Source: Rubrivirga marina
GTDB lineage: Bacteria > Bacteroidota > Rhodothermia > Rhodothermales > Rubricoccaceae
Assembly (NCBI RefSeq): GCF_002283365.1
Contig: NZ_MQWD01000001.1
Span: 191,948-255,947 of the forward strand
Length of the DNA: 64,000 nt
Direction of reading: 5' to 3'
Numbering within the stretch: the first letter of the stretch is position 1; every line of letters begins with the position of its first letter. The notes beneath the pieces were generated by a model. The model did no database searches and had not been told where the DNA came from. It worked only from the letters and a program-made list of their open reading frames with translations. A program made the translations under genes and the position numbers. Shown here in pieces: positions 1-64,000 of the stretch.

Positions 1-37
1 TGGGGACGGTGCGGTGCGAGGGGGCGCGGTGCTAGGC

Positions 38-188
38 GGCCTCCCGCTCACCTCGGCCGACGGCGTACGGAAAGACGCGGGGTCGGGAGGGGACCGGACA
101 CTGTTTCTGAATGGGTTTCCGTACGGAATCGGCCCCACCAGGGCCATTGTGGGAGGACTGCCTCAGCGCCGGCGAAAGGGGCCGTTGT
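38..188. repeat. Dispersed imperfect repeat, left-flank copy
   Basis: About 150 bp resembling 39686-39825 inside the island. Shared blocks in the same order include ggcggcctcccg, gacggcgtacgg, ctgttt, cggcccga/cggcccca, ggaggac and ggcgaaaggggccgtt. No coding sequence or transposase is attached to either copy, so its nature is unknown; a MITE-like or decayed insertion-sequence end is possible. I see no gene in the first 422 bases of the window. Confidence 0.5.
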
Positions 189-422
189 GAGACGGGAGGC
201 GTGACTGTCGCACCGGCAACGAACCCGCTACAGCGAGGCTCTGCACCGACCACCCCGCTGCCATCGTGCCTCCGCGAGGACGGACCGGTTGTGGGACCCC
301 TCTGCAAATTGGGCCCGCTCGACGGTTGCCGCGTCAGTTGGGCTCTCCCACAGCACGCCCTACGATCGTCCCCCGAGCTCTGCGCTGGCCGAGCTCTCCG
401 GAAGCTCGGACCGCTCAGGCCA

Positions 423-1181
423 TCACGGGTTGAGCTGCGCGAGCCCGATGATCTCTTGGGGGGAGAGCTCCGAGAGCTCCAACACGGTCTTCCCCGAGTT
501 CGCCATCGCCCGGTGCACGAGGTACCGGCCCGTCCGGTAGCCGATCGCTTCCCGTCCGTCCGGGTGCGCGAACATCCACTCGACGTAGTCCGCGTCGTTC
601 GGGAGCGCCAGGATCTCGCGGGCCCACTCGTCCACGTCGTCGGGGTACTCGTTGGCCGCGAGCACCCGCCCGGTCTGCTCCTCGGCGAACACCTCGGCCA
701 GCCCCTCATTGACCGCCGCGACGGCGATCCCCGGCCCGAAGCGGTTCTCGCGGATGGTCCAGCCCCGCGCCTGATGATGGAGCTCGTGGAAAAGCGCGTT
801 CCGGAGCCCGGCCGCCGCGGCAGGCCCCCCCTCGAGCCGGCGGGAGATCTCGATGAGCACTTCGCCTGGCGCGTCCGCGCGCCCCGACACTCCGCCGACG
901 CCCGAGAGGTCGCGGTCCACGCGCGCGACCACGACGCGAATCCGTCGGGGGAGGTCCGCCAGGAGCGCGCGGGACCTCGCCTCGACGTCGACGACGACCT
1001 CCGCGATCCGCGCCTTCTCGTCCACCGTGAACGGGGTGGCCGCCAGGTCCGGCGGGGCACTCCCGGCGAAGTCGAACGTGGGGCTCTCGGCGAACTCGAC
1101 CTCCAGGCCGGGCTCCGCCGAGGGCGCCCGCGACGCGACGAGCGACGCGAAGAGGAGGAGCGCGACGCGGTGACAAACCAT
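423..1181 (-). CDS. Secreted DUF2268-type putative zinc metalloprotease
   Basis: A 252-residue protein. A hydrophobic start (VALLLFASLVAS) looks like a signal peptide, so it is probably exported. The central HELHHQARG matches an HExxH zinc site, and the downstream NEGLAEVFAEE supplies the third ligand and general layout of DUF2268-like putative Zn-dependent proteases. The substrate is unknown. It stands alone on the minus strand, 234 bp from the end of the neighbouring LysR gene, which reads the same way. The start at 1181 was chosen because the signal peptide begins there. The family call rests on motifs read by eye. Confidence 0.8.
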   Translation of the reverse strand: MVCHRVALLLFASLVASRAPSAEPGLEVEFAESPTFDFAGSAPPDLAATPFTVDEKARIAEVVVDVEARSRALLADLPRRIRVVVARVDRDLSGVGGVSGRADAPGEVLIEISRRLEGGPAAAAGLRNALFHELHHQARGWTIRENRFGPGIAVAAVNEGLAEVFAEEQTGRVLAANEYPDDVDEWAREILALPNDADYVEWMFAHPDGREAIGYRTGRYLVHRAMANSGKTVLELSELSPQEIIGLAQLNP

Positions 1182-1415
1182 GAGACGCGAGGAGGGCGAG
1201 ACAGGGTGGGGCGGTAAGCCGTGACGATCAAACTGCTTAGCCGGACGTCGGCCACCCCGCGAAGGTTACAGGGGCGCGGAGAAGCTCGGCGAGGGGATGA
1301 GCATTGCGATGGTGGTCGTGGCCACCTCGTCGAGGTGGTCGCCGGTCGTGAGGAGGACTTCGCTGGGCTCCCTTCCCGCGCGAAGATCTGTGATCTGGCC
1401 CTCAGGCCCGGTTGC

Positions 1416-2399
1416 CTAGGCACGACCACGCCGGCAAGAACTTGTGGGCGCCTCAGGTAGCGCTGGGCGCGCAGAGGGCTCCTTGCTGTTCCCAACGCCC
1501 TCTGAACCTCGCCATGGCGCAGGATCGAGCGCGTCGAGCAGGAGGTCGAGGAACGCCTGCGTCCGCGCCGAGCGGCCGCGTCGGGACCCGAGGAGGGCCG
1601 TGACGTCGGCGGGGGGGAGGGTGTACTCGGGGAGGACGCGGACGAGGCGGCCGGCTCGGACATCGTCGGCCACGTGCCACTCGGATCGAACCATCATACC
1701 GAGGCCGTCGAGGGCCCAGGTCCGCAGCACCTCGCCGTCGTTCGACGCGAGGGCGGGCGTGACGCGCACGGCGTCCTCCCGGCCGTCGCGCGTGAACCGC
1801 CAGAGCGACGTGTCCTCCTCGTTCTCGCGGAGCACGAGGGGGGCATGGTCTACGAGGTCGACCGGGGCGGCAGGCGTGCCGGCGTCTGCGAGGTAGGCCG
1901 GCGCGGCGACGAGCCACCGGTCGTTCGGGGCCAGGCGGCGGCCGACGAGCGAGGTCTCGCGGAGCTCGCCGATGTGGACCCAGAGGTCGTACGCCGCCGC
2001 CGGTACCCGGGCAGCGGTGAGCGTGAGGTCGAGCGTGACGGCGGGGTAGTGCTCGCGGAACCGGGCGGCGAGAGGAGCCACGTGGCGCCGCCCGAAGCCG
2101 AGGGAGGCCACGACGTGGAGGTGACCGCCGACCTCCTCGCGACGGGCGGCGAGCGCGTCGGAGAGGTCGTCGATCTCGGTCACGAGAGGCGCGGCGCGGT
2201 CGGCGAGGAGGCGGCCCTCGTCGGTCAGGCGGAGCCCCCGCCGGTCGCGGTCGGCGAGGCGGACCCCAACGCGCTGCTCCAGCGCTGCCAGCCGCTGGCC
2301 GGCCGCCGAGGGCGTCACGCCGAGCCGGCGGGCGGCGGCGGCGACCGAGCCGGATCGCGCGATGACAGAGAAGAAGCGGAGGTCCTCCGACGTGATCAC
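1416..2399 (-). CDS. LysR-family transcriptional regulator
   Basis: A 327-residue protein. The N-terminal winged helix-turn-helix is typical: MITSEDLRFFSVIARSGS followed by AARRLGVTPSAAGQRLAALE. A substrate-binding domain follows, with GLGMMVRSEWHVADDVRAG near its end. The last 35 or so residues, after LLLDAL, are rich in Pro/Ser/Arg and look like a read-through tail beyond the usual 300-residue LysR length. It is divergent from the ABC ATPase gene, with 88 bp between the two starts, so it may act on that promoter or on its own. The effector is unknown. Confidence 0.9.
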   Translation of the reverse strand: MITSEDLRFFSVIARSGSVAAAARRLGVTPSAAGQRLAALEQRVGVRLADRDRRGLRLTDEGRLLADRAAPLVTEIDDLSDALAARREEVGGHLHVVASLGFGRRHVAPLAARFREHYPAVTLDLTLTAARVPAAAYDLWVHIGELRETSLVGRRLAPNDRWLVAAPAYLADAGTPAAPVDLVDHAPLVLRENEEDTSLWRFTRDGREDAVRVTPALASNDGEVLRTWALDGLGMMVRSEWHVADDVRAGRLVRVLPEYTLPPADVTALLGSRRGRSARTQAFLDLLLDALDPAPWRGSEGVGNSKEPSARPALPEAPTSSCRRGRA

Positions 2400-2487
2400 A
2401 GGCTCAGCCTTCGGATTGCATCAAGTCCAAGCTACGCAACCGCCTCCGGAGGGCGCCTCGTAGGGCCGTCACCTTGTCCTCGGTCCA

Positions 2488-3351
2488 GTGCTGACGATCT
2501 CCCATCTCTCCAAGACGTACCCCGGCGGTGTGCGGGCGCTCCACGACGTGTCGCTCACGATCGAGCCCGGCCTCTTCGGCCTGCTCGGCCCCAACGGCGC
2601 TGGCAAGAGCACGCTCATGCGGACGCTCGCGACGCTCCAGGCGCCCGACACCGGCACGATCACCTTCGACGGCGCCGACGTGCTCGCCGACCCCGTGGGC
2701 CACCGGCGGCGCCTCGGGTACCTGCCCCAGGACTTCGGCGTCTACCCCGGCGTCTCGGCGCTCGTGCTCCTCGACCACCTCGCCCAACTCAAGGGGCTGG
2801 CGGACCGGGCCGCGCGTCGCGAACAGGTCGAGGCGCTCCTCGCCCAGACCAACCTGTGGGCCCACCGGCACCAGGCCGTCTCGGGCTTCTCGGGCGGGAT
2901 GCGCCAGCGGTTCGGCGTCGCGCAGGCCCTCCTCGGGAGCCCGCGGCTCCTCATCGTCGACGAGCCGACGGCTGGGCTCGACCCCGAGGAGCGGAACCGG
3001 TTCTACACCCTCCTCGCCAGCGTCGGCGACGACGTGGTGGTGCTCCTCTCGACGCACATCGTCGAGGACGTCCGTCAGCTGTGCCCACGCGTGGCCGTGC
3101 TGGCCGGCGGCGAGGTCCGCGCCGAGGGCCGCCCGGCCGACCTCGTCGCCGCGCTCGACGGGCGCGTGTGGCGTGCGACGGTCGACCGCGCCGAGGCCGA
3201 CGCGATCCGCGCCGAGGTCCCGGTCCTCTCGTCGCAGCTGGCGGCGGGGCGGACGCGGCTCCACGTCCTCGCCGACGCCTCGCCCGGGCCGGCCTTCGCG
3301 CCCGTGGCCCCCGACCTCGAAGACGTCTACTTCGCCACCCTCGCGGCCTGA
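2488..3351 (+). CDS. ABC transporter ATP-binding protein
   Basis: A 287-residue ATPase. Walker A is GPNGAGKST, the signature is SGFSGGMRQR, Walker B is LLIVDEPTAGLD and the H-loop is LLSTHIVED. Its length and order fit a single nucleotide-binding domain of an ABC-2 type exporter. The start is GTG. Its stop overlaps the ATG of the next gene (TGATG), so the two are translationally coupled and very probably form one transporter. The transported substrate cannot be read from the sequence. Confidence 0.93.
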   Translation: MLTISHLSKTYPGGVRALHDVSLTIEPGLFGLLGPNGAGKSTLMRTLATLQAPDTGTITFDGADVLADPVGHRRRLGYLPQDFGVYPGVSALVLLDHLAQLKGLADRAARREQVEALLAQTNLWAHRHQAVSGFSGGMRQRFGVAQALLGSPRLLIVDEPTAGLDPEERNRFYTLLASVGDDVVVLLSTHIVEDVRQLCPRVAVLAGGEVRAEGRPADLVAALDGRVWRATVDRAEADAIRAEVPVLSSQLAAGRTRLHVLADASPGPAFAPVAPDLEDVYFATLAA

Positions 3352-6300
3352 TGCGTGCCCTCGCCCTCTTCGAATGGCGCCTCCAGACGCGCCGGCTCCT
3401 CTTCGCCCTGGCCGCGCTCGGCTTCGCCGGGATGTGCGCGCTCCTCGCCGCGACGGGCCACGGGCCAGACGGGGTCCTCCGCAACGGGCCGTGGAACGTG
3501 GCGGGCATGGCCGGGCTGCTCTCGCTGCCGGCGATCCTCGTCGCAACGGTCGTCGTGGCGAGCGCGGCGCTCCGCGACGCCGAGACCGGCATGGCCCCGC
3601 TCGTACACGCGGCCCCGCTGACGCGGACGGACCTCCTGCTCGGCCGGTTCGCTGGGGCGATGGCCGTCGCGGCGGTCGTCCTCGCGCTCGGGTTCCTCGT
3701 CCTCGCCGTGCTCCCGTTCGCCGTCGGGGCCGAGGAGGTCGGGCCGTTTCGGCCGGGCGCCTATCTCTGGGCCTTCGGCGTGCTGGCCCTGCCCAACCTG
3801 CTCGTCTCGGGTGCGGCGCTCTACGGAGTGGCCGCCCTCACGCGGTCGTCGCTGGCGACCTACGTGACGGCCATCGGGCTGTACCTCGGCTACTTCGGCG
3901 CGTCGTTCCTCATGGGCTCGCCGATGATGGCCGGTTCAGAGCCGGCGACGGGGGCGCTCCTCGCCCGCGCGGCGGTCCTCGACCCGTTCGGCGTGATGGC
4001 CGTCTACGCGCAGACGCGGGCGTGGACCCCCGACATGAAGAGCGTCGAGGCCGTGGTCCTGACGGGCCCGCTCCTGGTGAACCGGCTGCTGTGGCTGGCG
4101 GTCGTCGCGGCCGGGCTCGGGGTCGTCCACGCCCGCTGGCGGCCCGAGGCGATCACGCGCCAGCCCCGCCGACGCGCGCAGGCCGACGTCCCGGCGCCGA
4201 CGGCGGCCTACGCGCCCGTCCTGCCGACGGGGGGCGCCTGGACTGCGTTCGTCGCCTCGCTGCGGCAGGGCCTCCGCTTCCTCGTCACGAGCCGCCCGCT
4301 GTGGGTGCTCGCCGTCGTCTGGGCCTACGTCGCCTGGGAGGTCCTCGGCGTCACCGACGGGGCCGAGTACGGGACCCGCCAGTGGCCGACGACGGGGCTT
4401 CTGCTGGGCCAACTCTGGGGTGTGCTCCTCGACGTCGGCGCGGTGGCCGTCGTCAACGTCGGCGCCGAGCTGGCGTGGCGCGACCGGTCGACCGGGATGG
4501 ACGCCCTGCTCGACGCGACGGCCGCGCCAGATGGCGCCCGGTTCGCGGCTCATGTGGCGACGCTCGTCGCGGGCGTCGCGTGGCTCGTCGGGATTGCGAT
4601 GATCGCGGCTGTGGGCGTCCAGCGCGTCGAGGGCGGCGCGGCCCTGGAGCCGCTCCGACACCTCGCCTTCGCCGCGACGACCCTGGGACCCCTCGCGCTC
4701 CTGGCCGTCGCCGTCCTCGCCCTCCAGTCGCTCGTGCCAAACCGGTACGTCGGCCTCCTCGCGGGCGCCGCGCTCGCCGTCTCGATGCGGCGGGGCGGGG
4801 CGGTCGGTCTGGAGCACCCGATGCTCCGGTTCGCCGACGGGCCGGTCCTGCCCGCCTCGGCGTTCGGGCCGAGCGCCCACGCCGTCACGTCCTTCGTGGG
4901 GCTGATGGCGTTCTGGGCCGTCGTCGCGGTCGCCCTGGCCCTTGTCGCGCCGGCGCTTGCGCCGCGCGGACCCCTCGAGCCTCTGCGCCAGCGGCTCGCA
5001 GCATTGCCCGCCCGTCTCGGCGTACGCGGCCGTCGCCGCGCACTGGCGGCGGGCGTGGCCGTCGCCGTCGTCGGAGGGTGGACCGCCTACCAGACGACGG
5101 TCGCGGCCGGGTTCGAGACCTCCCGCGCGCAGCTCGTGTGGCGCGCGGACTACGAGCGGGCCTACGCCCGGATCGACGCCCTCCCCGAGCCCCGGCCCGT
5201 CGCTCTGCGTGCCGCCATCGACCTCCGCCCCAAGGCGCAGGCGGCCGACGTGGCCGGCACGCTCCGCGTCGTCAACCGCGAGGCGATTCCGATCGACACG
5301 GTCTGGGTCACGGTCCGTCGCGACCTCGACCTGGCCGCGCTCACGCTGGACGGCGCGGCGCCCGCGGTCTCGGACGAGCGGTTCGGGATGCACGCGTTCG
5401 CCGGCCCGCTCGCGCCCGGCGACACGGCCGCGCTCGCCTTTCGCGTCCGCCTCCGCCCGCGCGGCCTCTCAGCCGATGGCGGCGACCGCTCGGTTGTGGC
5501 CGACGGCACGTATCTCACCTCCATGCGGCTCATCCCGGAGGTCGGCTACCTGTCGAGCTTCGAGGTCGAGGACGCCCGCGACCGTCGCCGCCTCGGCCTT
5601 CCTCCGAAGGACACCGAGACGACGCCTACCGCCCCCGAGGCGGGGCCCGACCCGATCGGGATGACGCTCGACCTCACCGTCTCGACCGCGCCCGGCCAGA
5701 CGGCCGTGGCCCCGGGCGACCTCCGCCGGACGTGGTCCGAGGACGGCCGCCCGCACGCCCGCTTCGTGACGGCCACGCCCGTGACGCCCGTCTTCGGCGT
5801 CGCCTCGGCGCGCTACGAGCGGCACGTGGCGGAGCACGACGGGGTGACGGTCGAGGTGTACGCCCACCCCGCCCACGGCGCCAACGTGCCCCGGATGCTC
5901 CGCGCGGCGACGGCGTCGCTCGACGTGCTCGGCGCGGCGTGGGGGCGGTACCCCCACCGGACGCTCCGGATCGCCGAGGTCCCGGCGGGCTGGCCGTTCG
6001 CGGGCTTCGCCTTCCCCGGCCTCATCGCGTTCACCGAGGACCGCGGCTTCCTCACGGACCCGCGCGACGCCGACCGCCTCGACCTCGTCTCCCGTCGGGT
6101 CGCGCACGAGGTGGCGCACCAGTGGTGGGGCCACACGGCCCGGCCGACCGGTGGCCCCGGCGACGTGTTCCTCGTCGAGTCGATGGCGAAGTACGGCGAG
6201 CAGAAGGTGATCCGCGCGCTCTACGGCGACGGCCAGGTGGCCCGCCTCGTGGGCTACGACCGGGACCGCTACGCCTGGGGCCGCACCGAGGCGGCCGGCC

Positions 6301-6872
6301 CCGAGCCCCCGCTGGCGGACGTGACCGACCAGCCGCACCTCTACTACGGGAAGGGGGCCGTCGTCATGAACGGGCTGTACGGGCTCCTCGGCGAGGACGC
6401 GCTCGACGCGGCGCTGGCGACGCTGATGCGCCCAGAGCGCCGCGTGTCGCCCGCCGACTGGCGCGCCGCCGTCCGCGCGGTGGCCTCGCCCGAGGCGCGG
6501 CCGCTCGTGGACGACTGGGCGCGCCGCGTCGTCCTCTACGACCTCGGCGTCGAGCGCGCCACGGCCACGCCTCGCGCCGACGGGCGGTTCGACGTGACGG
6601 TCCGTCTCCGGATCGCGCGCACCGATGGCGACCGCCAGCTCCCGGTCGATGAGCCCCTCGACCTCGGCGTCTACGCCGAAGACCCCGCTGAGGGGGCGGA
6701 GCCGACCTCCGTCCGCACCGTCCGCGTTCAGGGGGAGCGCCCCGTCGTCCGGCTCGTCACGGACCACCGGCCGGCGTTCGTCGCCGTCGATCCCCTCGTG
6801 CGCCGCGTAGACGTGGACCCTGAGGGGCACGTCGTTGCCGTGGGAGCGGGTAGGTCGGGAGCCACCCCTTAG
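3351..6872 (+). CDS. ABC-2 permease fused to M1-family aminopeptidase
   Basis: A 1173-residue fusion. The N-terminal half has two sets of hydrophobic segments (e.g. LLFALAALGFAGM, ILVATVVVASAAL, then a second set after about residue 300) of ABC-2 permease type. A further membrane segment (LAAGVAVAVVGGW) precedes an extracytoplasmic M1 metallopeptidase domain with HEVAHQWWGH at about residue 919 and the third zinc ligand in FLVESMAKYGE. Such fusions are known in Bacteroidota and relatives. The coupled ATPase upstream should drive it. The true start is the ATG overlapping the upstream stop; the reading frame stays open far upstream, but that part is a shadow of other genes. Confidence 0.9.
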   Translation: MRALALFEWRLQTRRLLFALAALGFAGMCALLAATGHGPDGVLRNGPWNVAGMAGLLSLPAILVATVVVASAALRDAETGMAPLVHAAPLTRTDLLLGRFAGAMAVAAVVLALGFLVLAVLPFAVGAEEVGPFRPGAYLWAFGVLALPNLLVSGAALYGVAALTRSSLATYVTAIGLYLGYFGASFLMGSPMMAGSEPATGALLARAAVLDPFGVMAVYAQTRAWTPDMKSVEAVVLTGPLLVNRLLWLAVVAAGLGVVHARWRPEAITRQPRRRAQADVPAPTAAYAPVLPTGGAWTAFVASLRQGLRFLVTSRPLWVLAVVWAYVAWEVLGVTDGAEYGTRQWPTTGLLLGQLWGVLLDVGAVAVVNVGAELAWRDRSTGMDALLDATAAPDGARFAAHVATLVAGVAWLVGIAMIAAVGVQRVEGGAALEPLRHLAFAATTLGPLALLAVAVLALQSLVPNRYVGLLAGAALAVSMRRGGAVGLEHPMLRFADGPVLPASAFGPSAHAVTSFVGLMAFWAVVAVALALVAPALAPRGPLEPLRQRLAALPARLGVRGRRRALAAGVAVAVVGGWTAYQTTVAAGFETSRAQLVWRADYERAYARIDALPEPRPVALRAAIDLRPKAQAADVAGTLRVVNREAIPIDTVWVTVRRDLDLAALTLDGAAPAVSDERFGMHAFAGPLAPGDTAALAFRVRLRPRGLSADGGDRSVVADGTYLTSMRLIPEVGYLSSFEVEDARDRRRLGLPPKDTETTPTAPEAGPDPIGMTLDLTVSTAPGQTAVAPGDLRRTWSEDGRPHARFVTATPVTPVFGVASARYERHVAEHDGVTVEVYAHPAHGANVPRMLRAATASLDVLGAAWGRYPHRTLRIAEVPAGWPFAGFAFPGLIAFTEDRGFLTDPRDADRLDLVSRRVAHEVAHQWWGHTARPTGGPGDVFLVESMAKYGEQKVIRALYGDGQVARLVGYDRDRYAWGRTEAAGPEPPLADVTDQPHLYYGKGAVVMNGLYGLLGEDALDAALATLMRPERRVSPADWRAAVRAVASPEARPLVDDWARRVVLYDLGVERATATPRADGRFDVTVRLRIARTDGDRQLPVDEPLDLGVYAEDPAEGAEPTSVRTVRVQGERPVVRLVTDHRPAFVAVDPLVRRVDVDPEGHVVAVGAGRSGATP

Positions 6873-6997
6873 AGGTCGTACTGCTCGCGTGTCGGGAGTA
6901 CGCCCTCGGGCTCCCGTGAAGGAGCAGTCCTACGAGCGGGACCGACCTCCGTCGAACAACCACGGTCTGCCTCCATGGGCAGTGGCGGTCGGAGACC

Positions 6998-7696
6998 TCA
7001 CACGGCGGCAGCCTGGGCGGCGTGTGCGAGCGCCGACGGCGTCCGGCACCCGACGATGGCCGGGGCCTCGTGGACGAGGTCCTCGTTCTCGAGCGCCTCC
7101 ACCATGAACAGGGCGAAGTCCACCCGCCGCGTGCGGTTGCTCGTGAGGATGGGGTCGCCGACGTGCCGGCTCCACACCGGGAGCCCCTCGCTCTCGCCCT
7201 CCTCGAGGTCGCTCCCCCGCACGACCGTCCAGCGCGTGTCGCTCTCGAAGATCCGCCGGCACGCCTCCACCTGGTCGTCGAGGTCGGCGAAGCGGGTGAG
7301 CCGCGCGAGCGCCCCGAAGACGGCGACGAACGCCCTGAGCTTACAGGGGTAGACGTCGCGGCCGTCCTTCGTGATGTGCCAGCCGCAGGAGAAGACGAGG
7401 CGGGCGCCGGGCTCGGCGAGGTCGAGCACGGCCTGGGCCGTCCCCGTCGAGTACTGCTCCACGCCCCAGGGCGCGAGCACCGTGAGGACCCCGTCGCACC
7501 CGGCGACGGCCCGCTCGATCACTGCTTGGTCGTCGGTGGGGCCGGGGACGACGGTGATGCGGTCGGCGAACGCGTCGAGCTTCCCCACGCTCTGCTCCCG
7601 GCAGACGCCGACGACCTCGTAGCCGCGGTCGAGCGCGTGCTGGACCATGTACCGCCCGAGTTTCCCGGAGGCCCCGACGATGCAGACCTTCCTCAT
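6998..7696 (-). CDS. NAD(P)-binding (NmrA/SDR-like) oxidoreductase
   Basis: A 232-residue protein with a Rossmann nucleotide-binding start, CIVGASGKLGRYMVQHALDRG, in which GASGKLG is the dinucleotide motif of atypical short-chain dehydrogenases. YDLxxxK-type catalytic residues are not obvious, so an NmrA-like sensor or epimerase-like role is as likely as a reductase. It stands alone between the ABC operon and an insertion-sequence remnant. The substrate is unknown. Confidence 0.8.
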   Translation of the reverse strand: MRKVCIVGASGKLGRYMVQHALDRGYEVVGVCREQSVGKLDAFADRITVVPGPTDDQAVIERAVAGCDGVLTVLAPWGVEQYSTGTAQAVLDLAEPGARLVFSCGWHITKDGRDVYPCKLRAFVAVFGALARLTRFADLDDQVEACRRIFESDTRWTVVRGSDLEEGESEGLPVWSRHVGDPILTSNRTRRVDFALFMVEALENEDLVHEAPAIVGCRTPSALAHAAQAAAV

Positions 7697-7796
7697 GCCC
7701 TCGCTACGTGAGGTCGGTGGGTCGCCGTGCTCATGGGGAGCCTGCTACGTGGGAGGCGGTCATGGGAGGGCAAGCTACAAGGCCCTACGCGGTGCG

Positions 7797-8276
7797 GGCC
7801 TGTCGTCCACGCCGACACGACGGCCGGCGCCGTCCACGAGGCCACCCGAACCGACGCTATCCTCGGCACCCTCGACCAGCACGGGCTCTCGGCCGCCGAG
7901 CACTTGGCCGACGCGGACTACGTCAGCGCCGACCTCCTGGTGAGCGGCGTAGACCGCTACGGGGTCGGGCTCGTCGGGCCGCCGAGGGGGACGTGAACTG
8001 GCAGGCACGGACCGACGGCGGGTACACGACCGACCGCTTTCGCCTAGACTGGGGCCACGAGGTCGCGACGTGCCCCGGGGGCGAAGAGAGAGGGGCGTGG
8101 CGGACCTACACCGACCGAGGCCGGGGCGAGTATGGCGTCGTCGAGTTCGATCCCGCGGCCTGTCGGCCCCGTTCGGTTCGGGACCTCTGTGTCCAGTCGA
8201 AGCGGGGCGGCCGGACGCTTCGGCTCCACCCGGAGCGGGAGCAGGGCGCGCTGGAGAGGTCGCCGCCCCGACAGAT
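7797..8276 (+). pseudogene. IS1182-family transposase remnant, frameshifted
   Basis: Two consecutive frames carry the C-terminal half of an IS1182-type transposase. The first has DAILGTLDQHGLSAAEHLAD and ADYVSADLLV, ending near 7996. The second continues with NWQARTDGGYTTDRFRLDW, EVATCPGG, VEFDPAACRPRSVRDLC and TLRLHPEREQGALE. A frameshift near 7990 joins them. The N-terminal catalytic part and both inverted repeats are missing, so this is a dead fragment. Confidence 0.75.
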
Positions 8277-8316
8277 CTCGCTACTGCGGGATTTTACACG
8301 ATCCGGCTCACTACCC

Positions 8317-9465
8317 TTACACAGGCTCTGCAGTCTGGTGTACGGCGGCGCCAGCACCTTTCGTCTCCGACACGTCCACCGCGAACAGCGCCACCGGCCG
8401 CTCCTTCCCCCGGAGCACTTGGTCGCCGACCGGCCGGAGAGTCCACCCGTCCGTCTCCTCGAGCCGCGCCGCTAGCGCGTCGCCCACGAGGACGTCCTCG
8501 CCGAGCGGTTTGCAGAGGGCCTGGATACGGGCCGTCTGGTTGAGCACGTCGCCGGTGAACACGATCTCCTTCTTCAGGGCACCGATCTCGCCCGTCGTCA
8601 CGTCCCCTGTCTGGACCCCCGCCCGGAGGTCCGGCGCGACGCCGAACTCTCTCTCGAACCAGCCCGCCCGCGCCCGGAGCGCCGCCCGCATCGCGAGCGC
8701 GCACCGGACGCCGTTGGCGTCGCGGAGCCCGGCCTCCTCCGGCCACGACACGACGATCTCGTCGCCGATGTACTGGTACACCTCGCCCTCGTGCCGGACG
8801 ACCGCGTCGGCGAGGGCGTCGTAGTACGCCCGGAGGAACTCGAAGTACCGGGCGTGGCCCAGCCGCTCCGTGATGGCCGTCGAGGACTTCATGTCGGAGA
8901 AGAGGAACACGCGCCGCTCCCGCTTCGGCGTGTGGTACCGCCCCGTGAGGAAGTTGGTGAGGACGCGGGCGCCCAGGTGCTCGCTGATCTCGGCGTAGAA
9001 CAGCGAGACGACGAGGGACGCCGTGATCTGGACGCCCGTGCTCAGGCTCTCCATGCTGACCGCGAACGCCCCGAGGCGGTCCCAGACGCGGGCGTCGGCC
9101 AGCCCGGTCCCCATCTCCATCGCCGCTGCGATGGGGTAAAGGACGACCACGACGACGGTCAGGAACGCGACGTAGAACAGGGTCTTGCCGACCAGCTTGG
9201 CCCCGAGGCTCCTCGCGGCGAAGGCCCGGTTCAGGAACAGCAGTTCGACGACCCCGACGAGGCACCCGACAGCGAACGACGCCAGGCTGGCGAAGACGTA
9301 GATCCCGGCGTCGAGTTGGATGCCCTCGTGGGAGTCGGCCGAGAGGCTCCCGACCGCCGCGTAGTTCGAGACCGAGAACACGTGGTCCACCAGGAGCCAG
9401 ATCACCCCGAAGGGGGCGACGCGGCGGACCGTGCGCCGGGCGTTGGGGGAGAGTCGGGTGCTCAT
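8317..9465 (-). CDS. Membrane-anchored adenylate/guanylate cyclase
   Basis: A 382-residue protein with four predicted membrane segments in the first half (e.g. IYVFASLASFAVGCLVGV, LFYVAFLTVVVVVLY) and a class III nucleotide cyclase domain in the second. FLFSDMKSSTAITERLG carries the first metal-binding Asp, YQYIGDEIVVSW the second, and DVLNQTARIQ the Asn/Arg pair that stabilises the transition state. It should make cAMP or cGMP. It is the last gene of a minus-strand operon; its ATG overlaps the upstream stop (9462-9465). In-frame sequence upstream was excluded because it lies inside the previous gene and is Arg-rich. Confidence 0.88.
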   Translation of the reverse strand: MSTRLSPNARRTVRRVAPFGVIWLLVDHVFSVSNYAAVGSLSADSHEGIQLDAGIYVFASLASFAVGCLVGVVELLFLNRAFAARSLGAKLVGKTLFYVAFLTVVVVVLYPIAAAMEMGTGLADARVWDRLGAFAVSMESLSTGVQITASLVVSLFYAEISEHLGARVLTNFLTGRYHTPKRERRVFLFSDMKSSTAITERLGHARYFEFLRAYYDALADAVVRHEGEVYQYIGDEIVVSWPEEAGLRDANGVRCALAMRAALRARAGWFEREFGVAPDLRAGVQTGDVTTGEIGALKKEIVFTGDVLNQTARIQALCKPLGEDVLVGDALAARLEETDGWTLRPVGDQVLRGKERPVALFAVDVSETKGAGAAVHQTAEPV

Positions 9466-9791
9466 GTCACGTCGCCCGCCGAGGGCTGGCGTAGACGTCG
9501 GGGGCATCGCGCGGCGACGGCCAGCTCGAACACGCCCGCCCCCCAGGCCGCCCCCGCTGAGAAGCCGGTCAGCGCTTGCGCCAGAAGAAGGGCGGCGACG
9601 CCGACACTCCCGTGTGCGACCATCTCCCTCGCAGCGTCCTGGCAGCCCTGCCACCACGCCCCGACGGCGAGAGCGACGAGCACGCCGGTCACGACGACCA
9701 AGAACTCGGCCCCGAACCATCGCGCCCCGCGCCGCCAGCCCCCCCGCGAGCGGGGGGTGTCCAGGACGGGGGCGGCCGGGGTGTCGGACAC
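9462..9791 (-). CDS. Small membrane protein (DUF6090-like N-terminus)
   Basis: About 109 residues from the GTG at 9791. The frame is open back to 9914, so the start is uncertain. It has two hydrophobic segments. The first (FLVVVTGVLVALAVGAWWQ) is preceded by Arg-rich sequence and resembles the single-helix start of DUF6090-type proteins; the second is VGVAALLLAQALTGF. It lies between the histidine kinase and the cyclase and overlaps the cyclase start by four bases, so it is cotranscribed and may be an accessory of that signalling unit. The function is unknown. Confidence 0.6.
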   Translation of the reverse strand: MSDTPAAPVLDTPRSRGGWRRGARWFGAEFLVVVTGVLVALAVGAWWQGCQDAAREMVAHGSVGVAALLLAQALTGFSAGAAWGAGVFELAVAARCPRRLRQPSAGDVT

Positions 9792-9813
9792 GTCGGGGGC
9801 TAGGCGGTGGCGC

Positions 9814-11097
9814 TCAAGCCATCCGAGCAGGGAGCCAAACGGTGAACATGGCACCCTCGCCCGGCGCGCTCGCGGCCGTGAGTCGCCCGCCGTGGCCCTG
9901 AACCACGACGTCATAGCTGAGGCTAAGCCCGAGGCCGGTCCCCTCGCCCGGTGGCTTGGTCGTGTAGAACGGCTCGAACACCCTCGCGCGGACGGCTTCC
10001 GGCATCCCCGGGCCGTCGTCGGCCACCTGGACCTCGACGCCGCCCTCAGCCCGGCGCGTCGACACGGTCACGGACCCGACCGCCTGGTCGCGGACAGCGT
10101 CGAGCGCGTTGTCGATCAGGTTGACGACGACCCGGCCGATCTCCTGCGGGTCGGCCTCGACGGCGCCGACGCCACCGCCGAGGTCGAGTGCCAGGACCGC
10201 CTCGCTCTCCGGGTGCCGCGCGTGCTCAGCGTGGAGAGCGTGGGCCGCGTGCTCCTCGACGAGGGCGTTGACGTCGACCCGGCGGCGCTCCCCGCTCCCG
10301 CCCCGGGCGTGGGCCATCATGGCCCGGACGATGGCGTCGGCCCGGCGGCCGTGGTGGCCGACCTTCTCGACGTTGGCCCGGAGGTCGGCCCGGAGCGCCG
10401 CCCGCTCGTCGGGGTCGGGCTCCGCGTCGAGGTCGTCGAGCAGCTCCTCCGAGAGCCCGGCGAAGTTCGTCACGAAGTTGAGCGGGTTCTTGATCTCGTG
10501 GGCAATCCCGGCCGTGAGCGCGCCGAGGCTCGCCATCTTCTCCTGCTGCACGAGCCGCGCCTGCGCCGCCCGGAGCTCGGCCAGCGACGCCTCCAGCTCG
10601 GCCGTCCGCGCCGCCACCTCGCGCTCGAGCACGTGGGTCCGCCGCGTGAGCGCCTCGACGAGCGTCTCGCCCTCCTCCATCACGGCGTCGGCGATGGAGA
10701 AGTGGAAGTGGGCGAGGAGCCACCGGCCCGAGCCCCGGTCTAGGACCATCGAGACGCGGGGGTCGACGGCGTACGTCTCGTCGCCGACAGCGACCGTCGA
10801 CTGGACCTGGCCCTCGACGACGGCGAGGTCCGGCCGAAGCAGGCGGACGTCGAGCCACTCCATCCGGTAGTTCGGCTCGTGGGCGTCCCAGTCCGCCGCC
10901 GCCTTCTCCTCGATGAACATGTCCCGGACGGCCTCCCGGGTCGTGTACCGGTCGCCGGGGCCCGTGCCGAGCCCGGTGAAGTCGTCGGCGACGAGGGCGT
11001 AGGCCGCGTCGGCGCCCGACGTGCCCGGGGTCATCCACGTCTCGAAGAACGCGCGGACGACCTCGGCGACCTCGGCGTGGACAGGCTCCTGGGCCAT
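9814..11097 (-). CDS. Sensor histidine kinase with N-terminal SnoaL/NTF2-like domain
   Basis: About 427 residues. Residues 1-130 resemble a SnoaL/DUF4440-type NTF2 fold (EVVRAFFETWM, MVLDRGSGRWLLAHFHFS), probably the sensory pocket. A coiled-coil linker follows (LEREVAARTAELEASLAEL). The kinase core has the H-box AGIAHEIKNPLNFVTNF, the N-box VVVNLIDNALDAV and the G-boxes DDGPGMPE and GTGLGLSLSY. There is no membrane segment, so it should be cytoplasmic. No response regulator gene is adjacent; the cyclase downstream may be the output partner. The ATG at 11097 (MAQEPVHAE) fits the domain start best, although the frame is open to 11181. Confidence 0.87.
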   Translation of the reverse strand: MAQEPVHAEVAEVVRAFFETWMTPGTSGADAAYALVADDFTGLGTGPGDRYTTREAVRDMFIEEKAAADWDAHEPNYRMEWLDVRLLRPDLAVVEGQVQSTVAVGDETYAVDPRVSMVLDRGSGRWLLAHFHFSIADAVMEEGETLVEALTRRTHVLEREVAARTAELEASLAELRAAQARLVQQEKMASLGALTAGIAHEIKNPLNFVTNFAGLSEELLDDLDAEPDPDERAALRADLRANVEKVGHHGRRADAIVRAMMAHARGGSGERRRVDVNALVEEHAAHALHAEHARHPESEAVLALDLGGGVGAVEADPQEIGRVVVNLIDNALDAVRDQAVGSVTVSTRRAEGGVEVQVADDGPGMPEAVRARVFEPFYTTKPPGEGTGLGLSLSYDVVVQGHGGRLTAASAPGEGAMFTVWLPARMA

Positions 11098-11177
11098 GGG
11101 GACGGGCGTGGGGCGTGGCTGGATGGTACCGCCCCGGGTGGGACCGGCGCCCAGAGCCGCTGGCACGTCCCTCGCGC

Positions 11178-12347
11178 TCACCGCGCTGTGACCCGCACCA
11201 CCTCCCCGTCTCGGGCCTCGAGGTCCGTCGCATCACGTAGGACCAGGAGCGCCCCGCTCGGGAGCTGGGCCACGTCCCGGATCCGACCCGCCGCCTCGAG
11301 CAGGATGGCGGTCCGGTCGGTGGCGGGGTCGTAGGCGACGAGCCGGCGCTGGGCCAGCGCCCCCCAAGCGAACGCCCCGTCCCACGCCGGGAACGCGCTC
11401 CCCGCCAGCCGGACGAGCCCCGACGGGGCCATGTTGAACTCGGACCCCCACGCCTTGACCGGGAGCACCGTCGCCTCGGCCGCCTCCGCCTCGGTCATCT
11501 CGCCGACGGGCGTCCCGTCGTAGTTCAGGCCGTACGAGAACAGGGGCCACCCGTAGTTCCCGCCCCGCTCGATCACGTTGAGCTCGTCCCCGCCGAGCGG
11601 GCCGTGCTCGTTGGAGTACACGACGCCGCCCTCGACCAGCAGGCCCTGCGTGTCGCGGTGCCCGTAGCTCCAGACGCTCGTGGGCTCCGTAGCGCCGTCG
11701 AACACGGGGTTGTCGGGGGGCACCGAGCCGTCCGCACGGAGCCGGTGGATCTTGCCGCTGTGGTTGGCGAGGACCTGGGCTCCCGGATCGGGGAGCGGGT
11801 ACCCTGCCATCCCCTGCGTCACGAGGAAGTGGCCGTCGTCCAGCCACGCGATCCGGGAGCCGATGGAGAACGCGTTGGAGTGGAAGACGACCTCGAAGTC
11901 CCGGACGGTCCGGTCGGAGAAGTCGAACCGGCCGACGGCCATCCGGTAGTCCGACCCGACGTAGGCGAGGTAGACGAGGCCGTTCGTCTCGAACTGGGGG
12001 TGGAGGCTGACGTCGTTGTACCCGCCGATGTAGAGCGGGGGGACGGGGAGGATCTGGCCCGTCGGCAGCCCCTCGAGCGTGCGCACCTCGCCGTCCCGGA
12101 CGTGGACGAGCTGGCCGAACCGCTCGGAGACGAGGAGCTCGTCTTCGCCGAGGACCTCGACGGCCCACGGGATCCGGAACCCGGAGGCGACAACCTGGAG
12201 CGTCGCCTCGAGCGGGGCGTGCTCGACGCCGTCGGGGAGCGGGGCGCCGTCGGTGCCGGGGATCGCGCCGCTGCCGGGGGCCTGCGCGGCGCCGGGGGCC
12301 GCGGCGAGCGCGAGGGACACGAGGAGCAGACCGAGGCGGGCGGGCAT
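11178..12347 (-). CDS. PQQ-dependent sugar dehydrogenase-like secreted protein
   Basis: A 389-residue protein. The signal peptide is LGLLLVSLALAAAPGAAQA. The beta-propeller matches glucose/sorbosone dehydrogenases: SGFRIPWAVEVLG, SYGHRDTQGL (like GHRNPQGL), NEHGPLGGDELN and GRIRDVAQLPSGALLVL. Such enzymes oxidise aldose sugars in the periplasm using PQQ. No PQQ synthesis genes are in the window, so cofactor use cannot be confirmed. The start at 12347 was chosen for the signal peptide; in-frame sequence further upstream crosses the attachment-site region and is not coding. Confidence 0.87.
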   Translation of the reverse strand: MPARLGLLLVSLALAAAPGAAQAPGSGAIPGTDGAPLPDGVEHAPLEATLQVVASGFRIPWAVEVLGEDELLVSERFGQLVHVRDGEVRTLEGLPTGQILPVPPLYIGGYNDVSLHPQFETNGLVYLAYVGSDYRMAVGRFDFSDRTVRDFEVVFHSNAFSIGSRIAWLDDGHFLVTQGMAGYPLPDPGAQVLANHSGKIHRLRADGSVPPDNPVFDGATEPTSVWSYGHRDTQGLLVEGGVVYSNEHGPLGGDELNVIERGGNYGWPLFSYGLNYDGTPVGEMTEAEAAEATVLPVKAWGSEFNMAPSGLVRLAGSAFPAWDGAFAWGALAQRRLVAYDPATDRTAILLEAAGRIRDVAQLPSGALLVLRDATDLEARDGEVVRVTAR

Positions 12348-12579
12348 GGGCACCAAAGCGAGACCCCTCTTGGGACGGGACGGCGGGCGCCGAGTTGCGC
12401 GCTCGACCGTCCACGGGCCGCTCAGCTTGAAGCTGCGGCAGCCACTCTGAATGTCCCCGGTCCGGTGATAGTGAAAGTCAGCGATACGCACCGTTATCGA
12501 CCGTGGACTCCGCCCGATCAGGACCGATGCCTCCCTCGCCATCGGCCGGTCGGCGGAGTCGAGGTGTCGGACCGTCGCG

Positions 12580-12604
12580 GTTGTTCCACCCTCGTTCCAC
12601 CCAT
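12580..12604. repeat. Degenerate copy of the island's right-end repeats, outside the left boundary
   Basis: The sequence gttgttccaccc followed closely by gttccaccc sits just left of the 43-bp repeat. It resembles the gttgtaccc pair at 52325-52346, which has the same position relative to the other 43-bp copy. This suggests that an older related element once ended here. Confidence 0.4.
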
Positions 12605-12625
12605 TGTCACAAACCCCGGTATCCC

Positions 12626-12668
12626 ACAACAGGATACCGGGCTTCGGAGTGGGCCCTGTTGGATTTGA
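12626..12668 (-). repeat. Left attachment site (43-bp repeat with tRNA-Val 3' fragment)
   Basis: A perfect match over 43 bp to 52368-52410. Bases 12650-12668 are the T-arm and acceptor 3' strand of tRNA-Val including the discriminator; the other 24 bases lie downstream of the tRNA. The upstream part of the tRNA is absent, as expected for the distal copy made by integration. Confidence 0.9.
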
Positions 12669-12777
12669 GGCACTGCGACCGAGTGCGATCCGGACTCGCA
12701 GGATAGGCCATATCGGCCACGAGAGCCCGTGGGCGATGATCCATGACAACCCGGTGTCGCACACCGCGCCGTAGAAT

Positions 12778-12803
12778 GTTGTACCCATCGTTGTACCCCT
12801 GAG
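12778..12803 (+). promoter_or_regulatory. Paired gttgtaccc repeats ahead of the integrase
   Basis: gttgtacccat is followed directly by cgttgtacccct, immediately before the integrase GTG. Nearly the same pair, one base shorter, lies at 52325-52346 just inside the other end of the island. Repeats near both ends are what integrase arm-type binding sites look like; this role is inferred. Confidence 0.5.
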
Positions 12804-12806
12804 CCC

Positions 12807-14006
12807 GTGGCCGCCTCCGTCAAGCTCGTCCTCCGCACGCAGAAGACCCGCGCCGACGGGCTCGCGCCCGTCTATCTCCGGGCGACCGCGAACAGGAAGA
12901 GCCGGTTCACGTCGACCGGAATCTACGTCCGGCCCCGGGACTGGAACGACCGGCGCCAGGAGGTCCGGTCGTCGTGCGACCTCGCCGACGCCTACAACCG
13001 CCGGCTCGGCGAGCTCCTCAACGACGCCCGGTCCGCCGCGCTCGACGCCTCGTCGGCCGGGACCGTCGTGGCCGCGCTCACGGGACCGGCCGGGAGCGCG
13101 ACGGGCTACTTCGAGCGCCACGTCGGGCGGCTCGACGAGGCCGGACGGTACTGGCAGCACAAGCACTTTGGGGTCACGCTAGGGCACCTCCGAGCCGCGC
13201 TCGGTCAGGACGTCCTCTGGGCCGAGCTCGACCGCGACGCGCTCGGCCGGTTCGAGGCCCACCTCCGGGTCCGGGCGAAGAACGCGCCGAACACGATCCG
13301 GAACCACATGAAGCGGCTCCGTCGGGTCGTCCGGGAGGCGATCCGCGAGGGCGAGCTCGAGGCGGGGCAGGACCCGTTCCTGACGTACACTCCCCCGCGC
13401 GCCGCCCCCGTCCACCGCCGGAAGCTGACCATGCCCGAGATCCGAGCGCTGGCCGACGCCGAGCTCCCCGAGGGCTCGACGGAGGCGCTCGCCCGCGACG
13501 TCTTTCTCTTCTCGTTCTACGGGGCCGGCGTCCGGGCTTCGGACCTCGCCGCGCTCCGGGCGACGGACGTCCGCGGCGGACGACTCCGATACCGGATGAT
13601 GAAGACGGGCGAGACCGTCACGGTCGGTCTCCCGCCCGAGGGCCGGGCGATCGCCGAACGGTATGCCGAGACGGCCGCCGACCGGGGTGGCCTCCTCTTC
13701 CCGCTCATCACGGCGGCCGACACCCGGGACCCTGTCCGACTCCGGCGGTCGGCGAACCGGGCGAACAGCCGGATCAACGCGGCGCTCAAGCGGGCGGCGT
13801 CGGGCGTCGAGGTCGACGACACGGGGCTCACGATGCACGTCGCCCGCCACAGCTTCGCCGACCTCGCCCGGCGGCGGGGCGGCAGCCTGTTCGACGTGTC
13901 GAGGGCGCTCGGGCACTCGTCGCTGAGCACGACGCAGGCGTACCTCGCGAGCCTCGATCAGGAGGCCGCTGACCGTTTGGCCGGCATCATGTGGACCGAT
14001 GGTTGA
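12807..14006 (+). CDS. Tyrosine site-specific integrase of the island
   Basis: A 399-residue protein. An arm-binding N-terminus (VKLVLRTQKTRADGLAPVYL) is followed by a SAM-like core-binding domain (about residues 95-190) and a catalytic domain. The catalytic residues are Arg at about 243 (GAGVRASDLAAL), HVARH at about 344-348 and LGHSSLSTTQAYL with the nucleophile Tyr near 379. The architecture fits Bacteroidetes-type tyrosine recombinases. It should excise and insert the island at the tRNA-Val 3' end. The start is GTG, directly after the gttgtaccc repeats. It overlaps the next gene by 8 bp. Confidence 0.93.
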   Translation: MAASVKLVLRTQKTRADGLAPVYLRATANRKSRFTSTGIYVRPRDWNDRRQEVRSSCDLADAYNRRLGELLNDARSAALDASSAGTVVAALTGPAGSATGYFERHVGRLDEAGRYWQHKHFGVTLGHLRAALGQDVLWAELDRDALGRFEAHLRVRAKNAPNTIRNHMKRLRRVVREAIREGELEAGQDPFLTYTPPRAAPVHRRKLTMPEIRALADAELPEGSTEALARDVFLFSFYGAGVRASDLAALRATDVRGGRLRYRMMKTGETVTVGLPPEGRAIAERYAETAADRGGLLFPLITAADTRDPVRLRRSANRANSRINAALKRAASGVEVDDTGLTMHVARHSFADLARRRGGSLFDVSRALGHSSLSTTQAYLASLDQEAADRLAGIMWTDG

Positions 14007-15177
14007 CAGCCAGGACTACTCCCGGGAGCGTAGAGTTGAAGCCGTCGCCCAAGCGCTTCAGCCAGGGCCTGAATCGCATCCCGTCCCGATCCCAGGCAGT
14101 CTCGTCCGCTCGTACCTCTCTGCCCTCGGGAGACCGACGCCGGAGGGGCAGGACGTGTCGTCCGAAGACGCCCAGTCTCTTTTGGACGGGGCCACCGCAC
14201 TCGTCGCTGAGTTCGTCAGAACGAGCGGATATCGCGCCCTGGTGGATGCGGAGTCAAGGTGCCGCACTCGAAGAGACTCTCTAGCTTCGCAGTATGAAGA
14301 GGCCGTTCGGTACGAGGAGGGGTACAAGTCGCTGGCTCGGCTGATCCGAGTTACACGAGATCACGAGGGCAAACTCGTCCTGATCCACAGGAACCTTGTC
14401 GAGGAGGAGAGTGACCCCCACGTAGAAGTCTTGTCGTGGGACATCTATGACGGGCCTGCTCAGCACGACCTCTTCGGTCTCTCGTCGGTCGTGCTCGGGG
14501 TCTGGAAGGACGCCGATGACCCCTGGATCCATAGCCCTGGAAACACAAGTGCCGGTGCCGTCCTTTTCACTGAATGGCTCCGCTTTAGGGTAGCGACCAA
14601 CCTCCGCGCGCTCCCTGAGGACTGGGACGACGTCGACCCACTTCGGGCGATCGACCGAGTGGTGGCACAAGCGGAGAATCGTAGGAAGCCGCTCGCGCTG
14701 GAGGTAGGTGCCGCCGAGTTCGAGTGGACCGTCCTCAACCAAGCGCTCGACCGCCCCCTCCTCTTCGGAAGGCCCGTCAAGGCCACTGCGGTCGTCGACC
14801 TTGATGCGGTCACACGAGTACACCGACGGACTCTACTCAGGTCGGATCACCTCTTCTTCCGTGCCGCTGTGGCCGCGCTCGTCTGGGGGGGTAGGGCGAG
14901 CTCTCTCAGTAACGCGTACGACCTCCTCGTCACCGAGGTACTTGGTGGCCCTCCCCGATTCGATGAGGAGTGGACGGAAGCGACCAGCCCCGTGCCATAC
15001 TCCAGCGCGAAGAGCCTAGAGAACTGGTTCTCCAAGAAGAGGGTGCAGATGGAGCGCCTGCGAGAGCAAGGGGTCAGAGTGTTCGAGGACGAGGACCTCA
15101 GTACAGAGCGCGAGCGGCAAGCACTCCGGGACTGGGCAGGCCTCCTGTACCTATCGGTCGTGCCGCGACCGACCTAG
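13999..15177 (+). CDS. Hypothetical protein coupled to the integrase
   Basis: A 392-residue soluble protein with no signal peptide or membrane segment. I do not recognise the family. Its base composition is visibly less GC-rich than its neighbours, with codons such as aga, agt and tta-type choices that are rare nearby, which suggests recent acquisition. Its ATG overlaps the end of the integrase gene by 8 bp, so the two are cotranscribed. A role in regulating excision or as a passenger gene is possible; nothing in the sequence decides. Confidence 0.8.
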   Translation: MVDSQDYSRERRVEAVAQALQPGPESHPVPIPGSLVRSYLSALGRPTPEGQDVSSEDAQSLLDGATALVAEFVRTSGYRALVDAESRCRTRRDSLASQYEEAVRYEEGYKSLARLIRVTRDHEGKLVLIHRNLVEEESDPHVEVLSWDIYDGPAQHDLFGLSSVVLGVWKDADDPWIHSPGNTSAGAVLFTEWLRFRVATNLRALPEDWDDVDPLRAIDRVVAQAENRRKPLALEVGAAEFEWTVLNQALDRPLLFGRPVKATAVVDLDAVTRVHRRTLLRSDHLFFRAAVAALVWGGRASSLSNAYDLLVTEVLGGPPRFDEEWTEATSPVPYSSAKSLENWFSKKRVQMERLREQGVRVFEDEDLSTERERQALRDWAGLLYLSVVPRPT

Positions 15178-15300
15178 CCCCTCGCTGAGAGGGAGCGATC
15201 GAGCGTGCCCATCGCTCGTGGGTAATGCACCCCATCGTTGGTGGGATGATGGGGGCCGGAGGAATCGGTCTATTGCGGCACACAACCGCAAGCGGTCGCC

Positions 15301-15624
15301 GTGGACTTCCGAGACCTCCACCCTGCTCTCCAAGCGTTTCTGATCGCGCTCGTCGCCGAGGCCGTCCGGCCGGCCGTTGCCGACGCGCTGACCGACGCGC
15401 TCCCCGAGGTCCTCCGCCGGGCCTCGATCCCGACCTACCTCTCGCGACAGGAGGTCCTCGCCCTCACGGGATGGAGCGACCGGCACCTCAGCTACCTCCA
15501 GTCCGAGGGCCAGATCCCGTTCCTCAAGCGCGGGCGGACCGTCAGGTTCCGCGCCGACGACATCGAGGCCTACTTGATGGAGGGCTACGTCGTGCCGAAG
15601 GGGCGCGGCCGGGGCACGCAGTAG
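15301..15624 (+). CDS. Excisionase/MerR-like helix-turn-helix protein
   Basis: A 107-residue protein with a GTG start. The C-terminal half is a winged helix domain of the excisionase family: LSRQEVLALTGWSDRHLSYL, then IPFLKRGRTVRFRADDIEAY. In Bacteroidota mobile elements such proteins bind attachment-site or replication-origin DNA. It lies just upstream of the Rep-like gene on the same strand (11 bp gap) and two genes after the integrase, so it may be the island's excisionase or a replication accessory. Confidence 0.82.
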   Translation: MDFRDLHPALQAFLIALVAEAVRPAVADALTDALPEVLRRASIPTYLSRQEVLALTGWSDRHLSYLQSEGQIPFLKRGRTVRFRADDIEAYLMEGYVVPKGRGRGTQ

Positions 15625-15635
15625 CGGTGGCCCCG

Positions 15636-16649
15636 ATGACAAACCGGCCCACGGCGGCGCTCCAGCGCCGGCCCACCCACAGCGTCTTCCCCGACTTCGT
15701 CCGGAACCGAGTCGACGGGTTCTGGGCACCGGACTGGGTCCTCCGGTCCCACCCGGGGTTCACCGGGAAGGAGGACGCGTTGGGCGAGGTGTACGCCGAG
15801 TCGGCGTCCCACGAGAACCTCTACATCCAGAACGGCCCGAGCGGGCTCTTGGTCGCCGGGAGCCTCCGGAACTGGGCGGTGGCCGTGGGCCTCCTGTCGG
15901 CCGACGACCCATTCGGGCCCGACGAGGTCGCCCGGGTGCTCGCGGCCCTCGACGACCTCCTCGAGGCGCCTGCGGGCACGGTAGCGAGCGGCCGGCTCAC
16001 GAAGATCGAGCTCGCGGGCGACCTCGCCCTCCCCCGTCCGGTCGGCGCCTACGCCGACGCGAGCGAGGACCTCCCGGGCACGACGCCCTGGCGGGTCGGG
16101 CACCGGACGGCCTACCACAAGGCGGACAAGTTCGAGGTCCGGCTCTACGACAAGGTCGAGGAGGCGCTCGACAATGGCCGCCCGCTCCCGACCGCTCACG
16201 TCGGCGCCCACGTCGGGCGTGTCGAGTACGTCCTCCACCGGGGCGGCGTCCCCCGCTACCTCGGTCACCTCAAGGACGAGGGGGGCGTCGTCCGTGCCGG
16301 CGTCCTCGCTGACCCCGAGGCGCGCGACGAGCTCGCCCAGGTCTGGGCCGCCCGAGTGCGAGACCTCTCGTTCCGCCGGGTCCCCCACCCAGCCTACACA
16401 CCAGAGAACGCCACCGACCGGATCCGGTGGCACGGGGTCCAGCGGATCCTCGCGACGGGCGGTCTCTCGGCGGAGATCGCCCGGATCGACGCTGACCGGC
16501 GTTCCGACGGGCTAACGGCCCAGCAGGCGAAGGACCAGAAGGAGACGGTCCGGAAGTGGGTCCTGAGCCCCCGCTACTCGTCCGTCTCGGACCTCCAGGC
16601 CGAGTTCGAGGCGGCCGTCGACGCCGTCGCCCGGACCTACGCCACCTGA
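15636..16649 (+). CDS. Phage/plasmid replication-initiator-like protein
   Basis: A 337-residue protein from ATG 15636; the longer open frame overlaps the previous gene. The middle resembles phage X/CRI-type and rolling-circle replication proteins: LTKIELAGDLALPRPVGAY, a later VRLYDKVEEAL and GRVEYVLHRGG. Those enzymes nick DNA to start replication. A catalytic Tyr could not be assigned with confidence. Together with the excisionase-like gene this suggests the excised island could replicate. It could instead be a relaxase-like mobilisation protein. Confidence 0.6.
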   Translation: MTNRPTAALQRRPTHSVFPDFVRNRVDGFWAPDWVLRSHPGFTGKEDALGEVYAESASHENLYIQNGPSGLLVAGSLRNWAVAVGLLSADDPFGPDEVARVLAALDDLLEAPAGTVASGRLTKIELAGDLALPRPVGAYADASEDLPGTTPWRVGHRTAYHKADKFEVRLYDKVEEALDNGRPLPTAHVGAHVGRVEYVLHRGGVPRYLGHLKDEGGVVRAGVLADPEARDELAQVWAARVRDLSFRRVPHPAYTPENATDRIRWHGVQRILATGGLSAEIARIDADRRSDGLTAQQAKDQKETVRKWVLSPRYSSVSDLQAEFEAAVDAVARTYAT

Positions 16650-16677
16650 CCACCCACCGCGCCCCAGGCGCACTCCC

Positions 16678-16953
16678 ATGAAGTTCTACGCCGTCCGCCG
16701 CGGCCGCAGACGCGGCGTCTACGAGACTTGGGCCGAGGCCCAGGAGCAGGTCGCCCTCTACCCCGGGGCGGAGCACAGGTCGTTCCGGACGCGGGCCCAG
16801 GCCGAGGCCTACCTCGGCCGCCACGTCGACGACGAGGCCGACGCCCTCCCCTACGTGGAAGTCCACGACGGCGGCCGGACGACCGTCGTGGCGCTGACGG
16901 ACGAGGTCCGCGCCGCGCTCCGCGAGGCCGGCGTCGCCATCGCCTCCGAGTAG
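16678..16953 (+). CDS. Viroplasmin (RNase H1 N-terminal) domain protein
   Basis: A 91-residue protein. The first 50 residues match the small RNA:DNA-hybrid-binding domain found at the N-terminus of RNase HI: KFYAVRRGRRRGVYETWAEA, then FRTRAQAEAYLG. No RNase H catalytic domain follows, so this is a stand-alone binding module. It follows the Rep-like gene by 28 bp and may act in replication, though that is inference from position. Confidence 0.8.
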   Translation: MKFYAVRRGRRRGVYETWAEAQEQVALYPGAEHRSFRTRAQAEAYLGRHVDDEADALPYVEVHDGGRTTVVALTDEVRAALREAGVAIASE

Positions 16954-16997
16954 CCCGGTCTCCACAACTGTGGAGACCGCCCCCACACCCCACGGAC

Positions 16998-18941
16998 ATG
17001 GATACCCCTACGGACACGAACACCCCCACCGCCCCGATCGCCCCCGACGGGCTCACCGACGACGACCGCGTCGAGCACGACCGGCTCGTCGCCGACATCA
17101 AGGCGGCCGACCGCGACACGCTCCCGGCCATGGTCCGCGTCGGCGTCGCGATCCTGGCCCTCATGGCGTTCCGGAGCCTCCGTCCCCGGCACGAGCGGGC
17201 CCGCCCGTGGGCCCGCGTGGCCGAGGAGGACCTCGAGATGAGCGAGAGCCGGTCGTACCAGCTGAAGGACCTCGCGGTCGTCGACCGGGCCCTCCGCGAG
17301 GCCGGGGTCGAGCCGGTCACCGTCGTCTCGCACGCGGTCGCGCTCAGCCCCCTGCGGGACGACCCCGACCGGATCGCCGAGGCCGCCCGCCTTGGCCGGG
17401 CCATGGCCGAGGCCGAGGCCACCGCGCCCGCGGCCCGGCACTTCGCGGCGGCCCGGTTCCGAGTGCTCAACATGGAGGAGCCCGGGGAGCAGGTCGAGGG
17501 CGACGTGGCGCTCACACACAACGACGAGTCCGAGCGCGACCCGTGGCCATGGGGCGCGCTCGCGCGGGACCGGTTCACCAAGGTCCCGCGCGTCGACCGG
17601 GACGCGGTCGTCGAGGCGCTCACGCTCGCCTCGCTCTCGGAGGACGTCACGCCGGAGCTCGTCGGCGAGGCCGCCGAGGTCGTCCGGGCCGAGCGCGTCG
17701 AGGACGGCGGTCGGGGCGGACGGCCGGTCGTCGTCGGCGTCGCCGTCGGGATCGTCGAGGTCAGCCGCCGCCGGCTCCTCTTCGACGACCACCCGGAGCT
17801 GATCGAGGACATCGAGATCCTCGAAGACGAGGGGCTCGACGCGCGCGCCGACGACGCGGTCGTGGACGAGCCCTACGTCCCCGAAGGGCCGACCGACCGG
17901 CCCCCGCTCCTCGTCGTCGTCCCGGTCGGCCTCTGCCCCGACGCCCTCCTCGACGCCCACAACGCCCACGCGGCCGTGGTCGGGCGGGCCGAGGTCGTCG
18001 TCGAGCTCGGCGAGCTCCACGAGTACGGCGGACCCGTCGAGCGGGTCGGCGACGAGCTCGTCCTCGACGTCGACGCCGTCCGCCGTGCGGCGCGCGCGGC
18101 CGGGATCCGGAAGACGTTCAACAACACGGGCAAGCTCGTGGGCTGGGCCATGTACTCCACCAACGGGTCGACCGGGTGCACCCACCGCTGCGGCCGGAGG
18201 TTCTGCTACGCCTCCGACCTCGCGCTCAAGTTCTACCCGCAGGCGTTCGTCCCGACGCTCCACCCGGCTCGGCTCGATGCGTTCGACCACACGCCGGTCC
18301 CCGACCCCGACCGGTCCCCCGAGTGGGCGCGGGAGTGGTTCCGCTCGGTGTTCTACGGGTCCATGACGGACATCATGAACGGGGTCTTCCCCGACTGGTG
18401 GATCCAGGCCGTCATCGACGAGATCGCCGCCCACCCCGAGTGGCACGTGTTCGTCCTGACGAAGCTGGCGGGGCGGCTGGGGGACTTCGTGTGGCCGCCG
18501 AACGTGATGGTCGGCGTGACGGTCACGACGCAGTCCGAGGTCCGTGCGGCCGCCGCGGGTCTGGCGGCGGTCCGTGGCGGAGGGGGCAAGTGGGTCTCGG
18601 TCGAGCCGTACCTCGGCCCGATCGACCCGGCCCCGCTCCTCGACGCCGAGGCCACGTTCTTCGCCGTGGGCGGCCAGAGCGCCACGCGGTGGGACGGCGA
18701 GCGCCAGCCGGACCCGGCGTGGGTCCGCGACCTCGTCGGGGCGGTGTGGGCCCGGGGCGGCCACGTCTACATCAAGGACAACACGGACTTCCGGGGCCAC
18801 ATCCCGTTCCCCGGCACCGTCCCGTTCGACGCCCCTCCCCCGTTCGCTGCGGTCGAGCCCGACCCCGAGCCCGACCGAGCCGCTCTGGACCGTGCCCCGG
18901 TCCGGCCGAAAGGCCCGCGGTCCGCAGGGCGCCCCGCCTGA
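16998..18941 (+). CDS. DUF5131 (phage Gp37/Gp68-like) protein with long N-terminal extension
   Basis: A 647-residue protein. The C-terminal half (from about residue 380) matches DUF5131, a radical-SAM-like family of phages and plasmids: STNGSTGCTHRCGRRFCYA has Cys 394, 398 and 403 as likely Fe-S ligands, followed by FYGSMTDIMNGVFPDWWI, HVFVLTKLAGRLGDFVWPP, WVSVEPYLGPID and FFAVGGQSA. The N-terminal 370 residues are not part of the usual family; they contain RSYQLKDLAVVDRALREAG and an acidic middle section. The true activity is unknown. It closes the plus-strand replication-type cluster; the HNH gene converges on it. Confidence 0.78.
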   Translation: MDTPTDTNTPTAPIAPDGLTDDDRVEHDRLVADIKAADRDTLPAMVRVGVAILALMAFRSLRPRHERARPWARVAEEDLEMSESRSYQLKDLAVVDRALREAGVEPVTVVSHAVALSPLRDDPDRIAEAARLGRAMAEAEATAPAARHFAAARFRVLNMEEPGEQVEGDVALTHNDESERDPWPWGALARDRFTKVPRVDRDAVVEALTLASLSEDVTPELVGEAAEVVRAERVEDGGRGGRPVVVGVAVGIVEVSRRRLLFDDHPELIEDIEILEDEGLDARADDAVVDEPYVPEGPTDRPPLLVVVPVGLCPDALLDAHNAHAAVVGRAEVVVELGELHEYGGPVERVGDELVLDVDAVRRAARAAGIRKTFNNTGKLVGWAMYSTNGSTGCTHRCGRRFCYASDLALKFYPQAFVPTLHPARLDAFDHTPVPDPDRSPEWAREWFRSVFYGSMTDIMNGVFPDWWIQAVIDEIAAHPEWHVFVLTKLAGRLGDFVWPPNVMVGVTVTTQSEVRAAAAGLAAVRGGGGKWVSVEPYLGPIDPAPLLDAEATFFAVGGQSATRWDGERQPDPAWVRDLVGAVWARGGHVYIKDNTDFRGHIPFPGTVPFDAPPPFAAVEPDPEPDRAALDRAPVRPKGPRSAGRPA

Positions 18942-19035
18942 CCCCTATCCCAAGCGCCACCGCGCCCCGGACCTCAGGAGGGGAGGTCACCGCCGACGTC
19001 TCCGATGGCCCACCGGTGCCCGTCAGCAAACGACG

Positions 19036-20328
19036 CTAGTCTCTCCGCAGCGACTGGACGGCGGCCCGGAGAGCGCCGACCGCCCTCGGGTCGTCGGGCG
19101 CCCGCCCCCGGTGGAGCATCGCGTGGCAGTTCGGGCAGACCGGGACGAGGTCGGCGACCGGGTCCGTCTCCCGCTCCCCGCCCGCCGCCAGCGGCCGGAC
19201 GTGGTGGACGTGGACGTACCCTGCCCCGAGCGGGCCGTACGTCTCGGCCATGTCGACCTCGCACACCCGGCACACGGACCCGTAGTGCGCGAGGCACGCG
19301 TCGCGGAGGGCGGGGTCCCGCTCGTACCGGTCGACCCACACGCGGACCCGACCGCCCTCGGCCCGCGGGCCGACCGGCTCCACCTCGTCGGGATACGGGC
19401 CGTCGGCCGGCTCCCGCTTCCGGACGACGTCGAACCCGTTCCGCTCGAGGGCCCGGAAGCACGGGGAGCCCAGCCCGCCCTTGATCGTCGAGGCCGGATC
19501 CCCGTCGTCGGAGTGGGGCCGGAGCGGCCGGCCGAACACGGACTCGGCCGCGAGCGCGGCGACCCGGAGCGGGGCGTACCGGCGCCCGTCGTGGACGACG
19601 TCGTAGTCCCGGGAGTCGGCGAACGCCGTCTCGGCCCCGGCGTCGAGCGCGGCGATGGCCCCGAGGAGCTGGTCGCGCGTGAGCCGGTCGAGGGCCTCGG
19701 CGGCCGTCGACGGCGGCGTGCCTCGCCGGTCCCGAGCGACGACCCGGCCCCCGTCCCAGTCGAGGTCGGGGTGGAGGTGGACGAGCGCCGTCTCCTTCGT
19801 CACCGTGTAGTTCAGCGTCCGCGCCCCGGTCCGGCCGCCGGCCGCGTTGAGCGCGACGACGGCCCGGCGGACCTCGACCGGCGAGAGCGTCTCGGCCTTC
19901 GAGGCGTCGAGCCGGTCGATGGTGATCCGGCCATCGTCGGCGCCGGACACCCTGTACCGCCGGCCCCGTGACGGGCTCTCGAACACGTCGCCGACCGACC
20001 GCCGCGCGGCGGCCACTACCTCGGCCCACGCCCGGTCCGGGTCGACGTGCCGCTCGGCGTCCGGTCGCGCGACCGTCCAGTAGCCGGGGGCCACGTTGGC
20101 CAGCCGACCGGCCACCTTCTCGGCCTTCAGCGCGTTCCGGAGGTTCCGGTGCCACCCCGGCTCCTTCGTCGGCCGGCCGCGGAGCGTCGGGGGGACGAGG
20201 TCGTCGGCGTCGAGTGCGACGGCCCGTTCGACGGCGTCGTACAGCCGGTCGAGGGCGACCGGCCCCGGGGCCTCGGCTTCGAGGAGGCGGACGGCGGGGG
20301 CGAGGAGCGCGGACTGGGCCGTGGTCAT
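19036..20328 (-). CDS. HNH endonuclease with ScoMcrA-like head domain
   Basis: About 430 residues from ATG 20328; the open frame runs to 20415. The C-terminus is an HNH nuclease: CRVCEVDMAETYGP, VHVHHVRPLAAGG, LVPVCPNCHAMLHRG. Just before it, RRYAPLRVAALAAESVFGRP and LERNGFDVV resemble the N-terminal head domain of ScoMcrA-type type IV restriction enzymes (which have YPPKAVxGLA). Those cut modified DNA such as phosphorothioated or methylated sites. The phosphorothioate-binding domain itself was not recognised. The gene is isolated on the minus strand between the Rep cluster and the integron, so a defence role is plausible. Confidence 0.75.
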   Translation of the reverse strand: MTTAQSALLAPAVRLLEAEAPGPVALDRLYDAVERAVALDADDLVPPTLRGRPTKEPGWHRNLRNALKAEKVAGRLANVAPGYWTVARPDAERHVDPDRAWAEVVAAARRSVGDVFESPSRGRRYRVSGADDGRITIDRLDASKAETLSPVEVRRAVVALNAAGGRTGARTLNYTVTKETALVHLHPDLDWDGGRVVARDRRGTPPSTAAEALDRLTRDQLLGAIAALDAGAETAFADSRDYDVVHDGRRYAPLRVAALAAESVFGRPLRPHSDDGDPASTIKGGLGSPCFRALERNGFDVVRKREPADGPYPDEVEPVGPRAEGGRVRVWVDRYERDPALRDACLAHYGSVCRVCEVDMAETYGPLGAGYVHVHHVRPLAAGGERETDPVADLVPVCPNCHAMLHRGRAPDDPRAVGALRAAVQSLRRD

Positions 20329-20499
20329 GGCACGGGCCGGGAGGGCGGAAGGTAGTGGGGGCGGGCCTGACCCTCGCCGATCGCCCCACGGCGGCCTCGG
20401 ATCCCGCGTCGACATGTGAGACCTCAGGGGCCGACCGGCCTCCCCTGGCCATCCCGACGGGCGGGACTACCAGCTCAAGACCTAGACTGCGCCCCCGAC

Positions 20500-20547
20500 C
20501 GTGTCACCCGTCGTCCCGGTCTACAGTGTTACCCGTCGTCCCGGCCG
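20500..20547. repeat. Short tandem repeat at the distal end of the cassette array
   Basis: acccgtcgtcccgg occurs twice about 30 bp apart (near 20507 and 20532). The second follows ggtctacagtgttaccc, which looks like the gene-proximal half of an attC site (compare ggcctacagcggcgggttc). No matching second half is visible to the left, so the array seems to end in a broken attC. Confidence 0.4.
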
Positions 20548-21071
20548 CTACAGGTGGAAGTGCGTGGAGGGGGTGACGCCAACAGCTCATCCACGAACTC
20601 CTGGAAGTCCGTGTTGAACAGAAACCGCTCGCTCGTCCACGCCCACGACATGAGCCGCCTCCGAACCTCGATCTCACCCGAGGGCCCAGCCGTCAAAGGA
20701 GGCCCTGCGTAACTCGATATCTCGCGAACGACCGAGTCGTAGATCGCGGGGTCCACGGTCCCATTCAGGTGCTGCCGGTGGACGTTGGACCAGATGTGGA
20801 ACAGCGCCCGCCAGAACCCGAGCATGAGCACTTGGGCCTCTCCGGGGGCGGAAGCAGGGTCGGCGGCGTGGGCCGCGAAGGCACTCGCAAGCGCGGGGCT
20901 CGTTGCCTGGGCCAAGCTCAACTCCCGGAAGGAGTCGGCGATGGCCGCGTCCGTGGCCGCCCTCGTAGTGACCGAGTTCTGCCTGATCTCGATGCCGACG
21001 AAGATGAGCGAGCCGATGACGCCGATGATCCCGATGGTTTCGACAATCCGGCGAGCGGCCTTGCTTTCCAT
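20529..21071 (-). CDS. Cassette 13: single-pass membrane protein, unknown
   Basis: A 180-residue protein. An N-terminal membrane segment (IIGVIGSLIFVGIEIRQN) is followed by a soluble helical region with ATDAAIADSFRELSLAQA; this resembles unnamed marine proteins with one helix and a DUF6090-like start. It is the last gene of the array. Its stop codon lies in the putative attC half-box at 20528-20534. The function is unknown. Confidence 0.7.
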   Translation of the reverse strand: MESKAARRIVETIGIIGVIGSLIFVGIEIRQNSVTTRAATDAAIADSFRELSLAQATSPALASAFAAHAADPASAPGEAQVLMLGFWRALFHIWSNVHRQHLNGTVDPAIYDSVVREISSYAGPPLTAGPSGEIEVRRRLMSWAWTSERFLFNTDFQEFVDELLASPPPRTSTCSGRDDG

Positions 21072-21101
21072 GCGGGTTCAGATTGGTGAAATGGCAGCGC
21101 C

Positions 21102-21229
21102 GTAGAACAGCTGGCCGCTTAGCCGCCGGGGCTGGCGGCGCGGCGGGTGGACGAGCGAAGGTAGGCGCCGGCGCTCGGACGAGACGGGGACGCTGAAGCC
21201 CCCGGTCGGCCTACAGCGGCGGGTTCTGC
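21102..21229 (-). repeat. attC site of cassette 12
   Basis: Outer boxes gtagaac (21102-21108) and gttctgc (21223-21229). The inner arms ggccgcttagccgcc and ggcctacagcgg pair with each other across a variable centre. It lies directly after the 3' end of the lipoprotein gene on the minus strand. Confidence 0.85.
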
Positions 21230-21250
21230 CGCCCGCTTCCGTCGTGTCCT

Positions 21251-21799
21251 TCACTCGCTCCTGGACAGCTCGAACCGCTGGCGGTAGCAGACCCACCTCT
21301 CCTCGTGCTCCCCGTAGCGGACCACCACTTTCCCTCGGCTGAAGAGCTGCTCGCTGAGGAACGACTCTGGCCCGGTGGGAATGAGGGTGTACGTGACCAC
21401 GATGTGCCGGAAAGAGGAATCCCCTCCTGGGATGACGGCTCGGGCATCGACTCGACCGCCCACCACGCGGTAGTTCCCTCGTGAGACGATCGGGCCGTAG
21501 TCGTCCCGGGATGTGAGCGAAGTCCGCATGTCCTCGACGGACCGCGCCACGAAGAAGTCTCCGTCGGTAGAGAAGGCCATCGCACGGCCGTTTAGGGTTC
21601 CCTCCCCGTCCGTAACGCGGGGGTCCGTCCGGCCGCATGACTCGTTCCCACCGACCGCGACGTAGACGCCAACGTTCGAGAACGGGAGGGCAGACGCCAC
21701 GGAGGGTTCGGCGTGGAGCCGCCCGCTCGTACCCCGCCAAGCGCACCCGGCAGTGATAGCCGTCAGGAGGACAAAAACAGAGAGCGCGGGGCGGTTCAA
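21251..21799 (-). CDS. Cassette 12: lipoprotein, unknown function
   Basis: A 182-residue protein with a lipoprotein signal sequence: ALSVFVLLTAITAGCAW with lipobox TAGC at about residues 16-19. The mature part has a Cys-containing VGGNESCGRTDP region and a beta-rich C-terminus. No family is recognised. It fills its cassette (21108-21889) and its stop is 21 bp from the attC box. Base composition is a little lower in GC than the surrounding island. Confidence 0.72.
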   Translation of the reverse strand: MNRPALSVFVLLTAITAGCAWRGTSGRLHAEPSVASALPFSNVGVYVAVGGNESCGRTDPRVTDGEGTLNGRAMAFSTDGDFFVARSVEDMRTSLTSRDDYGPIVSRGNYRVVGGRVDARAVIPGGDSSFRHIVVTYTLIPTGPESFLSEQLFSRGKVVVRYGEHEERWVCYRQRFELSRSE

Positions 21800-21883
21800 C
21801 GGACGGGACGCGAGGGACTCGCTCCAGCATAGGTCGGTGCGGGAGCGGCCCTCTGGTGCAACCGAACTACAGGCGCCGGGGCG

Positions 21884-22009
21884 GCAGAACGATTGGCGAT
21901 TCAGCCGCCTGAGGCGGCGCGACGGTGATCCGAAGCTAGGAGCGGCGCCGACGCCAGCAACGGCCGAGAGCGCTGACGCCCCCGGTCGGCCTACAGCGGC
22001 GGGTTCTGC
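21884..22009 (-). repeat. attC site of cassette 11
   Basis: Outer boxes gcagaac (21884-21890) and gttctgc (22003-22009), with inner arms ggcgattcagccgcc and ggcctacagcggcgg. 126 bp. Confidence 0.82.
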
Positions 22010-22030
22010 GGCCGCCCCTCGGGCGAGCCC

Positions 22031-22207
22031 CTACGCCGTCGAAGCCGAGAAGCGACGGCGGTACACCTCATGGGCCGCCCAGCCCAGCATCAAGTAGTAG
22101 AACGAGAACTCGTAGGGCTCCCAGTTCTCAACGCCCCGGATCCCGATCGCCAGCGTTGCCACGACGAAACCGACCGTCGTGAGGAGGGCGAATGTGGCCT
22201 TCGACAT
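22031..22207 (-). CDS. Cassette 11: small membrane protein
   Basis: 58 residues from ATG 22207. Two hydrophobic stretches (ALLTTVGFVVATLAIGI and FSFYYLMLGWAAHEV) suggest two membrane helices. There are no known relatives by eye. It is the only open frame of sensible composition in this 397-bp cassette and it ends 22 bp before the attC. Confidence 0.6.
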   Translation of the reverse strand: MSKATFALLTTVGFVVATLAIGIRGVENWEPYEFSFYYLMLGWAAHEVYRRRFSASTA

Positions 22208-22451
22208 GGTGCACCTCGTGTCCGAATGAAGGGGAGCTACGGAATGGTAGGGAAGCAGTTGCACGCTTGGCGCACAGGCCGCAGAACAGGGGGCCACTAA
22301 GCCGCAAAGAGCCGGCGGCAAAGCGGTGGTACGGCGGCAGCATACGACGGCGCCGAGGAATCCGAGAGCGCTGATGCTCCTTGTCGGCCAGCAGCGGCGG
22401 GATCCTTCCAATCAGGAGACCATCCTTCGGATCCCACTCGCCGCCGCCGCC

Positions 22452-23543
22452 ATGACCTCCTTCACCGGCCTCGACCTCCACAAGCGCTCCGTCACCGCGA
22501 CCACGCTCGACGCCGAAGGCGTCGTCGTCGCGACGGCCAAGATGCCGTGCCGGCCCGACGCCCTCCGGGCCTACTTCGCCCAGCAGCCCGGGCACCACGC
22601 GGCGACCGTCGAGTGCACGACGGGCTGGTACTGGGTCCGCGACGCGCTCGCCGACCGGGCCGACGGCGGCCCCGAGGTCGACCTCACGCTCGCCCACGCC
22701 AAGGGCGTCAAGGCCATCGCCGCCGCGAAGGTCAAGACGGACGCCGCAGATGCGAGGACGCTGGCCCATCTTCTCCGGACCGACCTCCTGCCCGAGGCCC
22801 ACATGATCTCCGACGAGATGCGCCCGCTCCGCGACGTGCTCCGGACCCGGCTTCGCCTGGTCGAGCGCCGGGTGGCCGCCCAGAACTCGGTCGCCCGGCT
22901 CCTCGAGAAGCACAACGTCCGCGACGTGGCCGACCTCGACGCCTTCGGGAGGCTCCAGGCCGAGACCCACATCGAACAAGCGGAGCTCCTGCACCAGCAG
23001 ATCAAGCGGCTCGAGAAGCACCTCCGCATCCACCTCGTCCCCGATGCCGATGTCCAACGCCTGTTCCGCATCCCGGGCATCGGCCAGGCCGTCGCCTTCT
23101 CGATCCGCCTCGAGGTCGACGACGTCTCGCGCTTCGAGACCGACCGCCAGTTCTTCAGCTACTGCCGCCTCGTCCCGGGCGCCGACAACTCGGGCGACCG
23201 GGTCCGCCACAAGCGGTCCCGCGACGGGAACAGGTACCTCAAGCTCGCCTTCAGCCACGCCGCCGTCCGGGCGATCCAGTACTACCCGGAGGTCCGCGAC
23301 TGGTACAAGACGAAGCGGCGGCGGAAGCCGGAGGCGGTCGCCCGGGCGCTCGTGGCCAAGGAGATCGCCCGGGTCGTCTACCATGTCCTCCGCAAGCAGG
23401 AAGACTTCAACGGCCGGTTCAAGGGACGCCCCCTGAGCCGGCTGAAGAAGGAGCAATGGCCGCTCCTCGCAAGCCCGGCCGGTATAACTGGCGACGGCGA
23501 GCCCCAAGCTCGACCGCCCTCGGCGGGAATGGGAAGCGAGTAG
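22452..23543 (+). CDS. IS110-family transposase, copy A
   Basis: A 363-residue protein. The N-terminal DEDD domain begins FTGLDLHKRSVTATTLDAEG and continues with TVECTTGWYW. The C-terminal transposase-20 domain has RIPGIGQAVAFSIRLEV and CRLVPGADNSGDRVRHKRS, where the Ser is the likely nucleophile. Full length for the family. The start was chosen at ATG 22452, matching copy B. The two copies are clearly homologous but differ at many positions, so they are separate insertions rather than a recent copy-paste. Confidence 0.93.
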   Translation: MTSFTGLDLHKRSVTATTLDAEGVVVATAKMPCRPDALRAYFAQQPGHHAATVECTTGWYWVRDALADRADGGPEVDLTLAHAKGVKAIAAAKVKTDAADARTLAHLLRTDLLPEAHMISDEMRPLRDVLRTRLRLVERRVAAQNSVARLLEKHNVRDVADLDAFGRLQAETHIEQAELLHQQIKRLEKHLRIHLVPDADVQRLFRIPGIGQAVAFSIRLEVDDVSRFETDRQFFSYCRLVPGADNSGDRVRHKRSRDGNRYLKLAFSHAAVRAIQYYPEVRDWYKTKRRRKPEAVARALVAKEIARVVYHVLRKQEDFNGRFKGRPLSRLKKEQWPLLASPAGITGDGEPQARPPSAGMGSE

Positions 23544-23822
23544 CGGGCCGCCTCGGGGGCTCTCGCCCCGACGGCCCAAGCCGCCGACAGAGATCTGGGA
23601 CGCCGAGCCCCGACGCTCGGCCGTCGTCGTGACCGACGGCGAGAGCCCGAATGGGGGTGTGGCCCGCCAGCGCTTCGAGAAGCGACTGACGAGGACCCTC
23701 TCGATCTGACGACGCGGTGCCAAGGCTCCGAGAACCGAGCGCTCCTCAGACCGAGGGGCGCCGGGCGAGACTGGCCCTACCGCGCCGGAACCGCCCTACT
23801 TGACAAAGACCTGATTATGGGG
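23544..23822 (+). ncRNA. Putative bridge/seek RNA region of insertion sequence A
   Basis: Non-coding 3' flank of the transposase gene. Blocks shared with copy B despite diverged surroundings include gccgccgacagagatctggg, tgggggtgtggcccgcc, cgcggtgcc and ccctacttgaca. In IS1111-type members the guide RNA for target choice is known to lie on this side of the gene. Boundaries and guide loops were not resolved. Confidence 0.45.
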
Positions 23823-23839
23823 GTTCTACGGCGCTCCGG

Positions 23840-24043
23840 CTACGGCAGCCCCGCTCCCTCAATCTCCGCCAGCGCCGCTCGGAGGACGCGGACCGCCTTC
23901 GGCCCCACACCGTGCAGCGCAAGCAGGTCCGCGTCGGAGCGTGCTGCAACTTGGCTGAGCGTCGTGACCCCGGCGGCGGTCAGGGCACGGAGTGCAGGCT
24001 TGCCGACCTTGGCCGGGATCAACGTGTCGGAGCGTGGGCTCAT
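23840..24043 (-). CDS. Cassette 10: helix-hairpin-helix DNA-binding protein
   Basis: A 67-residue protein made of paired helix-hairpin-helix motifs: IPAKVGKPALRALTAAGVTT and LLALHGVGPKAVRVLRAAL. This resembles stand-alone RNA polymerase alpha-CTD-like or ComEA-like HhH proteins that bind DNA non-specifically. Insertion sequence A separates the gene from the rest of its attC, leaving only the outer box next to it, so this cassette can no longer be excised normally. Confidence 0.8.
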   Translation of the reverse strand: MSPRSDTLIPAKVGKPALRALTAAGVTTLSQVAARSDADLLALHGVGPKAVRVLRAALAEIEGAGLP

Positions 24044-24062
24044 GGAACGTAGTGAGAGCGCC

Positions 24063-24192
24063 GTAGAACAGATTGCGGCTCACCCGCGAAGGGCGACGGC
24101 CGCTGGCGGTGGTTCGGAGCGGAGGATACGCCGATGGCGGGACAGCGCGGGGACGCCAGAGCCCTTCGTCGGCGTGCAGCCGCGGGTTAGGC
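24063..24192 (-). repeat. attC site of cassette 9
   Basis: Outer boxes gtagaac (24063-24069) and gttaggc (24186-24192), with inner arms gcggctcacccgc and gtgcagccgcggg. 130 bp; the inner arms differ slightly from the common type but still pair. Confidence 0.8.
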
Positions 24193-24259
24193 AGCGAAGC
24201 GTCTCCGCCGGGTGTGTGCCAAGGCCCCACCTCTCCCTGGACGCGGCCACACCGTTCGC

Positions 24260-24877
24260 TCATTCGCCTTCTGCCGAAGAGACCGGACGATAGACACAGA
24301 TGAGAACGTCGGTCTTGGCCTGCGCCACCGACACGAGATCCAGGGGGCGGGCGCGCCCGTCGGATGGGAAGATCGTCTTCCCCCCACCCAGGAGGATCGG
24401 CTCGACCATCAGCCTGTACTCGTCCACCAGGTCGTTCTCTACGAGCTGCTGGGCCAGCGAGGCACTGCCCATCACTTGAATGGTGGCGTCGCCCCCCTTC
24501 GCCCGGAGCGAGCGGATGGAACCGATCGCGTCCGCGTCACCGCCGAGCACCTTCGTGTTGCCCCAGCGCGAGGCGGCCTCCTCCGCCGAGAGCGTGCGCG
24601 ACGCGACGTACTTCGGGATCTCGTTCATCATGTCGGCGAAGGGGTCCCCAGCCCGCGCTGGCCAGGCGTCGGCCATCACCTCCCAGGTGCGCCGCCCGAA
24701 CAGCAGCGCTTCGGTGCTCTGCATCGCGTCGCTGAGGGCGGCCCCCATCGACTCGGGATCGAAGAACGGCATCGACCAGCCGCCGTGCTCGAACCCCCCG
24801 TCAGGGTCTTCCCCTCTGCCACCGGGAGCTTGCACGACGCCGTCTAGGCTGATAAAGTCATTGAGCACGATGCGCAT
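24260..24877 (-). CDS. Cassette 9: RibD C-terminal/dihydrofolate-reductase-fold protein
   Basis: A 205-residue protein of the dihydrofolate reductase-like RibD C-terminal family: MRIVLNDFISLDGVVQAPGG at the start, then LLFGRRTWEVMADAW, TLSAEEAASRWGNTKVLGGD and VMGSASLAQQLVENDLVDEY. Members bind NADPH and reduce small substrates; the exact reaction is usually unknown. It is not one of the trimethoprim-resistance dfr cassettes of clinical integrons. It ends about 70 bp before its attC. Confidence 0.88.
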   Translation of the reverse strand: MRIVLNDFISLDGVVQAPGGRGEDPDGGFEHGGWSMPFFDPESMGAALSDAMQSTEALLFGRRTWEVMADAWPARAGDPFADMMNEIPKYVASRTLSAEEAASRWGNTKVLGGDADAIGSIRSLRAKGGDATIQVMGSASLAQQLVENDLVDEYRLMVEPILLGGGKTIFPSDGRARPLDLVSVAQAKTDVLICVYRPVSSAEGE

Positions 24878-24901
24878 TCAGCTTTGGGATGGGTGGTAGC
24901 T

Positions 24902-25030
24902 GCCTAACAGTTGACCGCTCAGCCGCAGCACGCTGACGACTGGCGGTGTGGACGAGGCAACGTAGACACCGCCGCTCGGACGCAGCAAGAACGCTCGCGC
25001 GTGCTGTCGGCCTGCAGCGGTGAGTTATAC
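24902..25030 (-). repeat. attC site of cassette 5, copy a
   Basis: Outer boxes gcctaac (24902-24908) and gttatac (25024-25030), with inner arms gaccgctcagccgc and ggcctgcagcggtg. From 24906 on it is identical to the attC at 28294-28422. Confidence 0.87.
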
Positions 25031-25409
25031 GGCAGCGAAGCAGCCTTACTTGCCGAGGAACTCCGCGTAGCTCTTGCGGACCCAGCTGATGTAAGCGGCA
25101 CACTCATCAGGAGTCCCATCCTGCACGCGGTCCCTAAACTGAGTAGTCCAATAGTCGCGGCAGAACGTGTCAGCATGGTCGAACCCAGTCTCAGGTCCGT
25201 ACTTATCGGCCTGCTCGACTGTGTTGTCCTGAGGTAGCCCGATCGCGTCAAGCACGAGATCAAGCAGGTTCACGTCGAAGTACGAGAAGTCGATGTCGGG
25301 GTGAAACTTGCCGACCTTGGCCCACTGCTGGTGATCAAGCTGCAGGAGCCTGATCAGCAGCGTCTCACTAGTCATCGGTTCGAGCATGGGGGTTGGGCTG
25401 CCGTATAAC
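24906..25409 (-). repeat. Duplicated cassette, copy a
   Basis: This 504-bp unit (one attC plus one gene) recurs unchanged, as far as I can compare, at 28298-28801. Identity starts and stops at the aac of the outer boxes, exactly where the integron recombinase cuts. Confidence 0.88.
25046..25387 (-). CDS. Cassette 5 (copy a): hypothetical soluble protein
   Basis: 113 residues from ATG 25387, or 109 from the in-frame ATG at 25375. It is acidic and rich in aromatic residues: KFHPDIDFSYFDVNLLDLVL, DTFCRDYWTTQFRDRV, YISWVRKSYAEFLGK. No membrane segment. I do not recognise the family. GC content and codon use are markedly lower than the island average, so the gene has a foreign origin. An identical copy lies at 28438-28779. 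Confidence 0.8.
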   Translation of the reverse strand: MLEPMTSETLLIRLLQLDHQQWAKVGKFHPDIDFSYFDVNLLDLVLDAIGLPQDNTVEQADKYGPETGFDHADTFCRDYWTTQFRDRVQDGTPDECAAYISWVRKSYAEFLGK

Positions 25410-25530
25410 AGCTGGCCGCTCAGCCGCCGGGGGCTGAGGGCACGAGGAGTGTGCGAGCGAATGTAGGCGCCGAATCGCACACGCGCGAGGACGCTGAAGC
25501 CCACGGTCGGCCTGCAGTGGCGGGTTCTAC
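25403..25530 (-). repeat. attC site of cassette 8
   Basis: Outer boxes gtataac (25403-25409) and gttctac (25524-25530), with inner arms ggccgctcagccgcc and ggcctgcagtggcgg. 128 bp. The left box is a hybrid with the downstream duplicated cassette, as expected after insertion. Confidence 0.87.
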
Positions 25531-25542
25531 CGCGCCCGCGCC

Positions 25543-25983
25543 CTAGCCCTCTCGGAGAGCTCCCAGCACCTTCTCGATCCGCCGCCGCCGGGTGTCGGCC
25601 GCCTTCGCCCCCTCGACCGAGAGGACGTGCCCCCGCTGTTTGCTGTAGGACAAGGCGTCGAACCGCTCGCGGGCAGCGGGGTCCTCGGCCATCGCGGCCG
25701 CGAGGTCGGATGGGACCTCGACCTCCCGCGGCGCCGTGTCGAGCGCCAGCGAGACCTCGACCTCGTCCCCCGCCTCGACCCCGGCCGCCTCGCGGTGCTC
25801 CGCGCTGACGGGGAGCATGTACTTGCCGCCCCGGGGAGCGATGGTGCTCCGGTACGAGTACCCGTTGAGGGTGACCCGAACGGGCGGTCGCTTGTGCGAG
25901 CCGAGCGCCTCGACGGCATCGGCCGGAACCTCGATTCCGGTCGCGGTCTTGCCGTGGAGTTCCAGACGTGCGGTGAAGGACAT
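25543..25983 (-). CDS. Cassette 8: DUF1905/YdeI-like protein
   Basis: 146 residues from ATG 25983. The N-terminal beta-rich DUF1905 domain (MSFTARLELHGKTATGIEVP, RVTLNGYSYRSTIAPRGG) is followed by a YdeI-type C-terminus: FDALSYSKQRGHVLSVEGAK, TRRRRIEKVLGAL. Such proteins occur as bacteriocin- or stress-protection factors of unclear mechanism. It ends 12 bp before its attC box. Confidence 0.85.
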   Translation of the reverse strand: MSFTARLELHGKTATGIEVPADAVEALGSHKRPPVRVTLNGYSYRSTIAPRGGKYMLPVSAEHREAAGVEAGDEVEVSLALDTAPREVEVPSDLAAAMAEDPAARERFDALSYSKQRGHVLSVEGAKAADTRRRRIEKVLGALREG

Positions 25984-26174
25984 AGAGGGTGTGTCAGCGC
26001 GGTAGAACAGAGGGCCGCTCAACCGCGAAGGGCTAAGGGCACGGAAGCGGAACTAAGCGAAAGTAGCGCCGACGTTCGGACGAGCCGAGAGCGCTGACGC
26101 CCTTCGTCGGCTTGCAGCGGCGGGATCATTCCAATCAGGCAGCCATCCCTGAGATCCCATCCGCCCCCGCCGCC

Positions 26175-27251
26175 ATGACGTACTTCACCGGCCTCGACCT
26201 CCACAAGCGGTCCGTCACCGCGACCACCCTCGACGCCGAGGGCGCCGTCGTCGCCACGGCCAAGGTGCCCTGCCGGGCCCCGGCGCTCCGGGCCTACTTC
26301 GCCCAGATCCCCGGCGACCACGCGGCCACCGTCGAGTGCACGACCGGCTGGTACTGGGTCAAGGACGCGATCTCCAGCGAGGTACACCTCCACCTCGCCC
26401 ATGCCAAGGGCGTCAAGGCGATCGCCGCCGCGAAGGTGAAGACGGACGCCGCAGATGCGAAGATGCTGGCCCATCTTCTGAGGACCGACCTGCTCCCCGA
26501 GGCCCACATGATCTCCGACGAGATGCGGCCCCTCCGCGACGTGCTCCGGACCCGGCTCCGGCTCGTCGAGCGGAGAGTCGCCGCGCAGAACTCGATCGCC
26601 CGCCTGCTGGAGAAGCACAACGTCCGGGACGTGGCCGACCTCGACGCCCTCGGCCAGCTCCAGGCCCAGTGCCACATCGAGCAGGCCGAGTCCTTGCATG
26701 CCCAGATCAAGCGGCTGGAGAAGGCGCTCCACCCCCACCTCGTCCCGGACGACGACGTGCAGCGCCTGCTCCGGGTCCCGGGGATCGGGAAGGCGGGCGC
26801 GTTCACGGTCCGACTGGAGGTCGATGACATCGCCCGCTTCCCCACCGAGCGCCAGTTCTTCAGCTACTGCCGGCTCGTGCCGGGGGCCGACAACTCCGGC
26901 GAGCGGGCCCGGCACAAGCGGAGCCGGGACGGGAATCGGTACCTGAAGCTGGCGTTCTCGCACGCGGCGGTCCGGGCCCTCCAGTACTACCCGGAGGTGA
27001 GGGCGTGGTACGGGACGAAGAAGCGGAAGAAGCCGGAGGCCGTCGCCCGCGCGCTCGTCGCCAAAGAGATGGCCCGGATCGTCTATCACGTCCTCCGCAA
27101 GCAAGAAGACTTCAACGGCCGGTTCAAAGGGAGACCTCTGAGCCGCGCCAAGAAGGAGCAATGGCCCCTACTCCCGAGCCCGGCCAGCATAACTGGCGCC
27201 GGCGAAGGCCCCGTCCTTCGACCGCCCTCGGCGGGAATGGGAGGGGAGTAG
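26175..27251 (+). CDS. IS110-family transposase, copy B
   Basis: A 358-residue homologue of the copy A transposase, with the same DEDD start (YFTGLDLHKRSVTATTLDAE) and C-terminal RVPGIGKAGAFTVRLEV and CRLVPGADNSGERARHKRS. It lacks five residues after WVKDAI compared with copy A. It seems intact and could act on both elements. Confidence 0.93.
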   Translation: MTYFTGLDLHKRSVTATTLDAEGAVVATAKVPCRAPALRAYFAQIPGDHAATVECTTGWYWVKDAISSEVHLHLAHAKGVKAIAAAKVKTDAADAKMLAHLLRTDLLPEAHMISDEMRPLRDVLRTRLRLVERRVAAQNSIARLLEKHNVRDVADLDALGQLQAQCHIEQAESLHAQIKRLEKALHPHLVPDDDVQRLLRVPGIGKAGAFTVRLEVDDIARFPTERQFFSYCRLVPGADNSGERARHKRSRDGNRYLKLAFSHAAVRALQYYPEVRAWYGTKKRKKPEAVARALVAKEMARIVYHVLRKQEDFNGRFKGRPLSRAKKEQWPLLPSPASITGAGEGPVLRPPSAGMGGE

Positions 27252-27488
27252 GCGTGCCGCCGACAGAGATCTGGGACGACGTGCTGAACGCGTCCGCTGT
27301 CGGAGACCGATAGCGAGAGCCCGTTTGGGGGTGTGGCCCGCCGGCGCTCCGCCGGTGGCAGCCCAGCCGATCTAGCAACGCGGTGCCGTAGCTCCAAAGA
27401 CCGAGCGCCCCGTCAGACGCGGGGTGCAGGAAGAGACTGTCCGTACCTCACCGAGAACGCCCTACTTGACATCTACCTGATTTTGGGG
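27252..27488 (+). ncRNA. Putative bridge/seek RNA region of insertion sequence B
   Basis: The 3' non-coding flank shares gccgccgacagagatctggg, tgggggtgtggcccgcc, cgcggtgcc and ccctacttgaca with copy A. Conservation without an open frame supports a structured RNA; ends and guide loops are not resolved. Confidence 0.45.
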
Positions 27489-27526
27489 GTTAGGCGGATC
27501 GTGGGGTAAGCGTTACCGAAGAATGC

Positions 27527-27789
27527 CTACGAGACAGTAAAACCGGACAGTAAAGTTCCAGTCCTTCCGCTGTTGCTAACAGTAACAGTCCGGGGGCCGG
27601 CAGAAGCTTTGACTTCCACGCTGAGGCGCGCAGAGATCTCCCCGTCGCCAACGACTGTAAAAGACTCTACACATACTCCCGTCCCGAATCCCACGTCAGT
27701 AGCGTTCGTGAACTGATCCCCGTAATCGTGACTGTGAGAGCATCGCCAGGCGCTGCCGTGTTGGGGGTGACTTTCTGTGGATATGGCAT
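27527..27789 (-). pseudogene. Cassette 7: IPT/TIG-like domain fragment with a frameshift
   Basis: The first frame from ATG 27789 reads MPYPQKVTPNTAAPGDALTV then TITG and stops after 40 residues. The second frame continues the same fold from QFTNATDVGFGTGVCVESFT to TVSNSGRTGTLLSGFTVS. The join falls in the four-C run at 27718-27721 (four G on the coding strand), so a single-base indel broke one immunoglobulin-like IPT/TIG domain. There is no signal sequence, so even the intact gene would be a single exported-type domain without export. Confidence 0.65.
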
Positions 27790-27823
27790 ATCGCAGGAAG
27801 GGTAGAGCGAGACGATCAGATCC

Positions 27824-27952
27824 GCCTAACAGACGGCCGCTCAGCCGCCGAGGGCGACGAGCGGTGAGGCGTGAATTGGCAGGAGGATACGCCACCCTAA
27901 ATGAAGTTGAGGACGTGGCCGCCCTCGGTCGGCCTGCAGCGGCGGGTTCGGC
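27824..27952 (-). repeat. attC site of cassette 6
   Basis: Outer boxes gcctaac (27824-27830) and gttcggc (27946-27952), with inner arms ggccgctcagccgcc and ggcctgcagcggcgg. 129 bp. Confidence 0.87.
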
Positions 27953-28293
27953 GGCGCACCACCCGACGGGCGAGGGCCCGATTCCCCGTCCTCCCGCCAG
28001 CGCCGAGACCGGAGCGCCGGCGATGCCGCGACCGCCGAGGGGGCGCGGCTGCCCGCGGCGGCGCCGGGCGACGGGCTCGACGCCAGCGACCGAGCGAGGC
28101 CCGGTGAGGAGCGGCGGGGCCCGGAGCGAGCGGAGCGCCGCAAACGGAGCGAGCGCCGAGCCCCGGCTTGCGGCGCGGGAGCGAGCGGGAGGGCCGCAGA
28201 GCGACGAGCGGGGCCGGACGCTGGCGACGGCCGCCAGCGGGACGGGCCGGCACCCGAGGCAGAGAGCGGGAAGCGTCCGGTTGGCACCGCGCC
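27953..28293 (-). other. Cassette 6: apparently non-coding, extremely GC-rich cassette
   Basis: About 340 bp between two attC sites with no credible gene. Open frames on both strands are Pro/Arg/Ala-rich shadows that run through the attC. The sequence has many gagcgagcg/gagcgccg-type purine-rich repeats and looks as if it could fold strongly. It shares gagcggggccggacg with cassette 2. Confidence 0.5.
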
Positions 28294-28422
28294 GCCGAAC
28301 AGTTGACCGCTCAGCCGCAGCACGCTGACGACTGGCGGTGTGGACGAGGCAACGTAGACACCGCCGCTCGGACGCAGCAAGAACGCTCGCGCGTGCTGTC
28401 GGCCTGCAGCGGTGAGTTATAC
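28294..28422 (-). repeat. attC site of cassette 5, copy b
   Basis: Outer boxes gccgaac (28294-28300) and gttatac (28416-28422). Same inner sequence as the copy at 24902-25030. Confidence 0.85.
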
Positions 28423-28801
28423 GGCAGCGAAGCAGCCTTACTTGCCGAGGAACTCCGCGTAGCTCTTGCGGACCCAGCTGATGTAAGCGGCACACTCATC
28501 AGGAGTCCCATCCTGCACGCGGTCCCTAAACTGAGTAGTCCAATAGTCGCGGCAGAACGTGTCAGCATGGTCGAACCCAGTCTCAGGTCCGTACTTATCG
28601 GCCTGCTCGACTGTGTTGTCCTGAGGTAGCCCGATCGCGTCAAGCACGAGATCAAGCAGGTTCACGTCGAAGTACGAGAAGTCGATGTCGGGGTGAAACT
28701 TGCCGACCTTGGCCCACTGCTGGTGATCAAGCTGCAGGAGCCTGATCAGCAGCGTCTCACTAGTCATCGGTTCGAGCATGGGGGTTGGGCTGCCGTATAA
28801 C
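28298..28801 (-). repeat. Duplicated cassette, copy b
   Basis: Second copy of the 504-bp unit at 24906-25409, displaced by 3392 bp. The neighbouring cassettes differ, so it was inserted or copied as a cassette, not as part of a larger duplication. Confidence 0.87.
28438..28779 (-). CDS. Cassette 5 (copy b): hypothetical soluble protein
   Basis: Identical in amino-acid sequence to the protein encoded at 25046-25387 (113 residues; alternative start four codons in). The second copy is intact, so the gene is present in double dose. It lies closer to attI than copy a and would be better expressed if a promoter near intI drives the array. Confidence 0.8.
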   Translation of the reverse strand: MLEPMTSETLLIRLLQLDHQQWAKVGKFHPDIDFSYFDVNLLDLVLDAIGLPQDNTVEQADKYGPETGFDHADTFCRDYWTTQFRDRVQDGTPDECAAYISWVRKSYAEFLGK

Positions 28802-28918
28802 AGTTGGCCGTTCAGCCGCCCGAGGCGGCACAACCCACAACAGAGCGATGGACGACGAGAACGCGGAGGGGACCGAGGACGCTGGCGCCGAGGGTCGGCC
28901 TGCGACGGCGGGTTCTCC
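28795..28918 (-). repeat. attC site of cassette 4
   Basis: Outer boxes gtataac (28795-28801) and gttctcc (28912-28918), with inner arms ggccgttcagccgcc and ggcctgcgacggcgg. 124 bp, the shortest of the array. Confidence 0.82.
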
Positions 28919-28997
28919 CGCCCCGGCGGGCGACCCGCTCCTCCTCGCCCGCCAGTTCATCCGGCGTGTCCAGATGGCGATGGCGGAGGAGGCCCTC

Positions 28998-29240
28998 TCA
29001 GTTGCTTCCGAGCGCCGCCTTGAGATGGGTGATGACGGTCTCTAGGACCGGCGACGCCTCGCCCGTCTGTTCCGCGAACACCTCGGCTACGGCCTCGGGC
29101 GTGATCCCGTGGACACGGGCCGCTTGGGCGTACGCGTCCTCAAGCACCCGCGTCGCGGCGAACGGGTCGCGCATGAGGAACGCCATGTACTGCTCCATCA
29201 CGGCGGCGTACTCGGAGAGGTGCCTCTGAGGGTCGGCCAT
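28998..29240 (-). CDS. Cassette 4: small helical protein, unknown
   Basis: 80 residues, all predicted helix: MADPQRHLSEYAAVMEQYM, ATRVLEDAYAQAARVHGITP, VLETVITHLKAALGSN. No membrane segment or signal peptide. The family is not recognised; the start at 29240 follows a pyrimidine-rich stretch. It shares its 940-bp cassette with a second small frame upstream. Confidence 0.65.
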   Translation of the reverse strand: MADPQRHLSEYAAVMEQYMAFLMRDPFAATRVLEDAYAQAARVHGITPEAVAEVFAEQTGEASPVLETVITHLKAALGSN

Positions 29241-29271
29241 GTCGGGGTGAGGGGAGGGCCGTTGGGCCCGT

Positions 29272-29320
29272 GTTCTTTTGGAGACTGAAACGGGGGCAGG
29301 GCTGAAAGCCCCACCCCCGG
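29272..29320 (-). terminator. Strong stem-loop between the two small genes of cassette 4
   Basis: gggggcagggct and agccccaccccc pair across a gaaa loop (29292-29318). Read on the minus strand, the hairpin follows the 38-residue frame and is followed by gtttcagtctcc, so it may end that transcript. The U-tract is weak. Confidence 0.4.
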
Positions 29321-29325
29321 CCCGC

Positions 29326-29442
29326 TCAGGTGAACAGGCGCTCGGCGATCTGAACGAGGCTCCACAGGCCAGAGGCCCAGAGGAGGAATCGTTCGACGCC
29401 TCGCGTCACCTTGTCACGGGACTTCGTCTGCTGATCGTCCAC
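29326..29442 (-). CDS. Cassette 4: possible 38-residue peptide
   Basis: A GTG-started frame. The N-terminus is charged (DDQQTKSRDKVTRGVERFLL) and an amphipathic or hydrophobic helix follows (WASGLWSLVQIAERLF). It ends a few bases before a strong hairpin. Its composition and the hairpin favour a real small gene, perhaps a toxin-like or membrane-active peptide, but no family is recognised. The 290 bp upstream (29443-29734) hold nothing I can name. Confidence 0.4.
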   Translation of the reverse strand: MDDQQTKSRDKVTRGVERFLLWASGLWSLVQIAERLFT

Positions 29443-29734
29443 GGGGGTCGAGTTCAGCGACGGAGCGCTCCGCCGGTGGAGGATCCGGTGGCGGATGTGG
29501 ATTTAACGTGGCCGGTATCTCACCACGGCGCCGTACTCGCACGTGCACGTGCTTTTGGGCGCTGGGCTACACCGTGCGCGGCTGTTGTCAGCCCCACGGC
29601 TCTGCGGGATGCCGCCCGCAGGGCTCACCCGTGGCATCGGGTGTCGTGCCCATTTGAGAGCGGGCCGGGGTTCCGGCCCAGGTTCGGCAGGAGAAAGAGC
29701 GGCCCCAAGGTAGTCGGTCGCGGGGGGAGGGGCG

Positions 29735-29862
29735 GAAGAACGAGGGGCCGCTTAGCCGCCGGAGGCGATGGCACGGCGGGTGGACGAGCGAAAGTAGGCG
29801 CCTTCGCCCGGACGAGCCAGGAACGCTGAGGCCCCCGGTCGGCCTACAGCGGCGGGTTGGGC
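29735..29862 (-). repeat. attC site of cassette 3
   Basis: Outer boxes gaagaac (29735-29741) and gttgggc (29856-29862), with inner arms ggccgcttagccgcc and ggcctacagcggcgg. 128 bp. Confidence 0.87.
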
Positions 29863-29871
29863 CGCCCGGGC

Positions 29872-30381
29872 TCAGCGCGGGTACACCATCTGGTTCCGCT
29901 CTGCATGGACCACGAACACCTCGTCTTCGAGTCGGCTCACCCACCGCTCCTCGCGCCCCTCCGGGACCCCGAAGACGACGAGGTCCTGACCCCGGTACAC
30001 GTTGACGACGTCGAGCCCGCCTTGGGCCGCGATGAGCGCCCGGACGTGCTCCTCGTCCGCCGCACGCCGGACTACGACCTCGACCCCGTCCCCCCGCCAC
30101 ACCCGCGCCGTGTCGACGAGCGGGTCGGCGGACAGCGCGGCGAGGTAGTCCTCGGGGGCGCCGGAGCGGACGACGGTCTGGACGAGGTACACCGGGGGGA
30201 ACGCGACCTGCTCGACCTCGATGCTGTGCTCGCGGGCGTACGCCTCAAGAAAGGCCGGCTCGACGTATCGGACCGAGGCAACGACCTCTCCGGGGATGAA
30301 CGGGTCGTCGGACTCGAAGGCGTCGCACCCAGCGAGGAGCGCCGGAGCGAGTAGGAGTGCGAGAGCGGGGACGGAGCGCAC
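29872..30381 (-). CDS. Cassette 3: lipoprotein, unknown function
   Basis: A 169-residue protein with a lipoprotein signal: ALALLLAPALLAGCDAF, lipobox LAGC near residue 18. The mature part has repeated alternating sheet/helix segments (VYLVQTVVRSG, VEVVVRRAADEEHVRALIAA) but no recognised domain. Its stop is nine bases from the attC box, a tight fit typical of cassettes. Confidence 0.75.
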   Translation of the reverse strand: MRSVPALALLLAPALLAGCDAFESDDPFIPGEVVASVRYVEPAFLEAYAREHSIEVEQVAFPPVYLVQTVVRSGAPEDYLAALSADPLVDTARVWRGDGVEVVVRRAADEEHVRALIAAQGGLDVVNVYRGQDLVVFGVPEGREERWVSRLEDEVFVVHAERNQMVYPR

Positions 30382-30464
30382 GGTGATCGGGCAGAGGTGA
30401 GCCGCAACGGTAGGTCGGACGACGAACCTTGTAAAGTGCCAAGCAGAGCGCCCAACGTGAGGCG

Positions 30465-30593
30465 GCCCAACAGGGGGCCGCTCAGCCGCCGAGGGCGACG
30501 AGCGAAACGGGACGGATCGGCAACAGGATACCCCGATGCCCCCGAAGTCGAGACCGCTTACGCCCTCGGTCGGCCTGCAGCGGCGGGTTCTGC
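30465..30593 (-). repeat. attC site of cassette 2
   Basis: Outer boxes gcccaac (30465-30471) and gttctgc (30587-30593), with inner arms ggccgctcagccgcc and ggcctgcagcggcgg. 129 bp. Confidence 0.87.
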
Positions 30594-30814
30594 CGCGCGC
30601 CCATGGCCCGAGACCGCTCGATGCCTCCCCCGCTCCGACCCGGACGGGGCACGACGCCCGGTGCTCGCGAGACGTCGGCGGCGCGGAGCGCGGCCGGTGC
30701 GGGGGGCCGCCAGCGGGTCGGGACGAGCTGAGGCCCGGCGAGCGTCGGCGCGAGCGGGGCCGGACGATAGCTGCGCAGACCGGGCACGCCGGCGACTGGC
30801 GAAGCGCGAGCGCG
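30594..30814 (-). other. Cassette 2: apparently non-coding cassette
   Basis: About 220 bp between attC sites. The only open frame, on the minus strand, is Pro/Arg-rich, runs through the attC and has no gene-like features. Like cassette 6 it is extremely GC-rich and contains gagcggggccggacg. It may carry a promoter, an RNA or nothing. Confidence 0.5.
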
Positions 30815-30944
30815 GCAGAACAGGGGGCCGCTTAGCCGCCCGGGGCGACGGGCGGAACGGGTCGACGTGGCAACGTAGACGCCGGCGCGCGGAGCGAAGC
30901 AACAGCGCTCACGCCCCGGGTCGGCCTACAGCGGCGGGTTCTAC
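30815..30944 (-). repeat. attC site of cassette 1
   Basis: Outer boxes gcagaac (30815-30821) and gttctac (30938-30944), with inner arms ggccgcttagccgccc and ggcctacagcggcgg. 130 bp. Confidence 0.87.
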
Positions 30945-30963
30945 CGCGCGGGGCTACAGCGCG

Positions 30964-31404
30964 CTACTGCTCCCACGGCGGCGTCTCCGTTCGGTCGCTG
31001 ACCCGGAAGCTCCCGTAGGCGCAGGTCCCCTGGGTCCCGTCCGGGGTGAACTCCGTCCCGAACCCGTGTGTGACGAACCCCTGGTACCCGTCGCTCACGT
31101 CGAGTCTCGCTTCGAGGATGCCCCGGCCTACCACGCACGCTTCAAGCGTGTATTGGCCGATCCCGAGCGCCTCGGCCTCGTACGTCCACGGGAGCGAGAC
31201 GTTGTCGAACCGGACCGTGTCGCCGGCGGCCGGGGCGACCCCAGGGGCGACGAACACTACGTCCGCCGTGGCCGCAGGGTTGTCGTGCTCGCCGGGGTAA
31301 GGGAGGACAGCGATGTCGACGTCGAAGGCCGTAGGGGGGGAGCCCGAATCGCAACCGGCGACGACGAGCAGGGCAGCGGAGAAGGTGAGGAGCGGTCGCA
31401 TCAA
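30964..31404 (-). CDS. Cassette 1: lipoprotein, unknown function
   Basis: A 146-residue protein with a lipoprotein signal: LTFSAALLVVAGCDSGS, lipobox VAGC. The mature part is beta-rich (FDVDIAVLPYPGEHDNPAAT, VRFDNVSLPWTYEAEALGIG) with two further Cys residues. No family is recognised. It is the first cassette after attI (boundary at 31475), the position normally best expressed and most recently acquired. Confidence 0.75.
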   Translation of the reverse strand: MMRPLLTFSAALLVVAGCDSGSPPTAFDVDIAVLPYPGEHDNPAATADVVFVAPGVAPAAGDTVRFDNVSLPWTYEAEALGIGQYTLEACVVGRGILEARLDVSDGYQGFVTHGFGTEFTPDGTQGTCAYGSFRVSDRTETPPWEQ

Positions 31405-31468
31405 TCAAGACTGAGGTAGGGTCCGGGCCCAACCCCTGGCTGCGCCTCCTATTGCAGGAGGGAGCGCG

Positions 31469-31606
31469 GTAGAACAGGTATTGGGCGTCGCGGGGCCGGA
31501 TAAAACCAGCGGGCCGCGACGGATAACGTGCGGAGGTTACGTACAAACCCCGTGGCGGTCTAGGGGATACGCCAGCCCCCCGTCTTTATCCGGCCCGACG
31601 ACGCGT
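31469..31606 (-). promoter_or_regulatory. attI region and intI/cassette promoter interval
   Basis: The first cassette begins at the box gtagaac (31469-31475). Between it and the intI ATG lie 131 bp without attC structure, which fits attI. A 12-bp inverted repeat, gggccggataaa at about 31492 and tttatccggccc at about 31589, with partial matches outside it, encloses the interval. It may be a binding site for IntI or a regulator. No LexA box is recognised. Confidence 0.6.
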
Positions 31607-32704
31607 ATGCAGAACACGACCCCATACAAGACCCCGACCGGGTCCGCCCCGACCGGGTCCGCCCCGACCGGGTCCGCCCCGACCGGGTCCGCCGTCGCGG
31701 AGCCCGGCCCCGGGCGGGACGGCCCTGGGCACGACGGCCGGCTCCTCGACGCCGTCCGCTCCGCCTGCCGCGTCCGGCACTACTCGGTCCGGACCGAGGC
31801 CGCCTACGCCTCGTGGGCCAAGCGCTTCTGCCTCTTCCACCGCGACGCCGACGGCCGGCCCCGTCACCCGTCCGACATGGGCGAGCCCGAGGTGGCCGCC
31901 TACCTCGGCCACCTCGCCGAACACCGGAACGTCGCGGCGTCGACCCAGAACCAGGCCCTCGCGGCCCTCCTCTTCCTCTACGGCGCCGTCCTCGGCCGGC
32001 CCCTCGAGGAGGTCGGCCCGTTCCCCCGGGCCAAGCGGCCGAGACGCCTGCCGGTCGTCCTCACGCGCTCGGAGGTCGCCGCCGTGCTCGGGCGGATGGA
32101 CGGGACGCCCCGGCTCGTCGGCGCGCTCCTCTACGGGTCCGGCCTGAGGCTCCTCGAGGCCCTCCGGCTCCGGGTCAAGGACGTCGGGCTCGCCGAGGGC
32201 CAGATCGTCGTGCGCGAGGGGAAGGGGGACAAGGACCGGGTGACCGTCCTCCCCGAGGCCGTCGTCCGGCCGCTGGCGGCCCAGCTCGACTACGTCCGCG
32301 CGCTCCACGAGAAGGACCTCGCCGGCGGCCACGGGTCGGTCTACCTCCCCTCGGCCCTCGCGCACAAGTACCCGTCGGCCGCGACCGAGACGGCGTGGCA
32401 GTACGTGTTCCCGGCCGGGCGGCTCTCGGCCGACCCCCGCTCGGGGGCCGTCCGGCGCCACCACCTCACCGAGAGCCCGGTCCAGAAGGCGGTCCGCCGA
32501 GCGGCGAAGGCGGCCGGCGTCGAGAAGCCGGTCTCGCCCCACGCGTTCCGGCACTCGTTCGCGACGCACATGCTCGAGCGGGGGGCCGACATCCGGACGG
32601 TCCAGGAGCTCCTGGGCCACAAGGACGTCCGGACGACGGAGGTCTACACGCACGTGCTGAACCGGGGCGTCCGCGGCGTCGTGAGCCCGCTCGACACGCT
32701 GTAG
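31607..32704 (+). CDS. intI: Integron integrase
   Basis: About 365 residues from ATG 31607. A tyrosine recombinase with Arg181 ([17 protein letters not shown]), HAFRH at 312-316, [15 protein letters not shown] and nucleophile Tyr347. The IntI-specific insert is present: [18 protein letters not shown] then [15 protein letters not shown]. The typical C-terminal [12 protein letters not shown] closes the protein. It recombines attC with attI. The N-terminus carries four tandem PTGSA repeats (15-bp DNA repeats at about 31629-31690), unusual for the family. The gene reads away from the cassettes, as in other integrons. Confidence 0.95.
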
Positions 32705-32731
32705 CGTGGCCGGCCCGGACGAGGCCCATGC

Positions 32732-34102
32732 TCAAGCCCCGACGACGGCGATCTCGTCCCACCGCGTCGTGTACCGCGGGCTCATCCGCTCGCGCCGCAT
32801 CTCCCACCGCGGCGCGCCGGTCGAGCCGTCCCGGGTCTTGCGTAGGGCGTTCGGCGGGCCCATCGTCGCGAACGCCACGGCCCGCTTCCCGAACCGCCGG
32901 TTGCACGCGTCGACCGCGTCCATGAGCCGGCCCTGCGCCGCCGTCCACTCCGGCGTCCGCTCGTCGGCGTGGAACAGGGCGCCCTGCTCCGTCCCCGCCG
33001 GCCGGAGCTCGCCGAGGACGACCCCGGCCTTCCGGTACCGATACGGCCGGCCCCGGTCGTCGGTGCCGACGTACGCCTCGCCCAGCGACAGCAGCGCGGC
33101 CCGGATGAGGTCGGGCGTCCGGGCCGAGGCGACCGCCAGCTCGCGCTCGACCCACCCTGTCCGGTGCGGCCCTGGGCCGTGCCCCTTCGTCGTGCAGAAC
33201 GCGCCGACCCGCCCGGCCACGAGCCCCTCCCGCCTCAGCTTCTCCGCCGCCCGCGCCGCGTGCGTGGCTACGGCCCGACGGATCGTCTCCAGATCCTCGA
33301 CCGGCTCGCCGAAAGAACGGGAGCGGACCATCGTCTTCCGCTCGACCGGGCCGTCCCCGTCCCGGACGCACGCCATCCCCCGGAGCTCGTAGACCGTCCG
33401 CAAGAGGACGACGTTGAACCGCCGCCGGATCACGGCGTCGGGCGCCCCGGCGAGCTTGGCCGCCGTCCCGTACCCGAGGTCCCGGAGCCGCTGGCCCCAC
33501 CGTCGCCCGACGCCCCACACGTCGCCGACGTCGAGGTCCTCGAGGAACGCCTCCCGGTCGGGGTGGCCGTAGAAGCAGACGACGGGCTCCTCGCCAGCGC
33601 GGAGGAGCGTCCGGGCGTACTCGCTCGCCGCCTTCGCGAGCGTCTTCGTCTCGGCCACGCTCACGCGGACGGGGACCCCTGTCCACCGGAGCACGCGCCG
33701 CCGGATCTCGCGGGCCGTCGCCTCGGCGTGCTCGCGGAGCGCGTCGCCGGTCCGGCCGCCCGTGGGGAGGTGGACGAACGCCTCGTCGATCGAGTACGGG
33801 ACGACGTCGGGCGAGACCGTGAGGAGCGTGTCCATGACCCGCCGGCTCATGTCCCCATACAACGTGTAGTTGCTCGAGAACACCCGGGCGCCCATGGCCT
33901 CGAGCTCGCGGCGGTGCTTGAAGTACGGGGCGCCCATCGGGATGCCGGCGTCCTTGACCTCCTGGCTCCGGGCGATGACGCACCCGTCGTTGTTGCTGAG
34001 CACGGCGACGGAGACGCCTTCCAAGGACGGGTCAAAGACCCGCTCGCACGAGACGTAGAACGCGGAGCAGTCGACGAGGGCGACGAGGCGACGGGGGGTC
34101 AC
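32732..34102 (-). CDS. umuC: Y-family DNA polymerase (UmuC-like)
   Basis: A 456-residue protein. The active-site motifs are ALVDCSAFYVSCERVFDPSL and VPYSIDEAFVHL. FSSNYTLYGDMSRRVM, GVPVRVSVAETKTLAKAAS and GDVWGVGRRWGQRL follow the UmuC order. It performs error-prone synthesis past DNA lesions. The GTG start overlaps the stop of the upstream gene by four bases, giving an operon umuD - glycosylase-like gene - umuC. It converges with intI (27 bp gap). Confidence 0.93.
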   Translation of the reverse strand: MTPRRLVALVDCSAFYVSCERVFDPSLEGVSVAVLSNNDGCVIARSQEVKDAGIPMGAPYFKHRRELEAMGARVFSSNYTLYGDMSRRVMDTLLTVSPDVVPYSIDEAFVHLPTGGRTGDALREHAEATAREIRRRVLRWTGVPVRVSVAETKTLAKAASEYARTLLRAGEEPVVCFYGHPDREAFLEDLDVGDVWGVGRRWGQRLRDLGYGTAAKLAGAPDAVIRRRFNVVLLRTVYELRGMACVRDGDGPVERKTMVRSRSFGEPVEDLETIRRAVATHAARAAEKLRREGLVAGRVGAFCTTKGHGPGPHRTGWVERELAVASARTPDLIRAALLSLGEAYVGTDDRGRPYRYRKAGVVLGELRPAGTEQGALFHADERTPEWTAAQGRLMDAVDACNRRFGKRAVAFATMGPPNALRKTRDGSTGAPRWEMRRERMSPRYTTRWDEIAVVGA

Positions 34103-34821
34103 GGCTCGCCCCCCGACAGGGCCGCCTCCGAGAGCTCGGCGATCCGGCCGACGTTCTCCCACCGACCGCTCCGCCGGAGGTAGTTCGGGTGGTACGACCG
34201 GAACGAGGCCGCGGGGAGGGCCGGGTGGCGGAGGCGGACGAGCTCCCGGGGACCGTGGCCGTCGACGGCCTCGAACTCGACCCCCGGGAACTGGCACTCG
34301 ATCTCGTCGGCGTACGGCTCGGTAGGCCCGACGAAGAACACGATGACGTGGGGGCGGGCGGCGTCGAGGGCGTGGCGGAGGAGCCCGTGCGGGGGGACGG
34401 CCTCCCGGTACAGCCGGCGGACCGACCGGAAGGGCCGCCGGCCATCGACGTCGACCGGGGCGAGGTTGGCCCAGAGGACCGGGGCGCCCTCAACGCCCGT
34501 GAGCCCGTCGGCCAGCTCCCACGCGGCCCGCCAGAACGGGGAGTGGGACCGGCCGTGGACGAACCCGTCGGCGGGGTAGTGGGCGAGCTGGGCGTCGACC
34601 GTGGGCTCGTCGGGCCACGTCTGCGTCTCCTGCCCGACCACAGCGACGCGGACGGGGGCCCCGCCGAGCCGGTCGGGGATCCGAACGAGGTGGACCCCCG
34701 AGGCGCCCTCGGTGGAGGCTGAGGCCTCTCGGAGGCGGGGCCACGCACCCTCGTACACGGACCGGAGCCGGGCGTTGGCGGCGGCGACGTCGAGGCCGGC
34801 GGGAACAGAGGAGGGGGGCAT
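34099..34821 (-). CDS. Putative uracil-DNA-glycosylase-superfamily protein
   Basis: About 240 residues from ATG 34821. RVAVVGQETQTWPDEP resembles the nucleotide-binding GQ(D/E/N)P loop of the uracil-DNA glycosylase fold, APVLWANLAPVDVDG follows, and ARPHVIVFFVGP and FRSYHPNYLRRSG resemble later strands with the catalytic-loop His. Family assignment is tentative. It is sandwiched between umuD and umuC with an overlap to umuC, so it probably acts in DNA damage repair or tolerance. Confidence 0.55.
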   Translation of the reverse strand: MPPSSVPAGLDVAAANARLRSVYEGAWPRLREASASTEGASGVHLVRIPDRLGGAPVRVAVVGQETQTWPDEPTVDAQLAHYPADGFVHGRSHSPFWRAAWELADGLTGVEGAPVLWANLAPVDVDGRRPFRSVRRLYREAVPPHGLLRHALDAARPHVIVFFVGPTEPYADEIECQFPGVEFEAVDGHGPRELVRLRHPALPAASFRSYHPNYLRRSGRWENVGRIAELSEAALSGGEP

Positions 34822-34874
34822 GGAGGCGGGGTGCGAGGGGACCACACGCTAAGGGCGCAGGGGAGGCCGTGCGA

Positions 34875-35378
34875 TCAGGCGGCCACCCGGCGGAGCCCCT
34901 TCCCGGCCGGGAGGTGGAACCCGACGTGGCTCGTGACCACGCCCCACACGACGAGCTCCTGCCCGTCGTGGAGCTCGATGGGGTCGTGCTCCGGGTTCGC
35001 GGCCAAGAGGATGACTCGCTGGCCTCGGCGGACGTACCGCTTGACCGTGAGCTCGCCGTCGACGGCGGCCACGACGATCATCCCCGACTCGGGCTCGACG
35101 GCCCGGTCGACGACCAACACGTCGCCGTCGCGGATCCCCTCGTCCCGCATCGACCACCCCTCGGCCCGGCAGAAGAACACGGACGGGGACGAGGCCCCGA
35201 GGAGGTCGCGCATGTCGAGCTCACCCTCGGCGTAGTCGTCGGCCGGGCTGGGGAACCCGGCGGCGACGGCCGAGGCGAAGAACGGGAGCCACGGGCCGGG
35301 CGGGAGGTCGGCCGCCGTCCCGATGACGGTGACGCGGCCCGAGGGCGGGGGCGGCGGGGGCGTGAGCGAGAGGGACAT
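34875..35378 (-). CDS. umuD: UmuD-like S24 self-cleaving peptidase
   Basis: A 167-residue protein. The cleavage site is Ala40-Gly41 (AVAAGFPSPADDY). The catalytic pair is Ser76 (EGWSMRDEGI) and Lys113 (GELTVKRYVRR). Typical S24 sequence follows: LLAANPEHDPIELHDGQE and VVWGVVTSHVGF. A helix-turn-helix is absent, which separates it from LexA. It should be activated by RecA to form the polymerase with UmuC. First gene of the operon, 53 bp upstream of the glycosylase-like gene. Confidence 0.92.
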   Translation of the reverse strand: MSLSLTPPPPPPSGRVTVIGTAADLPPGPWLPFFASAVAAGFPSPADDYAEGELDMRDLLGASSPSVFFCRAEGWSMRDEGIRDGDVLVVDRAVEPESGMIVVAAVDGELTVKRYVRRGQRVILLAANPEHDPIELHDGQELVVWGVVTSHVGFHLPAGKGLRRVAA

Positions 35379-35983
35379 GGGGGAGAGGTGGGGTCCGCCC
35401 TGACGGCCTGAAGGACGGCCTCCCCCGGTGACACCCGTCCCGTCATGGGCCCCCTCGCGCGCCACGCCACCGCCTGACGCGCGGGGACTCGGGCGCGGGG
35501 TGGGGTAGGGACCCCGGCCCCGGCCAGCGCGGATTCCGGCGTGAAACCCCGGCCCGGGCCCGGACACCCCTCTCCCGACTCGCGGAGCGGAAACGCCGGT
35601 CCGCTCACGCGGAAGCGCCAAACCAAACGGTTCCGGGCCGATTCCGGGGCGGCGGCCGGCCGCGAGACGCCCCCGGACGGCCCGCCCACTGCGGCAAACC
35701 GTCCCACGTCGGCCGGGGCCGCGCAGGTGCCCTGGTCCGTGGGGCCCGGGTATTGACGGCCGACCGGAGGGGGCCCGAATCCGGCGCGGCGTCCGGACGC
35801 CCACACCGAGTCCCCGGCCCCGGTCGGTCGCCGTTTCGAGGTGGGGGGGGGTCTTCTGTGGGAGCCCCCGCAGAGGTCCCCCTCTCCGACCGAGCGCCGG
35901 GACTCGCTCGCCGACGCCCAGGCGTCGACCCCTTCCACGGCGGACCGTCGTCCGCCACCGCCACGGCTGAGGTGCCGTGCGCC
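35379..35983. other. 605-bp gene-free interval upstream of umuD
   Basis: No credible gene on either strand. It should hold the umuD promoter on the minus strand. I looked for LexA-type palindromes and found none I can support. The sequence is dominated by GC-rich runs such as ccccggcccgggcccgg. Confidence 0.4.
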
Positions 35984-36169
35984 ATGACCCCCCAACCCCA
36001 GGCAGAGGTCCGCCCTGCCGACACGCCGCCCGCGCGGCCCACCGTCCCGCTCCTCCGGCTCCGAGGCCGCGAGCGCCGGGCGATCGCCCCCGAGGCCTGC
36101 CTCCTCGGCCCCCGGTGCCTCGTGTGCCGGTGGCGCCGCGAGGGGCTCATCCCCCCGGCCGACCGCTGA
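35984..36169 (+). CDS. Possible small Cys-containing protein
   Basis: 61 residues: a Pro-rich start, then LLRLRGRERRAIAPEACLLG and RCLVCRWRREGLI with three Cys. It could be a small metal-binding protein of the island. Support is weak: codon use is compatible, but no family is recognised. Confidence 0.35.
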   Translation: MTPQPQAEVRPADTPPARPTVPLLRLRGRERRAIAPEACLLGPRCLVCRWRREGLIPPADR

Positions 36170-36326
36170 CCGGGCCCCCTGCCACGTCGGGACTCGCCCG
36201 ACACCCCCGCGCGGAGGCGCGCGGGCACGCCGCCGACTCCGGCGGCACCCCCACCGCACGCGCCCGACCCGGACTCCCCTGGGCGAGGTGCGCGCGGCAA
36301 CCCCACCGGCCCACAGGGCCCTCACC

Positions 36327-36848
36327 ATGTCCATCTACTCCCTTCCCGGCCCCGGCGACCAGTGCCTCTGCGGCGCCTACTACGGCTGTCGGTGCCCGCC
36401 TGAGCTCGACCACGACGCCTACTACGAGGCGTCGTACGAGGCCGGGTACGACCACTGCACCGCCGACGGGTACTCCGAGCGCCCGCTGACCGAGTGGGTC
36501 TACCGCACCGGGTACCGCGTCCGCTACGAGCGCGACGCTGACGGCCGCCGGAGCGTGACGCACGTCATGACGAGCCTCCGGTTCACCGAGTTCACGTGGC
36601 GCCACTGGCACCGGACCGAGGCGGCGTACGCCGTGTGGTTCGAGCGCCAGTACGGGTTCGACCTCGCGGCCTACCTCGCCGGCTACGACGACGCGGGCGC
36701 CGGCCTGCCGAGCGCGGTCGACGACCCCGACCGTCACGCGCTCTACGCCGAGGCCCTCGACGGCTACGAGCCCGCGCCCGACCTCTACGACGAGCGGCTG
36801 GGCCCGTGGCCGGCGGTCGCCGAGGTCGACCCGTGGCTGCCCTTCTAG
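36327..36848 (+). CDS. Hypothetical aromatic/acidic protein
   Basis: About 173 residues from ATG 36327. A Cys-rich start (CLCGAYYGCRCPPELDHDAY) is followed by many Tyr/Asp/Glu residues (AYYEASYEAGYDHC, YEPAPDLYDERLGPWP). No membrane segment. I do not recognise it; its composition recalls small proteins of phages and plasmids. It is followed by the ardC/radC group on the same strand. Confidence 0.65.
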   Translation: MSIYSLPGPGDQCLCGAYYGCRCPPELDHDAYYEASYEAGYDHCTADGYSERPLTEWVYRTGYRVRYERDADGRRSVTHVMTSLRFTEFTWRHWHRTEAAYAVWFERQYGFDLAAYLAGYDDAGAGLPSAVDDPDRHALYAEALDGYEPAPDLYDERLGPWPAVAEVDPWLPF

Positions 36849-36922
36849 CGAGGCGCTAGCCACCCACTGCGGCGACCGCCGCGACGGGCCACGGCCCGGG
36901 CTCCCAGAGAGCCGAACACACA

Positions 36923-36956
36923 CGACGCCCGCCCCGAGAGATCGAGGCGGGCGTCG
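36923..36956 (+). terminator. Perfect 11-bp stem-loop
   Basis: cgacgcccgcc (36923-36933) pairs with ggcgggcgtcg (36946-36956) across a 12-base loop. It follows the hypothetical gene by 75 bp and may terminate it. There is no U-tract. Confidence 0.45.
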
Positions 36957-37088
36957 CCATGTCTGGCCGGTCGGCTCTGCCGTCGGGCCAGCATCGCCCA
37001 GGCCGGAAGGACCGGCCGGGCTTCACGACGCCAGCGCTCTAGAACAGCGCGGCGCCTCAACCACGACAGGGGATGAGGTCCCCACGTC

Positions 37089-38012
37089 ATGTCGAACACC
37101 CACGATACCACTCCCGCCGTACGCTCCCAGCACGGCGCCCACACTACGCCCGACGAGACCCGCGCGGCCGAGGTCGCCGCCCAGGCCGGCCGCTGGCTCG
37201 CCTTCGCGACCGAGAGGTCCCGGATGCGCCCGGACACGCTCCTCGCGAAGGCCCTCACCTCGGCCACGTTCAGCGCGCTCCACCGGGCCTCGTCGCTGGC
37301 CGTCCCGTCGAAGCTGGCCGGGACGTCGAAGCACCAGCGCGCCCTGTGGGATCTCGTCCGGGACCCGGCCGAGCCGTGGGCCGAGCTGCGCTTGGGCGTC
37401 ACGGCCGAGACGATCACCGCGAGCCTCGGCGACGAGGCCCTCGGCGGGATCCAATCGAAGCACCTCGGGTGGGTCCGCCCGCTCGTCCCGTTCGGGCTCA
37501 CGGTCCACCTCGCCCGCGTGACGGGGAGCGAGACCGGGGGGTACACGCTCGGGGCCAACGTCGCCTTCGGCCACGTCGGCGAGGCCCTCGACCGGATCCT
37601 CGACGCGCTCGGCGACGGATCGTCGGTCAGTGGCGACGGCGCCGCGAGCGCCGAGCCCGAGCCGCCATCCAGCCCGCTCCGCCTCGTCGTCCGGCCCGAG
37701 GCCGACGTCCTCCGCCCCGGCTACGACCCCGACGACGTCGTGCTCTACCGCCGGATCGACGGGACGGCCCACGCCTCGGTCCCCCACGCCCCGAGGCACT
37801 CGCCGACCGGCATCGAGTGGGGCTACTGCGGGAGCGGACCGGCCGACCTCGCCCGGAGCGTGCTCCTTGCGCTGACCGACGAGCCGACGGCCGAGCGGCT
37901 GTACCAGGCCTTCAAGGCCGACGTCGTCGCCCGGGTCCCGCGTGCCGGCGGCGTCCTCCGCGCGGCCGACGTCCGGGTCTGGGTGGCAGCCCAGACCACC
38001 CCAGCCGCCTAG
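37089..38012 (+). CDS. Hypothetical protein with DUF6166-like C-terminus
   Basis: 307 residues. The C-terminal part resembles DUF6166: HSPTGIEWGYCGSGPADLAR then SVLLAL. The N-terminal 190 residues are unknown. It is cytoplasmic by composition. DUF6166 proteins are common on plasmids and islands next to ardC and radC genes, as here; the role is not established. Confidence 0.7.
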   Translation: MSNTHDTTPAVRSQHGAHTTPDETRAAEVAAQAGRWLAFATERSRMRPDTLLAKALTSATFSALHRASSLAVPSKLAGTSKHQRALWDLVRDPAEPWAELRLGVTAETITASLGDEALGGIQSKHLGWVRPLVPFGLTVHLARVTGSETGGYTLGANVAFGHVGEALDRILDALGDGSSVSGDGAASAEPEPPSSPLRLVVRPEADVLRPGYDPDDVVLYRRIDGTAHASVPHAPRHSPTGIEWGYCGSGPADLARSVLLALTDEPTAERLYQAFKADVVARVPRAGGVLRAADVRVWVAAQTTPAA

Positions 38013-38030
38013 CTCACCCATCCACCGACC

Positions 38031-38068
38031 GAGAGGCCGGCGCTCCCACCGAGGGGCGCCGGCCTCTC
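38031..38068 (+). terminator. 13-bp stem-loop ahead of the ArdC-like gene
   Basis: gagaggccggcgc pairs perfectly with gcgccggcctctc across the 12-base loop tcccaccgaggg. It lies 19 bp after one stop and 18 bp before the next ATG. The loop and preceding accgaccga recur ahead of radC, so it is either a terminator or a shared leader element. Confidence 0.55.
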
Positions 38069-38086
38069 TCCATTCCAGACACTCCC

Positions 38087-38998
38087 ATGACCAAGAACCA
38101 CGCCCCGAACCAGCTCGCCCTCGGCCTCACGACGCCCGTCCTCTCCGCGGCCCAGCGCGACGCCCGGCCCGACCGCCAGGTCCGCCTCGACGCCGCGAAG
38201 GCCGTCCTCGCCCGCGGGCTCGCCGGCGTCCGCGACGACCCGGCCGCGCTCCGGGCCTACCTCGCCTTCCGCGCCCGCTTCCATAACTACTCGCCCCGGA
38301 ACACGCTCCTCATCTGGATGCAGCGCCCGACGGCCCGGCACTGCGCGGGGTTCAAGACGTGGACGAGGCACGGGCGCCGGGTCCGGAAGGGCGAGCGGGG
38401 GATCACGGTCCTCGCGCCGATCCTCCGCCGCCCGACGGAGGGCGAGGTCGCGGCGGGCCACGACCCGGATGACCGGGTGCCTGCCGGGTTCCGCACGACG
38501 ACGACGTTCGACTACGAGCAGACGGAGGCCGTGACCGACGACGCCCTCGTCTACACGCCTCCGATCCCTCGTCTCGACGCCGACGGACCCGACGGGCTCC
38601 TCGCCCGGCTCGAGGCCGCGGCCGAACAGATCGGATGCTCGGCCCACTACACCTCGCTCGGGTACGCCGACGGGTGGTACCGGGAGGCCGACCGGACGGT
38701 CTGCGTCCGGGCCTCGCTCTCCGGCGCCGACCGGTGCGCGGTCCTCTGTCACGAGCTGGCCCACGCCGTGGCCCACACCGGCGACCGGGAGACGCCGAGG
38801 GCCTCGAAGGAGGTCCAGGCCGAGGGCGCGGCCTACGTCGCGCTCGCGGCGCTCGGGCTCGACACGGCCCGGGCGAGCCTGCCCTACCTCAAGGGCTGGG
38901 GCGACGACGAGCGGATGGCCGCGGAGCTCGACGCCATCGACCGGATCGCTGGCCGGCTCCTCGCGCTCGTCGACGCCCCCACCGAGGCCGCCAGGTAG
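38087..38998 (+). CDS. ArdC-like antirestriction protein
   Basis: 303 residues. The N-terminal ssDNA-binding ArdC domain reads FHNYSPRNTLLIWMQRPTA, then CAGFKTWTRHGRRVRKGERG. The C-terminal metallopeptidase domain has HELAHAVAH with zinc ligands and a downstream EVQAEGAAY. ArdC protects incoming single-stranded DNA from restriction, which suits a mobile island. The start at 38087 was chosen by the domain start and by its similarity to the radC leader. Confidence 0.85.
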   Translation: MTKNHAPNQLALGLTTPVLSAAQRDARPDRQVRLDAAKAVLARGLAGVRDDPAALRAYLAFRARFHNYSPRNTLLIWMQRPTARHCAGFKTWTRHGRRVRKGERGITVLAPILRRPTEGEVAAGHDPDDRVPAGFRTTTTFDYEQTEAVTDDALVYTPPIPRLDADGPDGLLARLEAAAEQIGCSAHYTSLGYADGWYREADRTVCVRASLSGADRCAVLCHELAHAVAHTGDRETPRASKEVQAEGAAYVALAALGLDTARASLPYLKGWGDDERMAAELDAIDRIAGRLLALVDAPTEAAR

Positions 38999-39008
38999 AC
39001 CACCCACT

Positions 39009-39086
39009 CCCGGGCAGCGCGCCCGGGATCCCACACTTCCGACTACCGACCGACAGGCCGGGCTCCCACCGCGGGGCCCGGCCTGT
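39009..39086 (+). terminator. Two stem-loops ahead of radC
   Basis: First: cccgggc (39009-39015) with gcccggg (39021-39027). Second: acaggccgggc (39053-39063) with gcccggcctgt (39076-39086) across the 12-base loop tcccaccgcggg. The second matches the hairpin before the ArdC-like gene in loop, length and flank. Confidence 0.5.
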
Positions 39087-39105
39087 TGTCGTCTCCGACA
39101 TCCCC

Positions 39106-39651
39106 ATGACCACCAACCAAGCCCATCACACGAACACGTGTTCGCCCTCCACGCGCCCCGAGCCGACCGGCCCCGGGCACACGCTCGACCTGTTCGCCGA
39201 GCCCATTGACCCTCCGCGCCTCGACGTCCCCGTCTTCTCCGTCCGACTGGTCCGGGAGCGGAGCCACGAGACGACCGTCGTCCGGACTCCCGCCGACGCC
39301 GCGCGCCTGTGCTGCGAGATGCTCGACGGGTACGACCGGGAGGTCTTCTTGGCCGTCGCGCTGTCCACGGCCACCCGCGTCATCGGCGCCCACGTCTGCC
39401 ACGTCGGGACGGTCGACGCCTCGGTCGCGAGCCCGCGCGAGGTCTTCCGGTTCTGCTTCCTCTGCAACGCCCGGTCGGTCCTCGTCGCGCACAACCACCC
39501 GAGCGGGAACCTCGAGCCGAGCCGGGCCGACGTGGCCGTGAGCAAGCAGCTCCGGGCGGCCGGCGAGGCCGTCGGCGTCGGGCTCGTCGACTCGCTCGTC
39601 GTCGGGTACGACGGGCGGTACACGTCGCTCGTCGAGCGCGGCCTCCTCTAG
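39106..39651 (+). CDS. radC: RadC-family JAB-domain protein
   Basis: 181 residues. The JAMM/MPN metal motif is complete: VLVAHNHPSGNLEPSRAD. It is preceded by VFLAVALSTATRVIGAHVCH and followed by VGLVDSLVVG. It lacks the N-terminal HhH domain of long RadC proteins, like plasmid and phage versions. The biochemical role is uncertain despite the name. Last gene of the ardC-type cluster. Confidence 0.9.
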   Translation: MTTNQAHHTNTCSPSTRPEPTGPGHTLDLFAEPIDPPRLDVPVFSVRLVRERSHETTVVRTPADAARLCCEMLDGYDREVFLAVALSTATRVIGAHVCHVGTVDASVASPREVFRFCFLCNARSVLVAHNHPSGNLEPSRADVAVSKQLRAAGEAVGVGLVDSLVVGYDGRYTSLVERGLL

Positions 39652-39685
39652 CCGGCCACGGTAGACCCAAGCAAGCGGGGTCACG

Positions 39686-39825
39686 CGGCCTCCCGCGACG
39701 GCGTACGGGGAGACGAGGGGCCGGGGGTTCCCGGACGCTGTTTCCCGGACGGGTTGCCGAACAGGATCGGCCCGATCAGAACCGTTGCGGGAGGACGGCT
39801 GGAGAGGCGGCGAAAGGGGCCGTTA
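39686..39825. repeat. Dispersed imperfect repeat, island copy
   Basis: Similar to 38-188 in the left flank (blocks ggcggcctcccg, gacggcgtacgg, ctgttt, ggaggac, ggcgaaaggggccgtt). No gene is present in the interval 39652-39987. Confidence 0.5.
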
Positions 39826-39987
39826 ACCGGACTACTGTCAGTAAAGCCGAGCGCTCAACCACTCGCCGCCGGACCCGCCCCCGTCGGTCACGTCGGCGGC
39901 GCCGGCCACTCGCGCCGGTCTAGCCGGGTCGCCGAAGGCCCGTGCGTCCGCGTTGCGAGCGTGACGGTCACGGCGAAGCGGTACGCC

Positions 39988-40296
39988 CTACTCGCCGTCC
40001 GCTAGCGCGTCGCACACGACGTCGCAGAGCCGCCGGAGCGTCGGGTCGGTGATCCGGTAGTACACGAGGAGCCCGTCCCGGCGGCCGGCCACGACGCCGG
40101 CCTGGGCGAGCTGGCGGAGGTGCTTCGAGGTGTTCGCGTGGCTCTGGCCCGTCGCGTCGGCGACCGCGTGGACGGGGAGCTCGTCCGCGTCGTAGAGGGC
40201 GCGGAGGAGCCGGAGCCGCGTCGGGTCGCCGAGCAGGCGGAACCGGGCGGCGGCCGCGTCGAGGAGGTCGGCGGGGACGAGGACGTCGGTCGGCAT
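39988..40296 (-). CDS. ArsR-family repressor of the sulfur operon
   Basis: 102 residues from ATG 40296. The winged helix is clear: LLGDPTRLRLLRALYDADEL, then GQSHANTSKHLRQLAQAGVV and RRDGLLVYYRI. Two Cys near the end (LCDVVCDAL) could sense persulfide or metal; the Cys pair arrangement of BigR/SqrR is not reproduced exactly. It is divergent from the transporter operon, with the palindrome at 40359-40374 between them, so it probably represses that operon and itself. Confidence 0.85.
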   Translation of the reverse strand: MPTDVLVPADLLDAAAARFRLLGDPTRLRLLRALYDADELPVHAVADATGQSHANTSKHLRQLAQAGVVAGRRDGLLVYYRITDPTLRRLCDVVCDALADGE

Positions 40297-40350
40297 GGGG
40301 CGTCGGGGCGTGCCGGAAGGTACGGGGGCTCTTTGTCGTTCCTTCGTGGA

Positions 40351-40396
40351 CCAACTGTTCAACTGACGAGTTGATTGTGCAACCAACCAGTTGAGC
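40351..40396. promoter_or_regulatory. Operator-like palindromes between arsR and the sulfur operon
   Basis: tcaactgacgagttga (40359-40374) is a 6+4+6 inverted repeat. It is nested in a larger set of caact/agttg repeats from caactg at 40352 to cagttg at 40394. It lies directly before the first transporter ATG (40402). This AT-richer patch stands out in the GC-rich context and fits an ArsR-family binding site. Confidence 0.65.
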
Positions 40397-40401
40397 ACCG
40401 C

Positions 40402-40962
40402 ATGTCCCCCCTCCCTTGGTACGTCGCTGGGCCCCTCATCGGCCTCGTCGTCCCGGCCCTCCTCCTGTTCGGCGGCAAGGCGTTCGGCCTCTCGGCCAAC
40501 CTCCGCCACGCCTGCGCCGCCCTCCCGGTCTCCAACCGGGCCAAGCCGGGCTTTCTCCGCTACGACTGGCGGACGGCCGGGCTGTGGAACCTCGTGTTCG
40601 CCGCCGGGATCGCCGTTGGCGGCTTCCTCGGCATCCGCGTCTTCTCGGACCCGTCCGCCGCGATGGGCCTCTCGGCCGACACGGTCGCCGCGCTCGCTGA
40701 CCTCGGCGTGACCGACCTCACGGGGTTCGTCCCCGCCCAGCTCATCTCGTGGGGCGCCCTCGCGACCCCCGGCGGCGCCCTCATGGTGCTCGGAGGCGGC
40801 TTCCTCGTCGGCTTCGGGGCCCGGTGGGCCGGCGGCTGCACCAGCGGCCACGCCATCTCGGGCCTCGCCGACCTCCAGCTCCCGTCGCTCGTGGCCGTCG
40901 CCGGCTTCTTCGTCGGCGGGCTCGCCGTGACGCACTTCGTCCTCCCGCTCCTCCTCGGATAG
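40402..40962 (+). CDS. YeeE/YedE-family sulfur-compound transporter, subunit 1
   Basis: 186 residues with about five membrane segments (WYVAGPLIGLVVPALLLFGG, LVAVAGFFVGGLAVTHFVL). The family signature is FGARWAGGCTSGHAISGLAD, with a conserved Cys. YeeE/YedE proteins carry thiosulfate or related sulfur compounds across the inner membrane. First gene of the plus-strand operon; it ends two bases before the next ATG. ATG 40402 was preferred over the upstream TTG at 40375, which lies in the operator. Confidence 0.88.
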   Translation: MSPLPWYVAGPLIGLVVPALLLFGGKAFGLSANLRHACAALPVSNRAKPGFLRYDWRTAGLWNLVFAAGIAVGGFLGIRVFSDPSAAMGLSADTVAALADLGVTDLTGFVPAQLISWGALATPGGALMVLGGGFLVGFGARWAGGCTSGHAISGLADLQLPSLVAVAGFFVGGLAVTHFVLPLLLG

Positions 40963-40964
40963 CC

Positions 40965-41540
40965 ATGACCGACTCCGCCCTCCGCTTCCGCCAGTCCGAC
41001 GGCGCCGGGGACGGCGCCTCGCCCCGCGTCGAGCCCCCCATTGAGTGCCTCGATACCGAGCAGGTGGCGCCCGCGCTCCGCCCGCGCGCTCTCGCCGAGG
41101 GCAACGCCCCCCTGGCCCTCGCCGTCTACGGCCTCCTCGGCGCCGCCCTCGGCCTCGTGTTCACCCAGGCCCAGGTGATCTCGTGGTTCCGGATCTACGA
41201 GATGTTCCGGTTCGAGTCGTTCCACATGTACGGGATCATCGGCTCGGCCGTGGCGACCGCCGCGCTCTCGATCTGGGTCATCAAGAAGCTGGGCCTCACG
41301 ACCGTCCACGGCGAGCCCATCCAACTCAGCGCCAAGGCGTGGGGCGGCTCGCGCGTGCCAGGCGCTCGCTACTGGATGGGCGGCGTCACGTTCGGCCTCG
41401 GGTGGGCGCTCCTCGGCGCCTGCCCCGGCCCGCTCGTCGCCCTCCTCGGCGGCGGCGTCTCCGTGATGCTCGCCGCGCTCGTGGCGGCCCTCGCTGGGAC
41501 GTGGACCTACGCCTCACTCCGCGACCACCTGCCCCACTAG
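40965..41540 (+). CDS. YeeE/YedE-family sulfur-compound transporter, subunit 2
   Basis: 191 residues. After about 45 soluble residues, the membrane segments are LALAVYGLLGAALGLVFTQA, MYGIIGSAVATAALSIWVI and a C-terminal pair. The signature is GGVTFGLGWALLGACPGP with a conserved Cys. It pairs with the preceding protein as the two-gene version of the transporter. Two-base spacing indicates coupling. Confidence 0.88.
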   Translation: MTDSALRFRQSDGAGDGASPRVEPPIECLDTEQVAPALRPRALAEGNAPLALAVYGLLGAALGLVFTQAQVISWFRIYEMFRFESFHMYGIIGSAVATAALSIWVIKKLGLTTVHGEPIQLSAKAWGGSRVPGARYWMGGVTFGLGWALLGACPGPLVALLGGGVSVMLAALVAALAGTWTYASLRDHLPH

Positions 41541-41554
41541 CGCCTCCTCTTGCC

Positions 41555-41944
41555 ATGCCCACCTTCGCCCACACCCGCACGCTCGACACAGACCTCGCCG
41601 ACGCCGAAGAGCGCGTCCGCGCCGCCCTCCAGGACGAGGGGTTCGGCGTGCTGACCGAGATCGACATCCAGGCGACGCTCAAGGCCAAGCTCGACGTCGA
41701 GACGGGGCCGTACAAGATCCTCGGGGCGTGCAACCCGCCGGCGGCTCACCGCGCGCTCGAGGCCGAGCCCCTCATCGGGACGATGCTCCCCTGCAACGTC
41801 GTCCTCCGCGGCGTGGGCGACGGCCGGACCGAGGTGGCCGCCATCGACCCCGTGGCCTCGATGGCCGCCGTCGAGAACGACGGTCTCGACGAGATCGCGG
41901 CCGAGATCCGCGACCGCCTCCGCCGCGCCGTCGACGCCGCCTGA
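41555..41944 (+). CDS. DUF302-family protein
   Basis: 129 residues. It matches the DUF302 pattern: EERVRAALQDEGFGVLTEID, LKAKLDVETGPYKILGACNP and AHRALEAEPLIGTMLPCNVV. Two Cys are placed as in sulfur-operon members of this family, which often accompany YeeE and rhodanese genes. The molecular role is not known. ATG 41555 lies 12 bp after the upstream stop. Confidence 0.87.
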   Translation: MPTFAHTRTLDTDLADAEERVRAALQDEGFGVLTEIDIQATLKAKLDVETGPYKILGACNPPAAHRALEAEPLIGTMLPCNVVLRGVGDGRTEVAAIDPVASMAAVENDGLDEIAAEIRDRLRRAVDAA

Positions 41945-41973
41945 CCACCAACACTCAAGAACCCGACCGACCC

Positions 41974-43422
41974 ATGCTGTTCCGACAGATCGCCGACCCC
42001 AAGCTCGCCCAGTACGCCTACCTCATCGGTTGCCAGAAGACGGGGCAGGCCCTCGTCGTCGACCCCGAGCGCGACGTCGACCGCTACCTCGCGGCCGCCG
42101 CCGAGGAGGGGCTCACGATCACGCACGTGGCCGAGACCCACATCCACGCCGACTTCCTGTCGGGCGCGCAGGCGCTGGCGGAGGCGACGGGCGCCCGCCT
42201 CTTCCTCTCGGCCGAGGGCGAGGACGCCGGGTGGGGCTCGGCCTGGGCCCAGGACCGCGACGACGTCACCTTCCTCCGCGACGGCGACACGTTCGAGGTC
42301 GGCAACATCGAGGTCCGGGCCGTCCACTCGCCGGGCCACACGCCCGAGCACCTGAGCTACCTCGTGACCGACCACGGCGGCGGGGCGAGCACGCCGATGG
42401 GCATCGCCAGCGGGGACTTCGTGTTCGTCGGCGACCTCGGCCGGCCCGACCTCCTCGAGAGCGCGGCCGGCCAGGCCGGCGCTCAGGAGCCCGCCGCGCG
42501 GGCCCTCTACGAGTCCGTTCAGCGGTTCCTCGAGCTCGACGACCAGATCCAGGTGTGGCCCGGCCACGGCGCCGGGAGCGCGTGCGGGAAGTCGCTCGGC
42601 GCCATCCCCCAGTCGACGGTCGGCTACGAGAAGGACTACAACGGGGCCATCGACGCCGCGCGCCGCGGCGAGGAGGCCTTCGTCGAGACGATCCTCGACG
42701 CCCAGCCCGAGCCCCCGCTCTACTTCGGCCGGATGAAGCGGCTCAACCGCGACGGCGTGCCCCCGCTGGCGGCGCTCCCGATGCCGCGCGCCCTCGCCCC
42801 CGGCGAACTGGCGGGCCTCCCGGAGGGCGCCGTCGTCGTCGACACGCGGGCCGACCGCTCGGCGTTCATGGCGGACCACCTCCCGGGCGCGCTCTACGCC
42901 CCCTTCGACAAGCAGTTCAACACGACGGTCGGGTCGTACGTGACGGACCCCGAGACGCCGGTCGTCCTCCTAATCGCCGAGGCCGACGTCGAGGAGGCCG
43001 TGCGCGACCTCGTCCGGATCGGGCTCGACCAGGTCCCGGCGTACGCCACGTTCGAGACGCTCGCGGCCCACGTCCAGGGCGGGGGCGAGACGGCCTCGAT
43101 CCCCGAGGTCGACTTCGAGGCCGTCCTCGACCGGGAGGCCGGGGCCGCCGTCCTCGACGTCCGCCGCCAGGCCGAGTTCGAGGCCGGCCACGTGCCGGGC
43201 GCCACGAACGTCGCCCACACCCGGCTGGCGGATCGCCTCGGCGAGGTGCCCGAGGGCAGCCCGCTCTACGTCCACTGCCAGAGCGGCGTCCGCTCGGCCG
43301 TCGCGTCGGCCCTCCTCGCGCGCGAGGGCCACGACGTGGTCTACGTCAACGACGGCTTCCCTCACTACCGTGAGATCGCCGACACGGTCGAGACCGGTGC
43401 CCCGGCCGACGCCACCGCCTGA
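41974..43422 (+). CDS. Persulfide dioxygenase-like MBL protein with two rhodanese domains
   Basis: 482 residues. Residues 1-250 are a metallo-beta-lactamase fold of the ETHE1/persulfide dioxygenase type: THIHADF (metal ligands His56, His58, Asp60), SPGHTPEHLSY, GDFVFVGDLGRPDLL and WPGHGAGSACGK. Two rhodanese domains follow. The second has the active Cys435 (LYVHCQSGVRS); the first has LLIAEADVEEAV where the Cys loop should be, so it is inactive. The enzyme should oxidise glutathione or other persulfides to sulfite and pass sulfane sulfur. Confidence 0.92.
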   Translation: MLFRQIADPKLAQYAYLIGCQKTGQALVVDPERDVDRYLAAAAEEGLTITHVAETHIHADFLSGAQALAEATGARLFLSAEGEDAGWGSAWAQDRDDVTFLRDGDTFEVGNIEVRAVHSPGHTPEHLSYLVTDHGGGASTPMGIASGDFVFVGDLGRPDLLESAAGQAGAQEPAARALYESVQRFLELDDQIQVWPGHGAGSACGKSLGAIPQSTVGYEKDYNGAIDAARRGEEAFVETILDAQPEPPLYFGRMKRLNRDGVPPLAALPMPRALAPGELAGLPEGAVVVDTRADRSAFMADHLPGALYAPFDKQFNTTVGSYVTDPETPVVLLIAEADVEEAVRDLVRIGLDQVPAYATFETLAAHVQGGGETASIPEVDFEAVLDREAGAAVLDVRRQAEFEAGHVPGATNVAHTRLADRLGEVPEGSPLYVHCQSGVRSAVASALLAREGHDVVYVNDGFPHYREIADTVETGAPADATA

Positions 43423-43449
43423 CCCTGCCCCCTTCCAACCCCTCCTGTC

Positions 43450-43683
43450 ATGACTGAGTCATTCGTCCGCTTCATGGTCTCGCCCGCCGGGCGCGCTGCC
43501 CGCGTGGCCGCCGGCCTCGGGCTCCTCGCCTGGGGCCTCGGCCGCCGCGACACACCCAGCGGCAAGGCCGCCGCTGTGCTCTCCGCCGTCCCGTTCGCCG
43601 CCGGCGCCCTCGACGTGTGCGTGCTCGGCCCCGCCCTCGGCTACCCGCTCGAGGGCGACTCCGCCCGCCGCGCGACCTCCTGA
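43450..43683 (+). CDS. DUF2892 (YgaP-like) small membrane protein
   Basis: 77 residues with two hydrophobic segments (AARVAAGLGLLAWGLG, AAVLSAVPFAAGALDVCVLG). It resembles the membrane tail of YgaP, which is normally fused to a rhodanese domain. Here it is a separate gene between two rhodanese-containing proteins. It may help recruit them to the membrane; that is inference. Confidence 0.8.
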   Translation: MTESFVRFMVSPAGRAARVAAGLGLLAWGLGRRDTPSGKAAAVLSAVPFAAGALDVCVLGPALGYPLEGDSARRATS

Positions 43684-43688
43684 CCTCT

Positions 43689-44843
43689 ATGCTCTACGCC
43701 CTCCTCGGCGCCGTCGCCATCGGGCTCGTCCTCGGCCTCCTCGGCTCCGGCGGCTCGATCCTCACCGTCCCCGTCCTCGTCTACCTCGCCGGCCAGCCCG
43801 AGAAGGTGGCGATCGCCGAGAGCCTCGCCATCGTCGGCGCGATCGCGGCGGTCGGGGCGCTCCCGTACGCCCGCCAGAAGCTTGTCGACTGGCACTCGGT
43901 CCTCTACTTCGGCGTCCCGGGCATCGTCGGGACGTACGGCGGGGCGTGGCTCGCGAAGTGGGTGCCCGGCCCGGTCCAGCTCGTCCTGTTCGCCGTCGTG
44001 ATGCTGCTGGCGGCCGGGCTCATGTTCCGGGGCCGGAAGGCGCCGGCCGAGGGCGAGGTCCGCGAGCGCCAGCCGCTCTGGCTGATCGCCGTCGAGGGCC
44101 TGTTCGTGGGTGTGCTGACCGGGCTCGTCGGCGTCGGGGGCGGGTTCCTGATCGTGCCGGCGCTCGTGCTCCTGGGGGGGCTCTCGATGCGCTTGGCCGT
44201 CGGGACGAGCCTCCTCATCATCGCGGCCAAGAGCGCGGCCGGCTTCTTCAAGTACGTCGACGTGCTCGCCGAGGCGGGGCAGGCCGTCGACTGGCGGCTC
44301 ATCGGCCTCTTCGCGGCCATCGGCATCGCCGGCTCGTTCGTGGGCAACGCGCTGAGCCAGCGCGTCCCGCAGGCCCAGCTCAAGCGCGGGTTCGCCGTCT
44401 TCCTCGTGGTCATGGGCGTGTTCATCTTGGTCAAGGAGGCGCCCGGCGCGTTCGCCCCGGCGGAGGCCGCCGCCGCCCCGCTGGCGGCCGTCGCCAGCGC
44501 GGACACGGTCGAGGTCCCGCGGCTCTCGCCCGCCGAGGCCGCGGCCTACCTCAAGGCGACGCCCGAGTCCCAGGTCCTCGACGTCCGCCGGCCGGCCGAG
44601 GCGGCCCTGAGCGGGCGGCTGGCGGCGGCCGTCCTCGTCGACGTGAGCGTGCCCGGGTTCGGACCGCGGGCGCTCGCCGTGCTCGACCCCGCCCGCCCGG
44701 TCGTCGTGTACTGCCGGTCGGGGCAGCGTGCCGAGCGCGCGGCCCAGGTCCTGGCCGGCCTCGGCTTCGCCGACCTGTACAACGCGGGCGGCTACGAGGC
44801 GCTCGCCGCGGCCGGCCTCCCCGTGCGTCCCGGCGCCCGGTGA
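43689..44843 (+). CDS. TauE/SafE sulfite exporter fused to rhodanese
   Basis: 384 residues. The first 265 form a TauE/SafE-type permease with glycine-rich signatures LVLGLLGSGGSILTVPVLV and LVGVGGGFLIVPALVLLGG. After a linker rich in Ala, a rhodanese domain follows with Cys342 (VVVYCRSGQRAERAAQVL). The fusion could couple sulfur transfer to export of sulfite made by the upstream dioxygenase. The permease half is full length. It starts 5 bp after the DUF2892 gene. Confidence 0.9.
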   Translation: MLYALLGAVAIGLVLGLLGSGGSILTVPVLVYLAGQPEKVAIAESLAIVGAIAAVGALPYARQKLVDWHSVLYFGVPGIVGTYGGAWLAKWVPGPVQLVLFAVVMLLAAGLMFRGRKAPAEGEVRERQPLWLIAVEGLFVGVLTGLVGVGGGFLIVPALVLLGGLSMRLAVGTSLLIIAAKSAAGFFKYVDVLAEAGQAVDWRLIGLFAAIGIAGSFVGNALSQRVPQAQLKRGFAVFLVVMGVFILVKEAPGAFAPAEAAAAPLAAVASADTVEVPRLSPAEAAAYLKATPESQVLDVRRPAEAALSGRLAAAVLVDVSVPGFGPRALAVLDPARPVVVYCRSGQRAERAAQVLAGLGFADLYNAGGYEALAAAGLPVRPGAR

Positions 44844-44870
44844 CCCCCGCCTCCCCTGACTCCCCTTGCC

Positions 44871-45212
44871 ATGTCCTTCCTCTCCCGACTCATGGGCTCC
44901 TCCTCTGACCTCTCACCCGCCGACTTCGTCGCCCAGCGCGACGCGTCCGCCCCCGTCCTCGACGTCCGCACGCCCGGTGAGTTCGCCGAGGGTCACCTCG
45001 CCGACGCCGTCAACGTGGACGTGATGGCCCCGGACTTCCGCCAGAAAGTGGAGGCCCTGGGCCTCCCCAACGAGGGGCCGGTCTACCTCTACTGCCGCTC
45101 GGGCAACCGCTCGGGCCAGGCGGCCGGGATCCTCCGCGAGATGGGTCACGAGGGCGCCGTCAACGTCGGTGGCTTCGACGCCCTCGCCCGCGCCGGTGCC
45201 GAGACGGCCTAG
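44871..45212 (+). CDS. Single-domain rhodanese
   Basis: 113 residues, one rhodanese domain: VLDVRTPGEFAEGHLADAVN and the active loop with Cys75 (VYLYCRSGNRSGQAA). It transfers sulfane sulfur between thiols in the cytoplasm. It is the third active rhodanese site in the operon. The gap to the thioredoxin gene is 12 bp. Confidence 0.93.
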   Translation: MSFLSRLMGSSSDLSPADFVAQRDASAPVLDVRTPGEFAEGHLADAVNVDVMAPDFRQKVEALGLPNEGPVYLYCRSGNRSGQAAGILREMGHEGAVNVGGFDALARAGAETA

Positions 45213-45224
45213 ACCCCTCCCCCC

Positions 45225-45539
45225 ATGGCCGACAAGTTCCAGACCGAGGTCCTCGACAAGAGCCACGACAAGCCCGTCGTGGTCGACTTCTGGGCCCCGT
45301 GGTGCGGGCCGTGCCGCGTGCTCGGGCCGACCATCGAGAAGCTCGCGCGCGTGAGCGGCGGGGCCTGGCGCCTCGTCAAGATCAACGCCGACGCGCACCC
45401 GGCGCTGACGCGGCGGTACGGCGTGCGGGGCATCCCGGCGGTCAAGCTGTTCGTCGACGGCGCCGTGGCGGCCGAGTTCACCGGCGCCCTCCCCGAGCCC
45501 GAGATCCGCCGTTGGCTCGACGCCCACCTCCCGGCGTGA
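45225..45539 (+). CDS. Thioredoxin
   Basis: 104 residues with the classical active site FWAPWCGPCRVLGP (Cys27, Cys30) and the cis-Pro region RYGVRGIPAVKLFVDG. No signal peptide, so it is cytoplasmic. It probably reduces persulfides held on the neighbouring rhodaneses. Its stop overlaps the GTG start of the next gene. Confidence 0.94.
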   Translation: MADKFQTEVLDKSHDKPVVVDFWAPWCGPCRVLGPTIEKLARVSGGAWRLVKINADAHPALTRRYGVRGIPAVKLFVDGAVAAEFTGALPEPEIRRWLDAHLPA

Positions 45540-46399
45540 TCGACCTGGCCGCCCTCCAGACGACGCAGGCCGTCGCCGCTCTCGCCGGGCTGGCGGCCCT
45601 CCTGCTGCTCGAGAGCGCCCACCCGTTCTTCGAGCTGTTCCGGGCCCGCCGCGAGCGGAGCCGCCACCTCGTGCGCAACCTCGTGTTGGGGGCGATCAAC
45701 AGCGTGATCGTGGCCGTCGTGTTCGCGGGCCTCTGGGTGGCCGCGGCGGTCTGGGCCGAGGCCCGGGGCCTCGGGCTCTTGAACGCCGTGGGGCTTCCGC
45801 CGTGGGCCCACGCGCTCGGGGCCGTCCTCGCCCTCGACGCGTGGACGTACGCGTGGCACCGGATGAACCACCGGGTCCCGTTCCTGTGGCGGTTCCACCG
45901 GGTCCACCACTCGGACGCCCAGATGGACGTGACGACCGCCAGCCGCTTCCACACGGGTGAGATCGTGCTGTCATCGCTCCTCCGCCTCCCGCTCATCGTG
46001 GCGCTCGGGGTCTACGCCTGGGAGCTGGTGCTGTACGAGACGCTGATGTTCGCCGTCGTCCAGTTCCACCACGCCAACGTGGCACTCCCTCCGCGCGTCG
46101 AGGCCGTCGTCAACAAGGTGATCGTGACGCCGACGATGCACAAGGTCCACCACAGCCGGTGGCAGCCCGAGACGGACTCGAACTACAGCGCCATGCTCTC
46201 GGTGTGGGACCGGCTGTTCCGGTCGTTCCGCCAGCGCGAGCGGCCCGACGAGATCCGCCTCGGCCTCGACGCCTGCGACGACGACGCCTTTCAGTCGGTG
46301 GCCGGCATGCTCCGGACGCCATTTGCTCACGCGACGCCCCCGGCTCCACCCCGCCGGACGCCTCACCGCAATAACCCTCACACCGGCGACGTAGCTTGA
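45536..46399 (+). CDS. Sterol desaturase/fatty acid hydroxylase-family membrane protein
   Basis: 287 residues. GTG start at 45536, overlapping the thioredoxin stop. Membrane segments alternate with the di-iron His clusters of the family: HRMNH, HRVHH and FHHAN, plus MHKVHHSRWQPETDSNYSAM. These enzymes hydroxylate lipids. Its presence in a sulfur operon is unexpected; the tail after residue 260 is Pro/Arg-rich. The lipid substrate is unknown. Confidence 0.88.
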   Translation: MIDLAALQTTQAVAALAGLAALLLLESAHPFFELFRARRERSRHLVRNLVLGAINSVIVAVVFAGLWVAAAVWAEARGLGLLNAVGLPPWAHALGAVLALDAWTYAWHRMNHRVPFLWRFHRVHHSDAQMDVTTASRFHTGEIVLSSLLRLPLIVALGVYAWELVLYETLMFAVVQFHHANVALPPRVEAVVNKVIVTPTMHKVHHSRWQPETDSNYSAMLSVWDRLFRSFRQRERPDEIRLGLDACDDDAFQSVAGMLRTPFAHATPPAPPRRTPHRNNPHTGDVA

Positions 46400-46403
46400 C
46401 CCC

Positions 46404-46805
46404 GTGACGACGCCCCGCCCCCGCCCCGCCCGATCGGCCCGCGCCCTCGCGGCCCTGCTGGTCCCCCTGGTCGCGCTCCCCGCGCTGGCCGGGCTCGTGG
46501 TGTGCCAGGGGCCCGACGGGCCGACGACGTCGTGGGGCGAGCGCCCCTGCCCGAAGCGGCAGTCGGCGACGCCGGTGGCCGTGGCCGACGACGGCGCGCT
46601 CGTCGCGTGCGTCGTCGTCCCCGACGCCGACCCCGCGCCGCTCGCGACCGCGCCCGACCTCCGGGCGCCCGGGCCGCTGGCGGTGGCCGCCGTGGCGACG
46701 CACGTCCCCCGGCCAGCGGAGGCGCCGGTCGCCCTCCCGAGCGGGCCGCGGGGCCCGCCCCCCGGCGCCCTCCGCGCCCTCCGCACCGTCGTCCTGCGGG
46801 TCTAG
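46404..46805 (+). CDS. Hypothetical exported protein
   Basis: 133 residues. GTG start 4 bp after the previous stop. The N-terminus looks like a signal sequence (ALAALLVPLVALPALAGLVV) followed by CQGPDGPTTSWGERPCPKRQ with two Cys, then a Pro/Ala-rich tail. No family is recognised. Its place in the redox operon and the Cys pair hint at a periplasmic thiol role, without proof. Confidence 0.6.
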   Translation: MTTPRPRPARSARALAALLVPLVALPALAGLVVCQGPDGPTTSWGERPCPKRQSATPVAVADDGALVACVVVPDADPAPLATAPDLRAPGPLAVAAVATHVPRPAEAPVALPSGPRGPPPGALRALRTVVLRV

Positions 46806-46881
46806 ACGGACCGACGCCGACCGCCCTCATGGGTGGCCGGCCGCTCGTGTTCGCCGTCTACCGACCCAACCCGCAGGACCC

Positions 46882-47439
46882 ATGGACCGCTTTACCGTCA
46901 CCGCGTCGGCCGTCGCCGGCGTGGGCCTCCTCGCCGTCGTCGCCGCCGCGGCGATGACGCCCGCCCCCTCTACCCCTCCGCCCCCCGTCGCCAGCGCACC
47001 GGCGCCCGACTTCGCCCTCGCGACCGCGTCCGGCGCCACGTTCCGGCTCTCCGAGCACCGCGGCGAGGTCGTCGTCCTCAACCTCTGGGCCACGTGGTGC
47101 CCCCCGTGCCGCCACGAGATCCCGGACTTCGTCGAGCTCTACGACGAGTACCGGGACGACGGGCTGACCGTCGTCGGCGTGTCGCTCGACGAGGACGGCT
47201 GGGACGCCGTCCGCCCGTTCGCCGAGGAGATGGGGGTGACGTACCCCGTCGCCGTCGACGACGGGACCGTCGACGGGCTCTACGGCCCGACCGTCTCGCT
47301 CCCGACGACGTTCGTGATCGACCGCGAGGGGAACGTGGCCCACTACGTCCCGGGGATGATCCTCCGCGACGACCTGGAGCCGCTCCTCCGGCCGCTCCTC
47401 GACGCCGACCCGACGCCGTCTGAGACCGCGTCGTCATGA
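46882..47439 (+). CDS. TlpA-like periplasmic thiol oxidoreductase 1
   Basis: 185 residues. An N-terminal membrane anchor or signal (VAGVGLLAVVAAAAM) is followed by a TlpA/ResA thioredoxin fold with LWATWCPPCRHEIPDF (Cys73, Cys76), VGVSLDEDGWDAV and LPTTFVIDREGN. It acts in the periplasm, most likely as a reductase fed by DsbD downstream. It overlaps the next gene by four bases (ATGA). Confidence 0.92.
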   Translation: MDRFTVTASAVAGVGLLAVVAAAAMTPAPSTPPPPVASAPAPDFALATASGATFRLSEHRGEVVVLNLWATWCPPCRHEIPDFVELYDEYRDDGLTVVGVSLDEDGWDAVRPFAEEMGVTYPVAVDDGTVDGLYGPTVSLPTTFVIDREGNVAHYVPGMILRDDLEPLLRPLLDADPTPSETASS

Positions 47440-47972
47440 CCGCGCGCCGCCTCACGCCGGGGCGGCGGTGGCGGCGGGTCGGCGACGGGCTCCTCTGGGG
47501 CCTCGTCATCGTCATCGCCGTCGTCGCCGTCCGCCGGCTCGTCCCCGACCTCGACCTCCCCGACCTCGGGCCCGCGCCGGACGTGACGGTCGCCGCCCTC
47601 GACGGGACGCCCCACGGCCCGGCCGACTACCGCGGCCAGGTCGTCGTGCTCAACGTGTGGGCCACGTGGTGCCCGCCGTGCGTCGTCGAGACGCAGGGGT
47701 TCGTCGACCTCCAGGCCGAGTTCGCGGGCGACGTCCAGTTCCTCGGGCTCTCGCAGGACGAGGACCCCGGGGCCGTCCGCGCCTTCGCGGAGCGGCACGG
47801 GGTGGACTACCCGCTCCTCGTCGGGGCGCCGCTCGACGGGAGGCTGCCGCCGACGGCCGTCCTCCCCACGACCTACGTCATCGACCGCGACGGGCGGGTC
47901 CGGATGCGCCACGAGGGGCTCCTCCTCGAGCCTGCGCTCCGGTCGGCTCTCCGCGACCTCGTCTCCGAATAG
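47436..47972 (+). CDS. TlpA-like periplasmic thiol oxidoreductase 2
   Basis: 178 residues. Membrane anchor LLWGLVIVIAVVAVRRLV, then WATWCPPCVVETQGFVDL (Cys79, Cys82), LGLSQDEDPGAV and LPTTYVIDRDGRV. It is clearly a paralogue of the preceding gene, with which it overlaps by four bases. Two adjacent paralogues suggest separate partners for electrons delivered by DsbD. Confidence 0.92.
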   Translation: MTARRLTPGRRWRRVGDGLLWGLVIVIAVVAVRRLVPDLDLPDLGPAPDVTVAALDGTPHGPADYRGQVVVLNVWATWCPPCVVETQGFVDLQAEFAGDVQFLGLSQDEDPGAVRAFAERHGVDYPLLVGAPLDGRLPPTAVLPTTYVIDRDGRVRMRHEGLLLEPALRSALRDLVSE

Positions 47973-47974
47973 CC

Positions 47975-50008
47975 ATGCGACCCCTCCTCCTTCTGTCGGC
48001 GTTGGCGGCCCTCGCCACGGCGCCCTCCGCCCAGCCCGCCTTCATGGGCGGGGCCCCGCCGCCCGACCCCGACGACCTCGTGGTCTGGACCGGCCCGTCC
48101 GACCCCGTCCGCCTCGCGCGCGGCGGGACGGCGACGGCGACGCTCACGCTCTCGGTCGCCGAGGGCTGGCACGTCTACGCGCTCGACTCGCCGCTCGGCA
48201 TCCCGCTCCGCGTCGAGGCCACCGTCCTCCCCCGGGGCGTCCGCGCCGTCGGCCTCCGCCAGTCGCCCCCGGTCGATGCCGTCGACCCGTCGCTCGGCGA
48301 GCCCGTCCGGTGGTTCGACGGGCCGGCCACGGTCGGTGTCGACCTCGCCGTGACGGCGGACGCTCCGCTGGGCGCGCACACCGCCTCGGTGGAGGTGCGG
48401 TACGGCGTGTGCGACGACCAGATCTGCCTGCCGCCGCAGACGCGGACGGTGGAGGTCTCCCTCGTCGTCGCGGGGGGGGCGTCGGCCGTGGCCTCCGGGC
48501 CGTCGGCCCCCGCGCCCCCGCCCGGCGACGCCCCCTCCGGGCCCGACCCGGCGGAGGCCGGGCTCGAGACGGGCCCCGTCGAAAAGGCTCCCGTCGAGAT
48601 GGAGCCGGTCGATCCCGCGACCGCCGGGGTCCCCGAAGCGAGCGCCGCCGCGCCCGCCCGGGGCGGCGGCGGCGAGGGCCTCGCGGGGTTCTTCCTGCTC
48701 GCCGTCGGAGCCGGGCTGGCGGCGCTCCTGACCCCGTGCGTGTTCCCGCTCGTCCCGCTCACCGTCGGCGCGTTCTCGCACGACACGTCGCGGGGGCGGG
48801 CCCTCGGGCGGGCGCTCGGGTTCGGCGTGGCCGTCGTCGCCGTGTTCACCGCGCTCGGGGCCGCGGCGAGCGCGGTTCTCGGGGCGGCGGGGGCGCAGCG
48901 GGTGGCCGCCGACCCCGTCGTCAACCTCGTGCTCGGCGTCGCGTTCGTCGTCTTCGCCCTGTCGCTGCTTGGGCTCGTCGAGCTCCGGCTCCCGGCATCG
49001 TGGGCGAACCGCGTCGAGGGCGCCTCGCGGCGTCGGGGCGGCGTGCTCGGTACGCTGCTCGCGGCCGTGGCCCTCGCCGTCGTCTCGTTCTCGTGCACGG
49101 CCCCGTTCGTGGGCGGGCTGCTGGCGACGGCGGCGGCCGACGGCGGGGGCGCCGCGGCGTGGGCCCGGCCCCTCCTCGGGATGGCCGCGTTCTCGGCCGC
49201 CTTCGCGGCCCCGTTCGTCGTCCTCGCCGCGGCGCCCGGCCTCCTCTCGCGGCTCCCGCGCTCGGGGTCGTGGATGGCGACACTCAAGGGGACGCTCGGC
49301 TTCGTCGAGCTCGCCGCCGCCCTGAAGTTCCTGTCGAATGCCGACCTCGTGTGGGGCGTCGGGGTCCTCACACGGCCGGTCGTCGTCGCGCTGACGATGG
49401 CCGTGGCCGCACTCGCCGCGCTGTTCCTGCTAGGCCGGCTCCGCCTCGGCGAGCCCGCGGGCGAGCCCGCCCCGCGCGTCGGGGCCGGCCGGCTCCTCGG
49501 CGCCGTCGCCGCCCTCGGCGCCGTCCTCGTGCTGGCGCCGGGCCTGGGCGGCGGGGCGGTCCCCCTCGCCGACGCGCTCCTCCCGCCGCTCGTGCCGCCC
49601 GCCAGCGGGGCCGAGGCCGAGGGCCGGCTCGCCTGGCACACCGACGACCTCGACGCCGCACGCGCCGAGGCGGCCGCCGTCGGCGCCCCGCTCTTCGTCG
49701 ACTTCACCGGCTACACCTGCACGAACTGCCGGGCCATGGAGGCCCGCGTGTTCCCGGCCCCCGAGGTCGCCCCGCTCCTCGGCGGCGACGTCGTCCGGGC
49801 CAAGCTGTTCACCGACGGCCGCCCGCACGGGCCGGTGTTCCAGGAGGTCCAGCGCAGGCTGACCGGGACCGTCGCCATGCCGACCTACGCCGTCCTCTCG
49901 CCCACGGGAGAGGTCGTCGGCGTGTGGAGCGGGATGGCCTCGCCCGACGAGTTCGCCTCCTTCCTCCGCACCGCCTTCGACGCCGCGGTCGGCCCCGCCG
50001 ACGCCTGA
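47975..50008 (+). CDS. dsbD: Protein-disulfide reductase DsbD
   Basis: 677 residues in the usual three-part order: signal peptide and periplasmic DsbD-alpha domain (VAEGWHVYALDSPLGIPL, GVCDDQICLPP), a central membrane domain with Cys-containing segments (LTPCVFPLVPLTVGAF, VVSFSCTAPFVGGLL), and a C-terminal thioredoxin domain with YTCTNCRAMEARVF (Cys582, Cys585). It carries electrons from cytoplasmic thioredoxin to periplasmic thiol proteins, here probably the two TlpA proteins. It starts two bases after the previous stop. Confidence 0.93.
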   Translation: MRPLLLLSALAALATAPSAQPAFMGGAPPPDPDDLVVWTGPSDPVRLARGGTATATLTLSVAEGWHVYALDSPLGIPLRVEATVLPRGVRAVGLRQSPPVDAVDPSLGEPVRWFDGPATVGVDLAVTADAPLGAHTASVEVRYGVCDDQICLPPQTRTVEVSLVVAGGASAVASGPSAPAPPPGDAPSGPDPAEAGLETGPVEKAPVEMEPVDPATAGVPEASAAAPARGGGGEGLAGFFLLAVGAGLAALLTPCVFPLVPLTVGAFSHDTSRGRALGRALGFGVAVVAVFTALGAAASAVLGAAGAQRVAADPVVNLVLGVAFVVFALSLLGLVELRLPASWANRVEGASRRRGGVLGTLLAAVALAVVSFSCTAPFVGGLLATAAADGGGAAAWARPLLGMAAFSAAFAAPFVVLAAAPGLLSRLPRSGSWMATLKGTLGFVELAAALKFLSNADLVWGVGVLTRPVVVALTMAVAALAALFLLGRLRLGEPAGEPAPRVGAGRLLGAVAALGAVLVLAPGLGGGAVPLADALLPPLVPPASGAEAEGRLAWHTDDLDAARAEAAAVGAPLFVDFTGYTCTNCRAMEARVFPAPEVAPLLGGDVVRAKLFTDGRPHGPVFQEVQRRLTGTVAMPTYAVLSPTGEVVGVWSGMASPDEFASFLRTAFDAAVGPADA

Positions 50009-50054
50009 CGGACCGGACCAACACCCCCGACTCGCCCCCCTGACTCACCACCCC

Positions 50055-50507
50055 ATGCCCCGCTTCCTCCTGCTCCTCCTCGTCATGGTCGCCGCCCCGG
50101 CGGCCCTCGCCCAGCCCGACACGACTGCCGCGCCCTCCGACCCCGTCGGACGGCCCACTTACGCCGCTCCTGAAGGCGTCGTCTTCCTCGTCCGCGAGCC
50201 CCAGCACGCGCGGGCGGCCATCCGGACCGCCGCCGAACTCCGCGAACGGCCGGCGTACGCCGAGGTCCCCGTCGAGCTCGTCGTCTGCGGCGGCGGGAGC
50301 CGGGCGCTCCTGGCCGACGCCCCGGACGCCGCCGCGCTGGTCGAGTCCGCCGCCGCCGGTGGCGTCCGGCTGCTTGCCTGCGGGATGTCGCTCGACAACC
50401 TCGGCATTGACCCGGCCGCCCTCGCGCCCGGCGTCGACGTCGTCCCGAACGGGCTCCTCTATGCCCTCGACCGTCAAGCCGAGGGGTTTCTCTCGGTCGA
50501 GCTCTAG
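50055..50507 (+). CDS. Exported DsrE-family protein
   Basis: 150 residues. Signal peptide LLLLLVMVAAPAALAQ. The DsrE/DsrF fold is suggested by VPVELVVCGGGSRALLADAP and VRLLACGMSLDNLGID, with Cys residues in the usual sulfur-carrying positions. DsrE-type proteins bind and hand over sulfur. A periplasmic form in this operon would pick up sulfane sulfur outside the membrane. Confidence 0.82.
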   Translation: MPRFLLLLLVMVAAPAALAQPDTTAAPSDPVGRPTYAAPEGVVFLVREPQHARAAIRTAAELRERPAYAEVPVELVVCGGGSRALLADAPDAAALVESAAAGGVRLLACGMSLDNLGIDPAALAPGVDVVPNGLLYALDRQAEGFLSVEL

Positions 50508-50536
50508 CCCTTCATCCTTCTTCACACGCTCCCACC

Positions 50537-50971
50537 GTGACCACCCGTCCTCTCCCGGAGGCTGCCTTCCGCGTGCTCCTCAGCCTCATCTTCCTTGTCT
50601 CCGGCGCGACCCACCTCCTCCGGCCGGAGGCCGTCGCGGCCCGGCTCGACGGGGCCCCGTTCGCCCACGTCGCGACGGCCCTCGCGCCGTCAACGTCTCT
50701 CGTGCTGCTGGCCGGCGTCGCCCTCCTGGCCGGCGGCCTCGCCCTCCTCGTCGGGTACCGGACGCGGGCCGCCGCGCTCGGGCTCATCGCCGTCCTCGTC
50801 CCGATCACGCTGACGGTCCAACTCGCGCCGGAGGCCCTGGGGCCCCTCTTCAAGAACGTCGCCATCCTAGGCGGCCTCGTGTTCTTCGCGGCCCACGGCT
50901 CGGAGGGGTACAGCGCGGACCGGGCCCTCCGGCTCCGCCGCGCCCGCCGGCTCGTCCCCGCCCTGTCATGA
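50537..50971 (+). CDS. DoxX-family membrane protein
   Basis: 144 residues with a GTG start. Four hydrophobic segments (AFRVLLSLIFLVSGATHLL, LVLLAGVALLAGGLALLVGY, LGLIAVLVPITLTVQL, NVAILGGLVFFAAHG) fit DoxX/DoxD, linked to thiosulfate or quinone redox chemistry. It overlaps the next start by four bases. Confidence 0.87.
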   Translation: MTTRPLPEAAFRVLLSLIFLVSGATHLLRPEAVAARLDGAPFAHVATALAPSTSLVLLAGVALLAGGLALLVGYRTRAAALGLIAVLVPITLTVQLAPEALGPLFKNVAILGGLVFFAAHGSEGYSADRALRLRRARRLVPALS

Positions 50972-51870
50972 ACCGCCTCGGACTCTTCCTCGCTGTCGTC
51001 GCCGGGCTCGCGCCGGCCGCCGCGGCCCAGAGCTACGACCAGTCCGTGCTCGGTGCGCTCCTCGAGCGGGAGGGCCGTCTCCCGGACGCGCCGCCTGAGT
51101 ACGCCGTGTGGCGCGTCGAGCACGAGACGGGCAACTCGGTCTACGCTCGGCACGACCTGTACCTCCGGGTCGGCGAGGGCGACGCGCGACGCGGCCGCCA
51201 GCGGCTCGTGCTCGCCCAACTCCTCGGCCAGCCCGCACCCACGGCCCTCGCCGTCGGGGACTCGCTCGTGCTCCCGGCCCGACCCGCCGACTTCGACCTC
51301 TCCCCACTCGCCTACGCGCCGTACCCCCGGACATGGTCCGGCGCGGCCGGCATCGACAAGGCCGTCGTCGTCGACAAGACGACGCAGACGTGGGCGGCCT
51401 ACGAGGCCGGCCGACTCGTCCGGTGGGGCCCGGCCTCGACGGGCGCGGCCGAGACCCCGACGCCGTCCGGCCGGTTCACGATGAACTGGCGCGCGCTCGA
51501 GCGTTACTCGTCGGAGGCCCCGCCGGGCGAGGAGTGGTTCATGCGGTACGTCATGAACATCCACGCCGCTCGCGGCATCCACCTCCACCAGTACGACGTC
51601 GTGCCGACGGGACCACCCCAGGGCCACGGCTGCGTCCGGATGGTGACCTCCGACGCCGAGTGGCTCTACGAGTGGTCGAGCGGGTGGCAGACGACGGCTG
51701 GGGAGGGCGCGCTCGGGGGCCGGGTCACCGGCGAGGGTACGCTCGTCGTCGTCCAGGGCGACGAGCCCGAGGGCGCGCCTGAGCGGTTCGTGATGCGGCG
51801 GGATGCCCCCGTCCGCGTCGCCGTCCTCCTCCCGCCTGATCCGATGGCCGTCCCCCGTGGGGACCGATGA
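50968..51870 (+). CDS. Secreted L,D-transpeptidase (YkuD domain)
   Basis: 300 residues. Signal peptide LGLFLAVVAGLAPAAAAQ. The YkuD domain has IHLHQYDVVPTGPPQGHGCVRM, with the catalytic Cys at about 222. The N-terminal half is unassigned. It crosslinks or modifies peptidoglycan. Overlap with the DoxX gene puts it last in the sulfur operon, where its link to the other functions is unclear. Confidence 0.85.
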   Translation: MNRLGLFLAVVAGLAPAAAAQSYDQSVLGALLEREGRLPDAPPEYAVWRVEHETGNSVYARHDLYLRVGEGDARRGRQRLVLAQLLGQPAPTALAVGDSLVLPARPADFDLSPLAYAPYPRTWSGAAGIDKAVVVDKTTQTWAAYEAGRLVRWGPASTGAAETPTPSGRFTMNWRALERYSSEAPPGEEWFMRYVMNIHAARGIHLHQYDVVPTGPPQGHGCVRMVTSDAEWLYEWSSGWQTTAGEGALGGRVTGEGTLVVVQGDEPEGAPERFVMRRDAPVRVAVLLPPDPMAVPRGDR

Positions 51871-52088
51871 TGGGGCGCCTCGTCCACGGAGCCCATGCCA
51901 CCGACGCCTGCGACTGCCACGAGTGGCCTGCGGGTGGACGTCCAGCGGGGTGACGATCGCTGCGGCCTCGTGGAGCGGCGTCTCCGCCCGTGCCCGCCGC
52001 CGAGGTCCGACGGGGGCCAGGAACCGTCAATATGCGCCGTTATGGAGAGTGAGAAGCGGAAGGCGCATTCCTGTCACGCCTCTTTCTG

Positions 52089-52113
52089 AGCGGGCGCCAG
52101 GGTGTCGCCCGCT
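52089..52113 (+). terminator. Stem-loop after the sulfur operon
   Basis: agcgggcg (52089-52096) pairs with cgcccgct (52106-52113) across nine bases. It lies 219 bp after the last stop of the operon and is the only clear hairpin before the island end. There is no U-tract. The rest of 51871-52324 holds nothing I can identify. Confidence 0.4.
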
Positions 52114-52324
52114 GGCGGGAATACCGGTCGGCTCCCCTCTCACCGTGCGTCCAGCGCACCCCGAGGGCCTCCGCGTCTGGGTCACCCGAGCCGGTCAGCC
52201 CCAGACGCGACTTCGAGTCCGAGGAGTCAAGATCCCCGTCTCCGCTCGATGGTCCCCCGTAGACCCGTCAGGCCACAACCGTTGGCGTAGCTCCACACTA
52301 CCGAGCAAGCCTCGAGCGCCGATT

Positions 52325-52346
52325 GTTGTACCCATGTTGTACCCCT
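52325..52346 (+). promoter_or_regulatory. Paired gttgtaccc repeats inside the right end
   Basis: gttgtacccat and gttgtacccct in tandem, 21 bp inside the right 43-bp repeat. Nearly the same pair precedes the integrase at 12778-12803. Likely integrase arm-type sites. Confidence 0.5.
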
Positions 52347-52367
52347 AAACCGCAAGTCCGGTCTCCT

Positions 52368-52410
52368 ACAACAGGATACCGGGCTTCGGAGTGGGCCCTG
52401 TTGGATTTGA
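52368..52410 (-). repeat. Right attachment site (43-bp repeat overlapping tRNA-Val 3' end)
   Basis: Perfect 43-bp match to 12626-12668. Bases 52392-52410 belong to the tRNA, so the island restored a complete tRNA on insertion. Confidence 0.9.
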
Positions 52411-52465
52411 ACCAACGACCTCTCGCGTGTGAGGCGAGCGCTCTAAACCCCTGAGCTAAGGGCCC
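52392..52465 (-). tRNA. tRNA-Val (anticodon CAC)
   Basis: 74 nt including the discriminator A, without encoded CCA. The cloverleaf closes completely: acceptor gggccct/agggccc, D-arm gctc/gagc, anticodon stem ctcgc/gcgag with loop ctcacac, T-arm gttgg/ccaac with loop ttcaaat. It is the integration target of the island and remains intact. Confidence 0.95.
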
Positions 52466-52659
52466 GACAGGCGTCGAAAGTAGCCCGGGGCCGCGCAGCA
52501 CGGCAAGGCGCCCGCGTGGAGAGACCGCGAGGACGACCGCCTCGGCGCGGAGTTCGCCCACCGACGTCTCGAGGCGGACGGACACGCACAAGGGCGACCC
52601 TCCGAAGAAGGCCGCCCTTGTGGTGGCTCGGGGCCACGAGGACCAGATCAGAGGAGCGC

Positions 52660-53319
52660 CTAGGCCTCTTCCGGCGTGTAGACCTCCTTGAGGATCCCCT
52701 GGAGCTTGGTCCGGCCGCGGTTGATCCGGCTCTTGACCGTGCCCATCGGGAGGCCCGTGATATCGGCGATCTCCTCGTAGGCCAGCTGTTGCACGTCGCG
52801 GAGGACGACGACCTCACGGAACTCCTCCGGGATCTGGGCGAGCGCGTCCTGGATGTACTTGTCCTGGATCGTGCCCTCGGCGTGCTTGTCCGGGAGGAAC
52901 GTCTCGTCTGGGATCTCGACCTCGTACTCCTCGTCGTCGCGGTTCACCGACTGGAGGCTGTAGAGCCGACGGCGCTTCCGCTTGCGGTATTCGCTCCGCG
53001 CGAGGTTGCCGGCAATCGTGTAGAGCCACGTCGAGAACTTGGCAATTCGGCGGTAGCTGTGCCGGTTGCGGTAGACCCGGAGGAACGTCTCCTGGAGGAG
53101 GTCCTCGCACTCTTTGAGGTCGCCGAGAAACCGGTAGATGTAGTTCGTCAGCGGGTCGTGGTAACGACTGACGAGGATGTCGAACGCTTCGACCGTGCCC
53201 ATCTGGAACTGGGACATCAGGTCCTCGTCGTTCATCTGCGACAGGACGCCGTGGTTCTTAGAGGCCGGGGTGACCGTCTTGTTGGCCTTGGCGAACGTCT
53301 GCTTTTTCAGGGTCGGCAT
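52660..53319 (-). CDS. ECF-type RNA polymerase sigma factor
   Basis: 219 residues. Sigma region 2 (FDILVSRYHDPLTNYIYRFL, EDLLQETFLRVYRN, KFSTWLYTIAGNLARSEYRK) and region 4 (LAQIPEEFREVVVLRDVQQL, TGLPMGTVKSRINRGRTKL) are both complete. The N-terminal 30 residues are a Lys-rich extension. No anti-sigma gene is adjacent. Codon use is less GC-biased than the neighbours, as in highly conserved genes. It is the first chromosomal gene beyond the tRNA. Confidence 0.94.
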   Translation of the reverse strand: MPTLKKQTFAKANKTVTPASKNHGVLSQMNDEDLMSQFQMGTVEAFDILVSRYHDPLTNYIYRFLGDLKECEDLLQETFLRVYRNRHSYRRIAKFSTWLYTIAGNLARSEYRKRKRRRLYSLQSVNRDDEEYEVEIPDETFLPDKHAEGTIQDKYIQDALAQIPEEFREVVVLRDVQQLAYEEIADITGLPMGTVKSRINRGRTKLQGILKEVYTPEEA

Positions 53320-53449
53320 ATGCGAGGCGGAGAGAAGGGAGGTGGTGGGGGCGCCGGTTTGTCAGCGACCTAGAGATGCGCAAGGAGCGTGCCCGGGAAG
53401 GTTGTGACAACAGGGATCACGGCCCTTTCGTGGAATCCCCCGTGGCGCG

Positions 53450-54487
53450 CTAGGGAGTCGTCGCGGCGGCGCGGCGGAGGGCGAGCGTCAGGATGAGCCG
53501 CTCGTCGCGGTGGGAGCCGCCTTTGAGTTCCAGATCGGCCGCCAAGAGCGCCTCGAAGGCCCGGCGGAGGCCCCTCGGACCGTAGCGCTTGGCGGGTGGC
53601 ACGTAGTCACGAAGGAAGAAGGGCGGCACGCCGATCTGTCCGGCCCACTCGCGTTCAGGCACACCCGCTTCGAGACAACCTGTCAGCTTCCACAGCTTCG
53701 TCATGTGCGACGAGAGGAGCGCGACGATCCGGATCGCCTCGCCGGCCCTGTTGCCGGCCTGGGCGAGGAGCGCGTCGGCGATGGCGAGCGCCTTGGGCAC
53801 GTCGCCCCGGCCGAGGGCGGCCTGGAGTTCGAACGGGTTCTGCTCGGCCGAATGGCCCGCGGCCCGCAGCACGTCATCGCGCGTGACCCGCTTCCGGTCG
53901 CCGACGTACGTCACCAGCTTGTCGACCTCGGCGTCGAGGCCGCGGAGGTCGGAGCCCGACATCTCGGCGAGCATCGCGGCCGCGCCCGCCTCGGTCTCGA
54001 CGCGGCGCGCCTTGAACCGCTTCTCGACCCAGCTCGGGAGCGCGGCCGGCTTGAGCGGCTCGAAGTTCGACCACACGGCGTTCTCGCGAAGCGCGCGGTA
54101 CGGGTGGGCCGAGACGTTCGGCTTCGCGTTGCAGAGGAGGACCACGACGGCGTGCGGGTTGGTCGCCTCGGCGTAGCTCTTGAACAGCCCGTTGTCGGCC
54201 AGCTTCTCGAACCCGCGCACCACGACGAGCCGACGGGCGGCCATCATCGGGAACTGGGCGCACTGCGCGAGCACCTGCTGCGCCGTCGCCTCCGGCCCGA
54301 ACACGACGTCGAGGTTGAAGTCGCGCTCGTGGGGCTCGACGGCGTGCTCGACGGCGAGTCGCTGGAGCTCGTCCATGAACCAGCCCTCCTCCCCGTAGAA
54401 GAAGTAGAGCGGGGCGAACTGGCCGTGCCGAAAGCCGGTCGCGAGGTCGTCGAACGAGGCGCCAGTCTTGGAGCGGCCTTTCGCCAT
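53450..54487 (-). CDS. holA: DNA polymerase III subunit delta
   Basis: 345 residues, the usual length. PLYFFYGEEGWFMDELQRLA begins the clamp-loader delta fold; DNGLFKSYAEATNPHAVVVL, GSDLRGLDAEVDKLVTYVGD and FELQAALGRGDVPKALAIAD follow the family. It opens the beta sliding clamp during loading. It stands alone on the minus strand. Confidence 0.93.
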   Translation of the reverse strand: MAKGRSKTGASFDDLATGFRHGQFAPLYFFYGEEGWFMDELQRLAVEHAVEPHERDFNLDVVFGPEATAQQVLAQCAQFPMMAARRLVVVRGFEKLADNGLFKSYAEATNPHAVVVLLCNAKPNVSAHPYRALRENAVWSNFEPLKPAALPSWVEKRFKARRVETEAGAAAMLAEMSGSDLRGLDAEVDKLVTYVGDRKRVTRDDVLRAAGHSAEQNPFELQAALGRGDVPKALAIADALLAQAGNRAGEAIRIVALLSSHMTKLWKLTGCLEAGVPEREWAGQIGVPPFFLRDYVPPAKRYGPRGLRRAFEALLAADLELKGGSHRDERLILTLALRRAAATTP

Positions 54488-54658
54488 GGGCGGTCGGGAG
54501 GGAGTCGAGAAGGTCGGCCGCGGGGGTGCCGAGGTCGTGACACCGAAGGTAGGCCGGGGCCGACGCCATCCGGGGACCTCGGCCGATCCTCAGGCACGAT
54601 CTCACCGGACGCCCAGGCTCACCGGACGCTCAGGGACCGGACCTCCGCGAGCGCGCCC

Positions 54659-54880
54659 TCACCCGGCGGGCCGGTACGTGCAGCCGCACCGCCACCCGGG
54701 ACCGACCTCGTGTGGGATGGGGCGGAGCGCCATCGCCTCGTCGACCGTCATCACGAACCCGTCGGTCTCGTGACACTCGGGTGCCGAGTCGGGCGCCTGA
54801 CTCGCTCGCAAGCGGATCCGCTCGACGCCGGCCTCGGCCAGGATGAACAGCTGGTAGGCCTCGTTCTCCGACGGCGACAT
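54659..54880 (-). CDS. Small Cys-containing hypothetical protein
   Basis: About 73 residues from ATG 54880; the frame is open to 54976. ECHETDGFVMTVDEAMALRP and GWRCGCTYRPAG place three Cys and a His that could bind a metal. No family is recognised. It is separated from holA by 170 bp. Confidence 0.6.
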   Translation of the reverse strand: MSPSENEAYQLFILAEAGVERIRLRASQAPDSAPECHETDGFVMTVDEAMALRPIPHEVGPGWRCGCTYRPAG

Positions 54881-55083
54881 GCGGCCGGGCCGCGCGAACG
54901 CGCGGGGGTCGCGGGTCGCGGTCGTGGAGGAACGGAGGGGGTGTGAGGAGCTGTACACGTCCCTAGTAAACGGCACTCTGTCTCAGTTCTGGAACTGCCG
55001 GCCCTATTCGGTGCCCGCCCGTTCCCACTTGTCGGCGTGGACGCTCGGCCTAGCTTCGTGGCACGCCCTCTCCCCCTCCGAAC

Positions 55084-55374
55084 TTGGCTGCCAAGACGAT
55101 GATCGAGTTCCTCGGCACCTTCCTCGTCCTCACGATCGGGCTGACGGTCCTGATCGGGAGCACGTACGCGCCGTTCGCCATCGCGGCCGTGCTCATCGGG
55201 GCGATCTACATGGGCGGCCATGTTTCGGCGGCGCATTACAACCCGGCCGTCACGCTCGCCTACTGGCTGCGGGGCCGGCTGCCGGCCGTCGGGATCGTCC
55301 CATACGTGCTGGCCCAACCGGCCGGCGCGGCGCTGGCGGCGCTCGCCTTCCGGGTCCAGGTCCCCGAGGCGTAA
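55084..55374 (+). CDS. Half-length aquaporin/MIP-like protein
   Basis: 96 residues with a TTG start. Three hydrophobic segments and one complete aquaporin half-helix: GGHVSAAHYNPAVTLAYWL with the NPA motif. Normal MIP channels have two such halves and about 230 residues. The second half is absent; the next gene starts 94 bp later. It may dimerise to form a pore or be a degenerate remnant. The start follows a gap of 200 bp with no other candidate. Confidence 0.75.
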   Translation: MAAKTMIEFLGTFLVLTIGLTVLIGSTYAPFAIAAVLIGAIYMGGHVSAAHYNPAVTLAYWLRGRLPAVGIVPYVLAQPAGAALAALAFRVQVPEA

Positions 55375-55467
55375 GGGCCCGCCCGAAGAGCGGGCGGAGA
55401 CGCGGATCGGGCGGAACGGTGCTTGTTGCGACAGGTAACGAGCCGCGACACTCCTCTCCCTCCCCTC

Positions 55468-56409
<942 letters not shown>

Positions 56410-56415
56410 CCTCGT

Positions 56416-56449
56416 CCGCCTCGGTGCCTCCGTCGGTGCGCCGAGGCGG
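56416..56449 (+). terminator. GCCTCGG-type stem-loop 1
   Basis: ccgcctcgg pairs with ccgaggcgg across 16 bases, 7 bp after the aldo/keto reductase stop. One of four similar hairpins in this flank. Confidence 0.6.
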
Positions 56450-56535
56450 GGGGCTCGGCCCGCAGGGTAAGGGCCTGCTGGCACCGCGGCGGGGACGGTG
56501 CGTAGGCTCCGGCCCCCGTCCACTGCCCCTCCCTC

Positions 56536-58521
<1,986 letters not shown>

Positions 58522-58551
58522 AGGGAGGCGGGACGGCCGTCCCCCTCCCCC

Positions 58552-58581
58552 GCCTCGGTGCCACCGTCGGGAGACCGAGGC
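58552..58581 (+). terminator. GCCTCGG-type stem-loop 2
   Basis: gcctcggt pairs with accgaggc across 14 bases, 31 bp after the acsA stop. Confidence 0.6.
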
Positions 58582-58654
58582 AGGACGAGCCGGCGACTAG
58601 TTGTTAGAACAGGAAACGAGGCCAAGGGGTCTCTGCCCCGTCCCCTCTGTCGCC

Positions 58655-59431
58655 ATGCTCGCCGTCACCGGAGCCACCGGCCACCTCGCCGACCGGGGGG
58701 GCGTCGTCCGCGAAGGTGGCTACGGCTGGCCGGAGACACTCGGCCCGGCTCTCGACGGCGTCGACCGGCTGCTGCTCATCTCGGGGAACGAGACTGGAAG
58801 GCGGGTTGCCCAGCACCAGCTCGTGATCGACGCCGCCCAAGAGGCCGGCGTCGGGCTCGTCGCCTACACGAGCATCCTCCACGCCGACACGTCCGAGATC
58901 GGGCTGGCGGAGGAGCACCGCCAGACGGAGGCCCTGCTCGACGCCAGCGGGATCCCGCACGTCGTCCTCCGCAACGGGTGGTACACCGAGAACTACACGG
59001 GCTCGATCGGCGCGGCGCTCGAGCACGGCGCCGTCCTCGGCAGCGCGGGCGACGCCCGGATCTCCGCCGCCTCGCGGAAGGACTTCGCCGAGGCAGCCGC
59101 CGTGGTCCTCACCTCCGACGAGGACCAGGCGGGGCGGACCTACGAACTCGCCGGCCCGTCGTTCACCATGACGGAGTACGCCGCCGAGCTCACGCGGCAG
59201 TCCGGCACCCCGGTGAACTACGTCGACATGACGGAGGAGGGCTACCGCGACGCCCTGATCCAGGCGGGCCTGCCCGAGCCCGTCGCCGCCATGCTCGCGC
59301 AGTCGGACGCCGCCGCGCGCCAAGGCGCGTTGGAGGGATCGCCCGACGACCTCGAGGGGCTCCTCAATCGGACGCCGACGCCGATGCCGGACGTCGTGGC
59401 CGAGGCGCTGGCCGCGCGCGGCGACGGGTAG
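58655..59431 (+). CDS. NmrA-like NAD(P)-binding oxidoreductase with an internal deletion
   Basis: 258 residues. It is close to QorB-type quinone oxidoreductases: RLLLISGNETGRRVAQHQLV, VGLVAYTSILHADTSEIGLA and HVVLRNGWYTENYTGSIGAA. But after LAVTGATGHL the sequence jumps directly to ADRGGVVREGGYGWPETLGP. About 35-40 residues normally found there (first helix and second strand of the Rossmann fold) are gone, in frame. NAD(P) binding is therefore doubtful. It could be a recent loss-of-function allele. Confidence 0.85.
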   Translation: MLAVTGATGHLADRGGVVREGGYGWPETLGPALDGVDRLLLISGNETGRRVAQHQLVIDAAQEAGVGLVAYTSILHADTSEIGLAEEHRQTEALLDASGIPHVVLRNGWYTENYTGSIGAALEHGAVLGSAGDARISAASRKDFAEAAAVVLTSDEDQAGRTYELAGPSFTMTEYAAELTRQSGTPVNYVDMTEEGYRDALIQAGLPEPVAAMLAQSDAAARQGALEGSPDDLEGLLNRTPTPMPDVVAEALAARGDG

Positions 59432-59435
59432 GCCC

Positions 59436-59451
59436 GCCTCGGCGTCGAGGC
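59436..59451 (+). terminator. GCCTCGG-type stem-loop 3
   Basis: gcctcg pairs with cgaggc across gcgt, 4 bp after the oxidoreductase stop. It is the shortest of the four. Confidence 0.5.
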
Positions 59452-59530
59452 AGGGGGAGCTGGAGAGATAAGACGAGTCAGCGCAGCCGGTGCAAACGGC
59501 CGTAGACTCCGGCCTTCACCCTCCCTCCGC

Positions 59531-59812
59531 ATGACCAAGGAGCAGCACTGGCAGGCCCAGATCCGCCGCATCGCGATCCTCCTCGCCGTCTGGGCCGTCG
59601 TCGCCTTCGGGATGTCCATCTTCGGCGCGCCGTTCCTCAACCGGTTCTCGTTCGGGGGCATCCCGTTCGGGTTCTGGATGGCGCAGCAGGGGTCGATCTA
59701 CGTGTTCGTCGCCCTCATCTGGATCTACGCCCGCACGAGCGACAAGGCCGACGCCGAGGCGGGGCTGGCCGAGACCGACGCGACCACGGCCACCGGCGGC
59801 GAGGGACACTAG
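59531..59812 (+). CDS. DUF4212 symporter small subunit
   Basis: 93 residues. Matches DUF4212: two membrane helices (IRRIAILLAVWAVVAFGMSI, GFWMAQQGSIYVFVALIWIY). These small proteins are cotranscribed with solute:sodium symporters of the acetate permease type and form a two-part transporter, as here, one base before the next ATG. Confidence 0.93.
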   Translation: MTKEQHWQAQIRRIAILLAVWAVVAFGMSIFGAPFLNRFSFGGIPFGFWMAQQGSIYVFVALIWIYARTSDKADAEAGLAETDATTATGGEGH

Positions 59813-59813
59813 C

Positions 59814-61499
59814 ATGGGGATCCAAGAGTGGACCTGGGTGACCGTCGGCCTGACGTTCGCCGCGTACCTCTACATCGGCTACCGGAGCCGCGTTGCCAAC
59901 ACGGAGGGGTTCTACGTCGCCGGCCAGGGCGTGCCGGCGATCGCCAACGGCGCGGCCACGGCGGCCGACTGGATGAGCGCGGCGTCGTTCATCTCGATGG
60001 CCGGGATCATCGCGTTCCAGGGGTACGACGGGAGCGTCTACCTCATGGGCTGGACCGGCGGCTACGTCCTGCTGGCCCTCCTCCTCGCCCCGTTCCTCCG
60101 CAAGTTCGGCCAGTACACCGTGCCCGACTTCGTGGCCGAGCGCTACGACTCCCAGACGGCACGCCTGGTGGCCGCCGTCGCCGCCATCTTCGTCTCGTTC
60201 ACCTACGTCGCCGGGCAGATGGGCGGCGTCGGCGTCGCGTTCAGCCGGTTCCTCCAGGTCCCGTTCGAGTGGGGCGTCGTGATCGGGATGGCCATCGTGG
60301 CCTTCTTCGCCGTCCTCGGCGGGATGAAGGGGATCACGTACACGCAGGTGGCTCAGTACTGCGTGCTCATCGTGGCCTACACGATCCCGGCCGTCGCCAT
60401 CGCCGTGACGCTCTTCGGCAACCCGATCCCGCAGGTCGCCATCGGCGAAGCGCTGCCGTTGCTGGACGGGCTCCAGACCGACCTCGGGCTCGACCCGTAC
60501 AGCAGCCCGTTCGTCAACAACGACCTGCTCAACGTCGTCTGCATCACGCTCTGCCTGATGGTGGGCACGGCCGGGCTGCCGCACGTGATCGTCCGGTTCT
60601 ACACCGTCAAGTCGGTCCGCGACGCGCGGTGGTCGGCGTTCTGGGCGCTCCTGTTCATCGCGCTCCTCTACACGACGGCGCCGGCGATCGCCATCTTCGC
60701 CAAGACGGCGATCCTGCAGCAGTACACGGACCTCGGGACGGCCGGCTTCCTCGACCAGGCTTGGGTCCAGAACTGGGCCGCGACCGGCCTGATCGACACC
60801 GGCGCCATCGCCGCCAGCGGCGACGTGTCGACGTTCCTTGGCGCCATCAACCGCGACATCATCGTGCTGGCGACGCCCGAGATCGCCGGCCTCGGCGCGT
60901 TCATCGTGGCCCTCGTGGCGGCCGGCGGGCTGGCGGCCGCGCTCTCGACGGCCTCGGGCCTGCTCCTCGTGATCTCGTCGTCGCTGGCGCACGACATCTA
61001 CGGCAAGGTCCTCAACCCCGGCGCCGACGACGCCAAACGGCTCCGCGTAGGCCGCGCGATGATCTTCCTGGCCGTCCTCCTCGCCGGGCTCCTGGGGATC
61101 TACCCGCTCGGGTTCGTGGCCGAGGTCGTGGCGTTCGCGTTCGGCCTCGCGGCCGCCTCGTTCTTCCCGACGATCGTGCTCGGCATCTTCTGGAAGCGGG
61201 CCAACCGGCAGGGCGCGATCGCCGGGATGGCCGTCGGCCTCGCGTTCACGTTCGTCATGATCGTGCTGATGCGGGCGAGCGTCGTCGCGCCGAACACGTT
61301 CCCGGAGCCGATCATCGAGAGCTTCCTGGGCATCAAGGCGCAGGGGATCGGCGTGGTCGGGATGCTGCTCAACTTCGCGCTGACGGTCGGCGTGAGCCTG
61401 GCGACGGCGCCGCCGCCGGAGCGCGTCCAGCGGCTCGTCGAGCAGATCCGGTACCCCCGCGTGATGACCGAGGCGGAGTTGGACGGGCCGACGGCGTAG
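59814..61499 (+). CDS. Solute:sodium symporter, acetate permease type
   Basis: 561 residues with about 13 membrane segments. SSS-family signatures: YRSRVANTEGFYVAGQGVPA, AADWMSAASFISMAGIIAFQ, GGLAAALSTASGLLLVISSS and SLAHDIYGKVLNPGADD. With DUF4212 it should import acetate or a related small monocarboxylate with sodium. Downstream of acsA, consistent with acetate uptake and activation. It overlaps the next gene by one base. Confidence 0.93.
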   Translation: MGIQEWTWVTVGLTFAAYLYIGYRSRVANTEGFYVAGQGVPAIANGAATAADWMSAASFISMAGIIAFQGYDGSVYLMGWTGGYVLLALLLAPFLRKFGQYTVPDFVAERYDSQTARLVAAVAAIFVSFTYVAGQMGGVGVAFSRFLQVPFEWGVVIGMAIVAFFAVLGGMKGITYTQVAQYCVLIVAYTIPAVAIAVTLFGNPIPQVAIGEALPLLDGLQTDLGLDPYSSPFVNNDLLNVVCITLCLMVGTAGLPHVIVRFYTVKSVRDARWSAFWALLFIALLYTTAPAIAIFAKTAILQQYTDLGTAGFLDQAWVQNWAATGLIDTGAIAASGDVSTFLGAINRDIIVLATPEIAGLGAFIVALVAAGGLAAALSTASGLLLVISSSLAHDIYGKVLNPGADDAKRLRVGRAMIFLAVLLAGLLGIYPLGFVAEVVAFAFGLAAASFFPTIVLGIFWKRANRQGAIAGMAVGLAFTFVMIVLMRASVVAPNTFPEPIIESFLGIKAQGIGVVGMLLNFALTVGVSLATAPPPERVQRLVEQIRYPRVMTEAELDGPTA

Positions 61500-62560
61500 T
61501 GCCCGTCGCTCCGCTCGACCGGGTCGCCCGCCTCGGGTGTGCCCGGCACGCGCTCCTGATCGCCGGGCTGCTCGTGCTCGCGATCGGGATCGCCGTGGCC
61601 CGGAACTGGGGCGCCGTCTCGCGCGCCCTCGGCGACGCGTCGGCGATGGCGGAGGGCGCCGACGAGGCCCGCGCCCTGGAGACGCCGGACGACCTCCTCG
61701 ACTGGATCCGCCGGCACCCCGACCGCGGCACGCTCGTCGTGTGGGATCTGAAGGCCGACTCGGCGGTGATGACTGTTGGGAACGCGGGCGCCCTCCGCCC
61801 CGCCGTCGCGCTCCCGCTCGTCGGGCCGATGGCCGACCTCCTCGTGCACGGCGACACGGCGGCGGTCCCGGCATCGGCGCTCCGCACACTGCCCGGCGTC
61901 GAGCGGCCGTCGTCCGACTCGGCGGCCGTCCCGTTCGCGACGCTAGCGCGTCGCGCCCTCCGGGGCGACCGTGCAGCCGGCGACGCGATCCTCCTCCGGG
62001 CCCGCACGGCCGAGGTGGCGTGGGAGGGCGGGGTCCCGCTCGACGGTCTGTTCGTCGCCTGGGCCCAGTCGGCGCGGGCCGACACGCTCGACACGTTCCT
62101 CGCCAGCGGCCAAGCGGATCGTGCGGCGTGGGCCCTCAGCCGCCGGCTCCGCACCGACGACGTCTTCCGCGACGCGACCGAGGCGGACCTCGCCGCGCAC
62201 GGCCTCGGGCTCTCGCTCGACGCCCAGCGCCGGGCCGCAGCTGCGACGTTCCCCCGGCTCCGAGCCACCATCCTCACCCGCGAGGTGGCCGACCTGGCCC
62301 GCGGCGACTCGGCCGCGCTCGCGATCCTGACTGAGCCCGCCACCGACTCGCTGCACGCGCGCGGCGGTGCGCGCCTCGGCGTGTTCGGCGGCGGCTTCCC
62401 CGGTCTCCAGTCGACGGCCGGCGTCCTCACGCGAGCGGACGGCCGCGGCCGCGTCGTGGTCCTCCTGCTCGACGGCCTCCCGCACGCCGTCTTTTATCAC
62501 CTCGCGCAGACCGGGCTCGATGTCGGCCTCGTGCTCGACCAGCTCGGCCTCGACGAGTAG
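61499..62560 (+). CDS. Membrane-anchored protein, possibly a degenerate serine hydrolase
   Basis: 353 residues, GTG start overlapping the symporter stop. One N-terminal membrane helix (ALLIAGLLVLAIGIAVARNW), then an extracytoplasmic domain. WIRRHPDRGTLVVWDLKADS followed by ALPLVGPMADLLVHGDTAAV resembles class A beta-lactamase-like serine hydrolases around the SxxK motif, but Ser and Lys are not in place (PLVGPMAD). So it may be a pseudoenzyme or another family. It is likely cotranscribed with the symporter. Confidence 0.7.
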   Translation: MPVAPLDRVARLGCARHALLIAGLLVLAIGIAVARNWGAVSRALGDASAMAEGADEARALETPDDLLDWIRRHPDRGTLVVWDLKADSAVMTVGNAGALRPAVALPLVGPMADLLVHGDTAAVPASALRTLPGVERPSSDSAAVPFATLARRALRGDRAAGDAILLRARTAEVAWEGGVPLDGLFVAWAQSARADTLDTFLASGQADRAAWALSRRLRTDDVFRDATEADLAAHGLGLSLDAQRRAAAATFPRLRATILTREVADLARGDSAALAILTEPATDSLHARGGARLGVFGGGFPGLQSTAGVLTRADGRGRVVVLLLDGLPHAVFYHLAQTGLDVGLVLDQLGLDE

Positions 62561-62562
62561 GC

Positions 62563-62596
62563 CCGCCTCGGTCCGCCCGCGGAGGCCCCGAGGCGG
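62563..62596 (+). terminator. GCCTCGG-type stem-loop 4
   Basis: ccgcctcgg pairs with ccgaggcgg across 16 bases, 2 bp after the upstream stop. Same arms as stem-loop 1. Confidence 0.6.
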
Positions 62597-62684
62597 AGGG
62601 CGTCGGAATCCTCCGTGCAGGAAGCGCTTTTGCGCTCCGGGCCCGGGAAGGACCCGAGGGCGAGAGCCGTTCGGCACACAAACG

Positions 62685-63920
62685 ATGACGCTCCTGATGT
62701 CCGACGCCCTCCGCCGCCAGTCGCTCACGCTCACCGCGTTCCTGGCCGGCCTCTCCGCCCTCGCCTCGCTCTCCATCGACATGGGGCTGCCGGGGATCCC
62801 GGCGCTCGAAGCCGCGCTGCCGTCCGCCGCCGGGCAGGGCGCGCTGACGCTCAGCCTGTTCATGGTCGGGTTCGCGATCTCGCCGCTCGTGGCCGGGCCC
62901 TTCTCCGACCGCTTCGGGCGCCGGCAGTCGCTGCTCATCGGCCTCGTCGCGTTCACCGGGTCGGCCCTCGTCTGCGCCGCCGCGCCGACGTTCGAGACGC
63001 TCCTCGCGGCGCGGCTCGTGCAGGGCGCCGTGGCCGGGCTGTGCGTCACGCAGCCGCTCGCGATCGTCCGCGACCTGCTCGACGGACCGGACGCCCGGAA
63101 GCAGATCGCGCAGGTCGCCGTCGTCCTCGGCCTTTCCCCGCTGGCGGCCCCCGTGCTCGGCGGGGTCGTCCTCGCCTGGGGCGACTGGCGGACCATCTAC
63201 TTCGTGCAGGCCGCCATCAGCGCGGCGCTGTTCGTGTGGACGCTCGTCGCCTTCCCGGAGTCGCTCCCGCTGCGCCGCCGCCAGCGGCTCGATGTCCGGC
63301 AGGTGTCTCGGAGCTACCGCGCCGTGTTCGGCAACCGGACGTTCCTGGGCTACGCGCTCGTCTACGCCGTCGGGTTCGGGGCCCTCTTCACCTACGTCGC
63401 CGGCTCGCCCGACGTGTTCATCGGCGAGTTCGGGCTGAGCGAGGGCGCCTACTCCGGCGCGTTCGCGCTGACGGCGTTCGGGCTCGTCCTCGGCTCGTTC
63501 CTCAACTCGCGGCTGACGACGACCCCGGGGCGACGCGTGCTCCAGGTCGGGCTGGCGGTCGGCCTCGCGTGCTCCGTGGTCGCGCTCGGGTTGGCCGCCA
63601 CCGGCCACCTCTCGGCGGGCCTCCTCGTCGGGCTCGTGTTCGCCCTCATGATCGCGTTCGGGGCGATCTCGCCGACGGCCAACCACGAGGCCATCCAGCC
63701 GCTCCCGCACGTGGCCGGGGCCGCCTCGGGCTCCATCCGGAGCGTGCAGATGGTCATGGGCGCGAGCGCCAGCGCCGCGTTCACCGTGCTCGCTGGCGGC
63801 CTGTTTCCGGACCCTGTACTCGCGATGACCGTCCAGATGACGGTCCTTATGCTGGCGACGGTTGGCGTCTACGCCCTCCTCGTCCGCGGCACGCCCGAGG
63901 CGGACGGGGCTACGACGTGA
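62685..63920 (+). CDS. MFS drug efflux transporter, Bcr/CflA type
   Basis: 411 residues from ATG 62685 (MTLLMSD; an in-frame ATG five codons later is possible). Twelve membrane segments; motif A is FSDRFGRRQSLLIGL, and LSIDMGLPGIPALEAAL is typical of the Bcr/CflA start. It exports small molecules, often drugs or peptides, by proton antiport. The substrate is unknown. Confidence 0.92.
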   Translation: MTLLMSDALRRQSLTLTAFLAGLSALASLSIDMGLPGIPALEAALPSAAGQGALTLSLFMVGFAISPLVAGPFSDRFGRRQSLLIGLVAFTGSALVCAAAPTFETLLAARLVQGAVAGLCVTQPLAIVRDLLDGPDARKQIAQVAVVLGLSPLAAPVLGGVVLAWGDWRTIYFVQAAISAALFVWTLVAFPESLPLRRRQRLDVRQVSRSYRAVFGNRTFLGYALVYAVGFGALFTYVAGSPDVFIGEFGLSEGAYSGAFALTAFGLVLGSFLNSRLTTTPGRRVLQVGLAVGLACSVVALGLAATGHLSAGLLVGLVFALMIAFGAISPTANHEAIQPLPHVAGAASGSIRSVQMVMGASASAAFTVLAGGLFPDPVLAMTVQMTVLMLATVGVYALLVRGTPEADGATT

Positions 63921-64000
63921 CCGCGGCCGGCACCTCGGCCCGGACCCGCTGACGGATCCCGTCGAACGCCTTTGGGTCCGTGGCCGGCGGGCCCGACGCC
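63910..64000 (-). CDS. C-terminal end of a minus-strand gene, cut by the window edge
   Basis: An open frame entering from the right edge ends at 63910 with PPATDPKAFDGIRQRVRAEV then PAAVTS. It overlaps the last 11 bases of the MFS gene. Too little is present to name it. Confidence 0.4.
   Translation of the reverse strand, partial: ASGPPATDPKAFDGIRQRVRAEVPAAVTS

Follow-up and report, generated by a model that had tools for sequence, protein, structure and literature searches.

A gene cassette present twice in a chromosomal integron of Rubrivirga marina points to copying by the integron integrase

The window analyzed here, a 64,000-nucleotide stretch taken from a 4.7-Mb contig within the 4.98-Mb genome of Rubrivirga marina, contains an integron in which a cassette array adjoins an intact integrase gene (Table 1). 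The encoded protein is an integron-type tyrosine recombinase that scores 434 bits against TIGR02249 (cut-off 265) and matches the IntI4 structure 2A3V over its full length (E=1e-86), with the catalytic motifs kept. Cassette I1, which has 12-bp matched ends, joins the probable attI region at the AAC at 31473. Each of the 13 attC sites of the array lies on the minus strand, such that a one-orientation array stands beside intI, and the clearest cassette genes are directed away from the integrase gene. Two cassette bodies (30590-30818 and 27949-28297) are very G+C-rich and hold no convincing gene.

Table 1. Features of the integron in the window. Positions are counted from the first letter of the window; I numbers count cassettes from attI.
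Feature	Position	Strand	Remarks
intI, integron integrase gene	31607..32704	+	365 aa, intact; divergent from cassettes
Probable attI region	31466..31600	.	Between array and intI; first cassette joins at AAC 31473-31475
Cassette array	21106..31472	-	13 attC sites; adjoins intI
Cassette I3	29739..30468	-	729/730 identical to C1:3004769-3005498 in second integron
Cassette copy B (I5, 5th from attI)	28298..28801	-	Exchange unit 28300-28800; identical to A; attC model 126.4 bits
attC and R boxes, copy B	28291..28425	-	Covariance model match; -38.9 kcal/mol, z -2.8
113-aa ORF, copy B	28438..28779	-	Same DNA as in copy A; second match in genome
Cassettes I8, I7 and I6	25410..28297	-	All different; separate the two copies
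Cassette copy A (I9, 9th from attI)	24906..25409	-	Exchange unit 24908-25408; 504/504 identity; attC model 126.1 bits
attC and R boxes, copy A	24899..25033	-	Covariance model match; ssDNA fold of window + strand, -37.5 kcal/mol, z -2.5
113-aa ORF, copy A (P0001)	25046..25387	-	No known family
Cassette I13	21106..21887	-	782/782 identical to C1:3005499-3006280 in second integron

A sequence-only reading of the window had described one cassette as present twice, the two 504-bp units matching over both attC and gene, starting and stopping at aac, and lying between different neighbors. Base-by-base comparison of the units bears out all three points, returning no differences. The maximal tract of identity spans 506 bp (24906-25411 = 28298-28803). 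On the left, the flanks read ...GCTGCCT before the AAC of copy A and ...CGCCGCCG before that of copy B, so that the first outside base already differs; on the right, ...TATAAC AG is followed by C at one copy and T at the other, and identity ends two bases beyond the unit. The AG common to both right flanks, which is found in most attC sites here, is shared because the following attC starts with AACAG in each case. One refinement concerns length: the 504 bp include the AAC twice, and the unit that IntI would exchange by cutting at AA^C is therefore 501 bp.

In both copies, the attC is on the left and is followed on the right by the minus-strand gene, and the attC sites fold as single strands (z-scores -2.5 to -3.0), as befits a gene cassette. 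A whole-genome search found the 501-bp cassette only at these two places, all remaining matches corresponding to the attC alone (69-86% identity). The cassettes adjoining copy A and copy B are unlike on either side, which excludes a tandem duplication; copies that end at AA^C points between different neighbors are the pattern of an IntI-mediated duplication.

The bases of a cassette that lie past R'' are expected to pair with its own opposite end. As anticipated, copies A and B each have 13-bp matched ends (GTTATACGGCAGC) and so form R'-to-R' units with complementary R''/R' ends. Across the two arrays of this genome, 24 of 35 cassettes show an end match of at least 9 bp, versus 4.7% of pairs in a control for which the ends were taken from different cassettes, and the match declines past position 12. 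The matched ends thus provide independent support for the cassette borders. Cutting at AA^C is established for the bottom-strand R' boxes of attC (PMC2727003), and pairing of cassette ends extending to 9-11 nt has been described previously (PMC2727003); end matching beyond 7 bp was accordingly rejected as a novelty.

The gene within the duplicated cassette is an orphan. Its product found no match in Pfam or NCBIfam, and no relatives among 114 genomes of the order, genome_contigs or phage records; the sole match elsewhere (33% identity) is to a hypothetical protein encoded on a Bacillus plasmid, and a structure predicted from the single sequence was of poor quality (pLDDT 48). The G+C content of the gene is 56.7%, compared with about 73% in the flanking chromosome, which together with its orphan status suggests a foreign origin at some time. 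Orphan genes are frequent in integron cassettes.

A second integron lies on the same contig, 2.8 Mb away (about C1:3.003-3.024 Mb), and encodes a separate integrase that shares 57% identity with the first. Two cassettes of the window array, I13 and I3, recur there, adjacent to one another, whereas in the window they are widely separated. Both borders of the I3 match fall at recombination points, bar a few bases common to the next attC; the outer border of the I13 match likewise falls at a recombination point, and at its other end identity continues through the next attC to 22010. Three window cassettes thereby have a second, near-identical genomic copy. For the A/B pair alone, divergence is below about 0.6% (95%); across all three pairs, a single difference occurs in 2016 bases (upper 95% bound about 0.28%). 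This sharing of cassettes between integrons, overlooked in the sequence-only reading, is stronger support for movement than the duplicate itself.

Cassette I12 (21888-22284) and its counterpart II18 in the second integron (L017 8282-9018) have an identical 118-bp attC joined to unrelated bodies, both of which have matched ends of their own, and so resemble a hybrid cassette with its junction at or near R''. It is conceivable, if improbable, that in this lineage exchange by IntI also takes place at the R'' end of attC, letting genes trade attC sites; such exchange would, if real, bear on the origin of new cassettes. Homologous deletion via the conserved attC arm could also account for the I12/II18 data, and from this single case we claim no mechanism.

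Three IS110/IS1111-type elements (22402-23822, 26125-27490 and L018 about 8109-9530) occupy the same position in three attC sites, between core and R'', and all have the same orientation. Two are 100% identical over 1419 bp and the third is 79% identical; one interrupts cassette I7. What may be a remnant of this type with an internal deletion occupies the equivalent position in a further attC (L018 3830-4205), and attC-like sites occur outside both integrons at C1:3498437-3499315, C1:3658290-3658419 and C1:1537749-1537878. The three elements resemble the IS1111-attC group, which includes ISKpn4 and ISPst6 and targets attC (PMC11187229); the two elements of the window array are likewise placed at one attC end, sharing position and orientation, but come from a different lineage. 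These elements take no part in the cassette duplication.

We consider it highly likely that the 501-bp unit is an ordinary cassette that was copied inside the chromosomal integron by IntI in a copy-and-paste manner. The exact R'-to-R' borders, the 13-bp matched ends, the intact IntI and the two cassettes shared between integrons together support IntI-mediated movement. In such a process, IntI would recognize attC through its folded bottom strand and cut R' at AA^C. The cassette would come free as a circle, with the sister copy surviving through replication; the freed circle could then re-insert at attI or at another attC. Because attI is usually preferred, copy A would have entered first, followed by I8 to I6, then by copy B, and last by I4 to I1, with copy B deriving from a freed copy and probably inserting at attI. 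One point counts on the other side: neither copy is first in the array, so any attI insertion of either was not the latest event. The earlier description of this movement as recent holds only in the sense of the A/B divergence bound. Its further proposal, that the integron is or lately was active, gains from the support for movement; present activity is a weaker proposition, since either of the genome's two integrases could have moved the cassette, or one of the copies could be an external capture.

The main rival account, which we regard as unlikely, is that the cassette arrived from other cells on two separate occasions, with IntI still performing the insertions. Double capture would leave the same pattern, cassettes do pass between cells by transfer, and the G+C content of the orphan gene, so far below that of the flanking chromosome, would suit an external source; however, no other holder of the cassette was found in the 114 genomes of the order, genome_contigs or the phage records, and with three cassettes doubled within one genome, internal copying is simpler than repeated capture. 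Less probable still is an assembly artefact in which a single copy was placed twice. Only AAC or AACAG (3-5 bp) is common to the junctions, too little for a false assembler overlap, and the contig keeps the identical 1419-bp IS copies apart; were the culture a mixture of cells differing in the position of the cassette, the two versions could collapse into one assembly path, but such a mixture would itself mean that the cassette had moved. The rRNA genes were dropped as a yardstick of assembly, as only one 16S copy was found in the genome.

Least probable of all is that homologous recombination or segmental duplication produced the second copy and that its neighbors were lost afterwards. Some attC pairs do contain stretches of about 40 bp that are 95% identical, so that crossing over at attCs is possible, yet both copies are bounded by AAC at either end, similarity between the attCs next to them is only about 70%, and the surroundings of the copies have nothing further in common; segmental duplication does not yield R'-exact borders with different neighbors. 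Copying of cassettes around the genome through the ordinary integron mechanism is by far the best explanation of these data.

Among relatives, a strong IntI match is present in 44 of the 114 genomes of the order, and their arrays contain attCs detected by the same model; exact duplicate cassettes were absent from 20 integron regions of these relatives, many of them short or cut by contig ends. We found no literature specific to integrons of this lineage. Duplicated cassettes have been documented before, both in chromosomal integrons and in experimental evolution, and the duplication described here is a new example of a known process. It shows cleanly, at the level of sequence, that cassettes move in a chromosomal integron of a little-studied lineage and that the two integrons of one chromosome hold cassettes in common. 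It also provides a natural setting for testing copy-and-paste movement of cassettes beyond the usual model species.

The sedentary chromosomal integrons of Vibrio likewise have an intI adjoining attC-ended cassettes, with repeats within one array (PMC1382264), and paralogous cassettes account for about 25% in the smaller Vibrio arrays (PMC1382264). Unlike those systems, the integron described here belongs to another lineage, has attCs of about 120-135 bp and a short array, and is one of two separate integrons with common cassettes. The closest experimental parallel is copy-and-paste of the aadB cassette by IntI1 (PMC8024014), in which the duplicate likewise came to lie with other cassettes in between; that case involved a plasmid, drug selection and comparison with an integrase mutant, whereas in Rubrivirga marina we infer the event from the genome itself.
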